From Trichocoleus sp. FACHB-46 (GTDB lineage Bacteria; Cyanobacteriota; Cyanobacteriia; FACHB-46), in assembly GCF_014695385.1 (NCBI RefSeq), contig NZ_JACJOD010000013.1:434001-498000 (forward strand): a DNA stretch of 64,000 bases, in the 5' to 3' direction. The position numbers and the translations under genes are program-made. Within the stretch, counting starts at the first letter, position 1; every line of letters begins with the position of its first letter. Under the pieces are notes generated by a model. That model saw nothing but the letters and a program-made list of their open reading frames with translations. It had not been told where the DNA came from and ran no database searches. This document shows positions 1 to 64,000 of this stretch, in pieces.

Positions 1-101
1 CCCCTCCAGATGTGCAGCTTGAGTTGCAAGAATTAACTGCCCAAATTGCCGCAATTCGAACTGAATTGGAGAAACTTAGGAGTCAAAACCCAACCGAATA
101 G
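1..101 (+). CDS. 3' end of an unidentified protein (partial)
   Basis: An open frame enters from the left edge (codons begin at position 3) and ends at TAG 99-101. It gives about 32 residues ending in LEKLRSQNPTE. The tail is rich in Leu, Glu and Gln with heptad-like spacing (VQLELQELTAQIAAIRTELE), so it probably forms a short coiled coil at the C-terminus. Nothing more of the gene is visible and I do not recognise it. The reading frame could still be chance, but its composition is protein-like. Confidence 0.5.
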   Translation, partial: PPDVQLELQELTAQIAAIRTELEKLRSQNPTE

Positions 102-210
102 TAGGGTTGTAGCGATCGCCTTTTCAAATTAACTGGCTCATCTCACAGGAGAAATATAGCGAGTGAGGCGTCTTCGGATCAGACGTCTAGACTTGATATT
201 TAGGGATTAT

Positions 211-432
211 TTAGTCGTTTTCCCAACTTTCGCAGCTAATCAGATCTCCAATGCGGTCTCTGAGCAAGAAATTGCTGCGCTCTAGTTCGCATTCCACCAA
301 GGCCCATTCACGGGCTGGAATGTATTTGCACAGGGCATAAATCGGCTGCTGACGACTTACAACGCCTTGCTGCACCAGGTGCAACGCTTCATCTTGAATC
401 AAGTTAATAGAGTATTGAATGGACTGAATCAT
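211..432 (-). CDS. DUF4327 family protein
   Basis: This 73-residue acidic protein matches my memory of the cyanobacterial DUF4327 family. Its conserved core runs IQDEALHLVQQGVVSRQQPI, followed by a Y-PAREW segment, ECELE and LLRDRIGDLI. No signal peptide or membrane segment is visible and the length is normal for the family. The function is unknown. The gene stands alone, with about 430 bases of AT-rich non-coding DNA on its 5' side. The ATG at 432 is the natural start because the family begins a few residues before the IQDEA segment. Confidence 0.85.
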   Translation of the reverse strand: MIQSIQYSINLIQDEALHLVQQGVVSRQQPIYALCKYIPAREWALVECELERSNFLLRDRIGDLISCESWEND

Positions 433-865
433 ATTTACCCTTTTGAGCGCAACTGGAAAACTACAAAGGATCCAAACAAAATAACGTAGTTAGAAAATTT
501 GTAGCTCAGATAACTTTGTAATCAGCTATACTGAATGTTTTTTATTTTCACGCTAGTTTTTACTCGATTATATTAATAAACATTGCAAAAGTCATTAAAG
601 GTTGATGTTTTCTGCATGTTTATTTTCGCAATTACACTGTCTTGAGACAGATTTAGTTTGATTGGAGCGAGTTTGCAGCTTCAGATTTATGAGTCTTATG
701 GGTCTAGGATGACCTCAAGTTCCAAAAACTTAGCGCCAACTTAACATATCTACATCGCACTCAATCTGTCTTAACAAATGGCAGGGCGATCGCTGCACTG
801 GATCGGGCTAGCACTGCCATCATTGTCTGGGCTTCATTAGCAATACCCACATCAGGTGCGTTTAT
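433..865. other. Intergenic region with no gene recognised
   Basis: This AT-rich stretch lies between the DUF4327 start and the pdxA stop. The half next to DUF4327 should carry that gene's promoter. No tRNA, strong hairpin or persuasive small gene was seen. A stop-free stretch on the minus strand directly after the pdxA stop codon is short enough to be chance. Confidence 0.5.
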
Positions 866-1981
866 TTAGGTTGATGGAAAAGACTTCATTCTGCGCCTCG
901 CTAATTCCGCTGCCAATTGCACCGCAGCTTTCATACTGTTGGCGTTGGCAACTCCTCGACCCGCAATATCAAAAGCAGTACCGTGATCGGGAGACGTGCG
1001 GACAAAAGGCAAACCAATAGATGTGTTAATAGCTCGGTCAAAAGCTAGCAACTTGACAGGAATTAAGCCTTGGTCGTGATACAGCGCTAAGTAAGCATCA
1101 TGAGCCGAGGAATCTGCACCAGCGGCACCATACCAAGCTTGTCCAGGCTTCACCCAAAGCGTATCCGGAGGGACTGGACCTTCGAGTTGTAACTGCGGCC
1201 ACTGACGACGGGCTTGCGCCAACCACGGAATCAGCCACTCCTGCTCTTCTCGACCTAACTGGCCTTGCTCACCGCTATGAGGATTGAGACCGGCGATCGC
1301 AATTCGAGGGGTACTGAGACCAAAATCCTGTTGTAAGCAGGCTGCTAATAGCTCTAACTTAGCCGTCATCAACTCTGGCGTTAGAACATCAGGCACTTGA
1401 CGCAGCGGAATGTGAGTAGTTGCAAGCAGCGTTCGCAACGTCCAATTACTATGAGGCGATCGAGCTACGAACAACATACCGAAGCGTTGAGTTCCAGAGC
1501 GCTCTGCCAGCAATTCTGTCTGCCCAGGATACTCATGCCCTGCTGCTTTCCAGGCTGACTTGGCAATGGGAGCCGTGACGATACCATCAAACTCTCCTGC
1601 CAAAGTACGGGCGATCGCCGTTTCTAAATAAGCAAAACTTGCAGCTCCACTAGCAGCATTGCCAGTCCCTACCGTAATTTGGGACTCAGTTGCTTCATCC
1701 AGAGGCAAATCTAAGATCAAAAGTTGATCTGGATCTGCCAGGGCTTCAGCTTCGCGATCGCCCAAACTCTGTTGCCGCTTCAATTGCAGATAAGCTTGGC
1801 GTAGTAATCTTTGGCTGCCTACCACCGTGATCTCGCAGGTTGAGGTCAGGCTAGGTTCAGCCAACGCTTTCAAAACAACTTCGGGACCAATTCCCGCCGG
1901 ATCACCTAACGTTACAGCCAACCGAGGACGCTGTGGCAACGCCGTTGTAGGCAAAGCAATTGGAGTAGATTGAATCCTCAT
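866..1981 (-). CDS. pdxA: 4-hydroxythreonine-4-phosphate dehydrogenase PdxA
   Basis: PdxA oxidises 4-phosphooxy-threonine in the DXP-dependent route to pyridoxal phosphate (vitamin B6), in the cytosol. The protein has 371 residues. It opens with the family signature [21 protein letters not shown] near residue 20. Metal-binding histidine segments follow: [21 protein letters not shown] and [12 protein letters not shown]. The C-terminus carries the hallmark [19 protein letters not shown] and a final helix. The length is slightly above the usual 330 residues because of an N-terminal leader of about 18 residues and a loop near residues 60-90. The gene is monocistronic and divergent from petM; the roughly 90 bases between them must hold both promoters. 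Confidence 0.95.
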
Positions 1982-2074
1982 AGAACCTGGGAGCTTACCG
2001 ATACTCAGAGCAAGGATTAGGGGTCAAACTGTTCTAAAATACTGACTGCGGGTTTAACAAGGAGCATTAAAGCG

Positions 2075-2179
2075 ATGAATGGTGAAATTCTCAATGCAGC
2101 TGTTTTGTCCTTTACCTTGATCTTGGTCGGGTTGGGCATGGGTTTCCTACTGCTCAAAATCCAAGGCGGCGAAGAGTAA
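2075..2179 (+). CDS. petM: Cytochrome b6-f complex subunit PetM (subunit VII)
   Basis: This tiny gene encodes 34 residues beginning MNGEILNAAVLSF and ending LLLKIQGGEE. It is a single membrane-spanning helix (residues about 4-27) with the typical PetM ends. PetM is a small structural subunit of the cytochrome b6-f complex in the thylakoid membrane. A good ribosome binding site, AAGGAG at 2059-2064, sits 10 bases before the ATG. The usual family length is 33-36 residues. It lies between divergent pdxA and the convergent metal repressor gene. Confidence 0.93.
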   Translation: MNGEILNAAVLSFTLILVGLGMGFLLLKIQGGEE

Positions 2180-2237
2180 GTCTGGCCCTCTAAGATAGCT
2201 CACTGCTCTTTACAAGACGGTGATAGTGGAGCTTAAT

Positions 2238-2657
2238 TTAGTCTTCCGGTTCATCCAAATGATCAGCCACCTCTCGATATAAGTTCAGCACGTGGCTATC
2301 TTTGAGGCAATAAAAAACATTGCGACCTTGCTTCCGATAACCCACCAAGCGCATAGTCCGCAAAGCCCGCAACTGGTGCGATACCGCTGACTCACTCATT
2401 TTGACAGCAGCAGCAAGATCGCACACACATAACTCTTGGACTGCCAAAGCCGATACAATTCGCAGGCGGTTAGCATCTCCTAATAACCCAAAAAATTCTG
2501 CCATGCGTTGGGCTTTATCCACGCTTAGAATATCTCGATGTAGTTGCCGCACATGGCTCAGATTCACCGGGTGCTGGTCTTTGCAATTGAGATCGTCTGC
2601 CACTGGTGCTGTAGTAGTTGGGGCGGAGCAAACAGACAGAGACTCAAGATTAGACAT
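2238..2657 (-). CDS. SmtB/ZiaR-type metal-sensing ArsR-family repressor
   Basis: This 139-residue winged-helix repressor has the ArsR fold at residues about 48-135. The DNA-reading helix is MSESAVSHQLRALR (87-100). Both classical metal sites of SmtB/ZiaR are present. The alpha-3N site has ELCVCD with Cys77 and Cys79, plus N-terminal Cys10 and Cys25. The alpha-5 site has Asp120, His122, His133 and Glu136 with the same spacing as in SmtB (0, +2, +13, +16). From the family, it should bind Zn(II) (possibly Cd or Co) and then leave its operator. No metallothionein or P-type ATPase gene is adjacent, so the target is unknown; autoregulation is likely. Whether it is the ZiaR or SmtB orthologue cannot be settled here. 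Confidence 0.9.
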   Translation of the reverse strand: MSNLESLSVCSAPTTTAPVADDLNCKDQHPVNLSHVRQLHRDILSVDKAQRMAEFFGLLGDANRLRIVSALAVQELCVCDLAAAVKMSESAVSHQLRALRTMRLVGYRKQGRNVFYCLKDSHVLNLYREVADHLDEPED

Positions 2658-3090
2658 AGCGGGTTAAAAACTCAGTCGTGGATTGATTGTAGAGCTCGAA
2701 GAATAGCCCTTTGCAACGCTAAGGCTTGCAGAAAAAGCTCAATTTTTATTTGTTTTCTGCTGTTTCAGGGACCAGTAGGAACCAGCAGTTCTGTCCAGTC
2801 TAACGTTATCGCAGGAAGCCAACGAATCGTGCTGGCTCTATTGATATCAGCACTGCGATCGTAGGCTAAGCTGCAATAAAACCCCACATCAAACTCTACA
2901 ACCTGAATTAACAGCGATCGCCTGTTATATCCTCTCATTTTTCATCTTTATCGACTCCTGATCCCTAAAGGTAGCCTCATACGTTGAGGGTAGACGATGC
3001 CGTTGAGATAGCGAATTGTAATCGCTGTCAAGAAACCAACAATTTCTGATAATATCTTATAAAAAGTTAACAAACTATCATTCACCCTTC
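2658..3090. other. Divergent promoter region (metal repressor / ycf39)
   Basis: About 430 bases separate two divergently transcribed genes. There is no convincing small gene. An inverted repeat with arms TAACAG and CTGTTA surrounds an HIP1 octamer at 2909-2927. It does not resemble the canonical 12-2-12 SmtB operator. The stretch just before ycf39 is AT-rich (around 3050-3065) and may hold its promoter. Confidence 0.4.
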
Positions 3091-4080
3091 ATGCAGTTAT
3101 TAGTTGTCGGTGCCACTGGTACCTTGGGAAGGCAAGTAGCTCGTCGGGCCCTTGATGAGGGACACCAAGTTCGTTGCTTGGTTCGCAGTCTCAGGAAGGC
3201 AGCTTTCTTGAAGGAGTGGGGAGCAGAACTCATCCAAGCAGACTTGTGTGAACCGGAGAGCCTCATCCCAGCGCTTAAAGACGTTACAGCCGTTATTGAT
3301 GCAGCCACTAGTCGTCCTACCGATTCTCTGAGTATCAAGCAAGTCGATTGGGAAGGAAAAGTAGCCTTAATTCAGGCGGCTCAAGCAGCGGGCGTCCAGC
3401 GTTTTATCTTTTTCTCAATTTTGAATGCTGACCAGTACCCAGATGTACCATTGATGGAAATCAAGCGGTGCACCGAGCTATTTCTCGCTGAATCTGGTTT
3501 AAACTACACAATTTTGCGGCCTTGCGGATTTTTGCAAGGATTAATTGGGCAGTACGCCATTCCAATTTTGGAAAAGCAAGCGGTTTGGGTGACTGGAGAA
3601 GACACGCCCATTGCCTACATGGACACTCAAGATATTGCCAAATTTGCGATCCGAGCCCTCTCCGCTCCGGAAACCGAAAAGAAGGCGTTTCCCATAGTAG
3701 GTTCACGGGCTTGGGGCAGCTACGAAATTATTCGGCTTTGCGAACGCCTGTCTGGAAAAGAAGCAAAAATCACTCGGATGCCGATGGGTCTGTTGCGCTC
3801 GGTACGCCGGAGCGCTCGTTTCTTCCAGTGGAGCTGGAACTTAGCCGATCGCTTAGCCTTTACAGAAGTTTTGGCAACTGGAAAACCACTCAAAGCTTCG
3901 ATGGACGAGACCTACAATGCTTTTGGCATCGATCCTCAAGAGACAACAACCCTAGAAGTTTATTTGCAAGATTACTTCAGTCGCATCTTGAAAAAGCTAA
4001 AGGAATTGGACTACGAGCAAAACCAAGCTACTAAACAAACCAATAAAAAGACAGCTTTCAAGTCTGGCTTTTTCAAATAA
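3091..4080 (+). CDS. ycf39: Ycf39 (HCF244-like) photosystem II assembly factor
   Basis: This is an atypical short-chain dehydrogenase of the NmrA type with 329 residues. It starts with the nucleotide-binding motif LLVVGATGTLGRQVARRAL (residues 3-21). Typical Ycf39 segments follow: RCLVRS, GAELIQADL, VIDAATSR and YTILRPCGFLQGL. In cyanobacteria and plants (HCF244) this family helps insert chlorophyll into newly made D1 and assemble the photosystem II reaction centre, together with Hli proteins. The catalytic YxxxK of true SDR enzymes is absent, as expected for this subgroup. The C-terminal 15 residues are Lys/Thr-rich. The gene is solitary. An HliD-like partner gene lies about 16 kb away (19270-19440). 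Confidence 0.93.
   Translation: MQLLVVGATGTLGRQVARRALDEGHQVRCLVRSLRKAAFLKEWGAELIQADLCEPESLIPALKDVTAVIDAATSRPTDSLSIKQVDWEGKVALIQAAQAAGVQRFIFFSILNADQYPDVPLMEIKRCTELFLAESGLNYTILRPCGFLQGLIGQYAIPILEKQAVWVTGEDTPIAYMDTQDIAKFAIRALSAPETEKKAFPIVGSRAWGSYEIIRLCERLSGKEAKITRMPMGLLRSVRRSARFFQWSWNLADRLAFTEVLATGKPLKASMDETYNAFGIDPQETTTLEVYLQDYFSRILKKLKELDYEQNQATKQTNKKTAFKSGFFK
4045..4073 (+). terminator. Terminator-like hairpin inside the 3' end of ycf39
   Basis: AAAAAG-A-CAG at 4045-4054 pairs with CTG-G-CTTTTT at 4064-4073 (one A-G mismatch, 9-base loop). The run of T forms the 3' arm. It overlaps the last codons of ycf39, just before the TAA at 4078-4080. The stem is AT-rich, so strength is uncertain. Confidence 0.4.
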
Positions 4081-4482
4081 CTGGCATCAGGGCAGCAGTG
4101 CCTATTGCCCTTAGTCCGTTATTTGGACTATAAAAAAATGTATGAAAGCCTCAACCAATCATTGTTCTAGCCATTGCTATGGACTTAACTGGTTATTCCG
4201 ATTCGGTGGCTTACTTGAGAGGTCTACTTCCTACGGTGACCAACCTGGTACCATTAGAGCTATTGGAAAACTCAAAAGCTTAGCCCCTCCGTCATTAAAG
4301 ATCGAGTTTTAGCTTTGCCTATTAGCTCTTAAAGCTGCCGCTTGCAACATCTTGATTGGTAAAAGATCACAGGTTCCATTCACCGCCCTGCAATGGATTG
4401 AGTCTCTCACTAGTCATAGATAACGGTTGCAGTTGAGTTTCTTCCTAACCCCTTAAATTGACTTATAAGCTGGATTTTAAGC
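4081..4482. other. Intergenic region ycf39-nadK
   Basis: About 400 bases without a recognisable gene. A small hairpin TAGTCC/GGACTA lies near 4112-4131, without a following T run in the + direction. A 34-codon frame at 4179-4283 has no ribosome binding site and no recognisable homology, and I do not call it a gene. Confidence 0.4.
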
Positions 4483-5400
4483 GTGCCCAAAGTCGGCATT
4501 ATTTACAACGACATCAAACCTATTGCTTGTCGCATGGCTGAGGAGCTAGAGGACAAGCTCACCGCAACTGGTTGGGAGGTTTGCTCAACTACCGGCGCTG
4601 GTGGAATTCTTGGGTGCTCTGGACCAGAAGGGCCGATCTGTCATACCCCGATTGAGCATCTGATTCCAGATGGGTTTGATGAAACGATGGACTTTGCCAT
4701 TGTCTTGGGAGGCGATGGTACAGTGCTCTCAGCTTTTCGACAAATTGCTCCTTGTCATATCCCCTTACTGACCGTTAACACCGGACACATGGGGTTTCTC
4801 ACTGAAACCTACTTAAATTATTTGCCACAAGCCTTAGAGCTGGTTTTAGCGGGTGACTATGAAGTAGAAGAGCGGGTGATGCTCTCGGTTCAAGTCTTTC
4901 GCAGCGATCGCTTGTTGTGGGAAGCTCTGTGCCTGAATGAAATGGTCATGCATCGAGAACCCTTGACCAGCATGTGTCACTTTGAAATCGAAATTGGTCG
5001 GCACGCCCCAGTAGATATTGCCGCAGATGGCATCATTGTTTCCACACCCACCGGATCTACAGCTTATTCTCTCTCAGCGGGTGGTCCTGTCATTACCCCA
5101 GGCGTCCCAGTTTTACAGTTAGTTCCTATTTGTCCCCATTCCTTGGCTTCTAGGGCCCTCGTTTTTGCAGATAGCGAACCTGTGACTATTTTTCCTGCCA
5201 ACCCGAATCGGTTGGTGATGGTGGTGGATGGCAACGCAGGATGTTATATCTTGCCAGAGGACCGGGTCCGGATGGTGCGATCGCAGTATTCAGCTCGTTT
5301 CATCCGCTTGCAACAGCCCGAGTTCTTCCATTTACTCAGGGAAAAGCTCGGTTGGGGGCTGCCTCACATCGCCAAACCCACCTCGGTTGAACTGCCTTAA
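4483..5400 (+). CDS. nadK: NAD(+) kinase
   Basis: NAD kinase phosphorylates NAD to NADP in the cytosol. The 305-residue product contains the family motifs in order: [16 protein letters not shown] (near 71-86), [19 protein letters not shown], and the NAD-binding [21 protein letters not shown] segment. The start is GTG at 4483, which places [10 protein letters not shown] at the N-terminus as expected. A cysteine-containing insert ([13 protein letters not shown]) sits between the first strand and the GGDG motif. Cyanobacteria usually carry two NAD kinases; this looks like the roughly 305-residue form with that insert. It precedes nblR by about 280 bases on the same strand. Confidence 0.93.
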
Positions 5401-5679
5401 TCGTCGGTTCTAACCACATAGTGGAGAGTCGATACCTGACGGACGTGCTACAACAAGGGAAGCACGTTAAAAGTATTAATACTCACTCCTTCGCAGGTTG
5501 TCCTGGCATTGTGTAGTCTTTCTGCTGATTGAGTAGGTACCTGTAGAGGTTGGGCAAAGCCTATTTCATCTATCAGCTTCATCTATCAGCAAACCTAGTG
5601 AGTGTATTGATTGCTAGTTGAAGCCCCTAGGGGTACGAAGACCAAAGCTCTCTACTTCACTTCTCTCTCATCAGGTGTC

Positions 5680-6375
5680 ATGAGTACTCTTAATTCTGAC
5701 CGCAGTCCTTGCATTTTGCTAGTTGAGCCAGATGAAGCTTTAGCTCAACATGTCATGATTGATTTAAAGGAATCTGGCTATGAAGCTGTGGTTGTTCATG
5801 ACGCTACCAGCGGCCTGCATCAAGCCCATGCATTGCAACCCGCTCTTGTTGTGATCGATCGCATGCTGGCAGGAGAATCAGGTTTAAAGCTATGCAATCA
5901 TCTCCGGAATACAGGGGCTAGGGTGCCAGTCCTAATGTTGATGGCGCGTGATGCAGTAGATGACCGCGTGGCCTGCTTAGAGGCAGGAGCAGACGATTAC
6001 TTCCTTAAGCCTTACCGTACAGAAGAATTTTTAAAGTTAGTGCGGCTTTACCTCCAGCCTGACACGCATAGCACCGAGCAGCTACGGTTTGGTGAATTAG
6101 TCTTAGATTTAGCTACTCGTAGAGCTCTCCGCAATGGTCGAGCCATTGAACTCACCATGAAAGAATTTGAATTGCTCAAATATTTAATGGAGCATCCCCG
6201 TGAAGTTTTGACCCGTGAACAAATTTTAGAGAATGTCTGGGGTTACGACTTTTTGGGAGAATCTAACGTCATTGAAGTCTACATCCGCTACCTACGACTG
6301 AAGATCGAGGATGAGGGTGAAAAGCGTTTGATTCAGACTGTGAGAGGTGTTGGCTATGTTCTTCGAGAAGCGTAA
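5680..6375 (+). CDS. nblR: NblR-like response regulator (OmpR/PhoB family)
   Basis: The 231-residue protein has a receiver domain (about 10-125) and a winged-helix DNA-binding domain (about 135-230; LTMKEFELLKYLMEHPREVL, then NVIEVYIRYLRLKIE and TVRGVGYVLRE). Overall it closely matches NblR, the regulator of phycobilisome degradation and survival under nutrient or high-light stress. The receiver is atypical. Asp60 and Lys110 are present, but the acidic pair reads Glu16-Pro17 and the switch Thr/Ser is Met88. NblR proteins are known for phosphorylation-independent activity, and these substitutions fit that. I chose ATG 5680; a TTG at 5611 would add 23 residues of non-family sequence. Confidence 0.88.
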   Translation: MSTLNSDRSPCILLVEPDEALAQHVMIDLKESGYEAVVVHDATSGLHQAHALQPALVVIDRMLAGESGLKLCNHLRNTGARVPVLMLMARDAVDDRVACLEAGADDYFLKPYRTEEFLKLVRLYLQPDTHSTEQLRFGELVLDLATRRALRNGRAIELTMKEFELLKYLMEHPREVLTREQILENVWGYDFLGESNVIEVYIRYLRLKIEDEGEKRLIQTVRGVGYVLREA

Positions 6376-6478
6376 GACAAACGAGTTAAAGCTATGTATG
6401 GGACTGCCGCACCTCACAATCCTTCAGCTAGAACGAACAACATTTCCCTCTCATGAGTTCCCGCGGGAATACAGCGCC

Positions 6479-7042
6479 GTGAAGCTTGGGTCGCAGTTGA
6501 TATTTATCGGTTTAAGCAGTTTGTTGTTAGCCTGTGCAGCACCCTCTTCTACAGTTGCACCCACAAGCCAAGCTCAGCGTCAGCCTACTATTCAGCCAAC
6601 CGTAGGTCAAGTTAAGCAGAATATGGGCCAGCAATTGCCGATCGCCGCTCAAACCAAAATTAAAGGGCAGGTCATTCAGTTAGAGGTGGCTCAAACTCGC
6701 CAGCAGCAAGCGATGGGTTTGATGTATCGGACGGCATTGGCCGCAAATCGCGGGATGCTATTCCCCTTCAATCCACCCCGGTCGGTAGGTTTTTGGATGA
6801 AAAACACCTTGATTCCGTTGGATATGGTTTTTTTGCGTAATGGTGAGGTAAAAGCAATTCGGGCTCAAGTTCCACCCTGCAAAGCTGATCCTTGTCCTTC
6901 CTACGGTCCTGGCCCTAACATCATCATTGACCAAGTGATTGAGCTACGGGGTGGTCGAGCGGCTCAACTGGGTCTGAAGGTAGGCGATCGCATCAACCTA
7001 CAATTTCTGCCTGCGTATGCCCATCCAACCACGCAATCCTAG
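6479..7042 (+). CDS. DUF192-domain lipoprotein
   Basis: The product has a DUF192 domain at the C-terminus. Its signature is GLMYRTALAANRGMLFPF, then VGFWMKNTLIPLDMVFL and IDQVIELRGGRAAQLGLKVGD. The recommended start is GTG 6479, which gives a signal peptide (KLGSQLIFIGLSSLLLACA) with lipobox LLAC, so the protein should be a periplasm-facing lipoprotein of 187 residues. The frame is open further upstream, overlapping nblR by 29 bases, but that extension is not family-like. A Pro/Gln/Thr-rich linker joins the lipid anchor to the domain. The biological role of DUF192 is not established. The gene may be co-transcribed with nblR (about 100 bases apart). Confidence 0.85.
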   Translation: MKLGSQLIFIGLSSLLLACAAPSSTVAPTSQAQRQPTIQPTVGQVKQNMGQQLPIAAQTKIKGQVIQLEVAQTRQQQAMGLMYRTALAANRGMLFPFNPPRSVGFWMKNTLIPLDMVFLRNGEVKAIRAQVPPCKADPCPSYGPGPNIIIDQVIELRGGRAAQLGLKVGDRINLQFLPAYAHPTTQS

Positions 7043-7624
7043 ATCAGGATTGTGACAAAAATTCTCTCAATTCAATCATCATTGAAGTTTCATTACATCA
7101 AGAGATAATACGCTATACAAAGTTTGAGGAATTTGTTATTTTTGCTCTTCTAGCCTGATGAAGTAAAAAATACTTGTCTCAAAGTTCATGGGTTCTATAT
7201 GAGTTCTTTACTCTTTACCTAGCAACAATCAAGTATTTTTTAGGTACTCTCTCAGAGGGCGATGTAGGTGTGAGAGAAGCAAGTTGAAGCTGTTTAAGGG
7301 CTAAGCGTTTAGGCTAAGAAGCTTAAAGTCAGAAACCTTCCTGCTCCTTTAGATTGCTGGAGATTTCAGTAATCCTATCGAGCCAAGCTGTTGATCAGCT
7401 TAGTTAGCTATTCACCCTGGCTGGGGATCGTAAAGGTAACTTCACCCAGCAAAGATTGGTTTCAAGGTACAGCAACCCTTGGAGCTAATTTGGCTCGTGG
7501 AGCAATTTGGTCTCCTTTCTAGAAAGTCCCTGCTTAGGGAATGGACAGATTAAAGAGTGACTACTCGTTTTCAAAAACTTTATTTCTCACCATACAAAAT
7601 TGGATTTAACAAATTGAGGTCACT
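7043..7624. other. Intergenic region with no gene recognised
   Basis: Nearly 580 AT-rich bases separate the DUF192 lipoprotein from DUF2949. I see no convincing small gene, tRNA or strong terminator. A short hairpin TCCCT/AGGGA is present near 7526-7540. The last part should include the DUF2949 promoter. Confidence 0.4.
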
Positions 7625-7816
7625 ATGGCACCCGCAACGTATTCACGCTTTATTCGCTTCCTCCAAGAGGATTTATCGATCTCTGCTGCTTCGATCGCGA
7701 TCGCCCTCCGTCATCGGGAGCAGGATCCAGGGCCTTTGCCAATGATTCTTTGGCAGTATGGCTTAGTCACCTTAGAACAACTAGAGCGCATTTTCGATTG
7801 GATGGAGGCTGCTTAA
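7625..7816 (+). CDS. DUF2949 family protein
   Basis: This 63-residue protein opens MAPATYSRFIRFLQEDL and continues with IAIALRH and LPMILWQYGLVTLEQLERIFDW. This matches my memory of the cyanobacterial DUF2949 family at its normal length. It appears all-helical and soluble, with unknown function. An overlapping frame (7557-7745) has no family-like sequence and is rejected. A strong bidirectional hairpin terminator follows at 7959-7987. Confidence 0.85.
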   Translation: MAPATYSRFIRFLQEDLSISAASIAIALRHREQDPGPLPMILWQYGLVTLEQLERIFDWMEAA

Positions 7817-7958
7817 AGTCTTGCCGCAACACAACCCCTGTAGGTTGTGTGAGTGAAGGTTCAGCAAAAATCCCCTACTCCTGAAATGATGCTGTATCAA
7901 CCAACTTCCTGGCGAGACTGTTTAGCCCAAGTGATAATCTCTACTTTGAACAACACTA

Positions 7959-7987
7959 AAAAAGCGAGTTCGTGAACTCGCTTTTTT
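7959..7987. terminator. Bidirectional Rho-independent terminator
   Basis: AAAAAGCGAGTTC and GAACTCGCTTTTT form a long perfect stem around a GT loop. It is flanked by A on one side and T on the other. It lies between convergent genes (DUF2949 on + and the coiled-coil gene on -) and can end transcription from both. Confidence 0.9.
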
Positions 7988-8036
7988 AATCGATATTACA
8001 AAATGAAGGCTTACGAAGCTTAGATCAAAAAGTTTT

Positions 8037-9272
8037 TTAGCTCCGCCGTCGAGCCAAGAAAGCAGGTAGGTCCACCTTCAAACCGCGACCAAATTGAGAG
8101 GAAGTGGTTGGGTTCGAAATCATCGGCTCTGACGTTTCAGCTAATTCTGGCTCTAGCTCTGCCATGAGTAGCTCTGATAAATCTTCCGGGCAATTTTCTG
8201 AGCGCTTTGCTAGCTGTTCTTTTAGTTGTAGCGCCTGACGTTGGCTCTCGGCACACCGATCTTTCCAATGTTGGACAGCAGTCTCGTATTCATTGGCTTG
8301 CCGAGCCTGCTTGAGAATTTGTTCTTGCATTTCGGCAGCTTGTTGCTCTAAGCCTAAAACCCGTGATTGATAGCGATCGCGCTCTGCCTCCAGCTCTTGG
8401 CCTGCCTGTTGCAGCTTAGCTTGCAGCATGACCTGTTTAGCCATCTGAGTTTCTAGTTCTTCGATCTTGCCGTGAGCTGTGACTAAATCTTGTTGTAATG
8501 TGGCAATGGTTGTGTGGTGCTCGGCCAAGAGGACTTGAGCCTGCTGCATCTGATGCAGCAATAGTTGATGTTCCTCCAAAGCCAAATACGCTTGCTCTAA
8601 CTGCGTCTCTAATTCGGAAAAAGCTGTCTGACGCTGGCTTAGGTTGGCATACAGGCTTTCGATTTGCTGTTGCGCTTCAGCTAGTTTTACCTCTAGACTC
8701 GCTGCCAGAGTGCGGGCCGCTAGTGCCTGAGTTTCCATTTCTAAAACATGCTGCTGTTGACCTTTTGAGGCTCCTTGCAAATCGCAGAGTTGCTTCTCTA
8801 AACGTTTTTGCTGTACCTGCATCTCAGAGCGGTCCTGCACAATTTGGACTCGCAATCGCTCTAATTCCGCTTGCTGAGCTTGGGCGATCGCCTCAGTGGC
8901 GGTTAAAAGCTCTTGAAACGTTTGATTTTGCTCCTGAGCCTCAGCAATACGAGCTTCCAGGATTTGCTCTTGCTGCGTTAGCTGGAGCTTGAGCTTAGTA
9001 ATCGCCTGTTGCTGCACATGGGAAAATTCTTCTGTAGTTGCTAACTGGTCTTCTAAGACTTGTTGGTCCCTCATTTGCAACGTGAGGTCGTTCAAAGACG
9101 TTAGCGCTTGGTCAAGCGCTTGCTCTAGGAGCGAAATCCGTTCTAAGCGGTTGTGTTCTATCGATCGTAGTTGCTCCAGCTCAGCCAGTAAGGTTTGGCG
9201 CTCGTGCTCCCACTTGGGTTGAAGTTCTTCAGGAGTTGACTCATGACCAGCAGCTAAGTCCGGTTCCGACAC
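8037..9272 (-). CDS. Long coiled-coil protein
   Basis: The 411-residue product is almost entirely coiled coil from about residue 20 to 350. It has continuous Leu/Gln/Glu/Ala heptads and very few Gly or Pro. A disordered acidic stretch follows, and then a C-terminal tail GLKVDLPAFLARRRS. No signal peptide or membrane segment is visible. Proteins of this build in cyanobacteria include filament-forming cytoskeletal elements and scaffold proteins, but I cannot assign a specific family. It probably oligomerises. Its + strand carries long stop-poor antisense frames, a by-product of the biased composition. DUF5340 lies upstream on the same strand, about 175 bases away. Confidence 0.8.
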   Translation of the reverse strand: MSEPDLAAGHESTPEELQPKWEHERQTLLAELEQLRSIEHNRLERISLLEQALDQALTSLNDLTLQMRDQQVLEDQLATTEEFSHVQQQAITKLKLQLTQQEQILEARIAEAQEQNQTFQELLTATEAIAQAQQAELERLRVQIVQDRSEMQVQQKRLEKQLCDLQGASKGQQQHVLEMETQALAARTLAASLEVKLAEAQQQIESLYANLSQRQTAFSELETQLEQAYLALEEHQLLLHQMQQAQVLLAEHHTTIATLQQDLVTAHGKIEELETQMAKQVMLQAKLQQAGQELEAERDRYQSRVLGLEQQAAEMQEQILKQARQANEYETAVQHWKDRCAESQRQALQLKEQLAKRSENCPEDLSELLMAELEPELAETSEPMISNPTTSSQFGRGLKVDLPAFLARRRS

Positions 9273-9447
9273 TCAGGACCCCCCCAGCATTAATAACTGC
9301 CCCACAGACTCAGCAAGACAAACTAGCCAATAGAATAACCTTTACAGCAACAAGGCACCATAGGTCTTCAGAAACAAAGCAGGATCGGTTTTGAGGAACT
9401 TTGTTTCGCGTCAGCAATGGATTACATTCCTTGGCAATCGCTGAAGG

Positions 9448-9699
9448 CTATTCAGATGGAGCCGTTTTTTCTGCTTCTATATTATTGAGAGACCAGCGAT
9501 ATTCAATCGGCTGGTTAGCACGTTGACAGTTTTCTTCCAATCGCTTTTGCTGGGACAGTGCTTTACGCAGAGTGCTGATGAGTTCGTGGACTTGATCACT
9601 TTGAAGTGACCTTTGTTTTACAGCAAACATCGTTTGCCTTTCTAGCAGCTGTAGTAGCAACTCATAATGAACGTGGGAAGGAAGAGGAATCGGCTCCAT
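9448..9699 (-). CDS. DUF5340 family protein
   Basis: This 83-residue cytosolic protein starts MEPIPLPSHVHYELLLQLLE and continues RQTMFAVKQ, LISTLRKALSQQKRLE and YRWSLN. I associate this pattern with the cyanobacterial DUF5340 family. It appears helical and has unknown function. It is oriented with the coiled-coil gene 175 bases downstream and may share its transcript. The ATG at 9699 fits the conserved N-terminus. Confidence 0.75.
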   Translation of the reverse strand: MEPIPLPSHVHYELLLQLLERQTMFAVKQRSLQSDQVHELISTLRKALSQQKRLEENCQRANQPIEYRWSLNNIEAEKTAPSE

Positions 9700-9865
9700 G
9701 TAGGCTGATCTACCTTAAAGTAATGGGTTACTCTACTTACCTAGTCAGGCAAATAGGGCTGGAGAATACTGTGAGAACACTCTTCTTAGATTCAGCCACT
9801 AAATCAGAAGTTTTTGTCATCGATTCCAGACCGAAGCCATTCTCCTAATTTAGCCAATGATTTAT

Positions 9866-10783
9866 TTATACAGCTGCTTCTGGGGTTGGCACAGCTGCGG
9901 ATGATGCTAACATCTGCCGTAAAGCCTGCGCTGGATCGCTTTGCTTAACTAAAGATTCGCCAATTAGAACTGCTTTTACCCCCGCTTCAGCAACCAAGCT
10001 TAGATCAGCAGGCTGATGCAGTCCTGACTCACTCACCACTAGAATACCTCGCTCTTGAAGTTGCTGTTTGCGAGCTGCAAGAAGTTGACAAGTGGTTTGC
10101 AAGTCAACGGAAAAGTTTTCCAAGTTGCGGTTGTTAATGCCAACCAGGGTGACACCTGTTAATGCCAGAACTCGATCCAACTCTTCTAAGGTATGCACCT
10201 CAATTAAAGCAGTCATGTTCAAGGCATTCGTGATTTTGACAAAGTACTGTAAGTCTTTATCCGAAAGAATTGAGGCAATGAGTAGCACCGCATCTGCGCC
10301 GTGGCACCGAGCTAGGTAGATTTGGTACGGGTAGATAATAAAGTCTTTGCAGAGTAGGGGCAGGTCAATTGCAGCCCGAACCTTAGCAAGATTGGCAAAA
10401 CTACCTTGGAAAAATTTCTGGTCGGTTAGAACTGAGACACAAGTAGCTCCGCCTGCTTTGTAGGCTTGGGCGATCGCCACTGGATCGAAATCTTCCCGCA
10501 ACACGCCCTTACTCGGAGATGCTTTCTTGACTTCTGCAATCACTGCGGGTTGAGTAGTACTTTGGCGTATTGCTTCCACAAAATTGAGGGCAGGAGCAAC
10601 GTTTAGAACCTGCTTTTGCAGCTCCAGCAAAGGCTGCTTCTCCCGCATCTGGTCTACTTCAACTTCCTTCTGCCAAACAATTTCCTCCAAAATGTGGCGC
10701 GGAGCTGCATCCGGTACAGCAACCTGATAGCGCAATTCTTGAACTGCAACTGCGGGATTTGGAGAACGACGACGAATTTGCAT
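9866..10783 (-). CDS. trpC: Indole-3-glycerol-phosphate synthase TrpC
   Basis: TrpC closes the indole ring in tryptophan synthesis, converting carboxyphenylamino-deoxyribulose phosphate to indole-3-glycerol phosphate. The 305-residue protein carries the TIM-barrel motifs [70 protein letters not shown] and VLIGESLVK. These include the catalytic lysines in KKASPSKG and CKDF. An N-terminal extension of about 30 residues ([18 protein letters not shown]) is typical of cyanobacterial TrpC. Other trp genes are not adjacent, as usual in cyanobacteria. lpdA lies upstream on the same strand, separated by a palindromic repeat. Confidence 0.95.
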
Positions 10784-10825
10784 TGGGAATTAATTTAAGA
10801 ACAACCAAACACGAGAAATACAACT

Positions 10826-10872
10826 CTGAATCTAGTTCCCTTCCCTATTAGGGAAGGGGCTGGGGGTTAGGT
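10826..10872. repeat. Interspersed palindromic repeat, copy 1 (CCCTTCCCTA type)
   Basis: CCCTTCCCTA at 10838-10847 and TAGGGAAGGG at 10849-10858 form an inverted repeat, followed by GGCTGGGGGTTAGG. The same element occurs in the opposite orientation at 34263-34310. In both copies it ends close to a gene's edge. This type of repeat is common in cyanobacterial intergenic DNA. Confidence 0.8.
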
Positions 10873-10878
10873 CACCTT

Positions 10879-12333
10879 TTAGTGAGCTGCTACTGCTCGC
10901 TTGAAAGCTTCATCCAACACTTCGGAAAGTGTGGGATGAGTATGCACCATGTGAGCCAGATCTTGGACGGAGTGGCGCTGAGCGATCGCGTTGGCGGCTT
11001 CTTGGATCAGGTCAGAAGCATGTAGCCCAAAGATATGTACCCCTAGAACTTCGCCTGTGTCTTGGCGGTAAATGACCTTGGCAACACCTTCTGTTTCGCC
11101 TTCTGCTAGAGCCTTGGAGTTGCCCTTAAAGTAGGTCTTAGAAGTTGCTACTTTGAACCCTTCTGCTTCTCCCAAGGCTTTCGCTGCGGGTTCAGTCATG
11201 CCAACAAAGCTAATTTCAGGATGGGTAAAGGCAGCCGCAGGAATGCTGTGGTAGTCCACCTGGCGATCGCGACCACAAATATTCTCAACAGCCACAACAC
11301 CCTGAGCAGAAGCAGCATGAGCGAGTTGCATCTTTCCGGTAGCATCTCCGATCGCCCACAAGTGAGCCACAGGTTGACCATCCACCAACACTGCCATCCG
11401 ATCATCAACTGGAATAAAGCCACGGCGATCGAGTTCTAAGCCCACTGCTTCCAAGCCTAAATTTTGCGTTGCAGGGATTCGCCCGGTTGCGACCAAGCAA
11501 GCATCTACTTCCAGCACTTCGACCACTTCTTTGGTCTTGGCATCTGCGAGTTCGATTACCACTGGCGAACCAGGAATCACTCGTTTTGCCAACATGCCAA
11601 CTTTAGTCTCAATGTCGCGGGGAGCAATCAGCACCCGTTGCGCCAGTTTGGCAATATCTGGATCAAACCCAGGCATTAGTTGATCTAGCGCCTCAATCAG
11701 AGTAATTTCTGCACCTAGAGCTGAGTAAACGTCAGAAAACTCTAAACCAATGTAGCCACTGCCAATAATGGCAACCCAAGGCGGCAACGATTCGAGTCTG
11801 ACCGCATCATCGCTGGTAAACACGGTTTTGCCATCCACTTCTACCCCAGGCGGAACCCAAGGCACAGAGCCAGGAGCCAAAATCACATCTTGAGCCGTGA
11901 CTACTCTTTCACCAGTCGGAGTTTCAATCGAGACTTTCTGGGAGCCAGCTACCTTGCCCCACCCTTGAATCACATCTACGCCCAAGCGCTTGAGGCTGTT
12001 GGTGAGGTCGCCTCGAATTTTGCTGACTAAGTTGTTGGCATGGTCGGCGATCGCTTGGCGATCAAACTCAACCTCACCGACTTGAATCCCCATTGCCTTG
12101 AGGTGATGAGCATTGCGCAATTCCCGTACCCGCCCCGAAGCTGCCAGAAGAGCTTTGGAGGGGATGCAACCACGATTGACACAGGTGCCGCCCATATCAG
12201 CCGCTTCGACGATGGCAGTTTTCAAGCCACAGCTCACTGCATGCAGTGCCGCTCCATGTCCCCCAACTCCTGCGCCGAGAATAACTAAATCGTAATCAAA
12301 TCCCTGACTCACTTTGCTCTCCTGGAAAGGCAA
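10879..12333 (-). CDS. lpdA: Dihydrolipoyl dehydrogenase (E3 component)
   Basis: This flavoprotein reoxidises dihydrolipoamide in 2-oxoacid dehydrogenase complexes and the glycine cleavage system. The 484 residues contain the FAD-binding [19 protein letters not shown] and the redox-active disulfide in [14 protein letters not shown] (Cys51, Cys56). The NAD-binding site is [23 protein letters not shown], the second FAD segment is [17 protein letters not shown], and the C-terminal catalytic His-Glu is in [14 protein letters not shown]. The length is normal. It precedes trpC on the same strand, with the palindromic repeat between the two. Confidence 0.95.
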
Positions 12334-12698
12334 ACCTTTCTACCATACCGCAATGCCCCAAGCCCAAAAAGTTAAGGGTTTGGTTTTAGCGCTTTGTCTT
12401 TATCCTTAATTTAATTTTCAACTAAATTTGGTTGATTAGACAACACCTACTCAAAGCCACACAGCAGGCTCAACCATAAATCAGGATCATGCTGCGATCG
12501 CAACGAAATTGGGCACCCTGATAGCAGCCAACTTCTAGAGTCTCGGTCGCTTGACCTCAGTTAAATTACAAATAGAACGCTGGCTCAGCCATATTTAATA
12601 TCTTTTCTACGTCTTTTAACGCTTGACCCCCTGCCGCTTTAAAAGCCAGGATGGCAAGCAGTCTGAGTCCTAGATTCTGAATTTTTGGAGTCCAGCTA
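12334..12698. other. Divergent promoter region, no gene recognised
   Basis: About 365 bases lie between the start of lpdA (-) and the small + strand gene at 12699. It presumably holds both promoters. No RNA gene or strong secondary structure was seen. Confidence 0.4.
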
Positions 12699-12944
12699 AT
12701 GGAGCAGCATCAGAACGAGGTTCGTCGCGCCGCCGCCCAAGCCTTTGCTGAATCACTTGATCAGTTGCAAAAAACCTTGCAAGCCGAGGGCAGACCACCC
12801 ACAACGGCTCAGCCTCAGCCAGAAAAGATGGCTCCGGTGTCTAATAGCAACTCTAAGGCGGCTCCAACTCGGCCCGCTCTGGCTGATTGGGAAGCCGCAG
12901 TCGCTGATATCGAACAGTTTATCGAGGCGCGACGCTCGAGCTAA
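12699..12944 (+). CDS. Small conserved-looking protein of unknown function
   Basis: This 81-residue soluble protein has two predicted amphipathic helices, VRRAAAQAFAESLDQLQKTL (8-27) and ALADWEAAVADIEQFIEAR (about 60-78). A Pro/Ser/Asn-rich linker joins them. The ends are ordered and the middle is low complexity, which suggests a small adaptor, but I cannot assign a family. The ATG start is not preceded by an obvious Shine-Dalgarno sequence. Codon use and composition are coding-like. It converges with the methyltransferase gene about 30 bases downstream. Confidence 0.6.
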   Translation: MEQHQNEVRRAAAQAFAESLDQLQKTLQAEGRPPTTAQPQPEKMAPVSNSNSKAAPTRPALADWEAAVADIEQFIEARRSS

Positions 12945-12974
12945 AGTAGCTCATTGAGCTTGCCTCTCATCTGC

Positions 12975-13778
12975 TTAACTGGAACGGGCTTCAGGATTAA
13001 AGCCTCGTTGTCGTTGGGCTTCATACAGCATTAGGGCAGCAGCGATCGCCACGTTCAACGACTCTACCCCCGGATAGAGAGGAATTTTGACCTGTTGGTC
13101 AGACAAAGCTGCTATTTCCGGCGATAAGCCTGCGCCTTCATTTCCTAACAAAATTAAAGTAGGTTGCCGCAGATCGGCTTCCCAGTAAGTGAGAGCTGCA
13201 TCTGGCAGAGTGGCTACAACCTGCATGCCTTGGGCTTGGTAATCAGCAATGACCGTTTGCAAATCTGTGCTGACAGCCATCGGCAGACGGAACCATTGTC
13301 CGGCGCTGGCTCGCAGTACCTTAGGGTGATCAAGATCCACACTGTTAGCACTGAGCCACAAACCTTCTGCCCCTGCGGCGGCAGCAGCCCGAATCATAGT
13401 GCCCAGGTTGCCTGGATCTTGAATGGTTTCTAGCACCAGACCCAAACTAGCAATTTCTGGCAGTTGATGCTGCTCTGGTTTACGTGGTGCCGTCACAATT
13501 ACACCGTCAGGCTCTACGGTCGTCGCGATCGCCTTCAACACTTCAGGACTCACCAGTTCTATGCGCTGGGCGGTTTGACTAACTTGCTGCCATAACTGTT
13601 CATGACTGGCTTGCCACTCCAGAGTGCAACAAAGGGTTGCCAGCGGATAATTCACCGCACAAGCTTCTTCGAGTAGGTGAGTGCCTTCCAGCAAAAACAG
13701 TTGCTGTTCTCGGCGCTCTCTGGCACGGTGTAACTTGCGAAGTTGCTTAACGAGAGGATTTTGCAGACTGGTCAACAT
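12975..13778 (-). CDS. TrmH/SpoU-family RNA 2'-O-methyltransferase
   Basis: The product belongs to the SPOUT superfamily of RNA ribose methyltransferases. The N-terminal substrate-binding part reads LTSLQNPLVKQLRKLHRARERRE and FLLEGTHLLEEA. The C-terminal knotted catalytic domain has the three signatures LVLETIQDPGNLGTMIRAAAAAG (motif 1), LILLGNEGAGLSPE (motif 2) and VKIPLYPGVESLNVAIAAALMLYE (motif 3). From the family it methylates a ribose in 23S rRNA or a tRNA using SAM, but the exact nucleotide cannot be told. I chose ATG 13778, which puts MLTSLQNPL at the start; an upstream start at 13847 would add 23 unrelated residues. Confidence 0.9.
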   Translation of the reverse strand: MLTSLQNPLVKQLRKLHRARERREQQLFLLEGTHLLEEACAVNYPLATLCCTLEWQASHEQLWQQVSQTAQRIELVSPEVLKAIATTVEPDGVIVTAPRKPEQHQLPEIASLGLVLETIQDPGNLGTMIRAAAAAGAEGLWLSANSVDLDHPKVLRASAGQWFRLPMAVSTDLQTVIADYQAQGMQVVATLPDAALTYWEADLRQPTLILLGNEGAGLSPEIAALSDQQVKIPLYPGVESLNVAIAAALMLYEAQRQRGFNPEARSS

Positions 13779-14007
13779 AATTCTGTGCCACAAAATAACG
13801 TAGCGTTGAAGCAGCTTCACTCTACTGCTGAGCGCGCAAAACTCCAAGATCCCGCACTGTTTTCAGGACTGCTTTCTTGTTTCGCGCCTAGAGTTCGAAC
13901 CTTGAATTAGAATCTATAATTCTCCAGTCATTTAAATATTCTTACAATCAGCAAAGGAACCATAAGTAGATCTGACCAAATCCTTAGTTACCCAAAGCAG
14001 CTTCGGG

Positions 14008-14051
14008 GAAAAATAAAAAAGCAAACCGCTTGATTTCTCACGAGGTTTGCT
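14008..14051 (-). terminator. Rho-independent terminator of tRNA-Leu(CAG)
   Basis: Read on the minus strand, AGCAAACC and GGTTTGCT pair around a 16-base loop. They are followed by a T-rich run (complement of 14008-14019). It lies about 60 bases downstream of the tRNA gene. Confidence 0.8.
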
Positions 14052-14109
14052 CTTAAAAATTATGTAGATTGAAGTAACCTTCTTAGGGCCGAGATGACTG
14101 GCTTTTAGA

Positions 14110-14193
14110 TGCGGAACCCGGGACTTGAACCCGGAAGTCTTTGCAGACACTAGAACCTGAATCTAGCGCGTCTACCAATTCCGCCAGTTCCGC
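14110..14193 (-). tRNA. tRNA-Leu (anticodon CAG)
   Basis: The minus strand folds into a class II tRNA. The acceptor stem is GCGGAAC/GTTCCGC with discriminator A. The anticodon stem CTAGA/TCTAG encloses the loop TTCAGGT with anticodon CAG. A long variable arm and the TPsiC arm CCGGG-TTCAAGT-CCCGG complete it. It reads CUG leucine codons. The 3' CCA is not encoded. Confidence 0.95.
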
Positions 14194-14396
14194 TTATGGC
14201 GCAGCTACGGACTGCGATTTACCAATGTAGTGAAATCTAGAAGCTTTGTCAACTTTCTCAGAGCCAATCTCTTTTAGGTTAAAGTGCTCGTTCAAGCTAA
14301 ACTGTTTCATCGCTTGAGATCGGAGTTCTGGACATCTGGAATCTTTCCGGTAGAATCGAAACCAAATTTGTAAGTTCTAAAAGTATAAATTGACTC

Positions 14397-14412
14397 GGAG
14401 GATAGGCCCATA
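14397..14412 (+). promoter_or_regulatory. murA ribosome binding site with apparent AUA start
   Basis: A perfect GGAGG at 14397-14401 stands 8 bases before ATA at 14410. No in-frame ATG, GTG or TTG occurs between the upstream stop (14386-14388) and 14542, a point past the conserved substrate-binding Lys-Asn. A TATAAAT stretch lies just upstream, near 14383-14389. Confidence 0.6.
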
Positions 14413-15780
14413 ACTCCCTCTCACGGACTGCCAGAAACCCATTCTTCACCTGAAGAAGATAAGTCAGTACTTCAGATCTGGGGTAAATCTTCGCTCAAAG
14501 GACATGTCACTATTAGCGGTGCCAAAAACTCCGCCCTCGTTGTGATGGCGGGTGCCCTGCTCTGTCCCCAAGACTGCCGTCTTCGTAACGTTCCCTCTCT
14601 GGCAGATGTCTCTCGGATGGGGGAGATTTTGGCATCCTTGGGTGTCAAGCTGACAAGACAGGGCGATGTTCTCGATATCAATGCGAGCTACATTGGCCAA
14701 TCAACTGCTCCTTATGAGCTGGTTAGCCAACTGAGAGCTAGCTTCTTTGTCATTGGCCCCGTTCTAGCTCGCTTAGGCGTGGCCCGCGTTCCTTTGCCCG
14801 GTGGCTGCGCGATCGGTGCTCGTCCCGTAGACCTGCATGTCCGAGGTCTGCAAGCGATGGGAGCGGATGTCCATATCGAGCATGGCACAGTCAATGCTTA
14901 CGTTAAAGGCCCCAGCCGCCGCCTCAAGGGAGCCAAAATCTATTTAGATTATCCCAGCGTTGGCGCAACCGAAACGCTGATGATGGCGGCTACCCTAGCT
15001 GATGGGGAAACCATCCTAGAAAATGCCGCTCAAGAACCTGAAGTGATCGATTTGGCCAACTTCTGCCGCGCTATGGGAGCCAAGATCCAAGGCGCAGGTA
15101 CGAAAACCATCGTAATCTCAGGGGTGCCAAGTCTGCACTCAGCCGACTACGCCATTATTCCAGATCGCGTTGAGGCGGCTACTTTTCTAGTAGCAGGAGC
15201 TATCACACAATCTGAAATTAGCCTTTCTCCGGTTATTCCTGATCATTTGACGGCTGCCATTGCTAAGTTGCGGGCGATCGGTGCTTTGATCACCCCAGAA
15301 TCACCTAACTGTTTGCGGATCAGTCCGGGGCATGGCCTGACCGCTACTGATATTGAGACCCTACCCTATCCAGGTTTTCCTACGGATATGCAAGCTCAAT
15401 TTATGGCTTTGCTGACCGTCAGTGAGGGCGACAGCATCGTCACAGAAACGGTGTTTGAAAACCGCCTGCGCCATGTGGCTGAGCTAAATCGGATGGGAGC
15501 TGATATCCGGGTGAAGGGCAATCACGCCGTGATTCGAGGAGTCCCGACGCTCTCTGGAGCTCCTGTAGTCGCAACCGATTTAAGAGCATCGGCTGCTTTG
15601 GTTGTGGCTGCTTTAGCCGCAGAGGGTAAAACCACGATTCAAGGATTACACCACTTGGATCGCGGCTATGAAAACCTCGACACGAAGCTCCAAAAACTAG
15701 GGGTGAAGTTGCAGCGCCTTCAAGGAGACTCTACTACAGAGGTGGAGACAGCTCCACTGACACCGATCGCGCCCAATTAA
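14410..15780 (+). CDS. murA: UDP-N-acetylglucosamine 1-carboxyvinyltransferase MurA
   Basis: MurA transfers enolpyruvate from PEP to UDP-GlcNAc, the first committed step of peptidoglycan synthesis, in the cytosol. All family hallmarks are present: [20 protein letters not shown] with the essential Lys39-Asn40, the loop [15 protein letters not shown] with catalytic Cys133, and [40 protein letters not shown] and [15 protein letters not shown]. The start is odd. The only good translation signal is GGAGG followed 8 bases later by ATA, giving a 456-residue protein that would begin M(ATA)[12 protein letters not shown]. Starting at the first standard codon (GTG 14542) would delete the Lys-Asn motif. 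Either AUA is used, or the base is a mutation or sequencing error in a former ATG. Confidence 0.93.
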
Positions 15781-15835
15781 CTCCTAACCACAGTTACACT
15801 CCTAGTCCCATCTGCCCTGACTGAGGCTTGATCTT

Positions 15836-15873
15836 GATTGCTCTTGGCTTGTACCCGCAGGCTAGGAGCAATC
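15836..15873 (+). terminator. Weak hairpin downstream of murA
   Basis: GATTGCTC (15836-15843) can pair with GAGCAATC (15866-15873) across a 22-base loop, and no T run follows. It may attenuate murA transcription, but it is not a classical terminator. Confidence 0.3.
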
Positions 15874-15995
15874 TCGTTATACTAGCTATGTATCGGTGAT
15901 AAGCATCGGTGGTAAGCGATCGCCATGCAACTCGTACTTGCTGTGCGGCTTGCCCAGACGCTTGTCTTAACCTCACTTCTTGTGGCTGCCCCAGC

Positions 15996-16871
15996 ATGTC
16001 TCCTGCAAAGACTCCTTTAATTGGCTTGAAGGCGGATCAATTTCGTCATCCTCTCGATTTAGAAGCAACTCAAGCCCTCAAGCAGTTGCCTGGGCTGGAC
16101 TTGATGATTCGGAGTTTGCTAGGGCCACTAGCCGAACAAGTTTTTTACCTTGACAATATTGCCTCCAGCATTTTGGTCAGTGACCAACAACTGCCGCACT
16201 TACATCAACTGCTAATCGAAGCTTGCAAAATTCTTGACCTGGAGTTGCCTCAGCTCTACATTCGGCAACATCCTGTCCCCAATGCTTATACATTTGCGAT
16301 TCGCGGCAGACAGCCCTTTATCGTAGTTCATACCTCTTTGCTGGAGCTACTGAACCCCGAAGAAATTCAAGCGGTGATCGCTCACGAACTAGGACACTTG
16401 AAATGTGATCACGGCGTTTACTTAACCCTAGCCAACATTATGGTGCTAGCCGCAGGACAACTGCCTACTTTGGGTGGCGTGATTGCTCAAACCTTGCAGT
16501 CCCAAATCTTAGAGTGGGTCCGCTGTGCTGAATTTACTTGCGATCGCGCTGCTCTCTTAGTCACGCAAGACCCGAAGGTGGTGGCTTCCCTGCTAATGAA
16601 ACTGACTGGGGGATCGCCGACCTTGGCATCTAAGTTAAACCTAGACGCTTTTCTAGCTCAGGCGCGTTCTTACGATGACGTTAGTAACAGCGACCTGGGT
16701 GAATTACTAAAGCAGGCTCAAGTTGCACCTCTGACTCATCCGGTCCCTGTAATTCGCGCGCGGGAGATCGATCGCTGGGCTGGAAGTAAAACTTACCAAA
16801 CCCTGTTGCAAAACGGAAAAAATGAGTATAATAGTGAAGCTTCATCCAAGGGCGGATGGCGGAATTGGTAG
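15996..16871 (+). CDS. M48-family zinc metalloprotease
   Basis: This is a peptidase with the zinc motif HELGH in VIAHELGHLKCDHG (near residue 130 from ATG 15996). A downstream glutamate candidate lies in CAEFTCDRAALLV, as in the HtpX/Ste24-like M48 family. I chose ATG 15996 (MSPAKTPLIGLKADQFRHPLDL). An upstream GTG at 15909 would add 29 Cys-rich residues that look non-coding. The protein has 291 residues. A hydrophobic stretch, YLTLANIMVLAAGQLPTLGGVIAQ, follows the active site. The substrate is unknown. The 3' end runs into the tRNA-Leu(CAA) gene: the TAG stop at 16869-16871 lies inside the tRNA, and the last seven codons overlap it. Confidence 0.85.
   Translation: MSPAKTPLIGLKADQFRHPLDLEATQALKQLPGLDLMIRSLLGPLAEQVFYLDNIASSILVSDQQLPHLHQLLIEACKILDLELPQLYIRQHPVPNAYTFAIRGRQPFIVVHTSLLELLNPEEIQAVIAHELGHLKCDHGVYLTLANIMVLAAGQLPTLGGVIAQTLQSQILEWVRCAEFTCDRAALLVTQDPKVVASLLMKLTGGSPTLASKLNLDAFLAQARSYDDVSNSDLGELLKQAQVAPLTHPVPVIRAREIDRWAGSKTYQTLLQNGKNEYNSEASSKGGWRNW
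16806..16832 (+). promoter_or_regulatory. Putative tRNA-Leu(CAA) promoter inside the M48 gene
   Basis: A consensus -10 box TATAAT lies at 16827-16832, 17 bases before the tRNA. A weak -35 candidate TTGCAA is at 16806-16811 with short (15-base) spacing. Both lie within the protease coding sequence. Confidence 0.5.
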
Positions 16872-16931
16872 ACGCACCACACTCAAAATGTGGCGGCTTC
16901 GGCCGTGAGAGTTCGAGTCTCTCCCCGCCCA
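16850..16931 (+). tRNA. tRNA-Leu (anticodon CAA)
   Basis: This is a class II tRNA. The acceptor stem is GGGCGGA/CCCGCCC, with an apparent A7-C66 mismatch, and the discriminator is A at 16931. The anticodon stem CCACA/TGTGG encloses CTCAAAA, giving anticodon CAA. The long variable arm contains GGCTTCGGCC. The TPsiC arm is GAGAG-TTCGAGT-CTCTC. It reads UUG leucine codons, and CCA is not encoded. The first 22 bases overlap the end of the M48 gene. Confidence 0.95.
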
Positions 16932-17112
16932 TATCATTTCACTAAGTACCAAATAGGCTCAACGTCTGAAACGATGGGAGTCACCGCGCCGTGAAGGTCG
17001 GAATTCCAAGGGTAAAGGCGGTTCGGCTCGTTAGAGACAACGCAAAAAGCAAATGCAAGTGTTGCGGCGAAAGCTCAAAGAGCAAAATGATGACAAAGAG
17101 CAAACTAATCAA

Positions 17113-17153
17113 AAAAAACAGGGAAGAGACATCAACTCTCTTCCCTGTTTTTT
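17113..17153. terminator. Strong bidirectional terminator
   Basis: AAAAAACAGGGAAGAGA (17113-17129) pairs perfectly with TCTCTTCCCTGTTTTTT (17137-17153) around a 7-base loop. It ends the tRNA-Leu transcript on + and can stop the convergent WD40 gene on -. Confidence 0.92.
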
Positions 17154-17193
17154 TATTTATGTGCCTAAGGACTAGCTTAATGGCTCGTTCTGC

Positions 17194-18483
17194 CTACTTA
17201 ACAGGTGGTAAAACTCCATCTTGCCACACTTGAATCAACGTATCAGAGCCACCACTAGCTAGAGTTTGACCATCCGGACTGAAGGCAACAGACTGCACCC
17301 AATCTGCATGCTCAGTCAAGGTATTGATTAATTCCCCTGTCTCTAGATTCCAAAGTCTGACAGCATCTCGCCCTGCACTGGCTAAAACTCTACCATTTGG
17401 GTTTACTTCAACATCCATGACCCAATTAGTATGACCTGTCAGTGTTTGGAGCAACTCTCCCGTTTCGGAATTCCACACTTTAATCGTGGCATCTCGGCTG
17501 GCGCTAACTAGCGAGGTGCCATCAGGTGTAAAGGTTAGAGAATTAACAACCCCTGTATGACCTGGGAGAGTTTGTAGGAGCTGCCCACTAGCCAAGTCCC
17601 ACAGCTTCACAACGCCGTTGTCTTCCCCACTAGCTAGGTATTGCCCAGAAGGGCTAATCGCTAGGGCATGCACTTCATGTCGCTCGTCTTCAAGCGTGGA
17701 CAGTGGGCGTTGTCTTTGTAAATCCCAAAGTTTAATGCCATCTAAGCCGCCACTGACTAAAGTTTTACCATCGGGGCTAATAGCTAGTGCCAGAACATGG
17801 CTCGTGTGATCTAGGAAAATTCGGCTCGATTGTTTCGTCTTTAGATTCCAGAGATTCAGAATATAGTCAGTGCCACCACTGACCAGCGTTTGACCGTCTG
17901 GTGTCATAGCTAGCGCTGCCACCATCGTTTGATGGACTCGCAACGTCATCGCTTCTCGACCGCGCTGGAGATTCCAGACTTTAATTCTGGCGTCGTTGTA
18001 GCTACCGCCACTAAACAGGGTTCGACCATCAGAAGCAAACAGCAGAGAATCCACAGCTCCTTTATGCCCTTTCAAGGTGCGGACTAGCTGGGGCTGCTTC
18101 CAACCGCCCGGGGTGGACGAACCTGTCACAGTAGCGGCTACGTCTACCTTGGTTACAGAGGGTGTAGGCAGCGCTTGGCTCACATGAGCAATTTGTAGAG
18201 AGCAAACTACTCCAATACCCACTGCTCCCCAAAATGCCAACCGCTTATGAGGAAATACACGCAGAGGAAAGCTAGGAGATGGGTATTTCATAGTTCGACT
18301 GAATATTGGGGCAGATTGTTTGAGTGAGGCAAAGGGCTGAAGGGTGTCTTCCCAAGCGGACAGAATTCCTGGCGCTTCAACTTTCAAGGTTTTGAGAGTT
18401 TCCATTTGTTGAGCGATCGCAGCCAACCCAGTCTGCAAGCACTGCTTGACTTCAACGTAAGGCAATTGCTCTTGCTCAGGCAC
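17194..18483 (-). CDS. Membrane-anchored WD40-repeat protein
   Basis: From about residue 135 to the C-terminus the protein consists of seven WD40 repeats. Examples are LVRTLKGHKGAVDSLLFASDG, IKLWDL, VKLWDLASGQLLQTLPGHTG, IKVWNSETGELLQTLTGHTNW and LASGGSDTLIQVW, and together they should form one complete seven-bladed propeller. A hydrophobic segment, LAFWGAVGIGVVCSLQIAHV (about 82-101), is a signal anchor, so the propeller is probably periplasmic or lumenal. About 64 residues precede it when starting at 18483. A start at the Met of MKYPSPSFPLRVF (18291) would instead give a standard signal-anchor N-terminus, and I cannot decide between them. The family is a protein-interaction platform with no fixed function. 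Confidence 0.85.
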   Translation of the reverse strand: MPEQEQLPYVEVKQCLQTGLAAIAQQMETLKTLKVEAPGILSAWEDTLQPFASLKQSAPIFSRTMKYPSPSFPLRVFPHKRLAFWGAVGIGVVCSLQIAHVSQALPTPSVTKVDVAATVTGSSTPGGWKQPQLVRTLKGHKGAVDSLLFASDGRTLFSGGSYNDARIKVWNLQRGREAMTLRVHQTMVAALAMTPDGQTLVSGGTDYILNLWNLKTKQSSRIFLDHTSHVLALAISPDGKTLVSGGLDGIKLWDLQRQRPLSTLEDERHEVHALAISPSGQYLASGEDNGVVKLWDLASGQLLQTLPGHTGVVNSLTFTPDGTSLVSASRDATIKVWNSETGELLQTLTGHTNWVMDVEVNPNGRVLASAGRDAVRLWNLETGELINTLTEHADWVQSVAFSPDGQTLASGGSDTLIQVWQDGVLPPVK

Positions 18484-18667
18484 GCTCGAAATTTCTTGGA
18501 TTTCAATTCAGCTCGAACTTTAGGGTTGAGCCCGCTTAATGAAAGCCAAGCGATGAAGCACTGAACGGTCAAAAAGACGGTAACTCGCCTCAGAACGTTC
18601 CCCAGTTAGCATGAGTAAGCTAAAAGGTATGGAATAGCTCTAACTGAGACCTAACTGAGAAATCAAT

Positions 18668-18985
18668 TTAGTGAGGTGGTGGATTCTTTTTAGAAACCGA
18701 TAGCACGGGCATCTGCGGTCGTGAGGAGCGAGGGGGTAAGTAATATTGCGGTACTTGTTCCGGTTGCTCTTCTTGTTGGCGCTGCATCAACCACCACCGC
18801 AGGGCGAGCGCAAGTCCCACGGTTCCCAGACCAAAGCTAAATAGAGACCAGCGGCTATCGAGACCGCCAATCGCTGCATCTACAGCGCCAACCGTAATTA
18901 CAAAGCTAGAGATGGGCTCCTTACGATAAGCTGCCCTTAAAAACCGAGGCCACACAGCATTCATCACAGTATTTCTCTGGCTCAA
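18668..18985 (-). CDS. Small membrane protein of unknown function
   Basis: The 105-residue product has a conserved-looking N-terminal half, MNAVWPRFLRAAYRKEPISS (from residue 8), then FVITVGAVDAAIGGLDSRWSLFSFGLGTVGLALALRWWL with one or two membrane helices. The C-terminal tail is Pro/Gln/Ser-rich. The start may be Met8 (18964) rather than 18985. I recognise the pattern as a cyanobacterial hypothetical, without a named family. It is monocistronic, with a short gap to the WD40 gene downstream on the same strand. Confidence 0.65.
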   Translation of the reverse strand: MSQRNTVMNAVWPRFLRAAYRKEPISSFVITVGAVDAAIGGLDSRWSLFSFGLGTVGLALALRWWLMQRQQEEQPEQVPQYYLPPRSSRPQMPVLSVSKKNPPPH

Positions 18986-19269
18986 CGTATCAAGAATTTT
19001 AGAGTTTTAAAGAAACAAAACACTTAGAAAGTTACGTAATCCGTATCGGTTTAATGGGACTGCTTATTTCTAATTTAAACTCATCCCACAAATTATGGAG
19101 AATTATAGAAAAAACACATCTAGGCCTTAGGTACTTACACTACCCTTCATCATCTCTTCACGCTAAACTCTCCAGTTCTTCCTCATCCGAGCGAACATTT
19201 TTTGATCTCTGTGGCGTTGTCTGTTCAGTCAGCAGCAAGCGCCTTGGAAGAACTGGCAAAGTTTTGGTT

Positions 19270-19440
19270 TTATCTCAGCCCCAGCCAAGTTAAAACGCCC
19301 TGTCCAGTCACGTACTCGATGGCAACGGCGATCGCGAACCCCAGCATGGCAGCTCGGCCATTCAAACGCTCGGCATATTCTGTAAAGCCGACTTTAGGTT
19401 CAGCTAATTTAGGCGTTGTGGTGGGTTGTAGTTGAGTCAT
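19270..19440 (-). CDS. High-light-inducible one-helix protein (HliD-like)
   Basis: This 56-residue protein reads MTQLQPTTTPKLAEPKVGF, then the chlorophyll-binding core EYAERLNGRAAMLGFAIAV, and ends YVTGQGVLTWLGLR. The ExxNGRxAMxGF motif defines the Hli/SCP family, single-helix relatives of plant light-harvesting proteins that bind chlorophyll and carotenoid in the thylakoid. The length and the ending GQGVLTWLGLR are closest to HliD among the Hli proteins I know. HliD forms a complex with Ycf39 in photosystem II assembly, and ycf39 is at 3091-4080. Expression is normally under NblS-RpaB control. A degenerate HLR1-like sequence (TTTACAAT, then TTTATCTC) lies at 19558-19575, but in the opposite orientation. 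Confidence 0.92.
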   Translation of the reverse strand: MTQLQPTTTPKLAEPKVGFTEYAERLNGRAAMLGFAIAVAIEYVTGQGVLTWLGLR

Positions 19441-19726
19441 TGCTTTAGAAAAATTGACGACAGTTCTATTAATTCAGACAAAGGGTAAAGCAGCACTAAG
19501 AAAATCCCACTCAAGAGGTACGTCTTAAGTTAGAACTTTTGGGTTCTATTGATGGCATTTACAATTCTTTATCTCTTTCATCTATTTTAAGGAGGACTGT
19601 CTCTTCGTCAACTCATCCTTTTGGATGGCCAGCTAAGGGCGATCGCTCAACTTCCCTAGGGCTTTGCTCTCTAGCTACTTTTACAACCAGCTTAAGCTAG
19701 AAGCATAGGGCATTCAGAGGTTTCGT

Positions 19727-20815
19727 ATGGAAATCGGCGTTCCCAAGGAAACAAAAGACCAAGAGTTCCGAGTGGGGTTGAGTCCGAGCAGTGCTCGCGT
19801 TCTAGTAGACAACGGGCATGGCGTTTTTGTCGAGACCCAGGCTGGTATCGGCGCAGGCTTTAGCGATGCTGATTATGTTCAAGTAGGAGCAAAAATTGTT
19901 CCCAATGCTGAGACTGCTTGGAATCGAGAGTTGGTGATTAAGGTCAAAGAGCCGCTAGCACCGGAATATCAGTTTTTGCAAAAAGGCCAACTCCTGTTTA
20001 CCTATCTGCATTTGGCTGCCGATCGCGAACTAACTGAGCATCTGATTAGTTCTGGGGTAACTGCGATCGCCTATGAAACGGTAGAACTGCCAGATAAAAG
20101 ACTCCCTCTCTTGACCCCCATGAGCATTATTGCTGGGCGGCTATCGGTGCAGTTTGGCTCTCGATTTTTAGAACGCCAACAAGGGGGGCGGGGCGTACTT
20201 TTAGGTGGCGTGCCTGGAGTGCAACCTGGCAAAGTGGTGATATTAGGCGGTGGAGTGGTAGGCACAGAAGCAGCCCGGATTGCCGTCGGGATGGGTGCTC
20301 AGGTCCAAATTTTAGATTTGAATGTAGACCGTTTAGCTTATTTAGAAACTTTATTTGGTTCCCGCGTGGAACTGCTCTACAGCAACTCCTTACAAATCGA
20401 GACAGTCGTACCAGAAGCCGACTTGCTGATCGGGGCCGTGTTAGTACCTGGTCGCCGAGCCCCGATTTTGGTGGGTCAGTCTTTAGTTGCCAAAATGCGA
20501 CCTGGTTCAGTGATCGTGGATGTGGCCGTCGATCAAGGTGGCTGTATTGAAACGATGCGACCCACATCCCATAGTCACCCTACCTATGTCGAGGCAGGTG
20601 TGGTACATTACGGCGTGCCAAATATGCCTGGAGCAGTTCCCTGGACAGCGACCCAAGCTCTCAATAACAGCACCTTACCCTACGTCCTGAAGCTAGCCAA
20701 TTACGGTCTATCTGCTTTGGACTCCGATGCAGTTTTAGCCAAGGGAGTTAGTGTGCAAAATCAGCGGTTAGTGCATCCCGCTGTACAGGAAGTATTTCCT
20801 GATTTAGCTCACTGA
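19727..20815 (+). CDS. ald: Alanine dehydrogenase
   Basis: Ald catalyses reversible NAD-dependent deamination of L-alanine to pyruvate and ammonia. The 362-residue sequence starts with the signature MEIGVPKETKDQEFRVGLSP. It continues with VIKVKEPLAPEY (catalytic lysine), LFTYLHLAADREL (catalytic histidine), and the NAD fold GKVVILGGGVVGTEAARIAVGMGAQVQILD. VIVDVAVDQGGCIETMRPTSHSHPTY and VPNMPGAVPWTATQALNN follow. The length is normal. The gene is divergent from the Hli gene and converges on topA with a shared hairpin. Confidence 0.95.
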   Translation: MEIGVPKETKDQEFRVGLSPSSARVLVDNGHGVFVETQAGIGAGFSDADYVQVGAKIVPNAETAWNRELVIKVKEPLAPEYQFLQKGQLLFTYLHLAADRELTEHLISSGVTAIAYETVELPDKRLPLLTPMSIIAGRLSVQFGSRFLERQQGGRGVLLGGVPGVQPGKVVILGGGVVGTEAARIAVGMGAQVQILDLNVDRLAYLETLFGSRVELLYSNSLQIETVVPEADLLIGAVLVPGRRAPILVGQSLVAKMRPGSVIVDVAVDQGGCIETMRPTSHSHPTYVEAGVVHYGVPNMPGAVPWTATQALNNSTLPYVLKLANYGLSALDSDAVLAKGVSVQNQRLVHPAVQEVFPDLAH

Positions 20816-20825
20816 AAAATTGACG

Positions 20826-20870
20826 AGGAATAGGAGGGCGATCGCGTGATCCCACTTCCCTCCTATTCCT
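20826..20870. terminator. Hairpin between convergent ald and topA
   Basis: AGGAATAGGAGGG (20826-20838) pairs perfectly with CCCTCCTATTCCT (20858-20870) over a 19-base loop. On the minus strand it is followed by a T-rich stretch (complement of AAAAATTGACG), so it suits termination of topA. For ald the T run is missing. Confidence 0.7.
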
Positions 20871-20873
20871 AAG

Positions 20874-23591
20874 CTAGCTTTCCAAAGTTGAGGTTTTCTT
20901 CTTAGAACTGCCAGTCCCTGATTTTTTCGTGGTGGTTTTGCGAGCCTTGGTTTTGCTGGCAGTTTCGCTCTTGGTGGCTGTTGATTTGGTGGCTTTTTTC
21001 GTGCTACTGGCAGACTTGGCAGACTTGCGGCCCGATTTACTGGTTGACTCTTTCGTGCCCAATAGCTCTAGAGCCGCCTCTAGCGTGATTGACTCCACCG
21101 CTTGGTCTTCGGGCACCGAGACATTGGTTTTGCCATGCTTGATGTAAGGACCATAGGGGCCATCATAAATATTGATTGGCTCTTCATCAGCAGGGTGAGC
21201 ACCGAGCGATCGCAACGGTTCTTTGGATTTGCTTCGAGCGCCGCGACGACCTGCCTTCGGTTCTGCCAGCAATTCCAAAGCGCGGTCTAGCTCAATAGCC
21301 AGCACATCGTCTCCCGCTTTCAAGGAGCGATACTCTTTGCCTTCCTTACCTTGGTCATGCAGTACATAGGGGCCAAAGCGTCCTAGTCCTGCCTGAATTT
21401 TGCCATTCGTTTCAGGGTGAACTCCCAAGGTCCGGGGCAGAGACAGCAGACCCACGGCCATTTCTAGCGTGACGTCATCCATGCCTACACCTTTAGGCAA
21501 CGAAGCCCGCTTCGGCTCGACATTGGTCTCCCCTAAATCTCCCAGTTGGACATAGGGGCCAAAAGGACCAATCCGTAAATAAATCGGTTCTCCGGTGTCA
21601 GGGTGCAGCCCTAACTTATCGGGGCCTTCAGTTTTTTGACGCAGCAGTACTTCCACCTGGGCAGGGTCAAGATCCGCTGGAGTCAAATCCTGAGGAATGG
21701 TGGCTTTAACGATGGCATCGTCTTTCTCAGTTTCTAAATAAGCCCCGTAACGACCAATGCGGATTTTGGCAGCCAGATCTTCTAGCTCAATCGTGCGCGC
21801 CTCGGTGGGATCAATTTGGCTTTCCCGTTCCTTGACTTGGGTTTCTAAACCCGCTTTCCCTAAATAAAACTCCTTGAGGTAGGGCAACCACTTCACCTCA
21901 CCTGTAGAAATTTCATCTAAGGTTTGCTCCATGCGAGCCGTGAAGCTGGTATCAACCAAATCGGGGAAGTGATTTTCCAATAAAGTGGTCACAGCGAAGG
22001 CGGTAAATGTCGGCACCAAGGCATTGCTGACCATTTGGGCATAGCCCCGGTCAATAATGGTGCCGATGATGCTGGCGTAGGTGCTAGGTCGCCCGATCCC
22101 TTCGCTTTCTAATGTTTTCACCAAAGAAGCTTCGGTATAGCGAGCAGGAGGCTGAGTTTCGTGACCGATCGCCTCTAAAGCCTTGCACGCTGGCTTGTCA
22201 CCCACCTTGAGCGCAGGCAGAATCACTTCCCGATCCTCGATCGCCGCATCGGGGTCATCAGACCCTTCCACATAAGCGCGGAAGAAACCAGGAAAGTCAA
22301 TGCGCTTACCGCTAGCTCGAAATCCAGCTTCTTCGACTTGAATTTGTACGGTGATATGGGTCTGCCGCGCTTCAGCCATTTGGGTGGCAACGGTACGCTT
22401 CCAGATCAAGTCATACAGCTGAAATTCTGCTCCTTTTAGCCCTGTTTCTTGAGGAGTGCGGAAGCTGCTTCCGGCGGGACGAATGGCTTCGTGGGCTTCC
22501 TGGGCACCTTTGCTCTTGGTGGAGTACTTGCGAGGTTCGGGGCTGAGATAAGCTGCACCATACATGTTCTCTACACAAGTCCGAGCTGCCTCGATTGCCT
22601 GCTGCGACAAGTTCACCGAGTCGGTTCGCATGTAGGTAATAAAGCCTTGCTCGTAAAGGCTTTGGGCCACACGCATTGTATCTCTCGCTGAGAGGCGAAG
22701 TTTACGGTTGGATTCTTGTTGCAGCGTCGAGGTGGTAAAAGGTGGTGCAGGTTTGCGAGTGACAGGCCGTTCTTCGATATTAGAAACGGTCCAAGCCTTA
22801 TTAGTGATTTGCTCTTGCAGCGCTCTGGCTTCCGCTTCATTCAGCAGGAGAACATTACGACCCGCTGCAATTTGCCCCGTTGCCTCGTCAAAGTCACTGC
22901 CTGTCGCCAAACGCTGACCTCGCAGTGTTACGAGGCGGGCTTCAAACGCACTTTTATCTTTTTCTAGGGTGGCTTTGAGATCCCAGTAAGTACCTTGATG
23001 GAAAGCCCGACGCTGACGCTCTCGCCGTACGAGTAGCCGCACTGCTACAGATTGCACCCGTCCAGCCGACAAGCCCCAGGCAATTTTCTTCCACAGCAGC
23101 GGCGAGAGGGTATAGCCCACCAAGCGATCTAAAATACGTCGTGTTTCTTGCGCCCGAACTAGCTTCTCATCTACAGTGCGACAGTTTTTCAGCGCTTCTT
23201 TGATCGCTTCTTGGGTGATCTCGTGGAACACCATGCGCTTGATCGGAACTTTAGGCTGCAAAAGTTGCAGCAGATGCCAGCTAATGCTTTCCCCTTCGCG
23301 GTCTTCGTCTGTCGCCAGTATCAGCTCGTCAGCATCTTTGAGCGCATCTTTGAGCGCCTTGACTATTTTTTTCTTGTCTTTGGGTACTACATAAAGCGGC
23401 TCGAATTCTGACTCAATATTCACCCCTAGCTTTGCCCATTTTTCTTCCTTGACGTTCGCGGGGATTTCGCTCGCCGATTGCGGCAGATCGCGCACATGTC
23501 CCATTGACGCCTCCACTCGGTAGCCTGCGGGCAGGTAGTTGCGAATGGTGCGTGCTTTGGTAGGAGATTCGACAATGACCAGGGTTGACAT
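20874..23591 (-). CDS. topA: DNA topoisomerase I
   Basis: This type IA topoisomerase relaxes negative supercoils. The 905-residue product begins [20 protein letters not shown] (TOPRIM start) and has the acidic TOPRIM motif [17 protein letters not shown] near residue 90. The active-site tyrosine lies in [14 protein letters not shown], and [16 protein letters not shown] and [14 protein letters not shown] follow. The C-terminal third carries the repeated topoisomerase segments found in cyanobacteria ([62 protein letters not shown]) instead of zinc fingers. It ends in a Lys/Ser/Thr-rich basic tail of about 55 residues. The gene is monocistronic. Confidence 0.96.
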
Positions 23592-24240
23592 GGGATCGTT
23601 TAACTTCAGGCAAAGTGGTAGCGAGCTAAGCAGTCTTAGACATGGAAGATTTTGACAGGGATGTCAAGACTAGGTAGCAAAAATTGATGGCAAAAACTGG
23701 GAGACTAGCTAGACAAATTAACGTAACTGCACTGCGATCGCTTCATCCTAAAAGAAGACTCCCTTAAAAAGAAAATCAAGGAGAGGAGACATTCAGCGTG
23801 CCTTGATCTCTACTTATAACCAATATGGGTGGAATCCTCAGTTTTGACAAAATTTTTTGCAGTTATCCCGCTGAGCCAGACACAAGCAAAGTTGAGTCGG
23901 GAAGTTAGCCGGATCAGAAGGCAGACGACCTAGAAAGCCAAGCTAGTCTTACATTCACTCTTTGTCAACAGGGCCAGCTAAGGGCAAAAATTCTGGCGTT
24001 CTCGGCGTTTGTGAACAAATGTTAAAACTTTAACTGAGAGCGCTTTGAGCTGGTAGCAGTTGGTCTAGTAACAAATACTGATTCAAAATAAGCGTAAGCG
24101 TTAAGATAGCGCGATAAGATCACAGGTTAAAGGCCCAAATTACTGCTTGAGGGTGGTTCAACTGCTGGAAAGCATCAATGGATGACTCACTGGCCTGACT
24201 TTTTATTGTTCTTTAGTGCTGTTTAGTCTGTCGAACCCCT
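23592..24240. other. Intergenic region topA/ndhB, no gene recognised
   Basis: About 650 bases between divergent genes hold both promoters. No RNA gene, strong hairpin or convincing small frame was seen. The ndhB leader seems long, so transcriptional regulation far upstream of the ATG is possible. Confidence 0.4.
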
Positions 24241-25845
24241 ATGGATTTTGCTAATCTTGCAGCCCAGTTGAATGCGGGGACGATCGTACCAGAGGGTATT
24301 GTCATCGTGACGCTGCTCTCGGTGCTGGTCGGTGACTTGATTGCTGGACGTGCTGCCTCCCGCTGGACTCCTTATTTAGCGATCGCGGGGCTGCTCAGTG
24401 CTACGGCTGCTCTCTATTTTCAATGGGAAATCAGCGATCCGATTTCTTTCCTGGGCGGTTTTAACGGTGATGCCCTGAGTGTCGTCTTCCGGGGCATCAT
24501 TGCGCTGTCTGCCGCCGTGACCATCCTGATGTCGATCCGCTACGTGGAGCAATCGGGCACCTCTCTAGCAGAATTTATTACCATTCTGCTCACCGCAACA
24601 GTAGGGGGCATGTTCCTCTCTGGTGCAGACGAGTTGGTGATGGTATTTGTCTCCCTAGAAACGCTCAGTATCGCCTCCTATCTACTCACTGGGTACATGA
24701 AGCGCGATCCCCGCTCTAACGAAGCAGCTCTGAAATATTTGCTGATTGGTGCTTCTAGCTCGGCAATTTTCCTCTACGGCGTGTCATTGCTGTATGGGTT
24801 GTCGGGGGGTGAAACTCGCCTAACTGAGATCGCGGCTCATATCGTGACTGATCCCACAGGTCAGTCGATTGGTTTGGTGATTGCTTTGGTGTTTGCGATC
24901 GCCGGGATCGCCTTCAAAATTGCGGCGGTGCCCTTCCACCAGTGGACTCCTGACGTTTACGAAGGTTCACCTACTCCAGTGGTGGCCTTTCTGTCGGTCG
25001 GCTCCAAGGCGGCTGGCTTTGCCCTAGCAATTCGGCTCTTGGTAACGGCTTTCCCAATGCTGACCCACGAGTGGAAGTTTGTCTTCACCGCGCTCGCCAT
25101 CCTTAGTATGGTCTTAGGCAACGTCGTAGCCTTGGCGCAAACTAGCATGAAGCGGATGCTCGCCTACTCCTCCATTGGGCAAGCAGGCTTCGTCATGATC
25201 GGCTTGGTTTCCGGGACTGATGCGGGCTACGCCAGTATGGTGTTCTACCTGCTGGTCTACCTGTTCATGAACTTGGGAGCTTTCACCTGCGTGATTCTGT
25301 TCTCCCTCCGTACTGGCACCGACCAAATCAGCGAATACTCTGGTTTGTACCAAAAAGATCCGTTACTCACTTTGGGGCTGAGTGTCTGCCTGCTATCGTT
25401 GGGTGGCATTCCTCCCTTGGCTGGCTTCTTTGGTAAGCTCTACCTGTTCTGGGCAGGCTGGCGCGCTGGGGCTTACGGATTAGTTTTGGCCGGATTGGTT
25501 ACGACTGTAATCTCGATCTACTACTACATTCGCGTGGTGCGGATGATGGTGGTGAAAGAACCTCAGGAAATGTCGGATGTGGTCAAGAACTATCCTGCAA
25601 TTACCTGGAACTTGCCTGGAATGCGGCCTCTGCAAGTGGGTCTAGTATTGTCCTTGGTTGCCACTTCTTTAGCTGGAATCCTCTCCAATCCTCTGTTTAC
25701 GCTAGCCAATGACTCGGTCACCCATTCTCAAATTCTGCAATCGGCCATTTCTAATACTCCTGGCAGCACCCAAGGTGTGACAGGCTACATCAAACCTGTT
25801 CTGTCAAGTCAGGTGCCTGTCGCAAAAACTAACACTGGTCTTTAA
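24241..25845 (+). CDS. ndhB: NAD(P)H-quinone oxidoreductase subunit 2 (NdhB)
   Basis: NdhB is a proton-pumping, antiporter-like membrane subunit of the photosynthetic NDH-1 complex in thylakoids, used in respiration, cyclic electron flow and CO2 uptake. The 534-residue sequence is strongly hydrophobic with about 14 helices. Family segments are [66 protein letters not shown] and [20 protein letters not shown], including the conserved helix-breaking lysines and HQWTPDVY. The C-terminal 40 residues are a soluble tail. A terminator follows at 25890-25920. Confidence 0.96.
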
Positions 25846-25889
25846 TCTGGCAGATTCGGCGCTAGACAGCGCTTCGGTTTGTTGCAATC

Positions 25890-25920
25890 ACCGCCTGACT
25901 TTGTCGTTGGGCGGTTTTTA
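25890..25920 (+). terminator. Rho-independent terminator of ndhB
   Basis: ACCGCC (25890-25895) pairs with GGCGGT (25910-25915), followed directly by TTTTTA. It lies 45 bases after the ndhB stop and just before the cbiG-cobJ frame. Confidence 0.8.
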
Positions 25921-25947
25921 TTCCCTTAAATTTTTGCCATTTCCTTC

Positions 25948-27933
25948 TTGATTTTGACTACGACTAACAACACTTTGAGTTCTTTACTGTTTCAAGACTT
26001 TCAATCGTTGGCCGCGATCGCCACGACTCCGGCTGGCCTCAAAAAACTAGGGGCCCTGTGCCAAGCTCATCCCATCACCCTCTGGGTGCCAGAATCTTTA
26101 GCCGAATTAGCTCAAGCCCAAAACCTGGACTCGAAGATTTATTCCGGTTCGCTCAAAGAACAGGTGGCTCAGTTGTGGCCGCAGTACCAACGGTTTGTGT
26201 TTTGTCTAGCCACAGGTGCGGTGGTGCGCTTGATTGCGCCTTTGTTGCAGCACAAGTCTACTGATCCAGCCGTGGTGGTGGTAGACGAAGCGGGGCAATT
26301 TGTCATTAGCTTATGCAGTGGGCATCAAGGAGGAGCCGATCGCTTGGCTGAGGCGATCGCCCTACAACTCAATGCCACTCCAGTCTTGACAGGTGCCGCC
26401 AACCGTTTACAGCTACCGGGAATTGATGTTTTAGGCGTGCCGTTTGGTTGGCAGAAAGGCGAAGGAGATTGGACAGGCGTGAGCGCCGCGATCGCTCGTC
26501 AAGACGCGGTGCAAGTGATTCAATCAGCAGGAACAACGCTCTGGCAACATCACCTACCCTCGGAGCATTCATTTCAATTTTATGAGTCAGAAGAGACCGC
26601 TACGACTTCCATTCAACCCGCTACTCCGAAAGCTAGGGTTTGGATTAGTCTGTCAGAGCGGCAATTCACCTCAGAGTCCGGCATACCAGAAGTTCAATGG
26701 CATCCGAAAGTTTTATGGGTCGGGATTGGCTGTGAACGAGGCACTTCTCGACAACTGATCGAAGGCGCGATTCAGCAAGTTTGCCAAGCTCATCAGTTGG
26801 CCGAAGCCGCGATCGCTGGAATCGCAACCCTAGACCTCAAAGCCGATGAAGTGGGTTTGGTCGAGCTGTGTCGCGATCGCCAGTGGCCTCTGCGTTGTTT
26901 CTCTGCCGAGCAACTGAAATCAGTGCCAGTCCCGACTCCCTCCGAAGTGGTTGCCGCTGAAGTAGGCACCCCTAGCGTCGCTGAAGCCGCCGCCCTCGTA
27001 GGGGCACGTCTTGTGCCTGCTCTCTCTGCACCTGACCTAGAAACAGAGCAGCAAGCGGTGTCCCTACGGGTAACTAAACAAATTATTCGGGCAGCAGATC
27101 AACCAGGAGCAGTGACGATCGCGATCGCCCAAGCTGAGCAAGAATACACAGGCCGCAGCGGAAAATTGTGGCTAGTCGGGACTGGTCCCGGACAACTAGA
27201 ACAAATTACTCCGGCTGCCCAAACTGCGATCGCCCAAGCGGATGTAGTGATTGGTTATTCGCTCTATGTAGACCTTGTCAAGCCGTTGCTGCGTCCAGGG
27301 CAAATTGTGGAAGCTTTGCCGATCACTCAGGAACGTCAACGGGCACAGCGGGCGATCGAATTGGCGAACTGGGGCTTAACCGTCGCTGTAATTTCGTCGG
27401 GAGATTCTGGCATTTATGGCATGGCAGGCCTGGTTTTAGAGGAACTGCGCGCCCAAGATTGGGACGGTAAAACGCCAGCGGTGCGAGTGTTTCCGGGGAT
27501 TACCGCTCTCCAAGCAGCGGCTTCACGGGTGGGCACACCCTTAATGCACGATTTTTGCGCCATCAGCCTTAGCGACTTGCTGACGCCTTGGGTCATGATT
27601 GAAAAGCGCTTAAATGCAGCAGCCCAAGCAGATTTTGTTACCGCTCTCTATAACCCGCGCTCAAAAACCCGTACCGAGCAGATCGCGATCGCCCAACAAA
27701 TTTTCTTGCAGTACCGTGATCCTAGTACCCCAGTCGCTTTGGTGCGATCGGCCTACCGCGAAGATGAGCAAGTTACGCTCACAACGCTAGGCGAACTGCT
27801 AGAAGCACCGATTGATATGCTGACCACAGTTTTAATTGGCAATGCTAGCACTCGCACCTATGCCGACTGGATGATTACTCCACGTGGCTACTTAGGGTTT
27901 ACACCCGATGCAGAACCTAATCAATCGCCCTAG
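25948..27933 (+). CDS. CbiG-CobJ fusion: cobalt-precorrin-5A hydrolase / precorrin-3B C17-methyltransferase
   Basis: This 661-residue fusion carries two steps of cobalamin ring synthesis. The N-terminal half (about 1-400) is CbiG-like: FVFCLATGAVVRLIAPLL, VVVVDEAGQFVISLCSGHQGGADRLA and WVGIGCERGTSRQLI. It opens the delta-lactone of cobalt-precorrin-5A. The C-terminal part (about 403-655) is the SAM-dependent CobJ/CbiH methyltransferase: LWLVGTGPGQLEQITPAAQ, VIGYSLYVDLVKPLL, VISSGDSGIYGMAGLVLEEL, FPGITALQAAASRVGTPLMHDFCAISLSDLLTPW, ALYNPRSKTR and VLIGNAS. Such fusions are known in cyanobacteria. No ATG is near the 5' end; TTG 25948 or 25954 is the likely start, with no clear ribosome site. The 3' end overlaps the convergent YvlD gene by 17 bases. 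Confidence 0.93.
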   Translation: MILTTTNNTLSSLLFQDFQSLAAIATTPAGLKKLGALCQAHPITLWVPESLAELAQAQNLDSKIYSGSLKEQVAQLWPQYQRFVFCLATGAVVRLIAPLLQHKSTDPAVVVVDEAGQFVISLCSGHQGGADRLAEAIALQLNATPVLTGAANRLQLPGIDVLGVPFGWQKGEGDWTGVSAAIARQDAVQVIQSAGTTLWQHHLPSEHSFQFYESEETATTSIQPATPKARVWISLSERQFTSESGIPEVQWHPKVLWVGIGCERGTSRQLIEGAIQQVCQAHQLAEAAIAGIATLDLKADEVGLVELCRDRQWPLRCFSAEQLKSVPVPTPSEVVAAEVGTPSVAEAAALVGARLVPALSAPDLETEQQAVSLRVTKQIIRAADQPGAVTIAIAQAEQEYTGRSGKLWLVGTGPGQLEQITPAAQTAIAQADVVIGYSLYVDLVKPLLRPGQIVEALPITQERQRAQRAIELANWGLTVAVISSGDSGIYGMAGLVLEELRAQDWDGKTPAVRVFPGITALQAAASRVGTPLMHDFCAISLSDLLTPWVMIEKRLNAAAQADFVTALYNPRSKTRTEQIAIAQQIFLQYRDPSTPVALVRSAYREDEQVTLTTLGELLEAPIDMLTTVLIGNASTRTYADWMITPRGYLGFTPDAEPNQSP

Positions 27934-28264
27934 CAAACCAACCCAATACAGTAGTGGCGATCGTCAGGACAATGGAGCCGAACAGCGCGGGAATAAAACC
28001 AGTGATGTCAAAACCGGGAGTCAAAGCGGCCACAATCCAAATAGAGAGGGCATTGACCACAAACAGAAATAAACCCAGCGTCAAAATCGTCAATGGCAAG
28101 GTGAAGAACAGCAAAATCGGTCGCACGATCGCATTGACTAAGCCCAAAACCACCGCCGCGATCGCTGCTGCCACAAACCCTGTCAACACAAAACCGGGGA
28201 CGAAATAAGCTGTCACTAGCAGCGCTAAGGCTGTCACCAACCAAGTTAAGAGAAATTGGGGCAT
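27917..28264 (-). CDS. YvlD/DUF360-like (phage_holin_4_2 superfamily) membrane protein
   Basis: The 115-residue protein has four hydrophobic helices. It carries the family pattern PGFVLTGFVAAAIAAVVLGLVNAIVRPILLFFTLPLTILTLGLFLFVVNAL and a closing FGSIVLTIATTVLGWF. Despite the superfamily name, this is a widespread chromosomal membrane protein of unknown role, not evidence of a phage. It overlaps the 3' end of the cobalamin gene tail-to-tail by 17 bases. The start ATG 28264 gives a normal length. Confidence 0.85.
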   Translation of the reverse strand: MPQFLLTWLVTALALLVTAYFVPGFVLTGFVAAAIAAVVLGLVNAIVRPILLFFTLPLTILTLGLFLFVVNALSIWIVAALTPGFDITGFIPALFGSIVLTIATTVLGWFARAID

Positions 28265-28330
28265 AAACTTGCCTGAATGCGACTACTCTACTAACTATAG
28301 GTTTGACATTGATGTGACATCGAAATTTTT

Positions 28331-28825
28331 ATGATCTTTCGGTATCTCGCTGCATTTGTATTGGCGTTTCTGGTTTGGAGCGGGCAGCTAAGCGCGATCG
28401 CCCTCAGCCAATATGCTCCGCCTCCGTCCTACAGCAATGCGGAGTTGCGTGGACGAGATTTTTCGGGCCAAAACTTGCAGGTGGCCGAATTTTCCAACAC
28501 CAATCTCGCGACTGCTAACTTTGTGAATGCCAACTTGCGGGGTGCGGTATTTAGTGCCTCGGTAATGACTGAAACTAATTTGCAAAATGCTAACTTGAGC
28601 AGCGCCATGATGGATCAAGTCACTTTCAAGCGGGCTAGCCTCAAAGATGCAGTTTTGACAGATGCCATTTTGTTCCGCTCTACTTTTGAGGACACCGACA
28701 TTACTGGAGCCGATTTTAGTAATGCTTTGCTGGATGGCGCTCAGGTCAAAAAATTGTGTGAACGAGCTAGTGGTGTGAACCCAACCACAGGCACAGCCAC
28801 TCGCGACTCCTTAGGTTGCAAATAG
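28331..28825 (+). CDS. Exported pentapeptide-repeat protein (TL17-like)
   Basis: A signal peptide (residues 1-25, [23 protein letters not shown]) precedes about eight A(N/D)LxX-type pentapeptide repeats, such as [35 protein letters not shown] and ADFSN. These should fold into a right-handed quadrilateral beta-helix. The C-terminal block has two cysteines ([11 protein letters not shown] and DSLGCK) that could form a disulfide. This layout resembles lumenal pentapeptide proteins of cyanobacteria and chloroplasts (TL17), so a thylakoid-lumen location is likely. The function of these proteins is unknown. The gene is divergent from yvlD; the 66 bases between them hold both promoters. Confidence 0.88.
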
Positions 28826-28838
28826 ATCGGTAGCATGG

Positions 28839-28856
28839 GTTAGGCGTAGCCGTAAC
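28839..28856. repeat. Short imperfect palindrome downstream of the pentapeptide gene
   Basis: GTTAGGC and GCCGTAAC form an imperfect inverted repeat (one bulge) around GTA, in the sequence GGGTTAGGCGTAGCCGTAAC. It resembles fragments of a repeat often found between cyanobacterial genes. Only this one copy is in the window. Confidence 0.35.
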
Positions 28857-28916
28857 ACATGAATTCACAGGCATCAATGCACACAAATTTTTGCTCAATG
28901 CAGTGCGTGATGCTGG

Positions 28917-29777
28917 CTAATTCAATCGCTCTAGACGGTGCCTTTGGGTAGGATGAATTGCAACTGAATTCGCAGGGTAAGGCCCATCCAAGGAAATTGA
29001 GGTATAAGGTTCTCTAGGGCCAACAATCACATAACCCAAGCTGGTTAAAAACTCATAAATTGTGCGAATACTGTAGGGCTTGTTGATGAAGAAACCAGGC
29101 AGTGTTTCAAAGTAAATAATTGGGTAATAAGTCGTCAAAACTGTTTTGCTGCCCAGCAGTACGTCATACTCCATCCCCTCAACATCTAGTTTAATTACAT
29201 CTATTTTCTTCGGTTTTTCTTGCGCCACCCATTCATCCAAAGGTAAAACTTCTACAGTGGTTCCTTGGTCGTTCTGAAATAACCCACCATTGCCCCGATA
29301 AGTTTGGTCTTCAAAATAGGAAAGCTGACATCGCTGCTGACCTAAACCTAGCGGCACAACCTGCACGATATCCTTCAGGCTAGAGTTCAGATCTAGATTG
29401 GATTGGAGGCGCGATCGAATGATTGGACCTGGTTCAAAAGCATAGATTTTACCTGTTTCAATAATGCTAGCGGCGACTAACGTAATGGCACCACAGTTCG
29501 CACCAATATCGAGAAAAACATCATCTACTCGGAGTACTTGTTGTAGGAATCGAGTGGTAGTAGGGTCATAAGTACTTGCTAACCAAACCGATGCCTCAAT
29601 GGGGTAGGTCGTATCTACCTGCAACTGGAAATTTCCCGCGTAGTTTTTGACTAAATGCTGCTGAGATTTCGGTAGAAATCGAACGAATTTTCCGCCACCT
29701 CTACCCGTCAACTTGACAAATAATTTGACCAATATTTGGAGTGATTGACTGTAGAGAAGAATCAGAATTTGTGGCAT
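28917..29777 (-). CDS. FkbM-family methyltransferase
   Basis: The 286-residue product contains a SAM-binding Rossmann core. Motif I is VFLDIGANCGAITLVAASI (near 90-108), followed by IYAFEPGPIIRSRLQSNL, VEVLPLDEWV and IDVIKLDVEGMEYDVLLGS, which are the FkbM hallmarks. The N-terminal 30 residues are hydrophobic or basic (ILLYSQSLQILVKLFVKL) and may contact the membrane. FkbM enzymes O-methylate sugars or secondary metabolites, and the substrate here is unknown. No glycosyltransferase or biosynthetic cluster surrounds it. The gene looks more AT-rich than its neighbours, so acquisition by transfer is possible but unproven. Confidence 0.88.
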   Translation of the reverse strand: MPQILILLYSQSLQILVKLFVKLTGRGGGKFVRFLPKSQQHLVKNYAGNFQLQVDTTYPIEASVWLASTYDPTTTRFLQQVLRVDDVFLDIGANCGAITLVAASIIETGKIYAFEPGPIIRSRLQSNLDLNSSLKDIVQVVPLGLGQQRCQLSYFEDQTYRGNGGLFQNDQGTTVEVLPLDEWVAQEKPKKIDVIKLDVEGMEYDVLLGSKTVLTTYYPIIYFETLPGFFINKPYSIRTIYEFLTSLGYVIVGPREPYTSISLDGPYPANSVAIHPTQRHRLERLN

Positions 29778-29907
29778 GGGACATCGTTGCGTTATAGAAC
29801 CGAGGAAGCCAGGTTTAACTATCTTGAATTGAGTGACTGTAGTCGACGCTAAGAGTGGCTGATTTTAGCGTAATATAGCGGATTGCTACCTTAAACTCGG
29901 CACGCTC

Positions 29908-31128
29908 ATGGTTTCACCGCCCACCCCTGACTCCTTATCTTCTAACGCTTCAGAAACAATGTCTGCTTATCAGTCGGGATCTCAGCCAGTGCAACGAGTG
30001 GGCGTGATTGGTGGAGGCCAGCTGGCTTGGATGATGGCAGGAGCCGCCAAGAAATTAGGGGTACAGTTAGTGGTCCAAACCCCTCATGACACTGACCCTG
30101 CTGTAGCGATCGCGGCTGATGCCATTTTGGCTGCGGTGGCCGATGCAAACGCCACCGGAGAGTTAGCAACTCGTTGCGAGGTGATTACCTTTGAGAACGA
30201 GTTTGTCGATTTAGAAGCATTGGCCCAGTTGGAAGCCCAAGGCATCCGCTTTCGGCCTCGGTTGACGACTTTGGTGCCGCTACTAGACAAATATCATCAG
30301 CGTTCTTACCTGCGCGATTTGGGCTTGCCGACTCCTGAGTTCGTGGCTTTAGAACACCAAATCGATGACACTGCCCTAGAACAGTTGGGCTTTCCGCTGG
30401 TTCTGAAAGCGCGTCGCCACGGGTACGACGGTCAGGGGACGTTTATCATTCACGATCAAGCTGAGTTAGAAGATATCTGGCAAAAACTCGATCGCTCTCC
30501 CGTTTTACTTGAAGCCTTCGTACCCTTTGAGCGAGAACTAGCAGTGATTGCGGCGCGTGGCACCAGTGGTGAAGTCGCGGTTTATCCAGTGGTGGAAACT
30601 CAGCAAGAAAACCAAGTCTGTCGGCGCGTCCTGGCTCCTGCCGATATTCCTGAGAGCGTGCAAGCTGAGGCTGAAGCGATCGCTCGTACGTTACTCAACA
30701 GTTTGCAAGCGATTGGAGTTTTTGGTATTGAGCTGTTTCTCACTGCTGACGGCAAAGTCTTGGTGAACGAAATTGCTCCCCGCACTCACAACTCTGGCCA
30801 TTTCAGCTTGGATGCCTGCGCCACTTCCCAGTTTGAGCAACATCTACGAGCCGTTTGTGGTCTGGCGCTGGGCAACCCTAGCTTAAGCAGTGATGGGGCT
30901 GTGATGGTGAATTTATTGGGATACGAACAGTCCCATAGCGATTATTTAGAGAAACGTCAGCAAATCGAGAAAATTCCTCAGGCCCACGTACATTGGTACG
31001 GCAAAACTGAATCTCGTCCGGGCCGCAAATTAGGTCATGTCACCGTGTTGTTATCCGCTCAGACGGCACCTAGAGAGCAGGCTCTGGCGATCGCTCAAGA
31101 AGTTGAAGCCATTTGGTATCAGCGTTAA
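29908..31128 (+). CDS. purK: N5-carboxyaminoimidazole ribonucleotide synthase PurK
   Basis: PurK uses ATP and bicarbonate to carboxylate AIR in purine synthesis. The 406-residue protein has the N-terminal RVGVIGGGQLAWMMAGAAKKLG and an ATP-grasp domain: FPLVLKARRHGYDGQGTFII, VLLEAFVPFERELAVIAARG, AIGVFGIELFLTADGKVLVNEIAPRTHNSGHFSLDACATSQFEQH. The C-terminal HWYGK segment is also present. About 25 residues precede the conserved start, so the true start could be Met18 (29959). The 6S RNA gene follows immediately, an arrangement I recall from other cyanobacteria. Confidence 0.95.
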   Translation: MVSPPTPDSLSSNASETMSAYQSGSQPVQRVGVIGGGQLAWMMAGAAKKLGVQLVVQTPHDTDPAVAIAADAILAAVADANATGELATRCEVITFENEFVDLEALAQLEAQGIRFRPRLTTLVPLLDKYHQRSYLRDLGLPTPEFVALEHQIDDTALEQLGFPLVLKARRHGYDGQGTFIIHDQAELEDIWQKLDRSPVLLEAFVPFERELAVIAARGTSGEVAVYPVVETQQENQVCRRVLAPADIPESVQAEAEAIARTLLNSLQAIGVFGIELFLTADGKVLVNEIAPRTHNSGHFSLDACATSQFEQHLRAVCGLALGNPSLSSDGAVMVNLLGYEQSHSDYLEKRQQIEKIPQAHVHWYGKTESRPGRKLGHVTVLLSAQTAPREQALAIAQEVEAIWYQR

Positions 31129-31200
31129 GGTTTCCAGATACGTTTGTTAAAACTTGGTCGTTCTCGCCCAAGGCAGCTAAAATAGGTGAGAGGTTCTACT

Positions 31201-31385
31201 GCGGCGTTGGTGACTGCCAATAATGTTTTATGATCTATGCTTCGCTAATACGGGAACTGATTTAAGCGTCTAGTGGCAGTAGACCGGGCACGTACCCGGA
31301 AACTTAAAACTAGAGCTAAGGTACCCACCTGGATTTATTCCAGGTCAAAAACTGAGGTAAGACGGCGTTGCGGGGAGCCCAACTA
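31201..31385 (+). ncRNA. ssrS: 6S RNA (SsaA-type), approximate ends
   Basis: The region after purK contains the 6S core. TAGTGGCAGTAGACC leads to a GGG/CCC hairpin (CCGGGCACGTACCCGG), followed by AAACTTAAAACTAGAGC, the counterpart of the conserved E. coli CCTTAAAACTGCG segment. A second hairpin, ACCTGGATTTATTCCAGGT, lies inside. The closing stem is probably GTTGG (31206-31210) with CCAAC (about 31379-31383). The length of about 180 bases and the position next to purK match cyanobacterial 6S RNA. It would bind RNA polymerase holoenzyme by mimicking an open promoter. The exact ends are uncertain. Confidence 0.8.
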
Positions 31386-31395
31386 AATATTTGAA

Positions 31396-31435
31396 AAAAA
31401 TTCCCTTGTCTCTATAGGCGGGGGAATTTTTATTT
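31396..31435 (+). terminator. Terminator after the 6S RNA
   Basis: AAAAATTCCC (31396-31405) pairs with GGGAATTTTT (31422-31431) across a 16-base loop, followed by more AT-rich sequence. It lies just past the inferred 3' end of the 6S RNA and ends that transcript, and perhaps purK read-through. Confidence 0.75.
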
Positions 31436-31556
31436 GGTGCGCCTCGTTACCATAGGGGCAAATCAAATTTGTATCAAGCTTTTCGAAACTAGGGAGCATG
31501 AAGCGCTACGATGGTCTAATTCGAATTCACTTCGAGTTTGTTTTAGTTAAGCAAGG

Positions 31557-32825
31557 TTGTCACAGCTTTTGGTCGGTTCAAACTTTCCCGCCAATGTTTT
31601 TCAGCTGGACAACGGGTTGACGGTAATTCACCAAGAAATTGCTGCCACGCCTGTTGCCGTCGTAGATGTCTGGGTCCAAGCAGGTGCGATCGCGGAGCCA
31701 GAACCCTGGTCTGGGATGGCGCACTTTCTAGAACACATGATTTTTAAGGGCACCGATCGCCTCGCTCCCGGTCACTTTGACCATGCAATAGAAAGTCGCG
31801 GTGGGGTGAGTAATGCCGCGACCAGCCATGATTACGCTCACTATTTCATTACTACCGCTGCCGAACATCTGCCCGATACGCTGCCCCATTTAGCCGAATT
31901 GGTGCTGCATGCCGCGATTCCCGACGAGGAGTTCGACCGCGAACGCGATGTGGTGCTAGAAGAAATTCGCCAAGCCTACGACGACCCTGACTGGATTGGT
32001 TTCCAAGCCCTGATGGAGAGCGTCTATCAACGCCACCCTTATGGCCGCTCAGTTTTGGGGACAGAAGACCATCTGTTGCAAAACTCGCCCGAAGCGATGC
32101 GCCGCTTTCACCGCAATCACTATCAACCCGAAAATATGACGGTGGCGATAGTTGGGGGTTTGGATGTAACTGCCGCCACGGAACTGGTCAGCCAAGCCTT
32201 TGGGGAATTTAGCGATCGCACCGAATGCCCGATTGGTGAAATTGAAGCAGAACCGCCGATTGTGGGGATTCGTCGCCAAGAGTTGGGCTTACCCCGCCTA
32301 GAGCAAAGCCGCCTGATGATGGCTTGGATTGGCCCCGGTGTCGATCAACTCCAGCATGCCTATGGCTTGGATTTATTGTCAGTTTTGCTCGCTGATGGTC
32401 GCTCCTCGCGTTTAGTGCGGGAGCTACGCGAAGAGCGCAATCTAGTGCAAGCCATCCAAAGTGGTTTTTCGCTGCAACGAGAGTCCAGCTTATTTACGAT
32501 TAACGTCTGGTTAGACACAGAAAATTTAGAGCGAGTGGAAGCGATTATTTGCGATCGCCTCTCCGAACTATTAACCACTCCGGTTCGGGATCAGGAACTG
32601 GCTCGCTGTAAGCGTTTACTGTGTAATGACTATGCCTTCTCTACCGAAACGCCAGGGCAATTAGCAGGGCTTTACGGCTACTACAACACGATCGCTAAAG
32701 CTCAAGTTGCGGTCACCTATCCTCAAAGGATTCAAGCTTTTCAGCCAGAAGAGTTGCAACATCTTGCCAGCCAATATCTCTCTCCTTATCACTATGCAGC
32801 CACTATCTTGCGACCGCTAGACTAG
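31557..32825 (+). CDS. M16 zinc peptidase, catalytic subunit-like
   Basis: This 422-residue M16 (pitrilysin/processing-peptidase) protein has an intact inverted zinc motif HFLEH in GMAHFLEHMIFKGT (near residue 55). The downstream glutamate lies in ERDVVLEEIRQAYDDP. Further family segments are PYGRSVLGTEDHL, FHRNHYQPENMTVAIVGG and LLADGRSSRLVRELREERNLV. It should be an active endopeptidase. No ATG is available at the 5' end; TTG 31557 (or 31569) is the best start and the N-terminal few residues are uncertain. It is followed 110 bases later by a second M16 gene, with which it probably forms a heterodimer or tandem pair. Confidence 0.92.
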   Translation: MSQLLVGSNFPANVFQLDNGLTVIHQEIAATPVAVVDVWVQAGAIAEPEPWSGMAHFLEHMIFKGTDRLAPGHFDHAIESRGGVSNAATSHDYAHYFITTAAEHLPDTLPHLAELVLHAAIPDEEFDRERDVVLEEIRQAYDDPDWIGFQALMESVYQRHPYGRSVLGTEDHLLQNSPEAMRRFHRNHYQPENMTVAIVGGLDVTAATELVSQAFGEFSDRTECPIGEIEAEPPIVGIRRQELGLPRLEQSRLMMAWIGPGVDQLQHAYGLDLLSVLLADGRSSRLVRELREERNLVQAIQSGFSLQRESSLFTINVWLDTENLERVEAIICDRLSELLTTPVRDQELARCKRLLCNDYAFSTETPGQLAGLYGYYNTIAKAQVAVTYPQRIQAFQPEELQHLASQYLSPYHYAATILRPLD

Positions 32826-32935
32826 CAGAAGCAAATCCGTAACGTTTTGTTGAGATACTAGATGGGGCGATTTACGCGGTTTAGCCAGAATCAAAACAGC
32901 CAAAACTTAGTCAAACCAGCATAGTAAGGATCAGT

Positions 32936-34261
32936 TTGCTCGTGGATCAAAGTGTGACCCCTTTCCTGCAAAACCGCCAAGTTCATCGCACAGTGCTAGA
33001 GAATGGCATGGTTGTCCTCGCTGTAGAGAACCCTGCCGCCGACATTATTGCTGCTCGGATCTTCATTCGAGCCGGGAGTATTTGGGAGCGTCCTGAGCAA
33101 GCTGGGTTATCTCACTTGGTCGCTTCCGTCCTGACGAAAGGCACCGATCAGCTATCTTCTTTAGAAATTGCCGAGCGCGTCGAGTCGGTGGGTGCGGGCC
33201 TCAGCACGGATGCAGCCACTGACTACTTCTTGATGAGCTTGAAGACCGTTTCCAGTGACTTCGTGGAAATATTGGAGTTAGCAGGGCAACTGTTGCGATC
33301 GCCCACCTTCCCGGAATCTGAAGTAGAGCTAGAGCGTCGCCTCACCTTGCAAAGCATTCGCTCTCAGCAAGAACAGCCTTTTGCCGTGGCAATGGAGCAA
33401 CTGCGGCAAGCGATGTATCAAGACCACCCCTATGCCTTGTCCGCCATCGGCACCGCAGCGAGCGTCGCGCAACTTAGCCGCAGCGACTTGCAGCAATATC
33501 ACCAAACTTATTTTCGTCCTGACAATATCGTGATTAGCTTGGTGGGACGCATCACTCCAGAAGCCGCGATCGCTCAGATTCAGGAAGTCTTTGGAGATTG
33601 GCAAGCGCCAGACAGTTCTATTCCTGCCCTGACGCTACCTGTGGTGCCCGTAGAGCCGCAGCAGGTGGTTACGGCCCAAGAAACCCAGCAATCGATTATT
33701 ATGCTGGGCTACCTCGCTCCCGCCGCCAAAAGCCAAGCCAGTACAGAAGAAGCTGCCCTCGACTACATTGCCTTGAAGCTGCTCAACACTTATTTGGGTA
33801 ACGGTCTCTCCAGTCGCCTGTTTGTGGAGCTGCGAGAAAAACGCGGTTTAGCCTATGAAGTGTCTGCTTTCTACCCCACCCGCTTAGGTCAGTCCCAGTT
33901 TGTCACTTACATGGGCACCGCTCCCGACAATACGGCTACTGCCCTAGAGGGATTGCAGTACGAAGTTCAGCGCCTCTGCGGCGCTCCGCTGAGTGAAGCA
34001 GAATTGCAAACTGCTAAAAATAAATTGTTGGGGCAATACGCCCTCGGTAAGCAAACCAATTCCCAAATCGCCCAAGTTTTGGGTTGGTACGAAACCTTAG
34101 GGCTGGGTGTAGAGTTTGATGCTCAGTTCCAGAAAGCGATCGCCACAGTCACACCAGAAGCCGCGCAACAAGCCGCCTACCGTCATTTCACTCAGCCTTA
34201 CGTTTCTTTAGTGGGGCCAGCCGCGTCAGTCAATGCGATCGCGGTTCCGGTGACACTTTAA
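32936..34261 (+). CDS. M16 peptidase-like protein lacking the zinc motif
   Basis: The 441-residue product has the M16 fold (NGMVVLAVENPAADIIAARIFIRAGS, LEIAERVESVGAGLSTDAATDYF, YHQTYFRPDNIVISLVGR). At the HxxEH position it reads HLVASVLTKGT, so zinc binding is lost. It keeps the C-terminal R/Y substrate-binding signature YLGNGLSSRLFVELREKRGLAYEVSAFY. Such inactive partners pair with an HxxEH subunit, here the gene just upstream. The start is TTG 32936 or GTG 32942, both behind AAGGA at 32926-32930. A palindromic repeat follows the stop. Confidence 0.92.
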   Translation: MLVDQSVTPFLQNRQVHRTVLENGMVVLAVENPAADIIAARIFIRAGSIWERPEQAGLSHLVASVLTKGTDQLSSLEIAERVESVGAGLSTDAATDYFLMSLKTVSSDFVEILELAGQLLRSPTFPESEVELERRLTLQSIRSQQEQPFAVAMEQLRQAMYQDHPYALSAIGTAASVAQLSRSDLQQYHQTYFRPDNIVISLVGRITPEAAIAQIQEVFGDWQAPDSSIPALTLPVVPVEPQQVVTAQETQQSIIMLGYLAPAAKSQASTEEAALDYIALKLLNTYLGNGLSSRLFVELREKRGLAYEVSAFYPTRLGQSQFVTYMGTAPDNTATALEGLQYEVQRLCGAPLSEAELQTAKNKLLGQYALGKQTNSQIAQVLGWYETLGLGVEFDAQFQKAIATVTPEAAQQAAYRHFTQPYVSLVGPAASVNAIAVPVTL

Positions 34262-34262
34262 A

Positions 34263-34310
34263 ACCTAACCCCCAGCCCTTTCCCTAGAGGGAAGGGGAGC
34301 TAGATTCAAA
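34263..34310. repeat. Interspersed palindromic repeat, copy 2 (CCCTTCCCTA type)
   Basis: CCTAACCCCCAGCCC is followed by TTTCCCTAGAGGGAAGGGG and AGCTAGATTC. It is the reverse complement of the element at 10826-10872, with a few base changes. It begins one base after the M16 stop codon and may act as a transcript-end hairpin. Confidence 0.8.
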
Positions 34311-34324
34311 GCGCTCCTGTTGAT

Positions 34325-34624
34325 TTATTCAATAGTGGGAGGCAGGGTTTCTGTGTGCGATGATTCAATCACTTCGGCTTCTAGTGCTTCAGCGTTGTTA
34401 GCAGTTGCATCAGCAGATTCAAGGTACTGGCTATCGAGCAGAAACTTGCCGCCGCTAAAGTGGATGCTCCAGTAGCCGCCGGGGCGACGAGCCAAAATCG
34501 TGCCTTCTTCCCCTAACTGAATTACATTGGGGGGTCGCAACATCGGCATGGGGTCGGCTGTCTTGACATAGGGTGGCATCGTCACGACCCGAACGCGATC
34601 GCCAACAGCAAATTCTTTAGACAT
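34325..34624 (-). CDS. sipA: SipA-like regulator (DUF3148)
   Basis: The 99-residue protein opens MSKEFAVGDRVRVVTMPPYV and continues KTADPMPMLRPPNVIQLGEEG, then RRPGGYWSIHF, FLLDSQYLES. This is the SH3-like DUF3148 domain of SipA, the small protein that binds the ATP-binding domain of the sensor kinase NblS (Hik33) in cyanobacteria and stimulates it. An acidic, probably disordered tail of about 25 residues extends beyond the usual 75-80. NblR, another component linked to NblS, is encoded at 5680-6375. The gene is on the same strand as, and 38 bases after, a membrane-protein gene. Confidence 0.88.
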   Translation of the reverse strand: MSKEFAVGDRVRVVTMPPYVKTADPMPMLRPPNVIQLGEEGTILARRPGGYWSIHFSGGKFLLDSQYLESADATANNAEALEAEVIESSHTETLPPTIE

Positions 34625-34662
34625 AACTTATTCTAGTCCTGGTGATTCCCCAATGGGTTAGG

Positions 34663-35277
34663 TTACTTGATTGCCGCATCTCGGAGCAACTGAGCCAAGC
34701 CCACTCCAGTCATCAGCGCCATCAGTAGCCAAACTAAGGCTAACCCAATCACCTCCCCTAGAAACAAACCTGTGATCGTGTGCAGCCAGCCACCGATCAC
34801 CCAACCGCTGCCAAGCGCGATCGCCCAAGCTAAGACACTGACGCATATCCAGACTTTTGCATCCGCAAAACATTGCCGCAACACCAGCCATTGGCCCACT
34901 CCGAGTATGGCTCCCATCTTCATGCCATCTACCAGCCCGTAGAACAATCGCAACAAATCTGAGTGGGTTTGCGGCACGACCCAGCCCAAAGCCCCTAATT
35001 TGCTAGCTCCTAAAACAGTCCAGCAGAGGGTACTAGACAAGATCCACCAGCCTGCTTGAGGACACCAGCGTCGCAACACTAGCCACTGCGCTAAACCAAT
35101 TACAGTACCGCCGATCGCGCCTTCCAAGCCTTGCAAAGCGGCTCTTTCGCCCACTTCTAACCAATAAAGGCTAATCAAAAATCCTAAAATATTGCCTCCT
35201 ATCCATTGCAGGCAAAAGCGGTAGGCCAACCTTTGTCCAGGCTGGGCTAAAAATAGAGCGGGAGTTGAATGACCCAT
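34663..35277 (-). CDS. Polytopic membrane protein of unknown function
   Basis: The 204-residue protein has about five to six hydrophobic segments. It contains a duplicated unit, visible as IGLAQWLVLRRWCPQAGWWI (60-79) and LGVGQWLVLRQCFADAKVWI (125-144), each preceded by Gly-rich helix packing motifs. This QWLVLR repeat pattern occurs in cyanobacterial membrane proteins, but no function is assigned. The ATG (35277) directly abuts the TAG of the upstream GHL10 gene, so the two are translationally coupled. Confidence 0.7.
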   Translation of the reverse strand: MGHSTPALFLAQPGQRLAYRFCLQWIGGNILGFLISLYWLEVGERAALQGLEGAIGGTVIGLAQWLVLRRWCPQAGWWILSSTLCWTVLGASKLGALGWVVPQTHSDLLRLFYGLVDGMKMGAILGVGQWLVLRQCFADAKVWICVSVLAWAIALGSGWVIGGWLHTITGLFLGEVIGLALVWLLMALMTGVGLAQLLRDAAIK

Positions 35278-36561
35278 CTAGCGATTTGTCCTGGGGGGTT
35301 GAGCGGGCGCAACAAACAAAGTTTTGAATCCTTGCCGCCGCATCTGAGGCGATTCAGGCGCAATATAGCTCCACAAGCTCTCCCAGTAAAAAAAGGAGAC
35401 ACCATCAAACCCTTGCTCACGCGCAGCCTGGACTTGTTCCTGAATCTGCTGCATGTTGACGGGCTGCCCCCAAGAGCCTGTGTGAATGCCGATCGCCACT
35501 GGAATCCGTTGACGCGCGAACTGCACTGCAGGTTGCTTTAGTTCCGCTACAAAAGTAGACAACCTTTGGCGATAGACCTGTAAAACCAGTTCTTCAATCC
35601 AGCCCTGCCGCACCCAGGTTTGCCAATCTTGCAGGTAGGTTCTGTAGGAAAACCCTTGAGAGTTGGGGGATAGCGTGATTAAGCAATAGGGCCGCACCAC
35701 TTTCACGGCGCGAAAAATTTGCTCCATCAAAGCGGTAATTTTATTCGCTCGCCAGCGCATCCATTCTGGGTCTAGCGGGTCATCAGGAGGCGGTTTACTC
35801 CCATGTTCTTGCTGGTAAAGCTTGACCGTAAAATCGTCGTAACCAAAATCTACTGGCAACCCAAAGTGGTCATCCAATTGAATCCCAGCGACATCGTAGC
35901 GAGTCACGACTTCTACAATCAGATCTACCATCAGGGTTTGCACCTCTGGGTGCAGAGGGTTCAGCCAAACTCGACTGATGCCAAACGGCTGCCGCAGTTT
36001 CTGCTGAGCGAATTCTAACCAGGATGGCGATCGCGACTTTGTAGCATTGGGTAAAGCTAATTGCTCCCAATCTGAGCGAATGGCTGTAGTGCCATCTTGA
36101 CGGCTGGTGAGCCAATCGGGGTGCTGCTGGACTAATGCCGAGCCAGCGGGAGCCATAAAGCCGTACTCAAACCAAGGAATGATCCTGAGTCCCTGTTGAT
36201 GGCCCTGCTGAACCATCTCCGCTAAAACGTCTTTGCCTAAACGCAGACTCGTTAGCATGGGGTCTTGCGATCGCCCAATGCTCCGCTTGAGCACAAAGCT
36301 GGGATAGAGTGTATGCCCCCGGTTCCACACGACAGGGTAAACCGTATTGAAGTGGAGCTGAGATAGCTGCTTGAAGGCTTGCTTGACTCCCCCAGGCCGA
36401 AACAGGACCGCACTTGCTACATTGGTCAGCCAGACTCCGCGTAGCTCGGTTAATGCTGGGGCCGCTGGTAGCTTAGGCCGCTGTGCTGGCACAACCAAAA
36501 GCACAACCACCAACATCAAAGAGAGTAAGCAGACTAGTCCAGTCTGAAACTTCTTGTCCAT
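35278..36561 (-). CDS. GHL10-type glycoside hydrolase-like protein (DUF187)
   Basis: This 427-residue protein has an N-terminal signal anchor (FQTGLVCLLSLMLVVVLLVVPA, 5-26). A TIM-barrel of the DUF187/GHL10 family follows: ELRGVWLTNVAS, FNTVYPVVWNRGHTLYPS, LRIIPWFEYGFM, VWLNPLHPEVQTLMVDLIVEVVTRYDVAGIQLDDHFGLP, CLITLSPNSQGFSY and GFDGVSFFYWESLW. The acidic pair in QLDDH is the expected active-site region. Related proteins are thought to hydrolyse carbohydrates or modify peptidoglycan, and the substrate is unknown. It is exported or membrane-anchored. It is the first gene of a coupled pair with the membrane protein at 34663-35277. Confidence 0.9.
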   Translation of the reverse strand: MDKKFQTGLVCLLSLMLVVVLLVVPAQRPKLPAAPALTELRGVWLTNVASAVLFRPGGVKQAFKQLSQLHFNTVYPVVWNRGHTLYPSFVLKRSIGRSQDPMLTSLRLGKDVLAEMVQQGHQQGLRIIPWFEYGFMAPAGSALVQQHPDWLTSRQDGTTAIRSDWEQLALPNATKSRSPSWLEFAQQKLRQPFGISRVWLNPLHPEVQTLMVDLIVEVVTRYDVAGIQLDDHFGLPVDFGYDDFTVKLYQQEHGSKPPPDDPLDPEWMRWRANKITALMEQIFRAVKVVRPYCLITLSPNSQGFSYRTYLQDWQTWVRQGWIEELVLQVYRQRLSTFVAELKQPAVQFARQRIPVAIGIHTGSWGQPVNMQQIQEQVQAAREQGFDGVSFFYWESLWSYIAPESPQMRRQGFKTLFVAPAQPPRTNR

Positions 36562-36622
36562 CCCCTTGCATTAACCAACCTTCTAGAGTCTAGCTGGCGA
36601 TCGCTTTAGTGGCTCTAGGTCT

Positions 36623-37684
36623 TTAGGGAACTTGCCAAATTCTCTCGTGATATTGAGCGGGTTCGGCGTAGGGGTCAACGGTAGGATGATCGTGACCATG
36701 CCCGTGGCCGTGCTCATGTCCGTGAGCCTGCTCATGATTATGACCGTGATCGTGACCATGCCCATGATCATGCCCGTGGCCATGACTGCCACCATTAGCA
36801 ACAGCCGCTAAGCGAAACTTACACATCTCGCAGTTCATCTGCACTTGGCCCAGTTGGGTTTCAATTTCTCGCTCCCGCAAAATGGAGAAGAGTTGCGGAT
36901 GCAAGCCCATTTCTGGCAAGCAGGTCATGGAGATGTCGGGGTGCAGGTCTTGTTGCTGCGTGGTGATGTCAAAGATTTTCTTCATCAGCAACCCAGTAAA
37001 CAAGAAGTAAGGCAGGACGATAATCCGCTTTGGTTCATACAGGCGGGCGCGACGGAAGCCTTCTTCTAAGCGGGGATGGGTGATGCCAATAAAGCAGGTT
37101 TCGACGGTGCTATAGCCGCTGCCTTCCCAGAGAATCCGAGCCATTTTGTAAACATCACCGTTGGCATCTGGGTCGCTGGCTCCACGCCCCACAAACAGCA
37201 GGACGGTATCTTTGCGCTCGATGCCTTGGGGGTTCCATTGAGGTTGGTCGAGTTCGGCTAGGCGCGATCGCCACAACTCCAAAATGCCAGGAGTGATGCC
37301 AAAGTGCCGCCCGTAGTGAAACTTGACCTGGGGATGCCGCTGCCGAGCGCGATCGAGTTCGTTGGTGACATCAAATTTGTTATGTCGTGCGGCAAAGAGC
37401 AAAATTGGCAAAACGGAAAATTCGGTGTAGCCCTGTTCGACGCACTGATCAACGCCTTCTTGAATGGAGGGAGCGGTGAGTTCGAGGAAGCAAGGAACTG
37501 CGGGGCGGGAGGTATCTAGAGCTTGGTACGCTGCGGCAAATTCGAGAAAGCTCCGCCGTCCATCTTCATCCCGACTGCCATGCCCAATCAGCAGTAAAGG
37601 TCGCTGCATGGGCAGAGGCGGTAGTTGTGCCGCTGGAGCAGCAGCATCGATTGTATTCAACAGGGTTGAATTGGTAGTTAACAT
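36623..37684 (-). CDS. cbiX: Sirohydrochlorin cobaltochelatase CbiX (long form, His-rich)
   Basis: CbiX inserts cobalt into sirohydrochlorin, the entry step of anaerobic-type cobalamin synthesis. The 353-residue protein has two chelatase lobes. The first has [19 protein letters not shown] with active-site His35 and [15 protein letters not shown] with His101. The second is [17 protein letters not shown] and [17 protein letters not shown]. Then comes M283-N-C-E-M-C288, the MxCxxC iron-sulfur motif known from the long CbiX. A histidine-rich tract of alternating His-Gly/Asp follows (about 301-333), likely a metal store. It is preceded by a cobalamin riboswitch ending about 40 bases before the ATG. 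Confidence 0.93.
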
Positions 37685-37724
37685 GAGTCAAATCCTCTTT
37701 CCCGTGCGACGCAGGAAGTGAGTG

Positions 37725-37875
37725 AAGTGGTAACAGATAGGCGTTCTGGCTGAGGAGAGCTGACACTCTACTAAATCCGAATTTTCAGCTCCATTGACAG
37801 CTGCGGCACAGCACCGGACTCGCACCGGATTTTCCCTATCTGGCTACTGTTCACGTGTGCTTCGTTATCTTATCC
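37725..37875 (-). promoter_or_regulatory. Cobalamin (B12) riboswitch upstream of cbiX
   Basis: The minus strand shows the conserved cobalamin aptamer order: AGCCAGATAGGGAA, then CCGGTGCGAGTCCGGTGCTG, then CCGCAGCTGTCAA, GAGTGTCAGCTC, and the B12-box-like AGCCAGAACGCC. It lies in the leader of cbiX in the right orientation. Binding of adenosylcobalamin would lower expression of the chelatase gene. The ends are approximate. Confidence 0.9.
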
Positions 37876-37973
37876 CATCTGTTCTTGGGACTGTATGCGG
37901 GGGAGGGGGTTGAGGGCGATCGCTCGATGATCTTTTAGTTGGGTGTGCAAGCACATTTACTAGAACCAAACCC

Positions 37974-38034
37974 TTGGGGGCGCTTGCCCCCAAACCCCCG
38001 CTGAAGGACGGCTGCGTCCTCCAGACCTCCTCCA
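37974..38034. repeat. 61-bp palindromic interspersed repeat, copy 1
   Basis: TTGGGGGC-GCTT-GCCCCCAA (37974-37993) forms a strong hairpin, followed by ACCCCCGCTGA and a second small palindrome GGACGG-CTG-CGTCC. The same 61 bases occur at 61572-61632, ungapped and with only four substitutions. Confidence 0.9.
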
Positions 38035-38179
38035 GAAGTTGGTTTTAGGGTACGGTTTTGACTATTGGAATGGCAATTAGATAGGGGGCTTAGGTATTCG
38101 CGAATTGCTTGGAACTTGGGCGATCGCTCCTTGGATAAGCCATGAGGCGATCGCGACACTACTTCTACCTAAGATTTAC

Positions 38180-38605
38180 CTAGGATTCGATCTTGACGGA
38201 GAAGATTTTGTCGTCTTTCCGAATTGCATTCACGACATCTATATCTTCCGTTTTGCCAAACACGGTGTGCTTGCCGTCAAGGTGGGGCTGAGGTGAGTGG
38301 CAAATAAAGAATTGGCTGCCGCCTGTATCTTTACCAGCGTGAGCCATCGACAGGCTACCCGCCAAGTGCTTGTTGGGGTTGCCAGCCGTTTCGCATTTAA
38401 TTTTGTAGCCCGGACCTCCAGTGCCTGTGCCTTGAGGACAGCCACCCTGAATCATAAAGTCAGAAATCACGCGGTGAAAGGTCAGACCGTCGTAAAACCC
38501 TTTATTCGCAAGATCGGTAAAGTTCTGCACCGTGTTAGGCGCATCCTGGTCAAATAGCTCCAGGTTAATCGTGCCTTTGGCGGTTTCCATTATGGCGCGA
38601 GTCAT
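38180..38605 (-). CDS. Cyclophilin-type peptidyl-prolyl isomerase
   Basis: This cytosolic isomerase of Xaa-Pro bonds has 141 residues. The cyclophilin segments are [37 protein letters not shown], the catalytic [59 protein letters not shown] and a short C-terminus. It is a compact single-domain form without a signal peptide. The start [11 protein letters not shown] is typical for cyanobacteria. The gene is monocistronic. Confidence 0.93.
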
Positions 38606-38751
38606 GGTCTCTCCTTATTAAGCCGAGATGGCTGATTGCGTCTACCAGCCAATTCATCTCATCCAGCTTAGAACAAAAGTCGCGATCGCTACATTTCGAC
38701 CCAACCGCAATGGCTCAAACTGCCCTTTGACTGGCTTATCTAAGCACAAGT

Positions 38752-39225
38752 TTAAGCAGATTCTGGATTCAGCTTTGCCAACTCCCAAGTCGCATAGGTA
38801 CCAATCGGGCTCCAGATTAAATAGGGAATGAGGAGGGCAGCGGCAGTAGCCGAAACGGGTGCAACCACCGCTGCCAGAATCCAACCTAGAACTGCTCCAG
38901 TACCGCCAATGAACGTACCAATGGTGAGGTTACGCAGCCACAACGTCAGAGGCTGGTAGACAATTGTCACAATTTCTAATAGCAGATAGAAACCCATGAG
39001 AAACCAGGTTTTTGAGCTGCCAGGGTCTCGTTCCCAAATGTTGTAGGCAGACCATGCGCCACAGACAAAAACCACCGCCCAAATCACTGGAATGGCAGGT
39101 TCAAAAGTGAGCCAGCTTGGACGACGTAAGCGCCGAAACCATTTCACATCACGGGGCCGAATCACACTACCACCGATCGCCACTAAAAAGGTTACGGCTG
39201 CAATTACCATCCAAGACTTGATCAT
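38752..39225 (-). CDS. TspO/MBR-family protein, copy 1
   Basis: This five-helix membrane protein of the TspO/translocator (peripheral benzodiazepine receptor) family has 157 residues from ATG 39225 (MIKSWMVIAAVTFLVAIGG). Family features are RPSWLTFEPAIPVIWAVVFVCGAWSAYNIWE and LIPYLIWSPIGTYATWELAKLN. Relatives bind porphyrins and influence tetrapyrrole levels and stress responses. A paralogue lies about 130 bases upstream on the same strand (39354-39830). The canonical family start WxxPPF appears here as RPSWLTFEP. An upstream start at 39252 would add nine residues and is less likely. Confidence 0.88.
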   Translation of the reverse strand: MIKSWMVIAAVTFLVAIGGSVIRPRDVKWFRRLRRPSWLTFEPAIPVIWAVVFVCGAWSAYNIWERDPGSSKTWFLMGFYLLLEIVTIVYQPLTLWLRNLTIGTFIGGTGAVLGWILAAVVAPVSATAAALLIPYLIWSPIGTYATWELAKLNPESA

Positions 39226-39353
39226 GCTTTTTGCTTCCTCTGGGCCACACACTTCACTTAGCTCAAATCAGATCTGACGGTTCTGAGCAAAGAGTAAGTT
39301 ATGAAGCGATTGTGTCAGGGCATTAGGTCAACCGTAATCGACCAGCGGAAAGA

Positions 39354-39830
39354 TTAGTGTGCTGCCTCAGGGTTGAGCCGCATCATTTCCAATGTGGCAT
39401 AGGTGCCAATCGGACTCCAAATTAAGTACGGCAAGAGCAAAAGCACTGCCAAACCCGAAATTGACAAGATGGAGCTAGCGAGGAAAACTCCTAAAACCAC
39501 ACCAATACCGCCTAACACCACCCCGACTTTAATATTTCGCAGCCTGAGAGTAAGCGGAATGTAAGCAACAGTAATTACTTCTAGTAGTAGGTACAGCGCC
39601 ATTAGGAGCCACATTTGCAAGCTACCTGGATTCTTTTCCCATACCAAATAGGCAGAAGCAGCCCCACAACTAAACACAAAAGTCCAAATCACCGGAATTA
39701 GAGGCTCAAAGAAGAGCCACAAAGGACGCTGTAGCTCTACTGCCCAGACAGTATCGCGGGGTCTGATCCAAGCTGCCCCTAAAGCCACCAAAAAGGTGAT
39801 GCCACCAATAATCATCCAAGATTCCACCAT
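39354..39830 (-). CDS. TspO/MBR-family protein, copy 2
   Basis: This paralogue of the downstream gene has 158 residues from ATG 39830 (MVESWMIIGGITFLVALGA). The core is FFEPLIPVIWTFVFSCGAASAYLVWEKNPGS, then YLLLEVITVAYIPLTLRLRN and LLPYLIWSPIGTYATLEMMRLNPEA. The two share the same length, the same helix pattern and roughly half of their residues by eye. They therefore arose by tandem duplication but diverged long ago. They are probably co-transcribed. An upstream start at 39860 would add ten residues. Confidence 0.88.
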   Translation of the reverse strand: MVESWMIIGGITFLVALGAAWIRPRDTVWAVELQRPLWLFFEPLIPVIWTFVFSCGAASAYLVWEKNPGSLQMWLLMALYLLLEVITVAYIPLTLRLRNIKVGVVLGGIGVVLGVFLASSILSISGLAVLLLLPYLIWSPIGTYATLEMMRLNPEAAH

Positions 39831-40053
39831 GTCTTTGCCTCCTATCCTGACCCGCTCCACTGACTTAATCCGTCAGCTTATGTTTATGGTCGCAAGTCCA
39901 AGCGGAAGCTTACTCAGTCGTGGGTGGGAACCTGATGGCACATGCCACCCACAAATATCCCTGGCGAATATACCCCTAGCCAATATGGCTGTTGCCATAG
40001 CTTGAGAGCGGGTGGCGCATCGAAGTGCTAGAAGGAAGCTGGCGGGAGATAGT

Positions 40054-41049
40054 TTAGGCAGTGGCGATCGCTTCTGGAGATAATCCTTTTTGAGCGAGCC
40101 AATCCAGATTGAACAACCGTGATTGATACCGGGAGCCGCTATCACACAAAATAGTCACAATGGTATGTCCGGGCCCCATTTGTTTTGCCAGTGCCACTGA
40201 CGCAGCGACGTTAATCCCACTGGAGCCGCCCAAAAATAAGCCTTCTTCTCGCAGCAGGCGATACACAACCTCTACACACTCTTGGTCATGAATGCGAATG
40301 GCATCATCCGCAGGTGCCCCTTCCATATTGGCTGTAACGCGGCTGTTGCCAATACCCTCGGTAATGGAACTTCCTTCTATGTGAATTTCTCCCGTTTTCA
40401 CATAGCTGTAGAGACCGCTACCCATTGGGTCAGCCAATACTGCTCTGATGTTAGGGTTCTTTTCCTTGAGAAACATTGCCACCCCAGCGTAGGTTCCACC
40501 TGTGCCAGTCGAGGTAATCCAAGCATCAACTTTGCCCTCAGTTTGCGCCCAGATTTCTGGCCCAGTCGTGTGGTAATGAGCCAACCGATTGGCTAAGTTA
40601 TCGAACTGGTTTGCCCAGATCGCATTCTCCATCTCTTCTGCAATGCGGCCAGAAAGCCTGACGTAGTTGTTGGGGTCTTTGTAAGGTACGGCAGGAACAG
40701 GACGCACTTCAGCGCCTAAAGTTCGTAGTGTGTCAATTTTTTCTTGGGATTGGGTGTCAGGGATGATGATCAGGCACTTGTAGCCCTTAGCGTTGCAGAT
40801 ATGCGCCAAACCAATGCCTGTATTGCCTGCGGTGCCTTCTACTACGGTGCCACCAGGCTTGAGCAACCCTTTGCGTTCGGCATCTTCAATCATGTATAGC
40901 GCAGCCCGGTCTTTCACAGAGCCACCTGGGTTAAGGAACTCGGCCTTGCCTAAAATTTCGCACCCCGTTTCTTCGCTAAAGCTGTGCAACCGAATTAAGG
41001 GTGTGTTGCCGACGCTGCCGACAAATCCGTTTTTAATATCCATGCTCAA
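40054..41049 (-). CDS. cysK: Cysteine synthase (O-acetylserine sulfhydrylase)
   Basis: This PLP enzyme makes cysteine from O-acetylserine and sulfide. The 331-residue protein has NTPLIRLHSF and the PLP lysine in FLNPGGSVKDRAALYMI. The substrate loop is VEGTAGNTGIGLAHIC, the phosphate-binding loop is STGTGGTYAGVAMFL, and LCDSGSRYQS lies near the C-terminus. A segment AIWANQFDNLANRLAHYHTTGPEI is normal for the family. The ATG could be 41049 or 41043. The gene is monocistronic. Confidence 0.93.
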   Translation of the reverse strand: MSMDIKNGFVGSVGNTPLIRLHSFSEETGCEILGKAEFLNPGGSVKDRAALYMIEDAERKGLLKPGGTVVEGTAGNTGIGLAHICNAKGYKCLIIIPDTQSQEKIDTLRTLGAEVRPVPAVPYKDPNNYVRLSGRIAEEMENAIWANQFDNLANRLAHYHTTGPEIWAQTEGKVDAWITSTGTGGTYAGVAMFLKEKNPNIRAVLADPMGSGLYSYVKTGEIHIEGSSITEGIGNSRVTANMEGAPADDAIRIHDQECVEVVYRLLREEGLFLGGSSGINVAASVALAKQMGPGHTIVTILCDSGSRYQSRLFNLDWLAQKGLSPEAIATA

Positions 41050-41147
41050 TTTACCTATTGCTTCCCTTTAAAAATTTTGACTCATAGACGTGGCAGGATT
41101 GCGGTTTTAGGGGGCGATCGCCTCAGCCAAAATTCCCCAAAAAATAA

Positions 41148-41164
41148 GGTGGGCATTGCCCACC
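41148..41164. repeat. Short intergenic palindrome GGTGGGC-ATT-GCCCACC
   Basis: A perfect 7-bp inverted repeat with a 3-base loop, followed by CTAC, sits between the convergent ends around the cysK and peroxiredoxin genes. This GTGGGC/GCCCAC element is frequent in cyanobacterial intergenic DNA. It could act as a weak transcript end for the peroxiredoxin gene's neighbour. Confidence 0.6.
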
Positions 41165-41193
41165 CTACAGAAATTAATTTGACCGCGAGCCGC

Positions 41194-41829
41194 TTATTTG
41201 TCGGGTTGGGGGGTCATGCGGAGGTAAGGTCTGATTTCGGTCACACCTTTGGGGAACTTCTGCTTCGCTTCTTCGGTGGGGATAGAAGGTACGACTACAA
41301 CATCATCGCCATCTTTCCAGTTCACAGGAGTGGCAACGCTGTAGTTGTCGGTCAGCTGCAGAGAGTCGATGACCCGCAAGATTTCTTGGAAGTTACGACC
41401 AGTGCTGGGGGGATAGGTGATCGTCAAACGCAGTTTTCTTTGAGGATCGATCACGAATACGGTGCGAACCGTCAACTTGGCATTGGCATTGGGGTGAATC
41501 ATGCCGTACAGATCAGACACCTTCTTGTCGTCGTCTGCCAAGATTGGGTAGTTAACCGTAGTGTTCTGAATTTCGTTGATGTCACCGATCCAGCCTTTGT
41601 GGGACTCAGCATCATCAACACTTAGCGCGATCACTTTAGCATTGCGCTTGTCGAATTCAGGCTTGAGCTTAGCAACTTCGCCAAGTTCGGTGGTGCAAAC
41701 TGGCGTGTAGTCAGCAGGGTGAGAGAAGAAAACAACCCAGCTATCGCCAGCCCAGTCATAGAAGTTGATTTCGCCTTCGCTGGATTGCTGCGTAAAGTTG
41801 GGAACTACGTCACCAAGTTGGAGAACCAT
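41194..41829 (-). CDS. 1-Cys peroxiredoxin (Prx6 type)
   Basis: This thiol peroxidase reduces hydrogen peroxide and alkyl hydroperoxides. The protein has 211 residues from ATG 41829 (MVLQLGDVVPNFTQQSS). It carries the Prx6 active site SHPADYTPVCTTELGEVAKL with the single peroxidatic cysteine. The long Prx6 C-terminal extension is also present (NYSVATPVNWKDGDDVVVVPSIPTEEAKQKFPKGV). An AGGAAA ribosome site precedes 41829. A further upstream ATG (41898) would add 23 non-family residues. Confidence 0.93.
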   Translation of the reverse strand: MVLQLGDVVPNFTQQSSEGEINFYDWAGDSWVVFFSHPADYTPVCTTELGEVAKLKPEFDKRNAKVIALSVDDAESHKGWIGDINEIQNTTVNYPILADDDKKVSDLYGMIHPNANAKLTVRTVFVIDPQRKLRLTITYPPSTGRNFQEILRVIDSLQLTDNYSVATPVNWKDGDDVVVVPSIPTEEAKQKFPKGVTEIRPYLRMTPQPDK

Positions 41830-41931
41830 AACCGAGATTTCCTGTGGTCTAAGTATGCGAGTCAGAAGCAAATATTCTAACTTGTGATCATGACACAAAA
41901 CTCCGGTTTTCCGGTCGGAGTTTAGATCTTT

Positions 41932-42885
41932 TTATGATTTTACTGCAGATGGGTCTCTCTTTGGTCTTTGGCCTAAGGCGATCGCAAAAGACCCCGACAC
42001 CACAAAAATCGCCCCCACAATCCCTAAAATAGTTAGTTGCTCCGGGGCAATTAGGGTCGGCCAGAAGACAGGCAATCCTAACATAGTGCCAATGGTCACT
42101 ACTGGAGTCAGCGAGAGAACCGCACTAACTCTAGAGGCTTCCCAATGATCCAGCGCTTCCGCAAAGGCACCATAAGCAATCAAAGTATTTAACGCGCAAA
42201 AGAGCAAGGCAATCCAATGAAATGTATCCAAACTGAGAAGTTTTTGCGGGGCAGCAGTTGGAGTAAACAGAAGCGTCGCCCCACCATAAATCGCCATCAT
42301 GATTGTGGCTGACGGCAAGGTTTGGAGCAGTTGCTTTTGAGCTAAGGCATAAACCGCCCAAGCGATCGCAGCCAAAACCAACAAACCACTCCCACCCAAG
42401 TATTGAGCCGAGCTAGTCACGAGTGCTTGCAGTTGCTCATGAAAAAACAAGGAAAATCCCAGCGTCAGCAGAGCTAAACCTGTCCACTGGCGCAAGCTGT
42501 AACGCTCCTTAAACACCCACAAAGCCCCTAAACCCATCGAAACGGGAGCCAACTGAATCAGCACTTGGGCATTAGCGGGTGAAGTTTGAGCCAGCCCTTG
42601 TAGAAACAGCAAATAGTTGATCGCCAGAAATACAGTCGCGATCGCCAACAGCTTCCATAATCCGGGCGATCGCAGCTTTTCTAGAGTGGGTAATTGTTTG
42701 CGGCTTGCCAAATATAGCGCCAGCAGCCCAAAGGAAATCAGGAACCGAAACCAAGTGACGGTGTATACATCCAACACCTGCAACGTCACCATTAGCGCCA
42801 CTGGCAGCACTCCCCAAAGCAATACGGTCAGCAGGGACAAAGCTAAGCCCAATCGCCAACGCCCCGAACTATGGTGCAATGGCAT
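41932..42885 (-). CDS. EamA/DMT-family transporter
   Basis: The 317-residue protein has ten predicted transmembrane helices built from two EamA repeats. The first runs from LGLALSLLTVLLWGVLPVALMV to about residue 150, and the second from LLVLAAIAWAVYALAQKQLLQ to FAIALG. The family exports metabolites, amino acids or drugs, and the substrate cannot be predicted. The gene is monocistronic, downstream of no obvious pathway partner. Confidence 0.88.
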   Translation of the reverse strand: MPLHHSSGRWRLGLALSLLTVLLWGVLPVALMVTLQVLDVYTVTWFRFLISFGLLALYLASRKQLPTLEKLRSPGLWKLLAIATVFLAINYLLFLQGLAQTSPANAQVLIQLAPVSMGLGALWVFKERYSLRQWTGLALLTLGFSLFFHEQLQALVTSSAQYLGGSGLLVLAAIAWAVYALAQKQLLQTLPSATIMMAIYGGATLLFTPTAAPQKLLSLDTFHWIALLFCALNTLIAYGAFAEALDHWEASRVSAVLSLTPVVTIGTMLGLPVFWPTLIAPEQLTILGIVGAIFVVSGSFAIALGQRPKRDPSAVKS

Positions 42886-43088
42886 AAACCCCCAGATAAA
42901 AAGCCGATAAAAACAGATGCATCCAACGGCACAGGCTTTCTAGTTTAGCGATTGCTAATTTTGGAATTAAGACAACCCCATCAACCGACACGGCCAGAAG
43001 GGGAGATGTCTCAAAAACTTTTACAAACCACTTGCATTTCCTGCGATCGATTGGTAATTAAAACTAATCGGTGGCAGCAGTACTTCTT

Positions 43089-43409
43089 ATGTTTGACACC
43101 CTCTTGATTAGCCTATTGCAACTGCTGTATTTCCTGATTCAGGTTATTCAGCCAATTCTGATTCCTGTTTGCTTTATTACGGCTTGGGGTCTAGTTATTT
43201 TAGTGAGTTGGAACACTTGGTCAGCGGTGCGGGATGGTGTAACGAGTGCCAAGCGCATGCACCAAATCCCTTGTGCCAACTGTGAGTTTTTCACCGGAGA
43301 CTATCACCTCAAATGCACTGTGCATCCCGCCACAGCCCTCTCTGAAGATGCGATCTACTGCCCTGACTACGAACCTACCTCCCAGCCCCTACCCGTTTCT
43401 CACTACTAA
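43089..43409 (+). CDS. Small membrane protein with cysteine-rich tail, unknown function
   Basis: The product (106 residues from ATG 43089; an upstream GTG 43071 is possible) has two hydrophobic helices. They are MFDTLLISLLQLLYFLIQVIQPILIPVCFITAWGLVILVSW and then a soluble part. The tail contains four cysteines in the pattern CANCEFF, LKCTVHP and YCPDYEP, which could bind metal. This arrangement occurs in cyanobacterial hypotheticals that I cannot name. It is followed by the cupin gene 106 bases downstream on the same strand. Confidence 0.65.
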   Translation: MFDTLLISLLQLLYFLIQVIQPILIPVCFITAWGLVILVSWNTWSAVRDGVTSAKRMHQIPCANCEFFTGDYHLKCTVHPATALSEDAIYCPDYEPTSQPLPVSHY

Positions 43410-43515
43410 GGATTGCTTCTAAAGGTTCTGAGCGCGATCGCTCCTCATTGTCTGAGCGTTCGATCATAGCTCTAGTGCTCTACAATCGTTGCCAGCGATC
43501 GCGTGAGACTTAGGA

Positions 43516-43875
43516 ATGTTAGTACGAAAACTCTACGACTGCGAAGAATTTGTGGCAGGCGACAGTACCTTGCTGCGAGAACTCTTCCATCCCGACAAGC
43601 AAGCGATAGATTTGCGCTACAGTCTAGCCCACGCGATCGTTCCGGTTGGGGAAACCTCCACGCCTCATTCTCTCACTACCTCTGAGGTCTACTACATTCT
43701 CAGCGGTCGAGGAGAGATGCACATTGGAGACGAAACCCAAATGGTGGAACCGGGGGACGCCGTTTATATTCCACCCGACGCTAAGCAGTTTATTCGCAAT
43801 ACTGGCAGCGAACCGCTTGTGTTTATCTGTATTGTCGATCCCGCATGGCGAAAAGAAGACGAAACCGTCTATTAA
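43516..43875 (+). CDS. Small single-domain cupin protein
   Basis: This 119-residue beta-barrel protein has both cupin motifs. They are GETSTPHSLTTSEVYYILSGRGEMHIG (motif 1, with metal ligands His and Glu) and PGDAVYIPPDAKQFIRNTGSEPLVF (motif 2). It could be an isomerase, a dioxygenase or a binding protein, and the specific reaction is not predictable. It lies 40 bases before frmA on the same strand, suggesting co-transcription. A frame starting slightly earlier in another phase is an artefact. Confidence 0.85.
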   Translation: MLVRKLYDCEEFVAGDSTLLRELFHPDKQAIDLRYSLAHAIVPVGETSTPHSLTTSEVYYILSGRGEMHIGDETQMVEPGDAVYIPPDAKQFIRNTGSEPLVFICIVDPAWRKEDETVY

Positions 43876-43915
43876 GCCAGAGTATGTCTGAGAGAGTGAT
43901 GTTAGGAGCCGTGTC

Positions 43916-45025
43916 ATGGACGTAAAAGCCGCAGTTGCCTTTGAAGCTGGGAAGCCGTTGACTATTGAAACGGTGCAGCTAGAAAACCCCCAAGCAGGGG
44001 AAGTGCTAGTCGAAATCAAAGCGACAGGAATTTGTCACACTGATGCCTTTACGCTTTCTGGTGCTGACCCAGAAGGCTTGTTTCCGGCCATTTTGGGGCA
44101 CGAAGGTGCTGGTGTGGTGGTGGAAGTTGGCCCAGGAGTCACTTCGGTAAAACCTGGCGATCATGTGATTCCGCTCTACACTCCCGAATGCCGCAATTGC
44201 GAGTATTGCCTCAGCTTCAAAACTAACCTGTGCCAAGCCATTCGAGGCACGCAAGGCCGAGGTTTGATGCCCAATGGCACCAGTCGTTTCTCGATCGCTG
44301 GCAAAATGATCCATCACTACATGGGCACCTCCACCTTTGCCAACTACACGGTGCTGCCTGAAATTGCTGTGGCCAAAATTCGTGAAGATGCTCCCTTTGA
44401 CAAAGTTTGCTATATCGGCTGTGGTGTCACCACCGGGATTGGCGCTGTTCTCTATACCGCCAAAGTTGAGCCTGGTGCGAATGTAGTTGTGTTCGGCTTG
44501 GGCGGTATTGGCCTCAATGTAATCCAGGGTGCCCGGATGGTGGGAGCCAACATGATTGTGGGTGTAGACCTCAACCCCCAGAAACGTGTCTTAGCCGAAA
44601 AATTAGGCATGACCCATTTCGTCAACCCTAAAGAAGTGGAGGGCGATCTGGTAGCTCACTTGGTGGAACTAACTAAAGGTGGCGCTGATTACAGCTTTGA
44701 GTGTATTGGCAACGTCAACGTCATGCGTCAAGCCCTAGAGTGTTGCCATAAAGGTTGGGGTGTCAGCATCATCATTGGGGTGGCGGGAGCAGGCCAAGAA
44801 ATCAGCACTCGTCCATTTCAATTAGTGACTGGCCGCGTCTGGAAAGGCTCTGCGTTTGGGGGAGCGAGAGGCCGTACCGATGTGCCCAAGATTGTGGATT
44901 GGTACATGGACGGCAAAATCAACATTGATGATCTGATCACTAATGTGGTGCCAGTCGAGCAAATCAATGAAGCCTTCGACCTGATGCACAAAGGTGAGGC
45001 AATTCGGACTGTCGTGACGTTTTAG
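43916..45025 (+). CDS. frmA: S-(hydroxymethyl)glutathione dehydrogenase / class III alcohol dehydrogenase
   Basis: This enzyme oxidises the glutathione adduct of formaldehyde and reduces S-nitrosoglutathione. The 369-residue protein has the catalytic zinc site [11 protein letters not shown] with [12 protein letters not shown]. The structural zinc cluster is [15 protein letters not shown]. The NAD fold is [21 protein letters not shown] with [22 protein letters not shown]. The class III signatures [27 protein letters not shown] and GEAIRTVV close it. It follows a cupin gene and converges on the GTPase gene with only 4 bases between stops. Confidence 0.96.
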
Positions 45026-45029
45026 CGAT

Positions 45030-46568
45030 TTAAACTTGCTCTTCTGAAGAATTGGCCTTGGCTTGCGCTCGTTTGGTAGACAGATCCAGCTTGGCCCGCA
45101 ATTCATCTTTAATGCGACCCAAAATTGATTCTTCGTCCAGAGAAGCCAAAATCCGGGTCACGACTGCTTTTGGTCCTTCTGGTCCCCAGGTGGCTCCGTT
45201 GGCGAGGTAGGCTTTGGTGATGTGACCAATCCCATAAGTAGAAACGCCTGCTACACCCGCCTGAGTAATGGCAACAGAAAGATAGGGGGCGATCGCCAGT
45301 CCTCCGGTGGCTGGAACCGAAGCACCCAACAGCCCTTTCAGAGAACTCAATCCAAACGTCACCAGAAGCTCACTGGCACTGATTCCACCCATTGTCAGCG
45401 CAATTTTTTGCAACAAATTAATGGCGTTTTTTTGAGTCATAGAGATGCCGTAAAGCTTCGATAGCGTCAGAATCAACGCTACATCAATGGCCGCACTTCC
45501 CAACACATCGATGACCGTGATGGGGTTGAGGGCGATCGCCACCGCTTTGGTCATGACTCCATTCCAAATAATTTGGTTGGCACTGCGATCGCGAATTTCC
45601 ATCTTCCGCTGCACCAGTTGCTCATTGACATCATCGGCATAGAGCATAGTGTTGAGGGCCACCAGAGATTTGCCTTCTCGGTGCAGAATCTCCAAAATTT
45701 TGAGCTTTAACTCTCCAACTTCCGGAATGCCTCGGCTTAATTGGGCAGTCATTTTGCCATCTGGGTGACGTACAGCCTTAGCAATTAGGGGAGAAGCCGC
45801 TGCCATCACAATCTCTTCTGGAGAGAGCAATTCTTTAACTCGCTCATCCCGAATTTTTTGATAGATTGCCGTGCGATCGGCATCAGGATATTGGTCAATC
45901 TTGTTAAATACCAACAGAATCGGTTTGCTGGCTTCCCGCAATTCTGACAGCGCTTCGTACTCTACTTTGGTCATGTCACCCGCGACTAAAAACAGAATCA
46001 AATCTGCCTGTTTTGCCACTTGACGCGCCAAAGCTTCGCGCTTTTCACCATCCACTTCATCAATGCCGGGAGTATCAATCAGCTCAATCCGCGAGTCACC
46101 CACTCCTGGCAACGCTACCCGAATAATGTCGCGATCGCTTCCCGCCACCGCCTCTCTTCGCAGGCTCCAGTCCGCGCTCTGAATCACCTGCGTCACCCCA
46201 TGAATAGGGCCAACCTCAAAGAGGTCTTGACCGAGCAGTGCATTCAGTAAAGAAGACTTACCCCGCCCCACCATGCCAAACACAGCAATATGCACCACAG
46301 AACGGTCTAGCTTATCCAGCATGCGCTCTAGACCTTGAATTTCTGGCTCCAGTCCAGCGCGTTCTTGCGGTGTTAAATCTAGATGACCCACAATCTCGCG
46401 TAGGGCATCTTGGGCTTGCTTGTAATTGAGTTCTGCCTGAATGTCTTCAAAGCTAAAGATGGCATTTTCCAGTTCTGCGTCCAAGTTGGTCTGCTGCCAA
46501 TCCCCACTGGTTTGGTCAGCGGCAACTAAATTGGCATCAGGATCAAATTGAGGCCGAGAACTATCCAA
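45030..46568 (-). CDS. Era-like GTPase with C-terminal DUF697 membrane domain
   Basis: The 512-residue protein has a GTP-binding domain. G1 is VFGMVGRGKSSLLNALLG, G3 is IELIDTPGIDEVDG, and G4 is LVFNKIDQYPDADR. The C-terminal DUF697 part has hydrophobic segments (NGVMTKAVAIALNPITVIDVLGSAAIDVALILTLSKLYGI and ISASELLVTFGLSSLKGLLGASVPATGGLAIAPYLSVAI). These insert in or bind membranes. Homologues are widespread in cyanobacteria, with an unclear role in membrane remodelling or stress. The N-terminal 65 residues (FSFEDIQAELNYKQAQDAL) form helices. The gene is monocistronic. Confidence 0.85.
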   Translation of the reverse strand: MDSSRPQFDPDANLVAADQTSGDWQQTNLDAELENAIFSFEDIQAELNYKQAQDALREIVGHLDLTPQERAGLEPEIQGLERMLDKLDRSVVHIAVFGMVGRGKSSLLNALLGQDLFEVGPIHGVTQVIQSADWSLRREAVAGSDRDIIRVALPGVGDSRIELIDTPGIDEVDGEKREALARQVAKQADLILFLVAGDMTKVEYEALSELREASKPILLVFNKIDQYPDADRTAIYQKIRDERVKELLSPEEIVMAAASPLIAKAVRHPDGKMTAQLSRGIPEVGELKLKILEILHREGKSLVALNTMLYADDVNEQLVQRKMEIRDRSANQIIWNGVMTKAVAIALNPITVIDVLGSAAIDVALILTLSKLYGISMTQKNAINLLQKIALTMGGISASELLVTFGLSSLKGLLGASVPATGGLAIAPYLSVAITQAGVAGVSTYGIGHITKAYLANGATWGPEGPKAVVTRILASLDEESILGRIKDELRAKLDLSTKRAQAKANSSEEQV

Positions 46569-46831
46569 AGTGAACCTCCAGGGAAATCAGCGCTTTCTTT
46601 AAAGACAATAAACGCCTCATTTCATCGTAGCCAGTTCTGTTAAGTGTCGAGCAGGGCGAACAGATGCTTATCCGCTTCGATCAATCAGGATGTTGGCATC
46701 TTAAAGAGCAATCTGGTAACGAGCGGGCGATCGCGAACTTTTTGTGAAGATCCTGGGACTACCGCTAAACAGAGGCTAAGATACCTGAGAAATATGTAAA
46801 CTTGTGTTAAGTACAGCCCTACATCTTGACC

Positions 46832-47401
46832 ATGATCTCTCGTCGTACGTTGCTCGGTGCTCTCTTCGCTTACGTTCTCGCCATATTGGCGGTCTTTAAT
46901 CTAGTACCAGCAGCCCATGCGCTCGGTGGCAAGTTGCCAGAACTCAACCGACCCGCGCCAGAATTTACCTTGCCGACCAATACGGGAGATGGAGCAATTT
47001 CGCTCGTCGACTATCGAGGTAAGTGGGTAGTTGTCTACTTCTATCCCAAGGACTTTACCTCTGGTTGCACCTTGGAAGCTCGTCGCTTCCAGCAGGATCT
47101 ACCAAAGTACTCAGCCAAAAATACCGAAATTTTGGGGGTGAGCGCTGATTCCGTCGATTCTCACGCAGAGTTCTGTGACTCAGAAGGCTTAAAGTTTCCG
47201 CTCTTGGCGGATGCAGATGGCAGTGTGAGCAAAGCTTACGGCTCTTGGTTAGGCTTCCTCTCGGCACGGCATACCTTCATCATCGATCCTGAAGGAGTTT
47301 TGCGGGAGCGTTTCACAGGCGTTAACCCTGTTGTCCACAGCAGCGAAGTGCTCGCTCGCCTGAATGAACTGCAAGCCACGACGGTTTCATCCGTAACCTA
47401 A
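46832..47401 (+). CDS. Exported peroxiredoxin Q (BCP) variant lacking the usual resolving Cys
   Basis: From ATG 46832 the protein (189 residues) starts with a signal peptide, MISRRTLLGALFAYVLAILA, with a twin-arginine-like SRRTLLG and an AHA cleavage site. It is therefore likely lumenal or periplasmic. The PrxQ core is PAPEFTLPTNTGDGAISLVDYRGKWVVVYFYPKDFTSGCTLEARRFQQ. The peroxidatic residue is Cys79, but the canonical resolving cysteine five residues later is Arg84. The only other cysteine is Cys115 (in AEFCDSEG). FIIDPEGVLRERFTGV follows. A TTG 46826 start is possible but less likely. Confidence 0.9.
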   Translation: MISRRTLLGALFAYVLAILAVFNLVPAAHALGGKLPELNRPAPEFTLPTNTGDGAISLVDYRGKWVVVYFYPKDFTSGCTLEARRFQQDLPKYSAKNTEILGVSADSVDSHAEFCDSEGLKFPLLADADGSVSKAYGSWLGFLSARHTFIIDPEGVLRERFTGVNPVVHSSEVLARLNELQATTVSSVT

Positions 47402-47470
47402 ATCAGGCAGGGAGGTTAGCAGAGTGCCCTACCATAGAAAGCAGTCTTGTTTTATGCAGGAAGCTGCTCC

Positions 47471-47920
47471 ATGAGCTTGGAATCTCACCCTGCCTCCGCT
47501 TCTTCACCAAAATCCTGGGACTTTGCTGAGCCGCCAGAGTTTGCTGAGCCACCGCTACCGCAAACTATTGATCTGCTACCCCCCCTAGAACTAGCTCCTG
47601 CCCCACCCAGCTTAGAGATTGCCGCTGACTCACCCGCAGCGATCGCATCAGACCCCATTAACGCTGAACCAACGGCTCGTCCGTGGAGCTTACCAAGTGC
47701 AACAGAGCTACAACCTGCTCGTCTGCGGGTAGGACTATTTTTTGTCGGCTCTGGTGCCACATCCTTGGCGTTGCTTTGGCTCTACATTAAGTGGGTTTGC
47801 CCAGAGTTTGGCCCTGCTGAACAAATGACCTACTATTGGCAGCCTTACATCTGGTTTGTGGGCTTAGGAGTGGCAGGGCTATTTATGCTGGGTCGAGAGG
47901 TGATGCGAGGGAAGCCTTAA
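47471..47920 (+). CDS. Pro-rich N-terminus plus two membrane helices, unknown function
   Basis: The product (149 residues from ATG 47471, with AGGAAG upstream) has a long disordered, Pro/Ala/Ser-rich acidic N-terminal region (about 1-85). It ends with two hydrophobic segments: LFFVGSGATSLALLWLYIKWV and YIWFVGLGVAGLFMLGREVM. I see no known domain. Its position next to prxQ on the same strand may be a shared transcript (about 70 bases apart). Its stop is 4 bases before the convergent tyrA stop. Confidence 0.6.
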   Translation: MSLESHPASASSPKSWDFAEPPEFAEPPLPQTIDLLPPLELAPAPPSLEIAADSPAAIASDPINAEPTARPWSLPSATELQPARLRVGLFFVGSGATSLALLWLYIKWVCPEFGPAEQMTYYWQPYIWFVGLGVAGLFMLGREVMRGKP

Positions 47921-47924
47921 CTTC

Positions 47925-48764
47925 TCACTTCACAAAGCGCGATCGCCCTTGCTGAGTTTGCTTTAGTTGGTCTACCAAACCATCCCAGTTTTCTTGCTCC
48001 ACAGCCGCCACAATTTGATCGAGTTGGTCCCGGTAAGCAGCAAGCGATCGCAACAGAGCAGAGCGATTATAGCGTGCCATCATCAAACCCAGCTCTGGAT
48101 TTCCTCCCCCAACGCGGCTTGTATCCTTGAAGCCAGAGCTGGCTAAAGCTTCGGCAAGTTCTAGGGTGGTAGGGTCTGTCTCACTCATGCAAGCTGCGAT
48201 TAAGCTAGAGCTAACCATCACAGGTAAATGAGAGATCCAAGCCACAGCCCGATCATGATCCTCAGGCCGACAGTGGTAGAGGTGAGCACCCAGCGATCGC
48301 ACTAGCAGTTCCAGCGTTTCAATCGCCACGGGTGGGGTGCTGGCTGTCGGCGTTAGGACGTAGGGTTTTCCAGCAAACAAGTCAGATTGGGCTGCCTCAA
48401 TGCCATTCTCTGCGGTCCCTGCCATGGGATGCCCACCAACAAAGTTGGACCAGCGTGGAGTGATGCTATCCACCACGGAGGTTTTGACCGAGCCAACATC
48501 CGTTAGAATCGTGGTCGCAGCCAGGTGTGGGATCAGCTGGATGACGGTTGCTTCGATCGCAGAGAGAGGGGTACAAATAAAAACCACATCGGCAGCAGCC
48601 AAGAGCGTTAAGTTGACACTGGCATCATCGACGGCTCCCCTGGCGATGGCTCGCTGGCAAGTGTGCTCTTGACGACTCACCCCCAAAACCTGGTACCCAC
48701 GCGATCGCAAGTCTAGCCCCAACGAGCCCCCGATCAAGCCCAGTCCAACAATCCCAATATTCAT
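47925..48764 (-). CDS. tyrA: Prephenate/arogenate dehydrogenase TyrA
   Basis: TyrA makes tyrosine by oxidative decarboxylation. In cyanobacteria it typically uses arogenate with NADP. The 279-residue protein has the dinucleotide fold NIGIVGLGLIGGSLGLDLR and, after strand beta-2, GVSRQEHTC with Ser-Arg as NADP determinants. FICTPLS, TDVGSVK and the catalytic histidine in FVGGHPMAGTAENGI follow, with the helix SHLPVMVSSSLIAACM. ALASSGFKDTSRVGGGNPELG is in the C-terminal domain. It has no fused chorismate mutase. Confidence 0.93.
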   Translation of the reverse strand: MNIGIVGLGLIGGSLGLDLRSRGYQVLGVSRQEHTCQRAIARGAVDDASVNLTLLAAADVVFICTPLSAIEATVIQLIPHLAATTILTDVGSVKTSVVDSITPRWSNFVGGHPMAGTAENGIEAAQSDLFAGKPYVLTPTASTPPVAIETLELLVRSLGAHLYHCRPEDHDRAVAWISHLPVMVSSSLIAACMSETDPTTLELAEALASSGFKDTSRVGGGNPELGLMMARYNRSALLRSLAAYRDQLDQIVAAVEQENWDGLVDQLKQTQQGRSRFVK

Positions 48765-48884
48765 CTGCTATCCTGCCAATATTCAGTGCTTACTGACTCA
48801 ACCAGCTACTTAGGCTCACGTAGCTCAACCATGACTAGATGCCGCCTATCTCCATCATTTTTGGATCTCTAAAAGGAAATCTTG

Positions 48885-50474
48885 ATGAACGCAGAGGAAC
48901 TCCTAAAAAAATACGGAGCGGGGACTAGAGAATTTATAGCGGCTGACTTACGTGAGGCTAATCTCAGTGGCGTCAACCTGAGCAAAGCGAACTTGAGTCA
49001 AGCGAACTTGAGTGTATCAAATCTCAGTGGCGCGAATTTGAGTGAAGCCAACCTGAGCCGAACCAAACTGAATGTGGCTAGGCTCAGTGGCGCGAATTTG
49101 ACCAAGGCTGACTTGAGCGGCGCTAACCTCAATGTCGCCAATTTAATTCGGGCTGACTTAAGCGGGGCCAACTTAACGCAAGCAGCGCTGGTGCGGGCAG
49201 AGTTGGTGTTAGCAGACCTGAGTGGTGTGAACTTAAGTCGAGCAAACCTGAGTGAGGCGAATCTACGCGAAGCTAAATTGCGTCAGGCCACATTGCTCCG
49301 GGCCAACCTCAGCTCAGCTGATTTAAGAAGTGCTTCTCTCACAGGGGCTACTTTAGAGCAAGCGAACTTACAAGGTGCGGATCTGAGTAAGGCAGACCTG
49401 AGTGGTGCCAATTTAAGTGGAGCGGAGCTGCGGCAGGCTAACCTGAATCAGGCCAATCTCAGCGGTGCTGACCTCAGCGGTGCGAATCTACGCTGGGCCG
49501 ATCTCAGCGGCGCTAAATTGCATGGAGCCGACTTGAGCGGGGCGAAGCTCAGTGGCGCTGATCTGAGCCGAGCAGATCTGAGCAACACCAATTTGATGAA
49601 TACCAGCTTGGTCTACGCAGACCTGAGTCAAGTGAACTTAATTCGGGCTGATTGGATCGGCGCGGACTTAACGGGTGCGACTCTAACCGGAGCCAGAGTG
49701 CATGCAGTATCCCGTTTTGGCATTAAAACCGAAGGAATTACGTGTGAGTGGATTGACCTGAGCCCAACAGGTGATCAGAGCCAAATTCATCGCTTTGCCG
49801 CTGAAGAACACAAGAAATTTTTCAAATCGACTCCGCCTACGGTGCAGGTGGTCATCGACGCGCCACTCAGCTCAGCAGGGCACTTGGCCTTAGCTGCGGC
49901 CTATCACCAAATTGCCCAGCACTGCAAAACGTTAGGCTCTCCTCCCAGCATTGATGTCGGTCGGCGGCGCACTACGCTTACCTTTGGCCTCAACGGTGAT
50001 GAACAACTGTTTGCGATCGCCTATGTGGCAATTTTGCCGTTTCAAGATGCCAAGACAGTGCGACAGCAAATCCTGGGGCTGCTAAATATGGTGCGATCGC
50101 AAGGCACTCAAGAGTTGAGCGTCAAGGAACTAGAGCGGCTAGAGCAGCTCAGCGCCGCCTTGACCCAAATCAGCCAGCAAACCGAAAAGATTCGGATTTC
50201 GCCACCTTTACCCAGCCAAGAACCAACGCCTGCCGAAAAGCCAGCCTTAGAGAGAGAAACTAACTTTTTTGCTGCGCCTACCCAAACCATTCTGACTAAT
50301 TCCAGCGATCGCACCCTTACCGCCTACTACCACCCCATGTTTGGCAAACGCTTTATGAGTCCTTCTAGCTTCGCTAAAGCTGGGTTGCAGAGCGCCACTG
50401 CCAATAAGCCAACTCTACTGCCCGTAAGCGTTGTGATCGATTTTCTCCGGGGATTCTATTACCTGGATCGTTAG
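48885..50474 (+). CDS. Long pentapeptide-repeat protein with a C-terminal domain
   Basis: After a short leader (MNAEELLKKYGAGTREFIAA) the protein carries about 45 tandem pentapeptide repeats of A(D/N)LSx type (roughly 18-285). These should form a long right-handed beta-helix. A distinct C-terminal domain (about 290-530) follows. Its first half, VQVVIDAPLSSAGHLALAAAYHQIAQHC and VGRRRTTLTFGLNGDEQLFAIAYVAILPF, is predicted mixed alpha/beta. The last part is Pro-rich, with TQTILTNSSDRTLTAYYHPMFGKRF and LPVSVVIDFLRGFYYLD. The start is ATG 48885 with AAAAGGA upstream. The partner and function are unknown. Confidence 0.85.
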   Translation: MNAEELLKKYGAGTREFIAADLREANLSGVNLSKANLSQANLSVSNLSGANLSEANLSRTKLNVARLSGANLTKADLSGANLNVANLIRADLSGANLTQAALVRAELVLADLSGVNLSRANLSEANLREAKLRQATLLRANLSSADLRSASLTGATLEQANLQGADLSKADLSGANLSGAELRQANLNQANLSGADLSGANLRWADLSGAKLHGADLSGAKLSGADLSRADLSNTNLMNTSLVYADLSQVNLIRADWIGADLTGATLTGARVHAVSRFGIKTEGITCEWIDLSPTGDQSQIHRFAAEEHKKFFKSTPPTVQVVIDAPLSSAGHLALAAAYHQIAQHCKTLGSPPSIDVGRRRTTLTFGLNGDEQLFAIAYVAILPFQDAKTVRQQILGLLNMVRSQGTQELSVKELERLEQLSAALTQISQQTEKIRISPPLPSQEPTPAEKPALERETNFFAAPTQTILTNSSDRTLTAYYHPMFGKRFMSPSSFAKAGLQSATANKPTLLPVSVVIDFLRGFYYLDR

Positions 50475-50675
50475 CTGCCTGCTAGAGATGGATCTCTGAA
50501 TGTGGGTCTGTAGGGACGGATTTCTGGGGTAGAGCTTTGGGGCCAAACCTTGCTAGAAAATAGGAATGATGCCCACGTTTACCCTAAGGTAGAGAGTCTG
50601 AAAACTGATGACTACTAAAGTAAGCGATAGGCAGGCTGTAACCTGTACTAGTTGTCTTTAGCAGCGAGGTCAACC

Positions 50676-51275
50676 ATGAGTTCTTGGCGCGATCGCTTTA
50701 GCCAAATGAGTGGGCGCACTCGATTTGTTGTTTGTCGGCTCATGCTGCATTTAGCAGGGCAAGAAGTTGCTCCGGTTCTAGGTGTGCTCAATCGAGCCGC
50801 TCGGCAGGCAATGGACTCGGATGGTGATTTGCAAGTCCTGGGAGAAGGGTTGGTCGAAGTTTGCCAAACTTTGTTGCAAAACGACCTCTACTGGCAAACT
50901 GCCGCTAACGAAGGGGATGTGTTTTGGAATGAAGGAGAAGCGGGAGACTTTGTCACCGACTTGTTCACAGATTCAGCCCAGCGCTACCTCAGCGAGCCAG
51001 ATCTAAGCCAATCTCCAGAAGTGGAGCCATTAACCTTACCTGTGACGCGCAACTTGGTGGTGATGATCACGGTCGCTTTTACAGGGGAAGTCCCTGAATT
51101 GGAAACCGATCTCGCTAGTATGGAAGCAATGACAGCAGCCTTAAAAGCGCTGATTAATCTACATTACCAGGGCAATCTGCGAGCCATCCAGGTGCATTTC
51201 TCACCCGCTCAACTTGGTGACGAACTAACCTCAGATCAACTATTACTCAACTTCGCAGAGTTAGTCCCCCTCTAG
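50676..51275 (+). CDS. DUF1517-like cyanobacterial protein
   Basis: From ATG 50676 (MSSWRDRFSQMSGRTRFVVCRL) the protein has 199 residues. Recognisable segments are MLHLAGQEVAPVLGVLNRAARQAMDSDGD, EGLVEVCQTLLQ, WQTAANEGDVFWNEGEAGDFVTDLFTDSAQRYLSEP and LVVMITVAFTGEVPELE. They agree with my memory of the DUF1517 family in cyanobacteria and chloroplasts. The function is not established; it looks soluble. A TTG start at 50652 would add eight residues and is less likely. Confidence 0.75.
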   Translation: MSSWRDRFSQMSGRTRFVVCRLMLHLAGQEVAPVLGVLNRAARQAMDSDGDLQVLGEGLVEVCQTLLQNDLYWQTAANEGDVFWNEGEAGDFVTDLFTDSAQRYLSEPDLSQSPEVEPLTLPVTRNLVVMITVAFTGEVPELETDLASMEAMTAALKALINLHYQGNLRAIQVHFSPAQLGDELTSDQLLLNFAELVPL

Positions 51276-51404
51276 GGACCATGAGTAATGACTGCCAGTT
51301 GCAAGAGATGGCTTCACCCGCTAAATCCATCCCATGCCATTTAGCCACGATGCTGGATGGTTCATAAAATCAATCTTGAAATGAATACAGTAATTCACCC
51401 ACCT

Positions 51405-52262
51405 ATGTTTCGTCGATTTGTAATTCTAGTTACGGCTGTGGCGTTGTGTTGGACCACACTAGCTTGTGGTGAAACTCCATCAGTTCAGTCTCCACCTCCT
51501 AGCGTGAGTGCTTCGACCGCGCCTACTCGCATACCCAGTGGTCAGTATCCTGTACAGCAGGCAACCTATAACGACGCTAACGGCGAATATAGCTTGGTCT
51601 TGCTCAATACACAGCCCGGAGTGCCTGCCGTTTTTCGGACCCCCGATTTGCAGATGGCTCGCCTCACCGAGGCTGAAGTTTCCTCTAAACAGCAAAACTA
51701 TCTAAAAGTCGATGGGGGCAAAGCGTCCCTCCATGTGGCAGAAGATTTCAAAATTGAGTACGTTCACAACGTGGTCGAGAATCAAACCGATCCGCAGACT
51801 GGCAGACAAGAAACAGTGGTTGTGCGTCAGCAATCGAGCTTCTGGACGCCTTTTGCGGGAGCTTTGGCAGGACAGGTCGTTGGCAATCTCTTGTTCACCC
51901 CACGTTACTATGTGCCACCTGTCTACCAACCAGGCGGTTTAAGGGGATTCGGTGGATATGGTGATACTTACGGCCAAGCTGTGAATAGCTACCAATCGCG
52001 TTATCAAACGCCACCTCCCGCTGTGCGCAACCGTCAAACTTTGCGAACTACGGGCCGTTTGAGAACTCCTACTTCTGGTCAACCCAGTACGGTACGGCGG
52101 CCTTCTACCTCGGGCAATCGCTCTACTGGTTCTGGATATGGTTCCAGTACTCTCCGCCAATCTGGGCGATCGCAGCCTAGAGTCAACCGGGGTTCTGGTG
52201 GTTTTGGCAGCAGTCGCTCTACTGGAGTACGGCGATCGCGCTCAGGTAGCCGACGGCGCTAA
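51405..52262 (+). CDS. Lipoprotein with basic Ser/Gly-rich C-terminus, unknown function
   Basis: From the ATG at 51405 the protein starts MFRRFVILVTAVALCWTTLACGETP, a signal peptide with lipobox TLAC. A Pro/Ser linker and a compact segment follow (YNDANGEYSLVLLNTQPGVPAVFRT, then HVAEDFKIEYVHNVVENQTDPQTGRQETVVVRQQSSFW). A hydrophobic patch then reads WTPFAGALAGQVVGNLLFTPRYY. The C-terminal third is low complexity (Arg/Ser/Thr/Gly, ending RRSRSGSRRR). Upstream in-frame ATGs at 51357 and 51381 are possible starts. I do not recognise the family. A strong terminator follows. Confidence 0.65.
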   Translation: MFRRFVILVTAVALCWTTLACGETPSVQSPPPSVSASTAPTRIPSGQYPVQQATYNDANGEYSLVLLNTQPGVPAVFRTPDLQMARLTEAEVSSKQQNYLKVDGGKASLHVAEDFKIEYVHNVVENQTDPQTGRQETVVVRQQSSFWTPFAGALAGQVVGNLLFTPRYYVPPVYQPGGLRGFGGYGDTYGQAVNSYQSRYQTPPPAVRNRQTLRTTGRLRTPTSGQPSTVRRPSTSGNRSTGSGYGSSTLRQSGRSQPRVNRGSGGFGSSRSTGVRRSRSGSRRR

Positions 52263-52338
52263 TCCGGGTTCAAACAAACCTGCCGAAAAGCCCCTGTCTT
52301 GGCTAACAGTTGTCATAATTGATCAAGCATCATGTTGC

Positions 52339-52378
52339 AAAAATCCCTGCGGTAACTTTAGAACCAGCAGGGATTTTT
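52339..52378 (+). terminator. Strong Rho-independent terminator
   Basis: AAAAATCCCTGC (52339-52350) and GCAGGGATTTTT (52367-52378) form a perfect 12-bp stem with a 16-base loop; the 3' arm ends in TTTTT. It ends the lipoprotein transcript about 75 bases after its stop. Confidence 0.9.
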
Positions 52379-52428
52379 AGCGCCTATGTCAGAATAAAGG
52401 TCACGCGGTAATCAAACGCTCCTGGCTT

Positions 52429-54036
52429 GTGATTGAAGTAGAAGTCCACCAGCAACTCCGTGCTTTCCTCCGAGAACAAGGTGAGCCTTACTGGCCCCAT
52501 CACTTGACGATGGGACGTTTGGTGGCGCGAGCGTTAAGACTTGGTCGTAGTGCCTTGATTCAAGCAGGCGCTCCTTCCGGTAGCCACGGACGCTACCGCT
52601 TAAGTTATTTGGTGCCCTTACTCATTTGGCCAGGTTCAGCCGTATTGGCGGTGCCAGAAGAAGTACAGCAACGCCTACTCATGGTCGAGATTCCGCGACT
52701 TCGGCAGTGGATTCAAACCCATAAACCCATTTTGACTGGCGATCGCTGGCCTGGGCTAGAGTTTCAAGGATTGCTCTTAACGACACCCGAAGAGTGGCTC
52801 AGCGATCGCTTAACCGATCAAAGTCGCTTTCCTCAAGGCATTCCTACCATCGTGGATGGCGTAGATGATCTGGAAGCTTGGGCGCAGAGCCAATTGACAG
52901 CCCGCCTAGAGCCGAGTCACTGGAATGACTTAATGCTGGCTCGTCCTGAGCAAGCAGAAGCCATTCGAGATGTGCGAGTTCAGCTAACGAGAGCGATCTT
53001 TCAGCACCCCGCCAATCCCTACGAATGCTACTTGGTTGAGTCAGAAGAACAAGAAATATTGCACGATCTCTTCAGGCAACTCAATGCAGGGCAAGCTTCA
53101 GTTCAGGAGACAGAGGCATCTGGTGAGCCGTCTAGTCTCGTTACCGAACTGAATCCTCCTCTACCTTCACCGACTCTGCCTGACGCTTGGAGCTATTTTT
53201 GGCAGCGATTGCAGAGCCCTGATCAGCTCGTTTGGGCGACGATCTCACGGCAGCACGGGCAATTTTCCTTGCACTGTGGCCCAGTTGATGTTGCCCCCGT
53301 CTTAGAGAAAATTTGGCCTCAACAGCCTGTAGTCTTAATTGGCGGTGCGCTCGATTTAGAGGCAGAGGCAACAATTTACCGCCAACGGCTGGGTCTGAAA
53401 GATTTAACCTGTCTGAAATTTGCTCCCGATCGCCAAAGTGAGTTAGTCCAGCTTTATTTACCAGATGGGCTTCCGATGCCCAACACACCTCAATTTCAGA
53501 CAGCTTTGCTCCAGGAAGTGCGAGCTTTGTTGAATATTAGCCTCACTGCTCCAGGCTTAACAGTGCTGCTAGTGGGGGATGTACCTTTAAAGGCCCAAAT
53601 CGGCTCGGTGTTAGCAGGAGAGTTTGGCTCCAGAGTTCAGGTGGAGAAGACTTGTCTGGATGACAACGGCATCTTAGTCACAGGCTGGGAATTTTGGCGG
53701 CAGTACCAGCATGTTTTGCCTGCACCGCATCTTTTGGCGATCGCAACCCTACCCATTCCCTCTCTAGAGCACCCGCTGGTGGCAGGTCGAGTAGCTTACT
53801 ACAAACGCCTGCGGCAAGATTGGTTTCGGCTCTACCTCTTGCCTACAGCGCTGAGTGAGTTGCAGCGGGCGATCGCGCCTGTGAGGGAGTGTCAAGGGGT
53901 AGTTGCGCTGCTAGATAACCGAGTTTTACATCGCAGCTATGGTCATCAAGTACTTGCTGCCCTCAGCCCTTTAGCTCGGATCAACTATCTCGACCCAGGC
54001 TTGTTTAACCAATCTGACTATTCGGTTTTGGACTGA
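52429..54036 (+). CDS. DinG/XPD-helicase-like protein with degenerate ATPase motifs
   Basis: This 535-residue protein (GTG start 52429, MIEVEVHQQLRAFLREQ) aligns in outline with superfamily 2 DinG/XPD-type helicases. The first block, LGRSALIQAGAPSGSHGRYRLSYLVPLLIWPG (38-69), sits where Walker A (AGTGTGKS) is expected, but no GK(S/T) is present. IPTIVDGVDDLEAW (138-151) replaces DEAH. The C-terminal block, LPIPSLEHPLVAGRVAYYKRLRQDWFRLYLLPTALSELQRAIAPVRECQGVVALLDNRVLHRSYGHQVLAAL, parallels DinG motifs V-VI; QGxGRxIR reads QRAIAPVR (479-486). It is probably an inactive paralogue that binds DNA or a protein partner. The alignment is by eye only, so a distant relationship is inference. Confidence 0.6.
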   Translation: MIEVEVHQQLRAFLREQGEPYWPHHLTMGRLVARALRLGRSALIQAGAPSGSHGRYRLSYLVPLLIWPGSAVLAVPEEVQQRLLMVEIPRLRQWIQTHKPILTGDRWPGLEFQGLLLTTPEEWLSDRLTDQSRFPQGIPTIVDGVDDLEAWAQSQLTARLEPSHWNDLMLARPEQAEAIRDVRVQLTRAIFQHPANPYECYLVESEEQEILHDLFRQLNAGQASVQETEASGEPSSLVTELNPPLPSPTLPDAWSYFWQRLQSPDQLVWATISRQHGQFSLHCGPVDVAPVLEKIWPQQPVVLIGGALDLEAEATIYRQRLGLKDLTCLKFAPDRQSELVQLYLPDGLPMPNTPQFQTALLQEVRALLNISLTAPGLTVLLVGDVPLKAQIGSVLAGEFGSRVQVEKTCLDDNGILVTGWEFWRQYQHVLPAPHLLAIATLPIPSLEHPLVAGRVAYYKRLRQDWFRLYLLPTALSELQRAIAPVRECQGVVALLDNRVLHRSYGHQVLAALSPLARINYLDPGLFNQSDYSVLD

Positions 54037-54156
54037 TTCTTTACCCATTCGGCGCAAGAAGATTTGTAGATGCCTCAGCTTTGAAATGCAAACTCGGTCG
54101 TATCCTGAATGTAAAGACTACGATCGAATTATTCGTCAATATTTACTTCTAGAGTC

Positions 54157-54369
54157 ATGGGTGATTCAAAGCGTCGCAAAGAAGCATTGGGAGAAAAATA
54201 CGGTCAAGAACCGAGCATCCTCTCTAAATTCTCATTCACAAAAAAGCAATCCGAACAATTCGTCAAATGGAGTTCTCAAGGCGCTTGGGTGGGGATTGGA
54301 CTGCTAGTTGCCTACTGGATAACGGTTCGTTTTATTGGGCCTAGCTTGGGATGGTGGCAAGTTAACTAA
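54157..54369 (+). CDS. DUF2839 family membrane protein
   Basis: This 70-residue protein begins MGDSKRRKEALGEKYGQEPSILSKFSFTKKQSEQF. One membrane helix follows (GAWVGIGLLVAYWITVRFIG), ending PSLGWWQVN. This is the pattern I remember for cyanobacterial DUF2839 (basic N-terminus MGxxKRRK, single helix, GWW end). The N-terminus should face the cytosol. A frame in another phase (54086-54307) is an artefact. Function unknown. Confidence 0.85.
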   Translation: MGDSKRRKEALGEKYGQEPSILSKFSFTKKQSEQFVKWSSQGAWVGIGLLVAYWITVRFIGPSLGWWQVN

Positions 54370-54798
54370 GCAATCTTAGTTAGTTCAAACCACTTAATTA
54401 ATGTGTTTTCAAGCACAATCTTTGTCCATTGATACAGATTGCAAATCAGGACTATATGAATCTCAAATCAATGATTGAGATTGTGTTCAAATTGCAAGCT
54501 TTGTATACATTCCGCCTTAAAACTACTTGTAATTTAAGTCAGTCCAAAGGCGGAATCTTATTGTTTGAGCTTGATTCACTATGAAAGAGTTCATCTAACT
54601 GTTGTACTGGATACTTCCTCAAATGAAGCCGTCCGTTAACCTGAGCAGGTGATGTTGGGAGCGCAAACTTGACTAAAAGAACTGGGCATTCTGAACAGTA
54701 GAGATCCCAACACCTGAAGATTGACTTCTTAGGAAAATCAAAATTCTTAAGAAAGTATAAAAAGGTCTAGAATGAGGTGTGGTGATTGGAGGACGAAC
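54370..54798. other. Intergenic region with two stem-loops
   Basis: About 430 bases without a gene. It contains AATCTCAA/TTGAGATT (54459-54466 / 54475-54482, 8-bp stem, 8-base loop). It also contains ATTCCGCCTT/AAGGCGGAAT (54509-54518 / 54547-54556, 10-bp stem, 28-base loop). Neither has the long T run of a classical terminator. They could be transcript ends of DUF2839, part of a long DUF1815 leader, or a small RNA. Confidence 0.45.
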
Positions 54799-55143
54799 GT
54801 GTTTCTAAGACTTGCAGAACAACACCGTCAATTTGTCCAGGACTTGGTTATGAGCTTACAAGCCCTGGCTACTGTACTCGAAAATCGAGGCTACCTAGCT
54901 TCTTGCTACACCTGTGGCGGGCAAATGAATAGTGCCTCCTTCATGGTGAGCTTGAGAGATAATCATTTAATCCGATTTTTGGTTTCTGACTACGGAATTA
55001 CCTGGACCGAAATGCGGGACGACCGGGAATTGATGAAGCTAGAGGGTGCTGAAGCCATTAGTCAGTTGCAAGAGTTGGCTAATCTAGTGAAATATCAAAT
55101 CAAACCAGCAGAGTACCGTCCGACTGTGGCTCAAGAAGTATAG
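54799..55143 (+). CDS. DUF1815 family protein
   Basis: From GTG 54799 (VFLRLAEQHRQFVQDLVM) the protein has 114 residues. A perfect GGAGG lies at 54786-54790, 8 bases before the GTG, so this start is preferred over ATG 54772. The segments ENRGYLASCYTCGGQMNSASFMVSL, LIRFLVSDYGITWTEMRDDRELMKLEGAEAISQLQELANLVKYQI match my memory of DUF1815, a cyanobacterial family of unknown function. A CYTCG pair of cysteines may be redox active or bind metal. It is soluble. Confidence 0.85.
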   Translation: MFLRLAEQHRQFVQDLVMSLQALATVLENRGYLASCYTCGGQMNSASFMVSLRDNHLIRFLVSDYGITWTEMRDDRELMKLEGAEAISQLQELANLVKYQIKPAEYRPTVAQEV

Positions 55144-55297
55144 GACTCAGCGATCGCTTGAGACTTGAGCACAGGAATCACTAGCCTTAACCTTGCAGTC
55201 ATCAATCAACTGCCAAGCCAAATTAGAGGCATAATTCAGAGTGGCTTCCTACCCTAAGGTTAGCCATGCTGGTATGCAGAAAAGGTGCTGATTTGAC

Positions 55298-56173
55298 ATG
55301 ACAGTTGAAGACTCTGGTTGGCATCATCAATTTGTAGAGACAAACCACATTCGACTCCATTGTGTGACGCAAGGAGAAGGGGACCTTGTAGTTTTGCTGC
55401 ATGGCTTTCCAGAGTTTTGGTATTCTTGGCGGTACCAAATTCCTGTGTTAGCCCGTCATTTCAAAGTCGTGGTACCTGATCTCAGAGGCTATAACGATTC
55501 TGATAAGCCAGAGCATGGCTATGACCTCGATACCCTGAGCGCTGACATCCGGGGGTTGATAGAGAATTTAGGCTATACCCGGGCTCATATTGTGGGCCAT
55601 GATTGGGGTGGAGTAATTGCTTGGCATTTGGCGCAACGTTTTCCTCACTATCTCGATCGCCTAGCAATTTTGAATGCGCCTCATCCGCAACGCTTTATCC
55701 AAGAGTTAGCGAGTAACTTGGATCAAATGCGGCGAAGCTGGTATTTTTTCGCCTTTCAAGTGCCTGGTTTACCAGAGTGGGTAATTCAACAAAATCTGAA
55801 AAATTTTGTGCAGGATTTCTTCCGAGGGCAGGCCATCCGCAAGGGAGCTTTCACAGCAGAAGACACCCAAATGTATGAAGCAGCTTTAAGCAAACCTGGC
55901 GTGCTGGCAGTGGCCCTGAACTATCATCGTCAGCTCTTTTCCTGGCAAAGTTTGTTGCGTAGTTGGCAATCACCTGAGCTAATCACGGTGCCTACTTTGG
56001 TTTTGTGGGGCGAAGAAGATGCATTATTGAGTCCAAAGCTGACTGAAGGGCTAGAGGCGTTTATGGCAGGAGCCTTCAAGCTGAAGTTCGTTCCTCACTG
56101 TGGACATTGGATTCAACAAGAAGCACCCCAAACTGTGAACCGGGAGCTTTTAAGCTTTCTGCAACAGTCTTAA
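55298..56173 (+). CDS. Alpha/beta-hydrolase, epoxide-hydrolase-like
   Basis: The 291-residue enzyme has the alpha/beta-hydrolase fold. The oxyanion motif is HGFPEF (35-40), and the nucleophile elbow is GHDWGG with Asp102. The catalytic acid is probably in LWGEEDALL, and the histidine is in CGHWIQQEAP near the C-terminus. An Asp nucleophile with HGFPE points to soluble epoxide hydrolases or haloacetate dehalogenases, not esterases. The physiological substrate is unknown. The segment WYFFAFQVPGLPEW is part of the lid. It is cytosolic and monocistronic. Confidence 0.9.
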   Translation: MTVEDSGWHHQFVETNHIRLHCVTQGEGDLVVLLHGFPEFWYSWRYQIPVLARHFKVVVPDLRGYNDSDKPEHGYDLDTLSADIRGLIENLGYTRAHIVGHDWGGVIAWHLAQRFPHYLDRLAILNAPHPQRFIQELASNLDQMRRSWYFFAFQVPGLPEWVIQQNLKNFVQDFFRGQAIRKGAFTAEDTQMYEAALSKPGVLAVALNYHRQLFSWQSLLRSWQSPELITVPTLVLWGEEDALLSPKLTEGLEAFMAGAFKLKFVPHCGHWIQQEAPQTVNRELLSFLQQS

Positions 56174-56525
56174 GCTTTTTAAGCAGGATGTCTCCGTAAA
56201 ACTAAGTCTTCCAGAGTTTTCTCTAAAGCCGTGACTAATGAGAACTAAGTAATACTGCGGTTATCTCGGGCTGCTAGGCGTTCTAATCTAGAGACTAAGG
56301 TGTAATTTTTACTAAGGGCTGATTCAGCCGCGAGGACAATTTTACTAAGCGCGTCTTTGATGCAAAATTCTACTGCTGTCAGAATCAGCACTAAATAGTT
56401 AGACCCAATCTGACATGAATTTTGCAGCCTGCCTGCATTTCGGCTGGTTACATTTCGAACGTCACCTTGTAACTCTATAAGGCGACAGGTTACGTTGTGC
56501 GCTGTCTAAATTTCTACAGCCAACT
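56174..56525. other. Intergenic region with no gene recognised
   Basis: About 350 bases between the hydrolase and the FHA gene. A short inverted repeat TGTAACC/GGTTACA can be formed around 56449-56495, near the start of the FHA gene. Nothing else was seen. Confidence 0.3.
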
Positions 56526-57335
56526 ATGATTGATCCACGCTCTTGGGCTGCACAATCCTTGGGAATGATGACCCCTTTCACCGAGGCAGAGTTAGAACAA
56601 CGTTTAGGCTTGTATCGGGTTTTTCTCAAGCTTTATGAGCATCATCGTGATTTGCTCAATGAGATTTTAGAACTGGAGAACTCTGGTAAGAGCCATCCCT
56701 ATCAAGTCACGCTCCAATATGTTCAAGGGGTGGTGAGTGATGATCAGGTTCATTTAGTAACGAACTTAATTCAAGGAAATACCCAAGCCTTACTTCAGCC
56801 GCAACAGCTTTGGATCATTGGACGCGATCGCCATGCCGCAATCTCGATTCGAGATGAGCGCTTATCTCGGCGTCATGCTGTCATTCAATATGTGGCAGAC
56901 CAAGGGTTCTATTTAATCGATCTCGATAGTACTAATGGTTCTTTCATCAATGGGGAACGCATCTGGCACTGCGCCTTGCTCAAAGAAGGCGATCGTGTCC
57001 GTCTGGGCAGTTTGACGTTTACATTCTTTATCTGTCATGCGTCTCAGACCTTAGGCCCTGTGCCACCGCAAGTTCTAGAGCAGCTAGCGACACGTTGTAC
57101 TCACGATGGTGAAGCTAAGATTACAAAGACCGAACCAGAAGCAGAGATTCACTCAGAAAACTGGGAAAAGCCTTTGCCACCCGAAGTACACGAAACCTCC
57201 CGCTTTCTGCAATCCCATTGGTCTGACTACGGACCAACAGAGGTTGTTACAGAACCTATACAAAATCCACCCCGGCCTGCCAGCCTGCTAGAGCAGTTAC
57301 TTAGCCAAAAGCAAAAGCTCAGCGATTGCAACTAG
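56526..57335 (+). CDS. FHA-domain protein
   Basis: The 269-residue protein has an N-terminal helical region (1-65). A forkhead-associated phosphopeptide-binding domain follows (about 95-170): LWIIGRDRHAAISIRDERLSRRHAVIQY, FYLIDLDSTNGSFINGERI and LKEGDRVRLGSLTFTFFI. The conserved Gly-Arg, Ser-Arg-His and Asn-Gly residues for phosphothreonine binding are intact. The C-terminal 90 residues are Glu/Pro-rich and likely disordered. It should read a Ser/Thr kinase signal, and the partner kinase is not in the window. It is soluble, with no membrane segment. Confidence 0.9.
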   Translation: MIDPRSWAAQSLGMMTPFTEAELEQRLGLYRVFLKLYEHHRDLLNEILELENSGKSHPYQVTLQYVQGVVSDDQVHLVTNLIQGNTQALLQPQQLWIIGRDRHAAISIRDERLSRRHAVIQYVADQGFYLIDLDSTNGSFINGERIWHCALLKEGDRVRLGSLTFTFFICHASQTLGPVPPQVLEQLATRCTHDGEAKITKTEPEAEIHSENWEKPLPPEVHETSRFLQSHWSDYGPTEVVTEPIQNPPRPASLLEQLLSQKQKLSDCN

Positions 57336-57375
57336 AGGCTGCCAAGCGAGATGTTAGGAATATAAGCCAAATCAG

Positions 57376-57978
57376 TTAGTTTACAACTTGACTGCCATGA
57401 CTGCGAGGGTCATCACCAGCAGGTTTAGTTGGTTTGACTGCTGTGCTAAAAGCTGAAACTTGACCGCTAGCCTGAGCATAGGGCAGTGAAGATCCTGAAA
57501 CTAGAGCTTCTAAGTTAGCTGCCATGATCGTACGAGGTTGCTCTCCAATGGCGTTGGCAATGGCTTGGCCATCCTGGTTGAGGAACACGAAATGAGGAAT
57601 GCCATCTACCCGATAGTGCAAGACTTCTGGTAGCCACTTAGTGTTATCTACGTTGAGCATGACAAAATTAACTTGGCCTTGATATTGCTGCTCTAGAGCA
57701 TTAATTTCTGGGGCCATCGCCTGGCAACTCGTGCACCAGTTGGCGTAGAACTCCATTAAGGTTGGCTTGCCATTTTTGAGGGCTACTTCTAGGGGAGTTG
57801 CTTCCTCGGCCAAGCTATTGAGCGAAACTGAGGTAGTTTGAGTTTGCAACCCAAAGAAAACAGCAACGCTCAGGGCGATCGCGACTAGAACAATGAGTAA
57901 ATTTCGAATGCGGGTACCGACTGTGGAGTTCGGCTTTGCTGGGGAAGTACCAATGGGATCAGGTAAATTCGCCGCCAT
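57376..57978 (-). CDS. txlA: Membrane-anchored thioredoxin-like protein (TxlA/HCF164 type)
   Basis: A single membrane anchor (IRNLLIVLVAIALSVAVFFGL, 24-44) is followed by a thioredoxin domain. The active site is W81-C-T-S-C85 in LMEFYANWCTSCQAMAPEINALEQQY. FVMLNVDNTKWLPEVLHYRVDGIPHFVFLNQDG, with the cis-proline, follows. This is the TxlA/HCF164 type, which faces the thylakoid lumen and supplies reducing power for cytochrome b6-f assembly (c-type heme) in chloroplasts. The length, 200 residues, is normal. The C-terminal 35 residues are low complexity. Confidence 0.9.
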   Translation of the reverse strand: MAANLPDPIGTSPAKPNSTVGTRIRNLLIVLVAIALSVAVFFGLQTQTTSVSLNSLAEEATPLEVALKNGKPTLMEFYANWCTSCQAMAPEINALEQQYQGQVNFVMLNVDNTKWLPEVLHYRVDGIPHFVFLNQDGQAIANAIGEQPRTIMAANLEALVSGSSLPYAQASGQVSAFSTAVKPTKPAGDDPRSHGSQVVN

Positions 57979-58276
57979 TGCAGGATATGTAAGGATTGCT
58001 AGATGCTCTTAGTGTAACTGAACCACGCAAGGCAACTGATTGATTAAAAACTTAGGCAGGCTCACCAAACTGCTACAGTGTCAAAATTGGAAGTGAGCAA
58101 TTTTACGGTCGTCTCAACAGAGCCAAATTTTGTAACCTAAGCTTAGGCGCGAAGTGCAGAGGTAATTCGCCGCGCTTCCAAGCCCACCGTTACAACTCAA
58201 TTAAGGGGCATCCTGAAATTGTTGCTGTTGATTTTATCTTTCAGTTTCAGTCACCGATCGCCCAAGTGAGCTCACT

Positions 58277-58684
58277 ATGTCTTCCAATCCTGCATCTGGA
58301 GCCAAGCCTACCCCCCCGGATCAAGATGAATATGCTGCTTACAGTAACAGTATTGTTGGGGCGGCAATTTTTGACTTGAACGGTCTACCCAAGGAATATT
58401 TTACGGCTGGAGAGAGCAGCAATATGAGTTGGGTGCAGACTATTTTTCAAGCCCTTGGTTTGCGATCGCTGCTGATGTCTTCACTCCAGCTAGAAGGATT
58501 CCATCATGCGGTCATTCAAGGGCCTGACTGTTGTGCCGTTGTGGTGAAGCAGCCAGCTCGCTACATGGCTTTGTTAATTCAGCAAGCAGAACCCACCAGC
58601 ACTATGACGGAGTCCTTTGTGCAGTGGGTACAGCGATTTGAACCAAGCGTTTTGAAAACCCATCCCCGCTTTAGGGCTGCCTAA
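58277..58684 (+). CDS. Conserved-looking small soluble protein, possible roadblock-like fold
   Basis: The 135-residue product has a disordered N-terminus (1-20), then SIVGAAIFDLNGLPKEYF, WVQTIFQALGLRSLLMSSLQLEGFHHAVIQGPDCCAVVVKQPARYMALLI and a last helix. The order strand, helix, strands, helix and the opening VGAAIFDLNGLP resemble roadblock/LC7 proteins, but the resemblance is by eye only. It may be a small regulatory partner of a GTPase. I do not recognise a named family. Confidence 0.6.
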   Translation: MSSNPASGAKPTPPDQDEYAAYSNSIVGAAIFDLNGLPKEYFTAGESSNMSWVQTIFQALGLRSLLMSSLQLEGFHHAVIQGPDCCAVVVKQPARYMALLIQQAEPTSTMTESFVQWVQRFEPSVLKTHPRFRAA

Positions 58685-58713
58685 AAAAGCTGGGGTAGGG
58701 TGGTTCCTGGTTT

Positions 58714-59037
58714 CTAACTCTCCTCCCGAGTATCGCCACTATTGCTGTTGCCAGGGGAAGAATCATAAAGTGCATCTAAATGCTCACGGGCATCTTCTAC
58801 AGACATAGAACGCATGACCAGTAGCGGCTCGTTGATCACGTTGCCCGCATCATCCAGAAACTCTGGGTGTGGTACAGGTCGAGGCCGTGAAGTCGCTGCA
58901 CCATTGCCAGCAGACCATCCGGCAGGAGCATAACTCCGTTGAGATTCCATTCCTAGGGTTAGCATGTTGCGAATTAGATTCGCGATCGCCAAAAACGCCA
59001 GAATGGTAAAAGCAATAACGTAAAGCAGGTGCAACAT
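58714..59037 (-). CDS. DUF2973 family protein
   Basis: The 107-residue protein starts with one membrane helix, MLHLLYVIAFTILAFLAIANLIRNML, and a soluble tail follows. The tail contains RPRPVPHPEFLDDAGNVINEPLLVMRSMSVEDAREHLDALYDSSP. This order of motifs is what I remember for cyanobacterial DUF2973. The protein sits in the membrane with a cytosolic tail. It lies next to DUF2605 on the same strand, a pairing I recall from other cyanobacteria. Function unknown. Confidence 0.85.
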   Translation of the reverse strand: MLHLLYVIAFTILAFLAIANLIRNMLTLGMESQRSYAPAGWSAGNGAATSRPRPVPHPEFLDDAGNVINEPLLVMRSMSVEDAREHLDALYDSSPGNSNSGDTREES

Positions 59038-59183
59038 AATTTTGGTCCTCCCAGCCTAATAGCTCACCAGCAAGTTCGCAAATTTTGCTCGAAATGGAAC
59101 CAAGCTGGAAAGTGGAGCAGACAGCAGTTGGTCCCAGGCAATGTTGAGCTTCATTGCCAATAGTTTCTCAGATTTCTTGCAGC

Positions 59184-59519
59184 TTAATCTACTCCTTCGT
59201 AGCCAGCAGAGCGTTCCAAACGGAAACGGATGGTGGTTTGCCAGCATTCGGTGACAAGCTGATGCCACGGCATCAAGACTGTTGTTTCTACGCCTACCTG
59301 ACCACCTGTCACCTGAAGCAACATTTGAGTCGTGCGAACTTCCTGTTGAGCCTGCTTGACTCGTGCTAGCAAATCAGCTTGCTTCTCTGCGCCTAAAAAT
59401 CGAATTTCCTCTGTTTCGAGCAGCACTTGCGATCGCTCAAACCAGTATTGAAAGTCTTCCAATAGCGGTTGTAGAACAGTTTTTAATAAATTCGGTTCAG
59501 GCAAGTTGGAACTAAACAT
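59184..59519 (-). CDS. DUF2605 family protein
   Basis: The 111-residue soluble, mostly helical protein reads PEPNLLKTVLQPLLEDFQYWFERSQVLLETEEIRFL. It continues EKQADLLARVKQAQQEVRTTQMLLQVTGGQVGVETTVLMPWHQLVTECWQTTIRFR. This matches the DUF2605 family of cyanobacteria. DUF2973 follows downstream with about 145 bases between. Function unknown. The gene is divergent from thrS. Confidence 0.87.
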   Translation of the reverse strand: MFSSNLPEPNLLKTVLQPLLEDFQYWFERSQVLLETEEIRFLGAEKQADLLARVKQAQQEVRTTQMLLQVTGGQVGVETTVLMPWHQLVTECWQTTIRFRLERSAGYEGVD

Positions 59520-59709
59520 GTATGAAAAGAGATTTCTATCTTATTAACCATAATAATCTTAATTTCATTTACGTTTTGTAATATTTTTCGAAATTTCTTT
59601 CGCTTGCTTGGGGTGACGAGGAGGTAAGGGCGATCGGTAAGATAGAGGCTATAGGGGATGATTTCCCTCTGATCCCAATCGAACCCTTGCAAGTCAAGAT
59701 ATTCCTCGA

Positions 59710-61548
59710 ATGATTCAGCAGCAGATGCCTTCTTCAGAAGCTCCTTCTTCAGGACTAGCCGAAAAAATACATTTACCTCGCACCAGCGAATCTGAAGCCT
59801 TGAAGAAGATTCGTCATACCACGTCCCATGTGATGGCAATGGCGGTGCAGAAGCTGTTTCCCAAAGCGCAAGTCACGATTGGCCCTTGGATTGACAACGG
59901 GTTTTATTACGACTTTGATAGTCCCGAACCTTTTACTGAGAAAGACCTCAAAGCCATCAAAAAAGAGATGGTGAAAATCATTAATCGCAAATTGCCTGTG
60001 GTGCGCGAAGAAGTCAGCCGCGAAGAAGCAGAGCAGCGCATCAAAGCAATTAACGAACCCTACAAATTAGAAATTCTGGAAGGTCTGGAAGCCCCAATCA
60101 CGATCTACCACTTGGGTGAGCATTGGTGGGATTTGTGCGCAGGGCCCCACCTTGAAAATACTGGCGAACTGAAGCCCGACGCGATCGAACTAGAAAGCGT
60201 AGCGGGGGCTTATTGGCGCGGTGACGAAACCAAGGCCCAATTGCAACGCATTTATGGCACTGCTTGGGAATCTCCAGAGCAGTTAACTGAGTACAAACGC
60301 CGCAAAGAAGAAGCCCTCAGACGCGACCACCGCAAGCTGGGTAAAGAACTCGGTCTGTTTATCTTCTCCGATATTGTCGGTCCTGGTTTGCCTTTATGGA
60401 CTCCCAAGGGCACGCTCTTGCGGTTTACCCTAGAAGATTTTCTCAAGCAGGAACAACTGAAACGGGGCTATTTGCCCGTTGTTACTCCGCACATCGCTAG
60501 AGTGGATTTGTTCAAAACTTCGGGGCACTGGCAGAAATACAAGGAAGACATGTTCCCGATGATGGCGGACGATGAGCAAGCGGAAGCTGAAGAGCAAGGC
60601 TTCGTGCTCAAGCCAATGAACTGTCCTTTCCACATCCAACTCTATAAGAGCGAATTGCGCTCCTACCGCACCTTACCGATGCGCTTGGCCGAGTTTGGCA
60701 CGGTCTATCGCTATGAGCAGTCGGGTGAGTTGGGTGGCTTGACTCGTGTGCGCGGCTTCACAGTAGATGATTCGCACCTATTCGTCACCCCCGAACAATT
60801 GGATGCAGAATTCTTGAGCGTGGTGGATTTGATTTTGTCTGTGTTCAAGAGTTTGAAGCTACAAAACTTTAAAGCGCGCCTCAGTTTCCGTGACCCCGCT
60901 TCTGACAAGTACATGGGTTCGGATGAGGTCTGGAACAAGGCAGAAGGAGCAATTCGGAGAGCCGTCGAAACCTTGGGCATGAACTACTTCGAGGGAATCG
61001 GAGAAGCCGCGTTCTATGGACCGAAGCTCGACTTCATTTTCCAAGATGCGCTCGATCGCGAATGGCAACTCGGAACGGTCCAAGTAGACTACAACTTGCC
61101 TGAGCGCTTTGACCTGGAATATGTGGCAGAAGACGGCACTCGTCAGCGTCCGGTGATGATCCACCGGGCTCCATTTGGTTCCTTAGAGCGCTTGATCGGG
61201 ATTTTGATTGAGGAATATGCTGGTGACTTCCCGCTGTGGCTTGCGCCGGAGCAAGTTCGCTTGTTGCCTGTGAGCCAAGATCAGGTGGAGTTTTCTCAGA
61301 ATGTAGTCAACCTGATGCGATCGCTCGGCATTCGGGCAGAGGTGGACCTGAGCGGTGAGCGACTGGGCAAGCTGATTCGCAATGCTGAGAAGGAGAAAAT
61401 CCCGGTGATGGCGGTGATTGGAGCGAAGGAAGTGGAGGCGAATAGTCTCAGTATTCGGACAAGGACCAATGGGGAGTTGGGTTCGATTCCGGTGGTTGAA
61501 GTGTTGGATAAGTTGAAGGTGGCTTTGGCGAATCATGACAATTTCTAA
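59710..61548 (+). CDS. thrS: Threonyl-tRNA synthetase
   Basis: This class II synthetase charges tRNA-Thr. The 612-residue protein lacks an N-terminal TGS domain, as is usual for cyanobacteria, and begins with the editing domain (RHTTSHVMAMAVQKLFPKAQVTIGP, with HxxxH zinc-like residues). The catalytic core has LRFTLEDFLKQEQLKRGYLPVVTPHI (motif 1 region), LKPMNCPFHIQLYKSELRSYR (a zinc ligand Cys), VYRYEQSGELGGLTRVRGFTVDDSHLF (motif 2) and VMIHRAPFGSLERLIGILIEEYAG (motif 3). The anticodon-binding domain follows (VRLLPVSQDQ, GIRAEVDLSGERLGKLIRNAEKEKIP). thrB lies downstream. Confidence 0.96.
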   Translation: MIQQQMPSSEAPSSGLAEKIHLPRTSESEALKKIRHTTSHVMAMAVQKLFPKAQVTIGPWIDNGFYYDFDSPEPFTEKDLKAIKKEMVKIINRKLPVVREEVSREEAEQRIKAINEPYKLEILEGLEAPITIYHLGEHWWDLCAGPHLENTGELKPDAIELESVAGAYWRGDETKAQLQRIYGTAWESPEQLTEYKRRKEEALRRDHRKLGKELGLFIFSDIVGPGLPLWTPKGTLLRFTLEDFLKQEQLKRGYLPVVTPHIARVDLFKTSGHWQKYKEDMFPMMADDEQAEAEEQGFVLKPMNCPFHIQLYKSELRSYRTLPMRLAEFGTVYRYEQSGELGGLTRVRGFTVDDSHLFVTPEQLDAEFLSVVDLILSVFKSLKLQNFKARLSFRDPASDKYMGSDEVWNKAEGAIRRAVETLGMNYFEGIGEAAFYGPKLDFIFQDALDREWQLGTVQVDYNLPERFDLEYVAEDGTRQRPVMIHRAPFGSLERLIGILIEEYAGDFPLWLAPEQVRLLPVSQDQVEFSQNVVNLMRSLGIRAEVDLSGERLGKLIRNAEKEKIPVMAVIGAKEVEANSLSIRTRTNGELGSIPVVEVLDKLKVALANHDNF

Positions 61549-61571
61549 CTTTCGGAAGTAAAACCAAGAGC

Positions 61572-61632
61572 TTGGGGGCGCTTGCCCCCAAACCCCCGCT
61601 GAGGGACGGTTGCGTCCCCCAGACCCCCTCCA
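61572..61632. repeat. 61-bp palindromic interspersed repeat, copy 2
   Basis: TTGGGGGC-GCTT-GCCCCCAA (61572-61591) plus the following 41 bases are 57/61 identical to 37974-38034, ungapped and in the same orientation. It lies 24 bases after the thrS stop and may help end that transcript. Confidence 0.9.
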
Positions 61633-61747
61633 AAAAGGGTTTTATTGCTTGTGTAGTCCTTTGTCTGGAAATTAAGGTGCCTCAACGGCTTTATGATCAG
61701 GTTTGCGAGAAATAATGTTTCGCGATCGCTGCTAATAGGTATTTGTA

Positions 61748-62680
61748 ATGTCGTTGAGTTCTACGGTTACTGTTACGGTTCCAGCTACTACTGCCAACAT
61801 TGGGCCAGGGTTTGATTGTTTGGGTGCCGCCTTAACGATTTACAACCAATTCCAATTTGCTCAACTGCGAACCAATACAGAACAGCAGGTCGATATTACG
61901 GTGGAAGGTTTAGAAGCCGATCGCGTTAATAGAGACGAGAGCAATCTGGCTTACCAAGCTTTTGTGAAACTCTACGAACACTTGGGCCAAACGCCGCCGC
62001 CTGTGGAAATCAATATTCAACTGGGAGTACCGTTGGCTCGTGGTTTGGGCAGTTCGGCAACGGCGATTGTAGGTGGATTGGTTGGAGCAAATGCTTTCGC
62101 AGGTTCGCCTCTTTCCGCAGCCGAGGTTATGCAACTAGCGATCGCGATGGAAGGTCATCCAGATAATGTGGTGCCTGCCTTAGTTGGCGGTTGTCGTCTT
62201 GCCGCTACCACCTCGGAAGGGAAATGGGAAATCTGTGAAATTCCTTGGCACAGCGATATCGTGCCTGTCGTTGCCATTCCTAATTTTGAACTTTCCACTG
62301 CTGAAGCTCGCCGGGTCTTGCCCAGCGACTATAGCCGCGCCGACGCCATCTTCAATACCGCTCATCTCGGCTTACTCGTCCGTGCCCTAGAAACTGGCAA
62401 CGGTAAATGGTTGCGAGCCGCCTTGCAAGACCGCATCCACCAACCCTATCGCCAAACCCTCATTCCTGGATACAATGCCGTCCAAGATACCGCGATCGCG
62501 GCAGGAGCCTACGGTCTTGTAATCAGCGGGGCAGGTCCTACCCTACTGGCCCTCACGAGTAGCCAAGAAGCTGCTAATGTAGAAGCCGCGATCGCCAACA
62601 CCTGGATCGAGCAAGGCGTCACCCCTTTAGTTAAAGCGCTGAAAATCGACTCCACTGGGGCAACTACCAAAGAGGCATGA
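61748..62680 (+). CDS. thrB: Homoserine kinase ThrB
   Basis: ThrB phosphorylates homoserine in threonine synthesis. The 310-residue GHMP kinase has [22 protein letters not shown] (residues 8-29) and the ATP-binding [40 protein letters not shown] and [15 protein letters not shown] follow, all standard family segments. It lies downstream of thrS on the same strand, separated by the 61-bp repeat. A functional link through threonine is notable. Confidence 0.95.
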
Positions 62681-62713
62681 GGAGAGGACTAAGGGTAGGG
62701 TGCCGACGCAATA

Positions 62714-64000
62714 CTACTTTGCTGATAAAACGGCTTTGGGGTAGGCGATGCGTTGGTGATTGAATTGTTGCCAAACCTGGACAAAGACTTCGGCGATTTG
62801 GTTCATTTCTTCCCGGCTCAGACCCGAGTGCACTAGCTGATTGTCTTGCCAGCGGGCTCGCAGAATTTTGTTGATCATGGAGAGGGCTTCTTCCGAGCTA
62901 GCATCTTTGAGCGATCGCAAGGCGGCTTCGCAAGAGTCGGCTAGCATGACAATCCCAGTCTCGCGGGATTGGGGAACGGGGCCGTCGTAGCGGAAGTCGC
63001 ACTCATCGACGGTGCAAGTAGATTCTTGTTTGGCTTGCTGCTGCGCTTGGTGATAGAAATAGGCGATTAACATCGTGCCTTGGTGTTCTGGAATAAAAGC
63101 TTGGATAGCTTTGGGAAGACGGCATTTGCGCGCCATGACTACCCCCGCACTCACATGCTTCTTGATCAGTTGAGCACTTTTCCAGGGGTCGTTGATGGTG
63201 TCGTGCTTATTGGGGCCACCCATTTGGTTTTCAATGAAGCCCAAGGGATCGTGCATCTTGCCAATATCGTGATACAAAGTTCCAGCCCGCACCAGTTCCA
63301 CATTGCAGCTCAAGGCTCTGGCCGCAGCTTCGGCTAAGGTGGATACAAACAAGGTGTGCTGAAAGGTTCCGGGCGCATCAGAAGCTAACCGTTTCAACAA
63401 GGGACGATTTGGGTTAGAGAGTTCAGCTAGACGAATGGGGGTGACAAGATCAAACAAGTGTTCCAAGTAGGGGCTAAGTCCTAGCGCCACTACACTCCAA
63501 GCCACCCCAGCTAATCCATGCAGCATGGCTCCACTAAGTACGAGGTACCAGACAGGGCCAGAAGCTGCATTCAGAGTTAAAGTCAGAATTAGGTAGGCGA
63601 CACCTTGGGTCAGACCGACCACACCACCTAAGAGGGCGAGTTCTTCCCGCGATCGCAATCTTCCCGCAATCAAGCCGCCTAGTAGACCGCCAACAGTGCT
63701 AGCTAACCAGTAGCTCCAACTCACTTCCAATCCTAGTGGCACTAGCGCTGCCAGTAAGCCGACAACTGCCACGCTCAAGGCAGAACCGTAGAAACTACCC
63801 ACTAACAAACCAATCGCGGGCAGGCTGGTGGAAGAAATGCCAAAAATTCCTAGCAGAGGAGCACTTAAAGTTAGAACCAGGAGCAAAAGATGGTCTCGCT
63901 GCCGCAACCCTGGGTGAAATCGTCGCTCTACCACCCAAACAAGACCTACCGCCCCAGTCATCAGCCCACCGAAACCCAGCAGGCCGAGCCAATTAATTTC
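62714..64000 (-). CDS. 7TM-HD phosphohydrolase (PgpH type), 5' end cut by window
   Basis: The frame runs off the right edge: codons continue past the internal ATG at 63961 to position 64000 without a stop (EINWLGLLGFGGL). The visible part (429 residues) holds most of a multi-helix membrane domain with conserved ...SPLLGIFGISSTSLPAIGLL-like segments. A cytosolic HD domain follows: FQHTLFVSTLAEAAARALSCNVELVRAGTLYHDIGKM (H...HD), then NKHDTINDPWKSAQLIKKHVSAGVVMA and PEHQGTMLIAYFY. Proteins of this kind (7TM receptor with HD domain, PgpH) hydrolyse cyclic di-AMP in other bacteria. The missing N-terminus should contain an extracytoplasmic sensor. Confidence 0.9.
   Translation of the reverse strand, partial: EINWLGLLGFGGLMTGAVGLVWVVERRFHPGLRQRDHLLLLVLTLSAPLLGIFGISSTSLPAIGLLVGSFYGSALSVAVVGLLAALVPLGLEVSWSYWLASTVGGLLGGLIAGRLRSREELALLGGVVGLTQGVAYLILTLTLNAASGPVWYLVLSGAMLHGLAGVAWSVVALGLSPYLEHLFDLVTPIRLAELSNPNRPLLKRLASDAPGTFQHTLFVSTLAEAAARALSCNVELVRAGTLYHDIGKMHDPLGFIENQMGGPNKHDTINDPWKSAQLIKKHVSAGVVMARKCRLPKAIQAFIPEHQGTMLIAYFYHQAQQQAKQESTCTVDECDFRYDGPVPQSRETGIVMLADSCEAALRSLKDASSEEALSMINKILRARWQDNQLVHSGLSREEMNQIAEVFVQVWQQFNHQRIAYPKAVLSAK

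Follow-up and report, generated by a model that had tools for sequence, protein, structure and literature searches.

The gene at positions 52429..54036 (plus strand) of the analysed window, a stretch of 64,000 nucleotides from Trichocoleus sp. FACHB-46, encodes a protein that is strongly conserved and present in almost every cyanobacterium sampled; it has the look of a helicase, but is almost certainly none. Homology and fold searches revealed that it is a true homologue of the helicases DinG and YoaA, with a likeness far above chance, and that it is a member of the short-type subgroup 'sDinG' that was named in the review Cheng 2025 (PMC11981726). The status of sDinG as a non-motor protein is well supported, and its motifs indicate that it very probably has neither ATPase nor helicase activity. 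The sequence-only reading had described a helicase-shaped protein with degenerate ATPase motifs, and this description was supported by the fold match and by the loss of the motifs throughout the family. Two points go beyond it: the Fe-S domain is also missing, and the family had already been set apart by Cheng 2025.

The protein has a length of 535 amino acids, with a GTG start and a stop codon that ends at 54036. The annotated start is supported because the N-terminal sequence V/M-I-E-x-x-V-H is kept in nearly all relatives. The NCBIfam models for YoaA and DinG matched the Trichocoleus protein far below their cut-offs, with 72.8 bits (E 2.5e-20; curated cut-off 680) and 35.8 bits (curated cut-off 598), respectively, and the Pfam match to Helicase_C_2 (E 1.8e-4) was below gathering. 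With the single sequence, the best phmmer match in the PDB was E. coli DinG, with an E value of 0.008. The profile of 50 relatives (A1) was compared by hhalign with the profile of seven intact DinGs from sister lineages (A2), and they matched over nearly the whole length with 100% probability and an E value of 1.6e-45.

The predicted structure agreed with this assignment. The AlphaFold2 model (pLDDT 91.3, pTM 0.88) had the DinGs of E. coli and S. aureus as top Foldseek matches (E about 1e-20; 8.8e-21), and VIA-align gave Z scores of 34.1 across 504 residues for S. aureus DinG and of 32.0 for E. coli DinG with single-stranded DNA. Both programs showed the SF2 fold of the XPD/DinG type, with two RecA-like motor domains and an Arch insertion. 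The most divergent member that was modelled, a picocyanobacterial protein with 24% identity, had the same fold (pLDDT 88.5, Z 32.2). The predicted structure yielded a match to SF2/DinG over the whole length, in agreement with the sequence-only reading. The second motor domain MD2 (53224..53997, plus strand, about residues 266-523) is the most conserved part of the protein. The least conserved part is the shortened Arch domain (52909..53223, plus strand, about residues 161-265), which comprises about 105 residues with helices at 162-171, 173-191 and 205-223 and is more compact than in the aligned intact DinGs.

The catalytic motifs were analyzed in an alignment of 140 distinct sDinG sequences, to which the percentages of conservation refer. 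The reading frame and the motif letters that had been reported earlier were correct in all three cases: Q45-AGAPSGSHG stands at the Walker A site (motif I, Q45-R57, 52561..52599), D143-GVD at the place that is DEAH in intact relatives (motif II, 52855..52866), and Q479-RAIAPVR at the place of QGxGRLIR (motif VI, 53863..53886; all on the plus strand). At the place of the Walker A lysine, 84% of the sequences have Tyr, 9% have His and 6% have Trp; Lys was found in 0 of 140. The D of motif II is kept in 88% of the members, the E in 9% and the H in 1%. The family version of motif VI is QRAIAPxR, where A and P stand instead of GR; Q479 (90%), R480 (89%), P484 (93%) and R486 (99%) are highly conserved. 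Since the replacing letters are themselves conserved and the Walker A lysine is absent from all 140 relatives, the degenerate motifs are not the result of decay. At the place of the Q motif W22-PHHLT-M28 is found (52492..52512, plus strand), with W22 and H24 being family-specific and each conserved to 98%. Further family-specific conserved residues outside of the DinG motifs are E3, H7, R30, R34, R37, A396, G400 and R402.

The order of the DinG/XPD blocks is kept, as had been proposed, but the claim that their spacing is kept as well did not hold. The distance between motifs I and II is 84-89 amino acids in every sDinG examined (88 in Trichocoleus), versus 161-193 in every intact DinG examined. 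It is shortened because the Fe-S domain is deleted: the columns of the Fe-S cysteines are gaps, the domain has been cleanly removed in all sDinGs examined, and only a short remnant of residues 98-114 (52720..52770, plus strand) is present at its place. The Trichocoleus protein has none of these features of an active helicase: Walker A GK(S/T), DExH, QxxGR in motif VI and a cysteine-bearing Fe-S domain. In the model, the place of the P-loop is taken by a short extra helix of residues 48-53 (52570..52587, plus strand), which sits between the beta-1 strand (42-45) and helix 57-66 in the predicted secondary structure, and a comparable helix was seen at 46-49 in the picocyanobacterial model. An active, unorthodox ATPase or translocase, in which nucleotide binding does not depend on a classical P-loop, would be in line with the conservation of the first Asp of motif II and of R486 in the motif VI stretch. 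It is nevertheless highly improbable, because next to the lysine also the DEAH Glu (in about 91%), the GR of motif VI and the Fe-S domain are absent, a helix is predicted at the P-loop place, and ATP could not be placed by AlphaFold3 in the published model (PMC11981726, main text).

In its domains, its ATP-binding residues and its extra helix, the Trichocoleus protein agrees with the published subgroup. According to its main text, Cheng 2025 defines sDinG by having no domains besides MD1, MD2 and a compact Arch, by the absence of an Fe-S or pseudo-Fe-S domain and of ATP-binding residues, and by a helix alpha-3a, which is located between beta-1 and the next helix and blocks the ATP site (PMC11981726). 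The three domains, the missing Fe-S domain and ATP residues, the compact Arch and the extra helix, which corresponds to alpha-3a, are all shared. The same text lists sDinG in Nostocales, Chroococcidiopsidales and Pleurocapsales and calls its function unstudied. In the literature searched, no binding, ATPase or knockout data for sDinG were found, and also no papers that assign a function to a cyanobacterial DinG. DinG and YoaA of E. coli (b0799 and b1808) share with sDinG the fold of the whole chain, the block order, the P motif and a C-terminal D..R..YG block, and differ in that sDinG lacks the Walker A Lys, DEAH, the GR of motif VI and the Fe-S domain. XPD, the helicase subunit of TFIIH, belongs to the same fold class (Z about 20-28) and serves solely as a structural comparator; it retains its ATPase and the Fe-S cluster. 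CasDinG (Csf4) of type IV-A CRISPR systems shares the DinG fold (Z 30.6) and likewise lacks an Fe-S cluster, but, unlike sDinG, it is described as an active helicase in which the ATPase residues and a pseudo-Fe-S domain are retained (PMC11981726).

The distribution of sDinG is much broader than the orders listed in the published main text. It was found in 183 of 186 sampled Cyanobacteriia (195 of 386 genomes of the phylum had a match), including picocyanobacteria with genomes of 1.6-1.7 Mb. It also occurs in Gloeobacter-type genomes, in which an intact DinG is present as well. Compared with the main text of Cheng 2025, what is new is how widely sDinG occurs, how early it arose, that it coexists with an intact DinG, and how it is selected. 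sDinG is an unstudied core gene that is amenable to knockout in standard laboratory cyanobacteria. The genus g58 of family f27 (G195, G284 and G348) had no sDinG, also when a profile search was applied, and no intact DinG was detected in it. PsaJ is present in this genus, and g58 is a photosynthetic genus with a natural loss of sDinG, showing that sDinG is not indispensable everywhere. An assignment of f27 to Gloeobacter, based on the lack of sDinG, was rejected in view of PsaJ and because the Gloeobacter-type genomes of family f51 carry sDinG. The genome of Trichocoleus sp. FACHB-46 contains no other Helicase_C_2 protein.

The gene is under strong purifying selection, and the Arch is the looser part. 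The dN/dS values were 0.058-0.094 for the pairs computed, with saturated dS in most of them; the unsaturated pair G001-G002 had a dS of 0.224, a dN of 0.018 and a dN/dS of 0.082. Within the genus, the values were 0.024-0.028 for MD2, 0.035-0.044 for MD1 and 0.11-0.22 for the Arch stretch (residues 126-255). A decaying pseudogene or a misread frame could account for the degeneration of all catalytic motifs, but its probability is negligible, given these low values (about 0.06-0.09), the open frame in nearly all relatives, the presence in 183 of 186 Cyanobacteriia and the conservation of the degenerate letters. A decayed copy of an intact orthologue was likewise rejected, because none of the 140 sDinGs is intact.

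The sister lineages of the Cyanobacteriia within the phylum are non-photosynthetic, and they contain intact DinGs of 640 amino acids. In a second sample of 184 Cyanobacteriia intact DinGs were found in families f51, f57 and f58 and in one genome of family f54 (G398), and all of these genomes that were checked had an sDinG of 489-534 amino acids alongside. The view that no cyanobacterium has an intact DinG was therefore rejected; cyanobacteria other than the Gloeobacter-type lineages are generally without it. Three of the genomes (G395, G409 and G442) are presumably those of Gloeobacter violaceus, G. kilaueensis and Anthocerotibacter panamensis. In G398 (C27; L189, L205) the extra DinG has 687 amino acids, contains Walker A as well as motif VI, and occurs beside a normal sDinG; it groups with the DinGs of the Gloeobacter type and was possibly transferred.

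The sDinGs of these early lineages retain D-x-A-H at motif II (FDGAH, DRAH and DQAH), and one of them retains a part of motif VI (TRGVGRI), so that they look half-way decayed. Because genomes of the Gloeobacter/Anthocerotibacter type carry such an sDinG with a half-decayed DEAH beside an intact DinG, sDinG predates the cyanobacterial radiation. A tree separated sDinG from all DinGs by a branch with 100/100 support; the branches were very long, and the root among the DinGs was not resolved. All 15 sDinGs tested, including those of the Gloeobacter type, had their best scores with the DinGs of the sister lineages (64-129 bits), and scored lower with the intact DinG of the Gloeobacter-type genomes (at most 82 bits). 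The simplest reading, which is provisional in view of the long branches, is that sDinG descends from the old DinG of the phylum, and that the intact DinG of the Gloeobacter-type genomes would have another origin. The family offers a rare stepwise record of how a motor protein lost its motor function, and the earliest-branching lineages still have an active cousin.

Cheng 2025 describes sDinG as devoid of the DNA-binding residues of MD1, with a DNA site on MD2 that is partly retained (PMC11981726). Nucleic acid contacts known from E. coli DinG were mapped onto sDinG by sequence. The P motif L441-PIPSLEHP (53749..53775, plus strand) was located by alignment with E. coli DinG, in which the P-motif strand shapes the path of the single-stranded DNA (PMC6300356). 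In D464-WFRLYLLP (53818..53844, plus strand), F466 aligns with the DNA-stacking residue F638 of the E. coli protein (PMC6300356). These elements are extremely well conserved: P442, W465 and F466 are present in 100% of the 140 sequences, P472 is also invariant, and S445 and E447 are present in 98%. The C-terminal D..R..YG block of DinG is kept as well. Other contacts have changed: F615 and Y636, which also touch DNA in E. coli DinG, correspond to Ile/Leu (F in 7%) and Asp, respectively, and the region with the Fe-S-side contacts R117 and R211 is deleted. Binding of DNA may thus be weak or lost; the conserved residues tip the balance slightly towards a binding of nucleic acid by MD2. In the main text of Cheng 2025, AlphaFold3 placed DNA on MD2 only (PMC11981726).

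A role directed at RNA, i.e., the binding of R-loops or of structured RNA, is improbable. It would be analogous to DinG-family proteins of other bacteria, which are described as acting on R-loops and rRNA (PMC6300356), and the Ile/Leu at the place of the sugar-discriminating F615 could relax the selectivity for DNA, but F466, the other residue that stacks on the sugar, is invariant.

The proposed role of sDinG is that of an ATP-independent clamp or adaptor, a former helicase that was kept as a non-motor protein; the chances for this reading are about even. Before the cyanobacteria radiated, a helicase of the DinG/YoaA type would have lost its ATPase residues and the Fe-S domain in its entirety. 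The former ATP cleft would then have been filled and locked by helix 48-53 together with W22, H24, R30, R34 and R486, and the two motor domains would be held in one fixed arrangement. The secondary structure and the published model suggest that the cleft is probably locked. The conserved surface of MD2, with the P motif, DWF and the C-terminal D..R..YG, would bind single-stranded nucleic acid and/or a partner from replication, repair or transcription, and a role in genome maintenance has roughly the same chance of being right as of being wrong. For the evolution of the family a broader scenario is offered tentatively, and it is rather unlikely to be correct. Prior to the radiation, the ancestral DinG motor of the phylum would have become a fixed non-motor clamp, and this clamp a near-universal component of genome maintenance or gene expression in cyanobacteria; most cyanobacteria would later have dropped the active DinG, and half-way forms with D-x-A-H would have persisted in the Gloeobacter-type lineages beside an intact, separately derived DinG. 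The loss of the Fe-S domain may coincide with the start of oxygenic photosynthesis.

The clamp has to be weighed against a pure protein-protein scaffold, in which DinG would survive only as a shape, e.g., for the replication or transcription machinery or for a membrane partner like DUF2839, and nucleic acid is not contacted. The loss of the Fe-S-side DNA contacts and the ten family-specific residues outside of the DinG motifs are in line with a scaffold. It is still the less probable reading, although a serious one, because few residues of sDinG are as well conserved as the MD2 elements that touch single-stranded DNA in DinG. The neighbourhood was counted in 69 loci, weighted towards relatives of Trichocoleus. 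The gene for the small membrane protein DUF2839 (54157..54369, plus strand) lies downstream on the same strand in 51 of the 69 loci, which favours the scaffold, but this linkage is broken in many lineages. DUF2839 adjoins sDinG in picocyanobacteria and filamentous forms, is unlinked in several other lineages, and could not be found at a distance of up to about 6 kb from the Gloeobacter-type sDinG loci. It occurs in nearly all sampled Cyanobacteriia, including f27 without sDinG. The case for a strict functional partner was weakened by these results, and the broken adjacency allows a shared transcript at most. Essentially no literature on DUF2839 was found.

The sDinG gene has further neighbours. 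A DUF1815 gene (54772..55143, plus strand) follows downstream on the same strand in 39 of the 69 loci, and a prephenate dehydrogenase gene lies upstream on the opposite strand in 26. In marine picocyanobacteria (L158-L160 and L165-L167) sDinG has a fixed set of neighbours, namely genes for an FAD-dependent oxidoreductase of the carotenoid type and for prephenate dehydrogenase, and a recA gene in convergent orientation. An operon link to recA was rejected for these genomes, since recA is convergent downstream and belongs to a separate operon. A scan of promoters and terminators gave matches no more frequently than in shuffled sequences. Between the upstream gene and sDinG, at 52340-52379, a perfectly paired hairpin (AAAATCCCTGC...GCAGGGATTTTT), followed by a T tail, was observed, the loop of which is too long for the scanner. 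It is likely the terminator of the upstream gene, and, thus, sDinG probably starts its own transcript. Elsewhere in the window, a protein of 530 amino acids that contains many consecutive pentapeptide repeats is encoded at 48882-50474, and an FHA-domain protein is encoded downstream of sDinG at 56526-57335.
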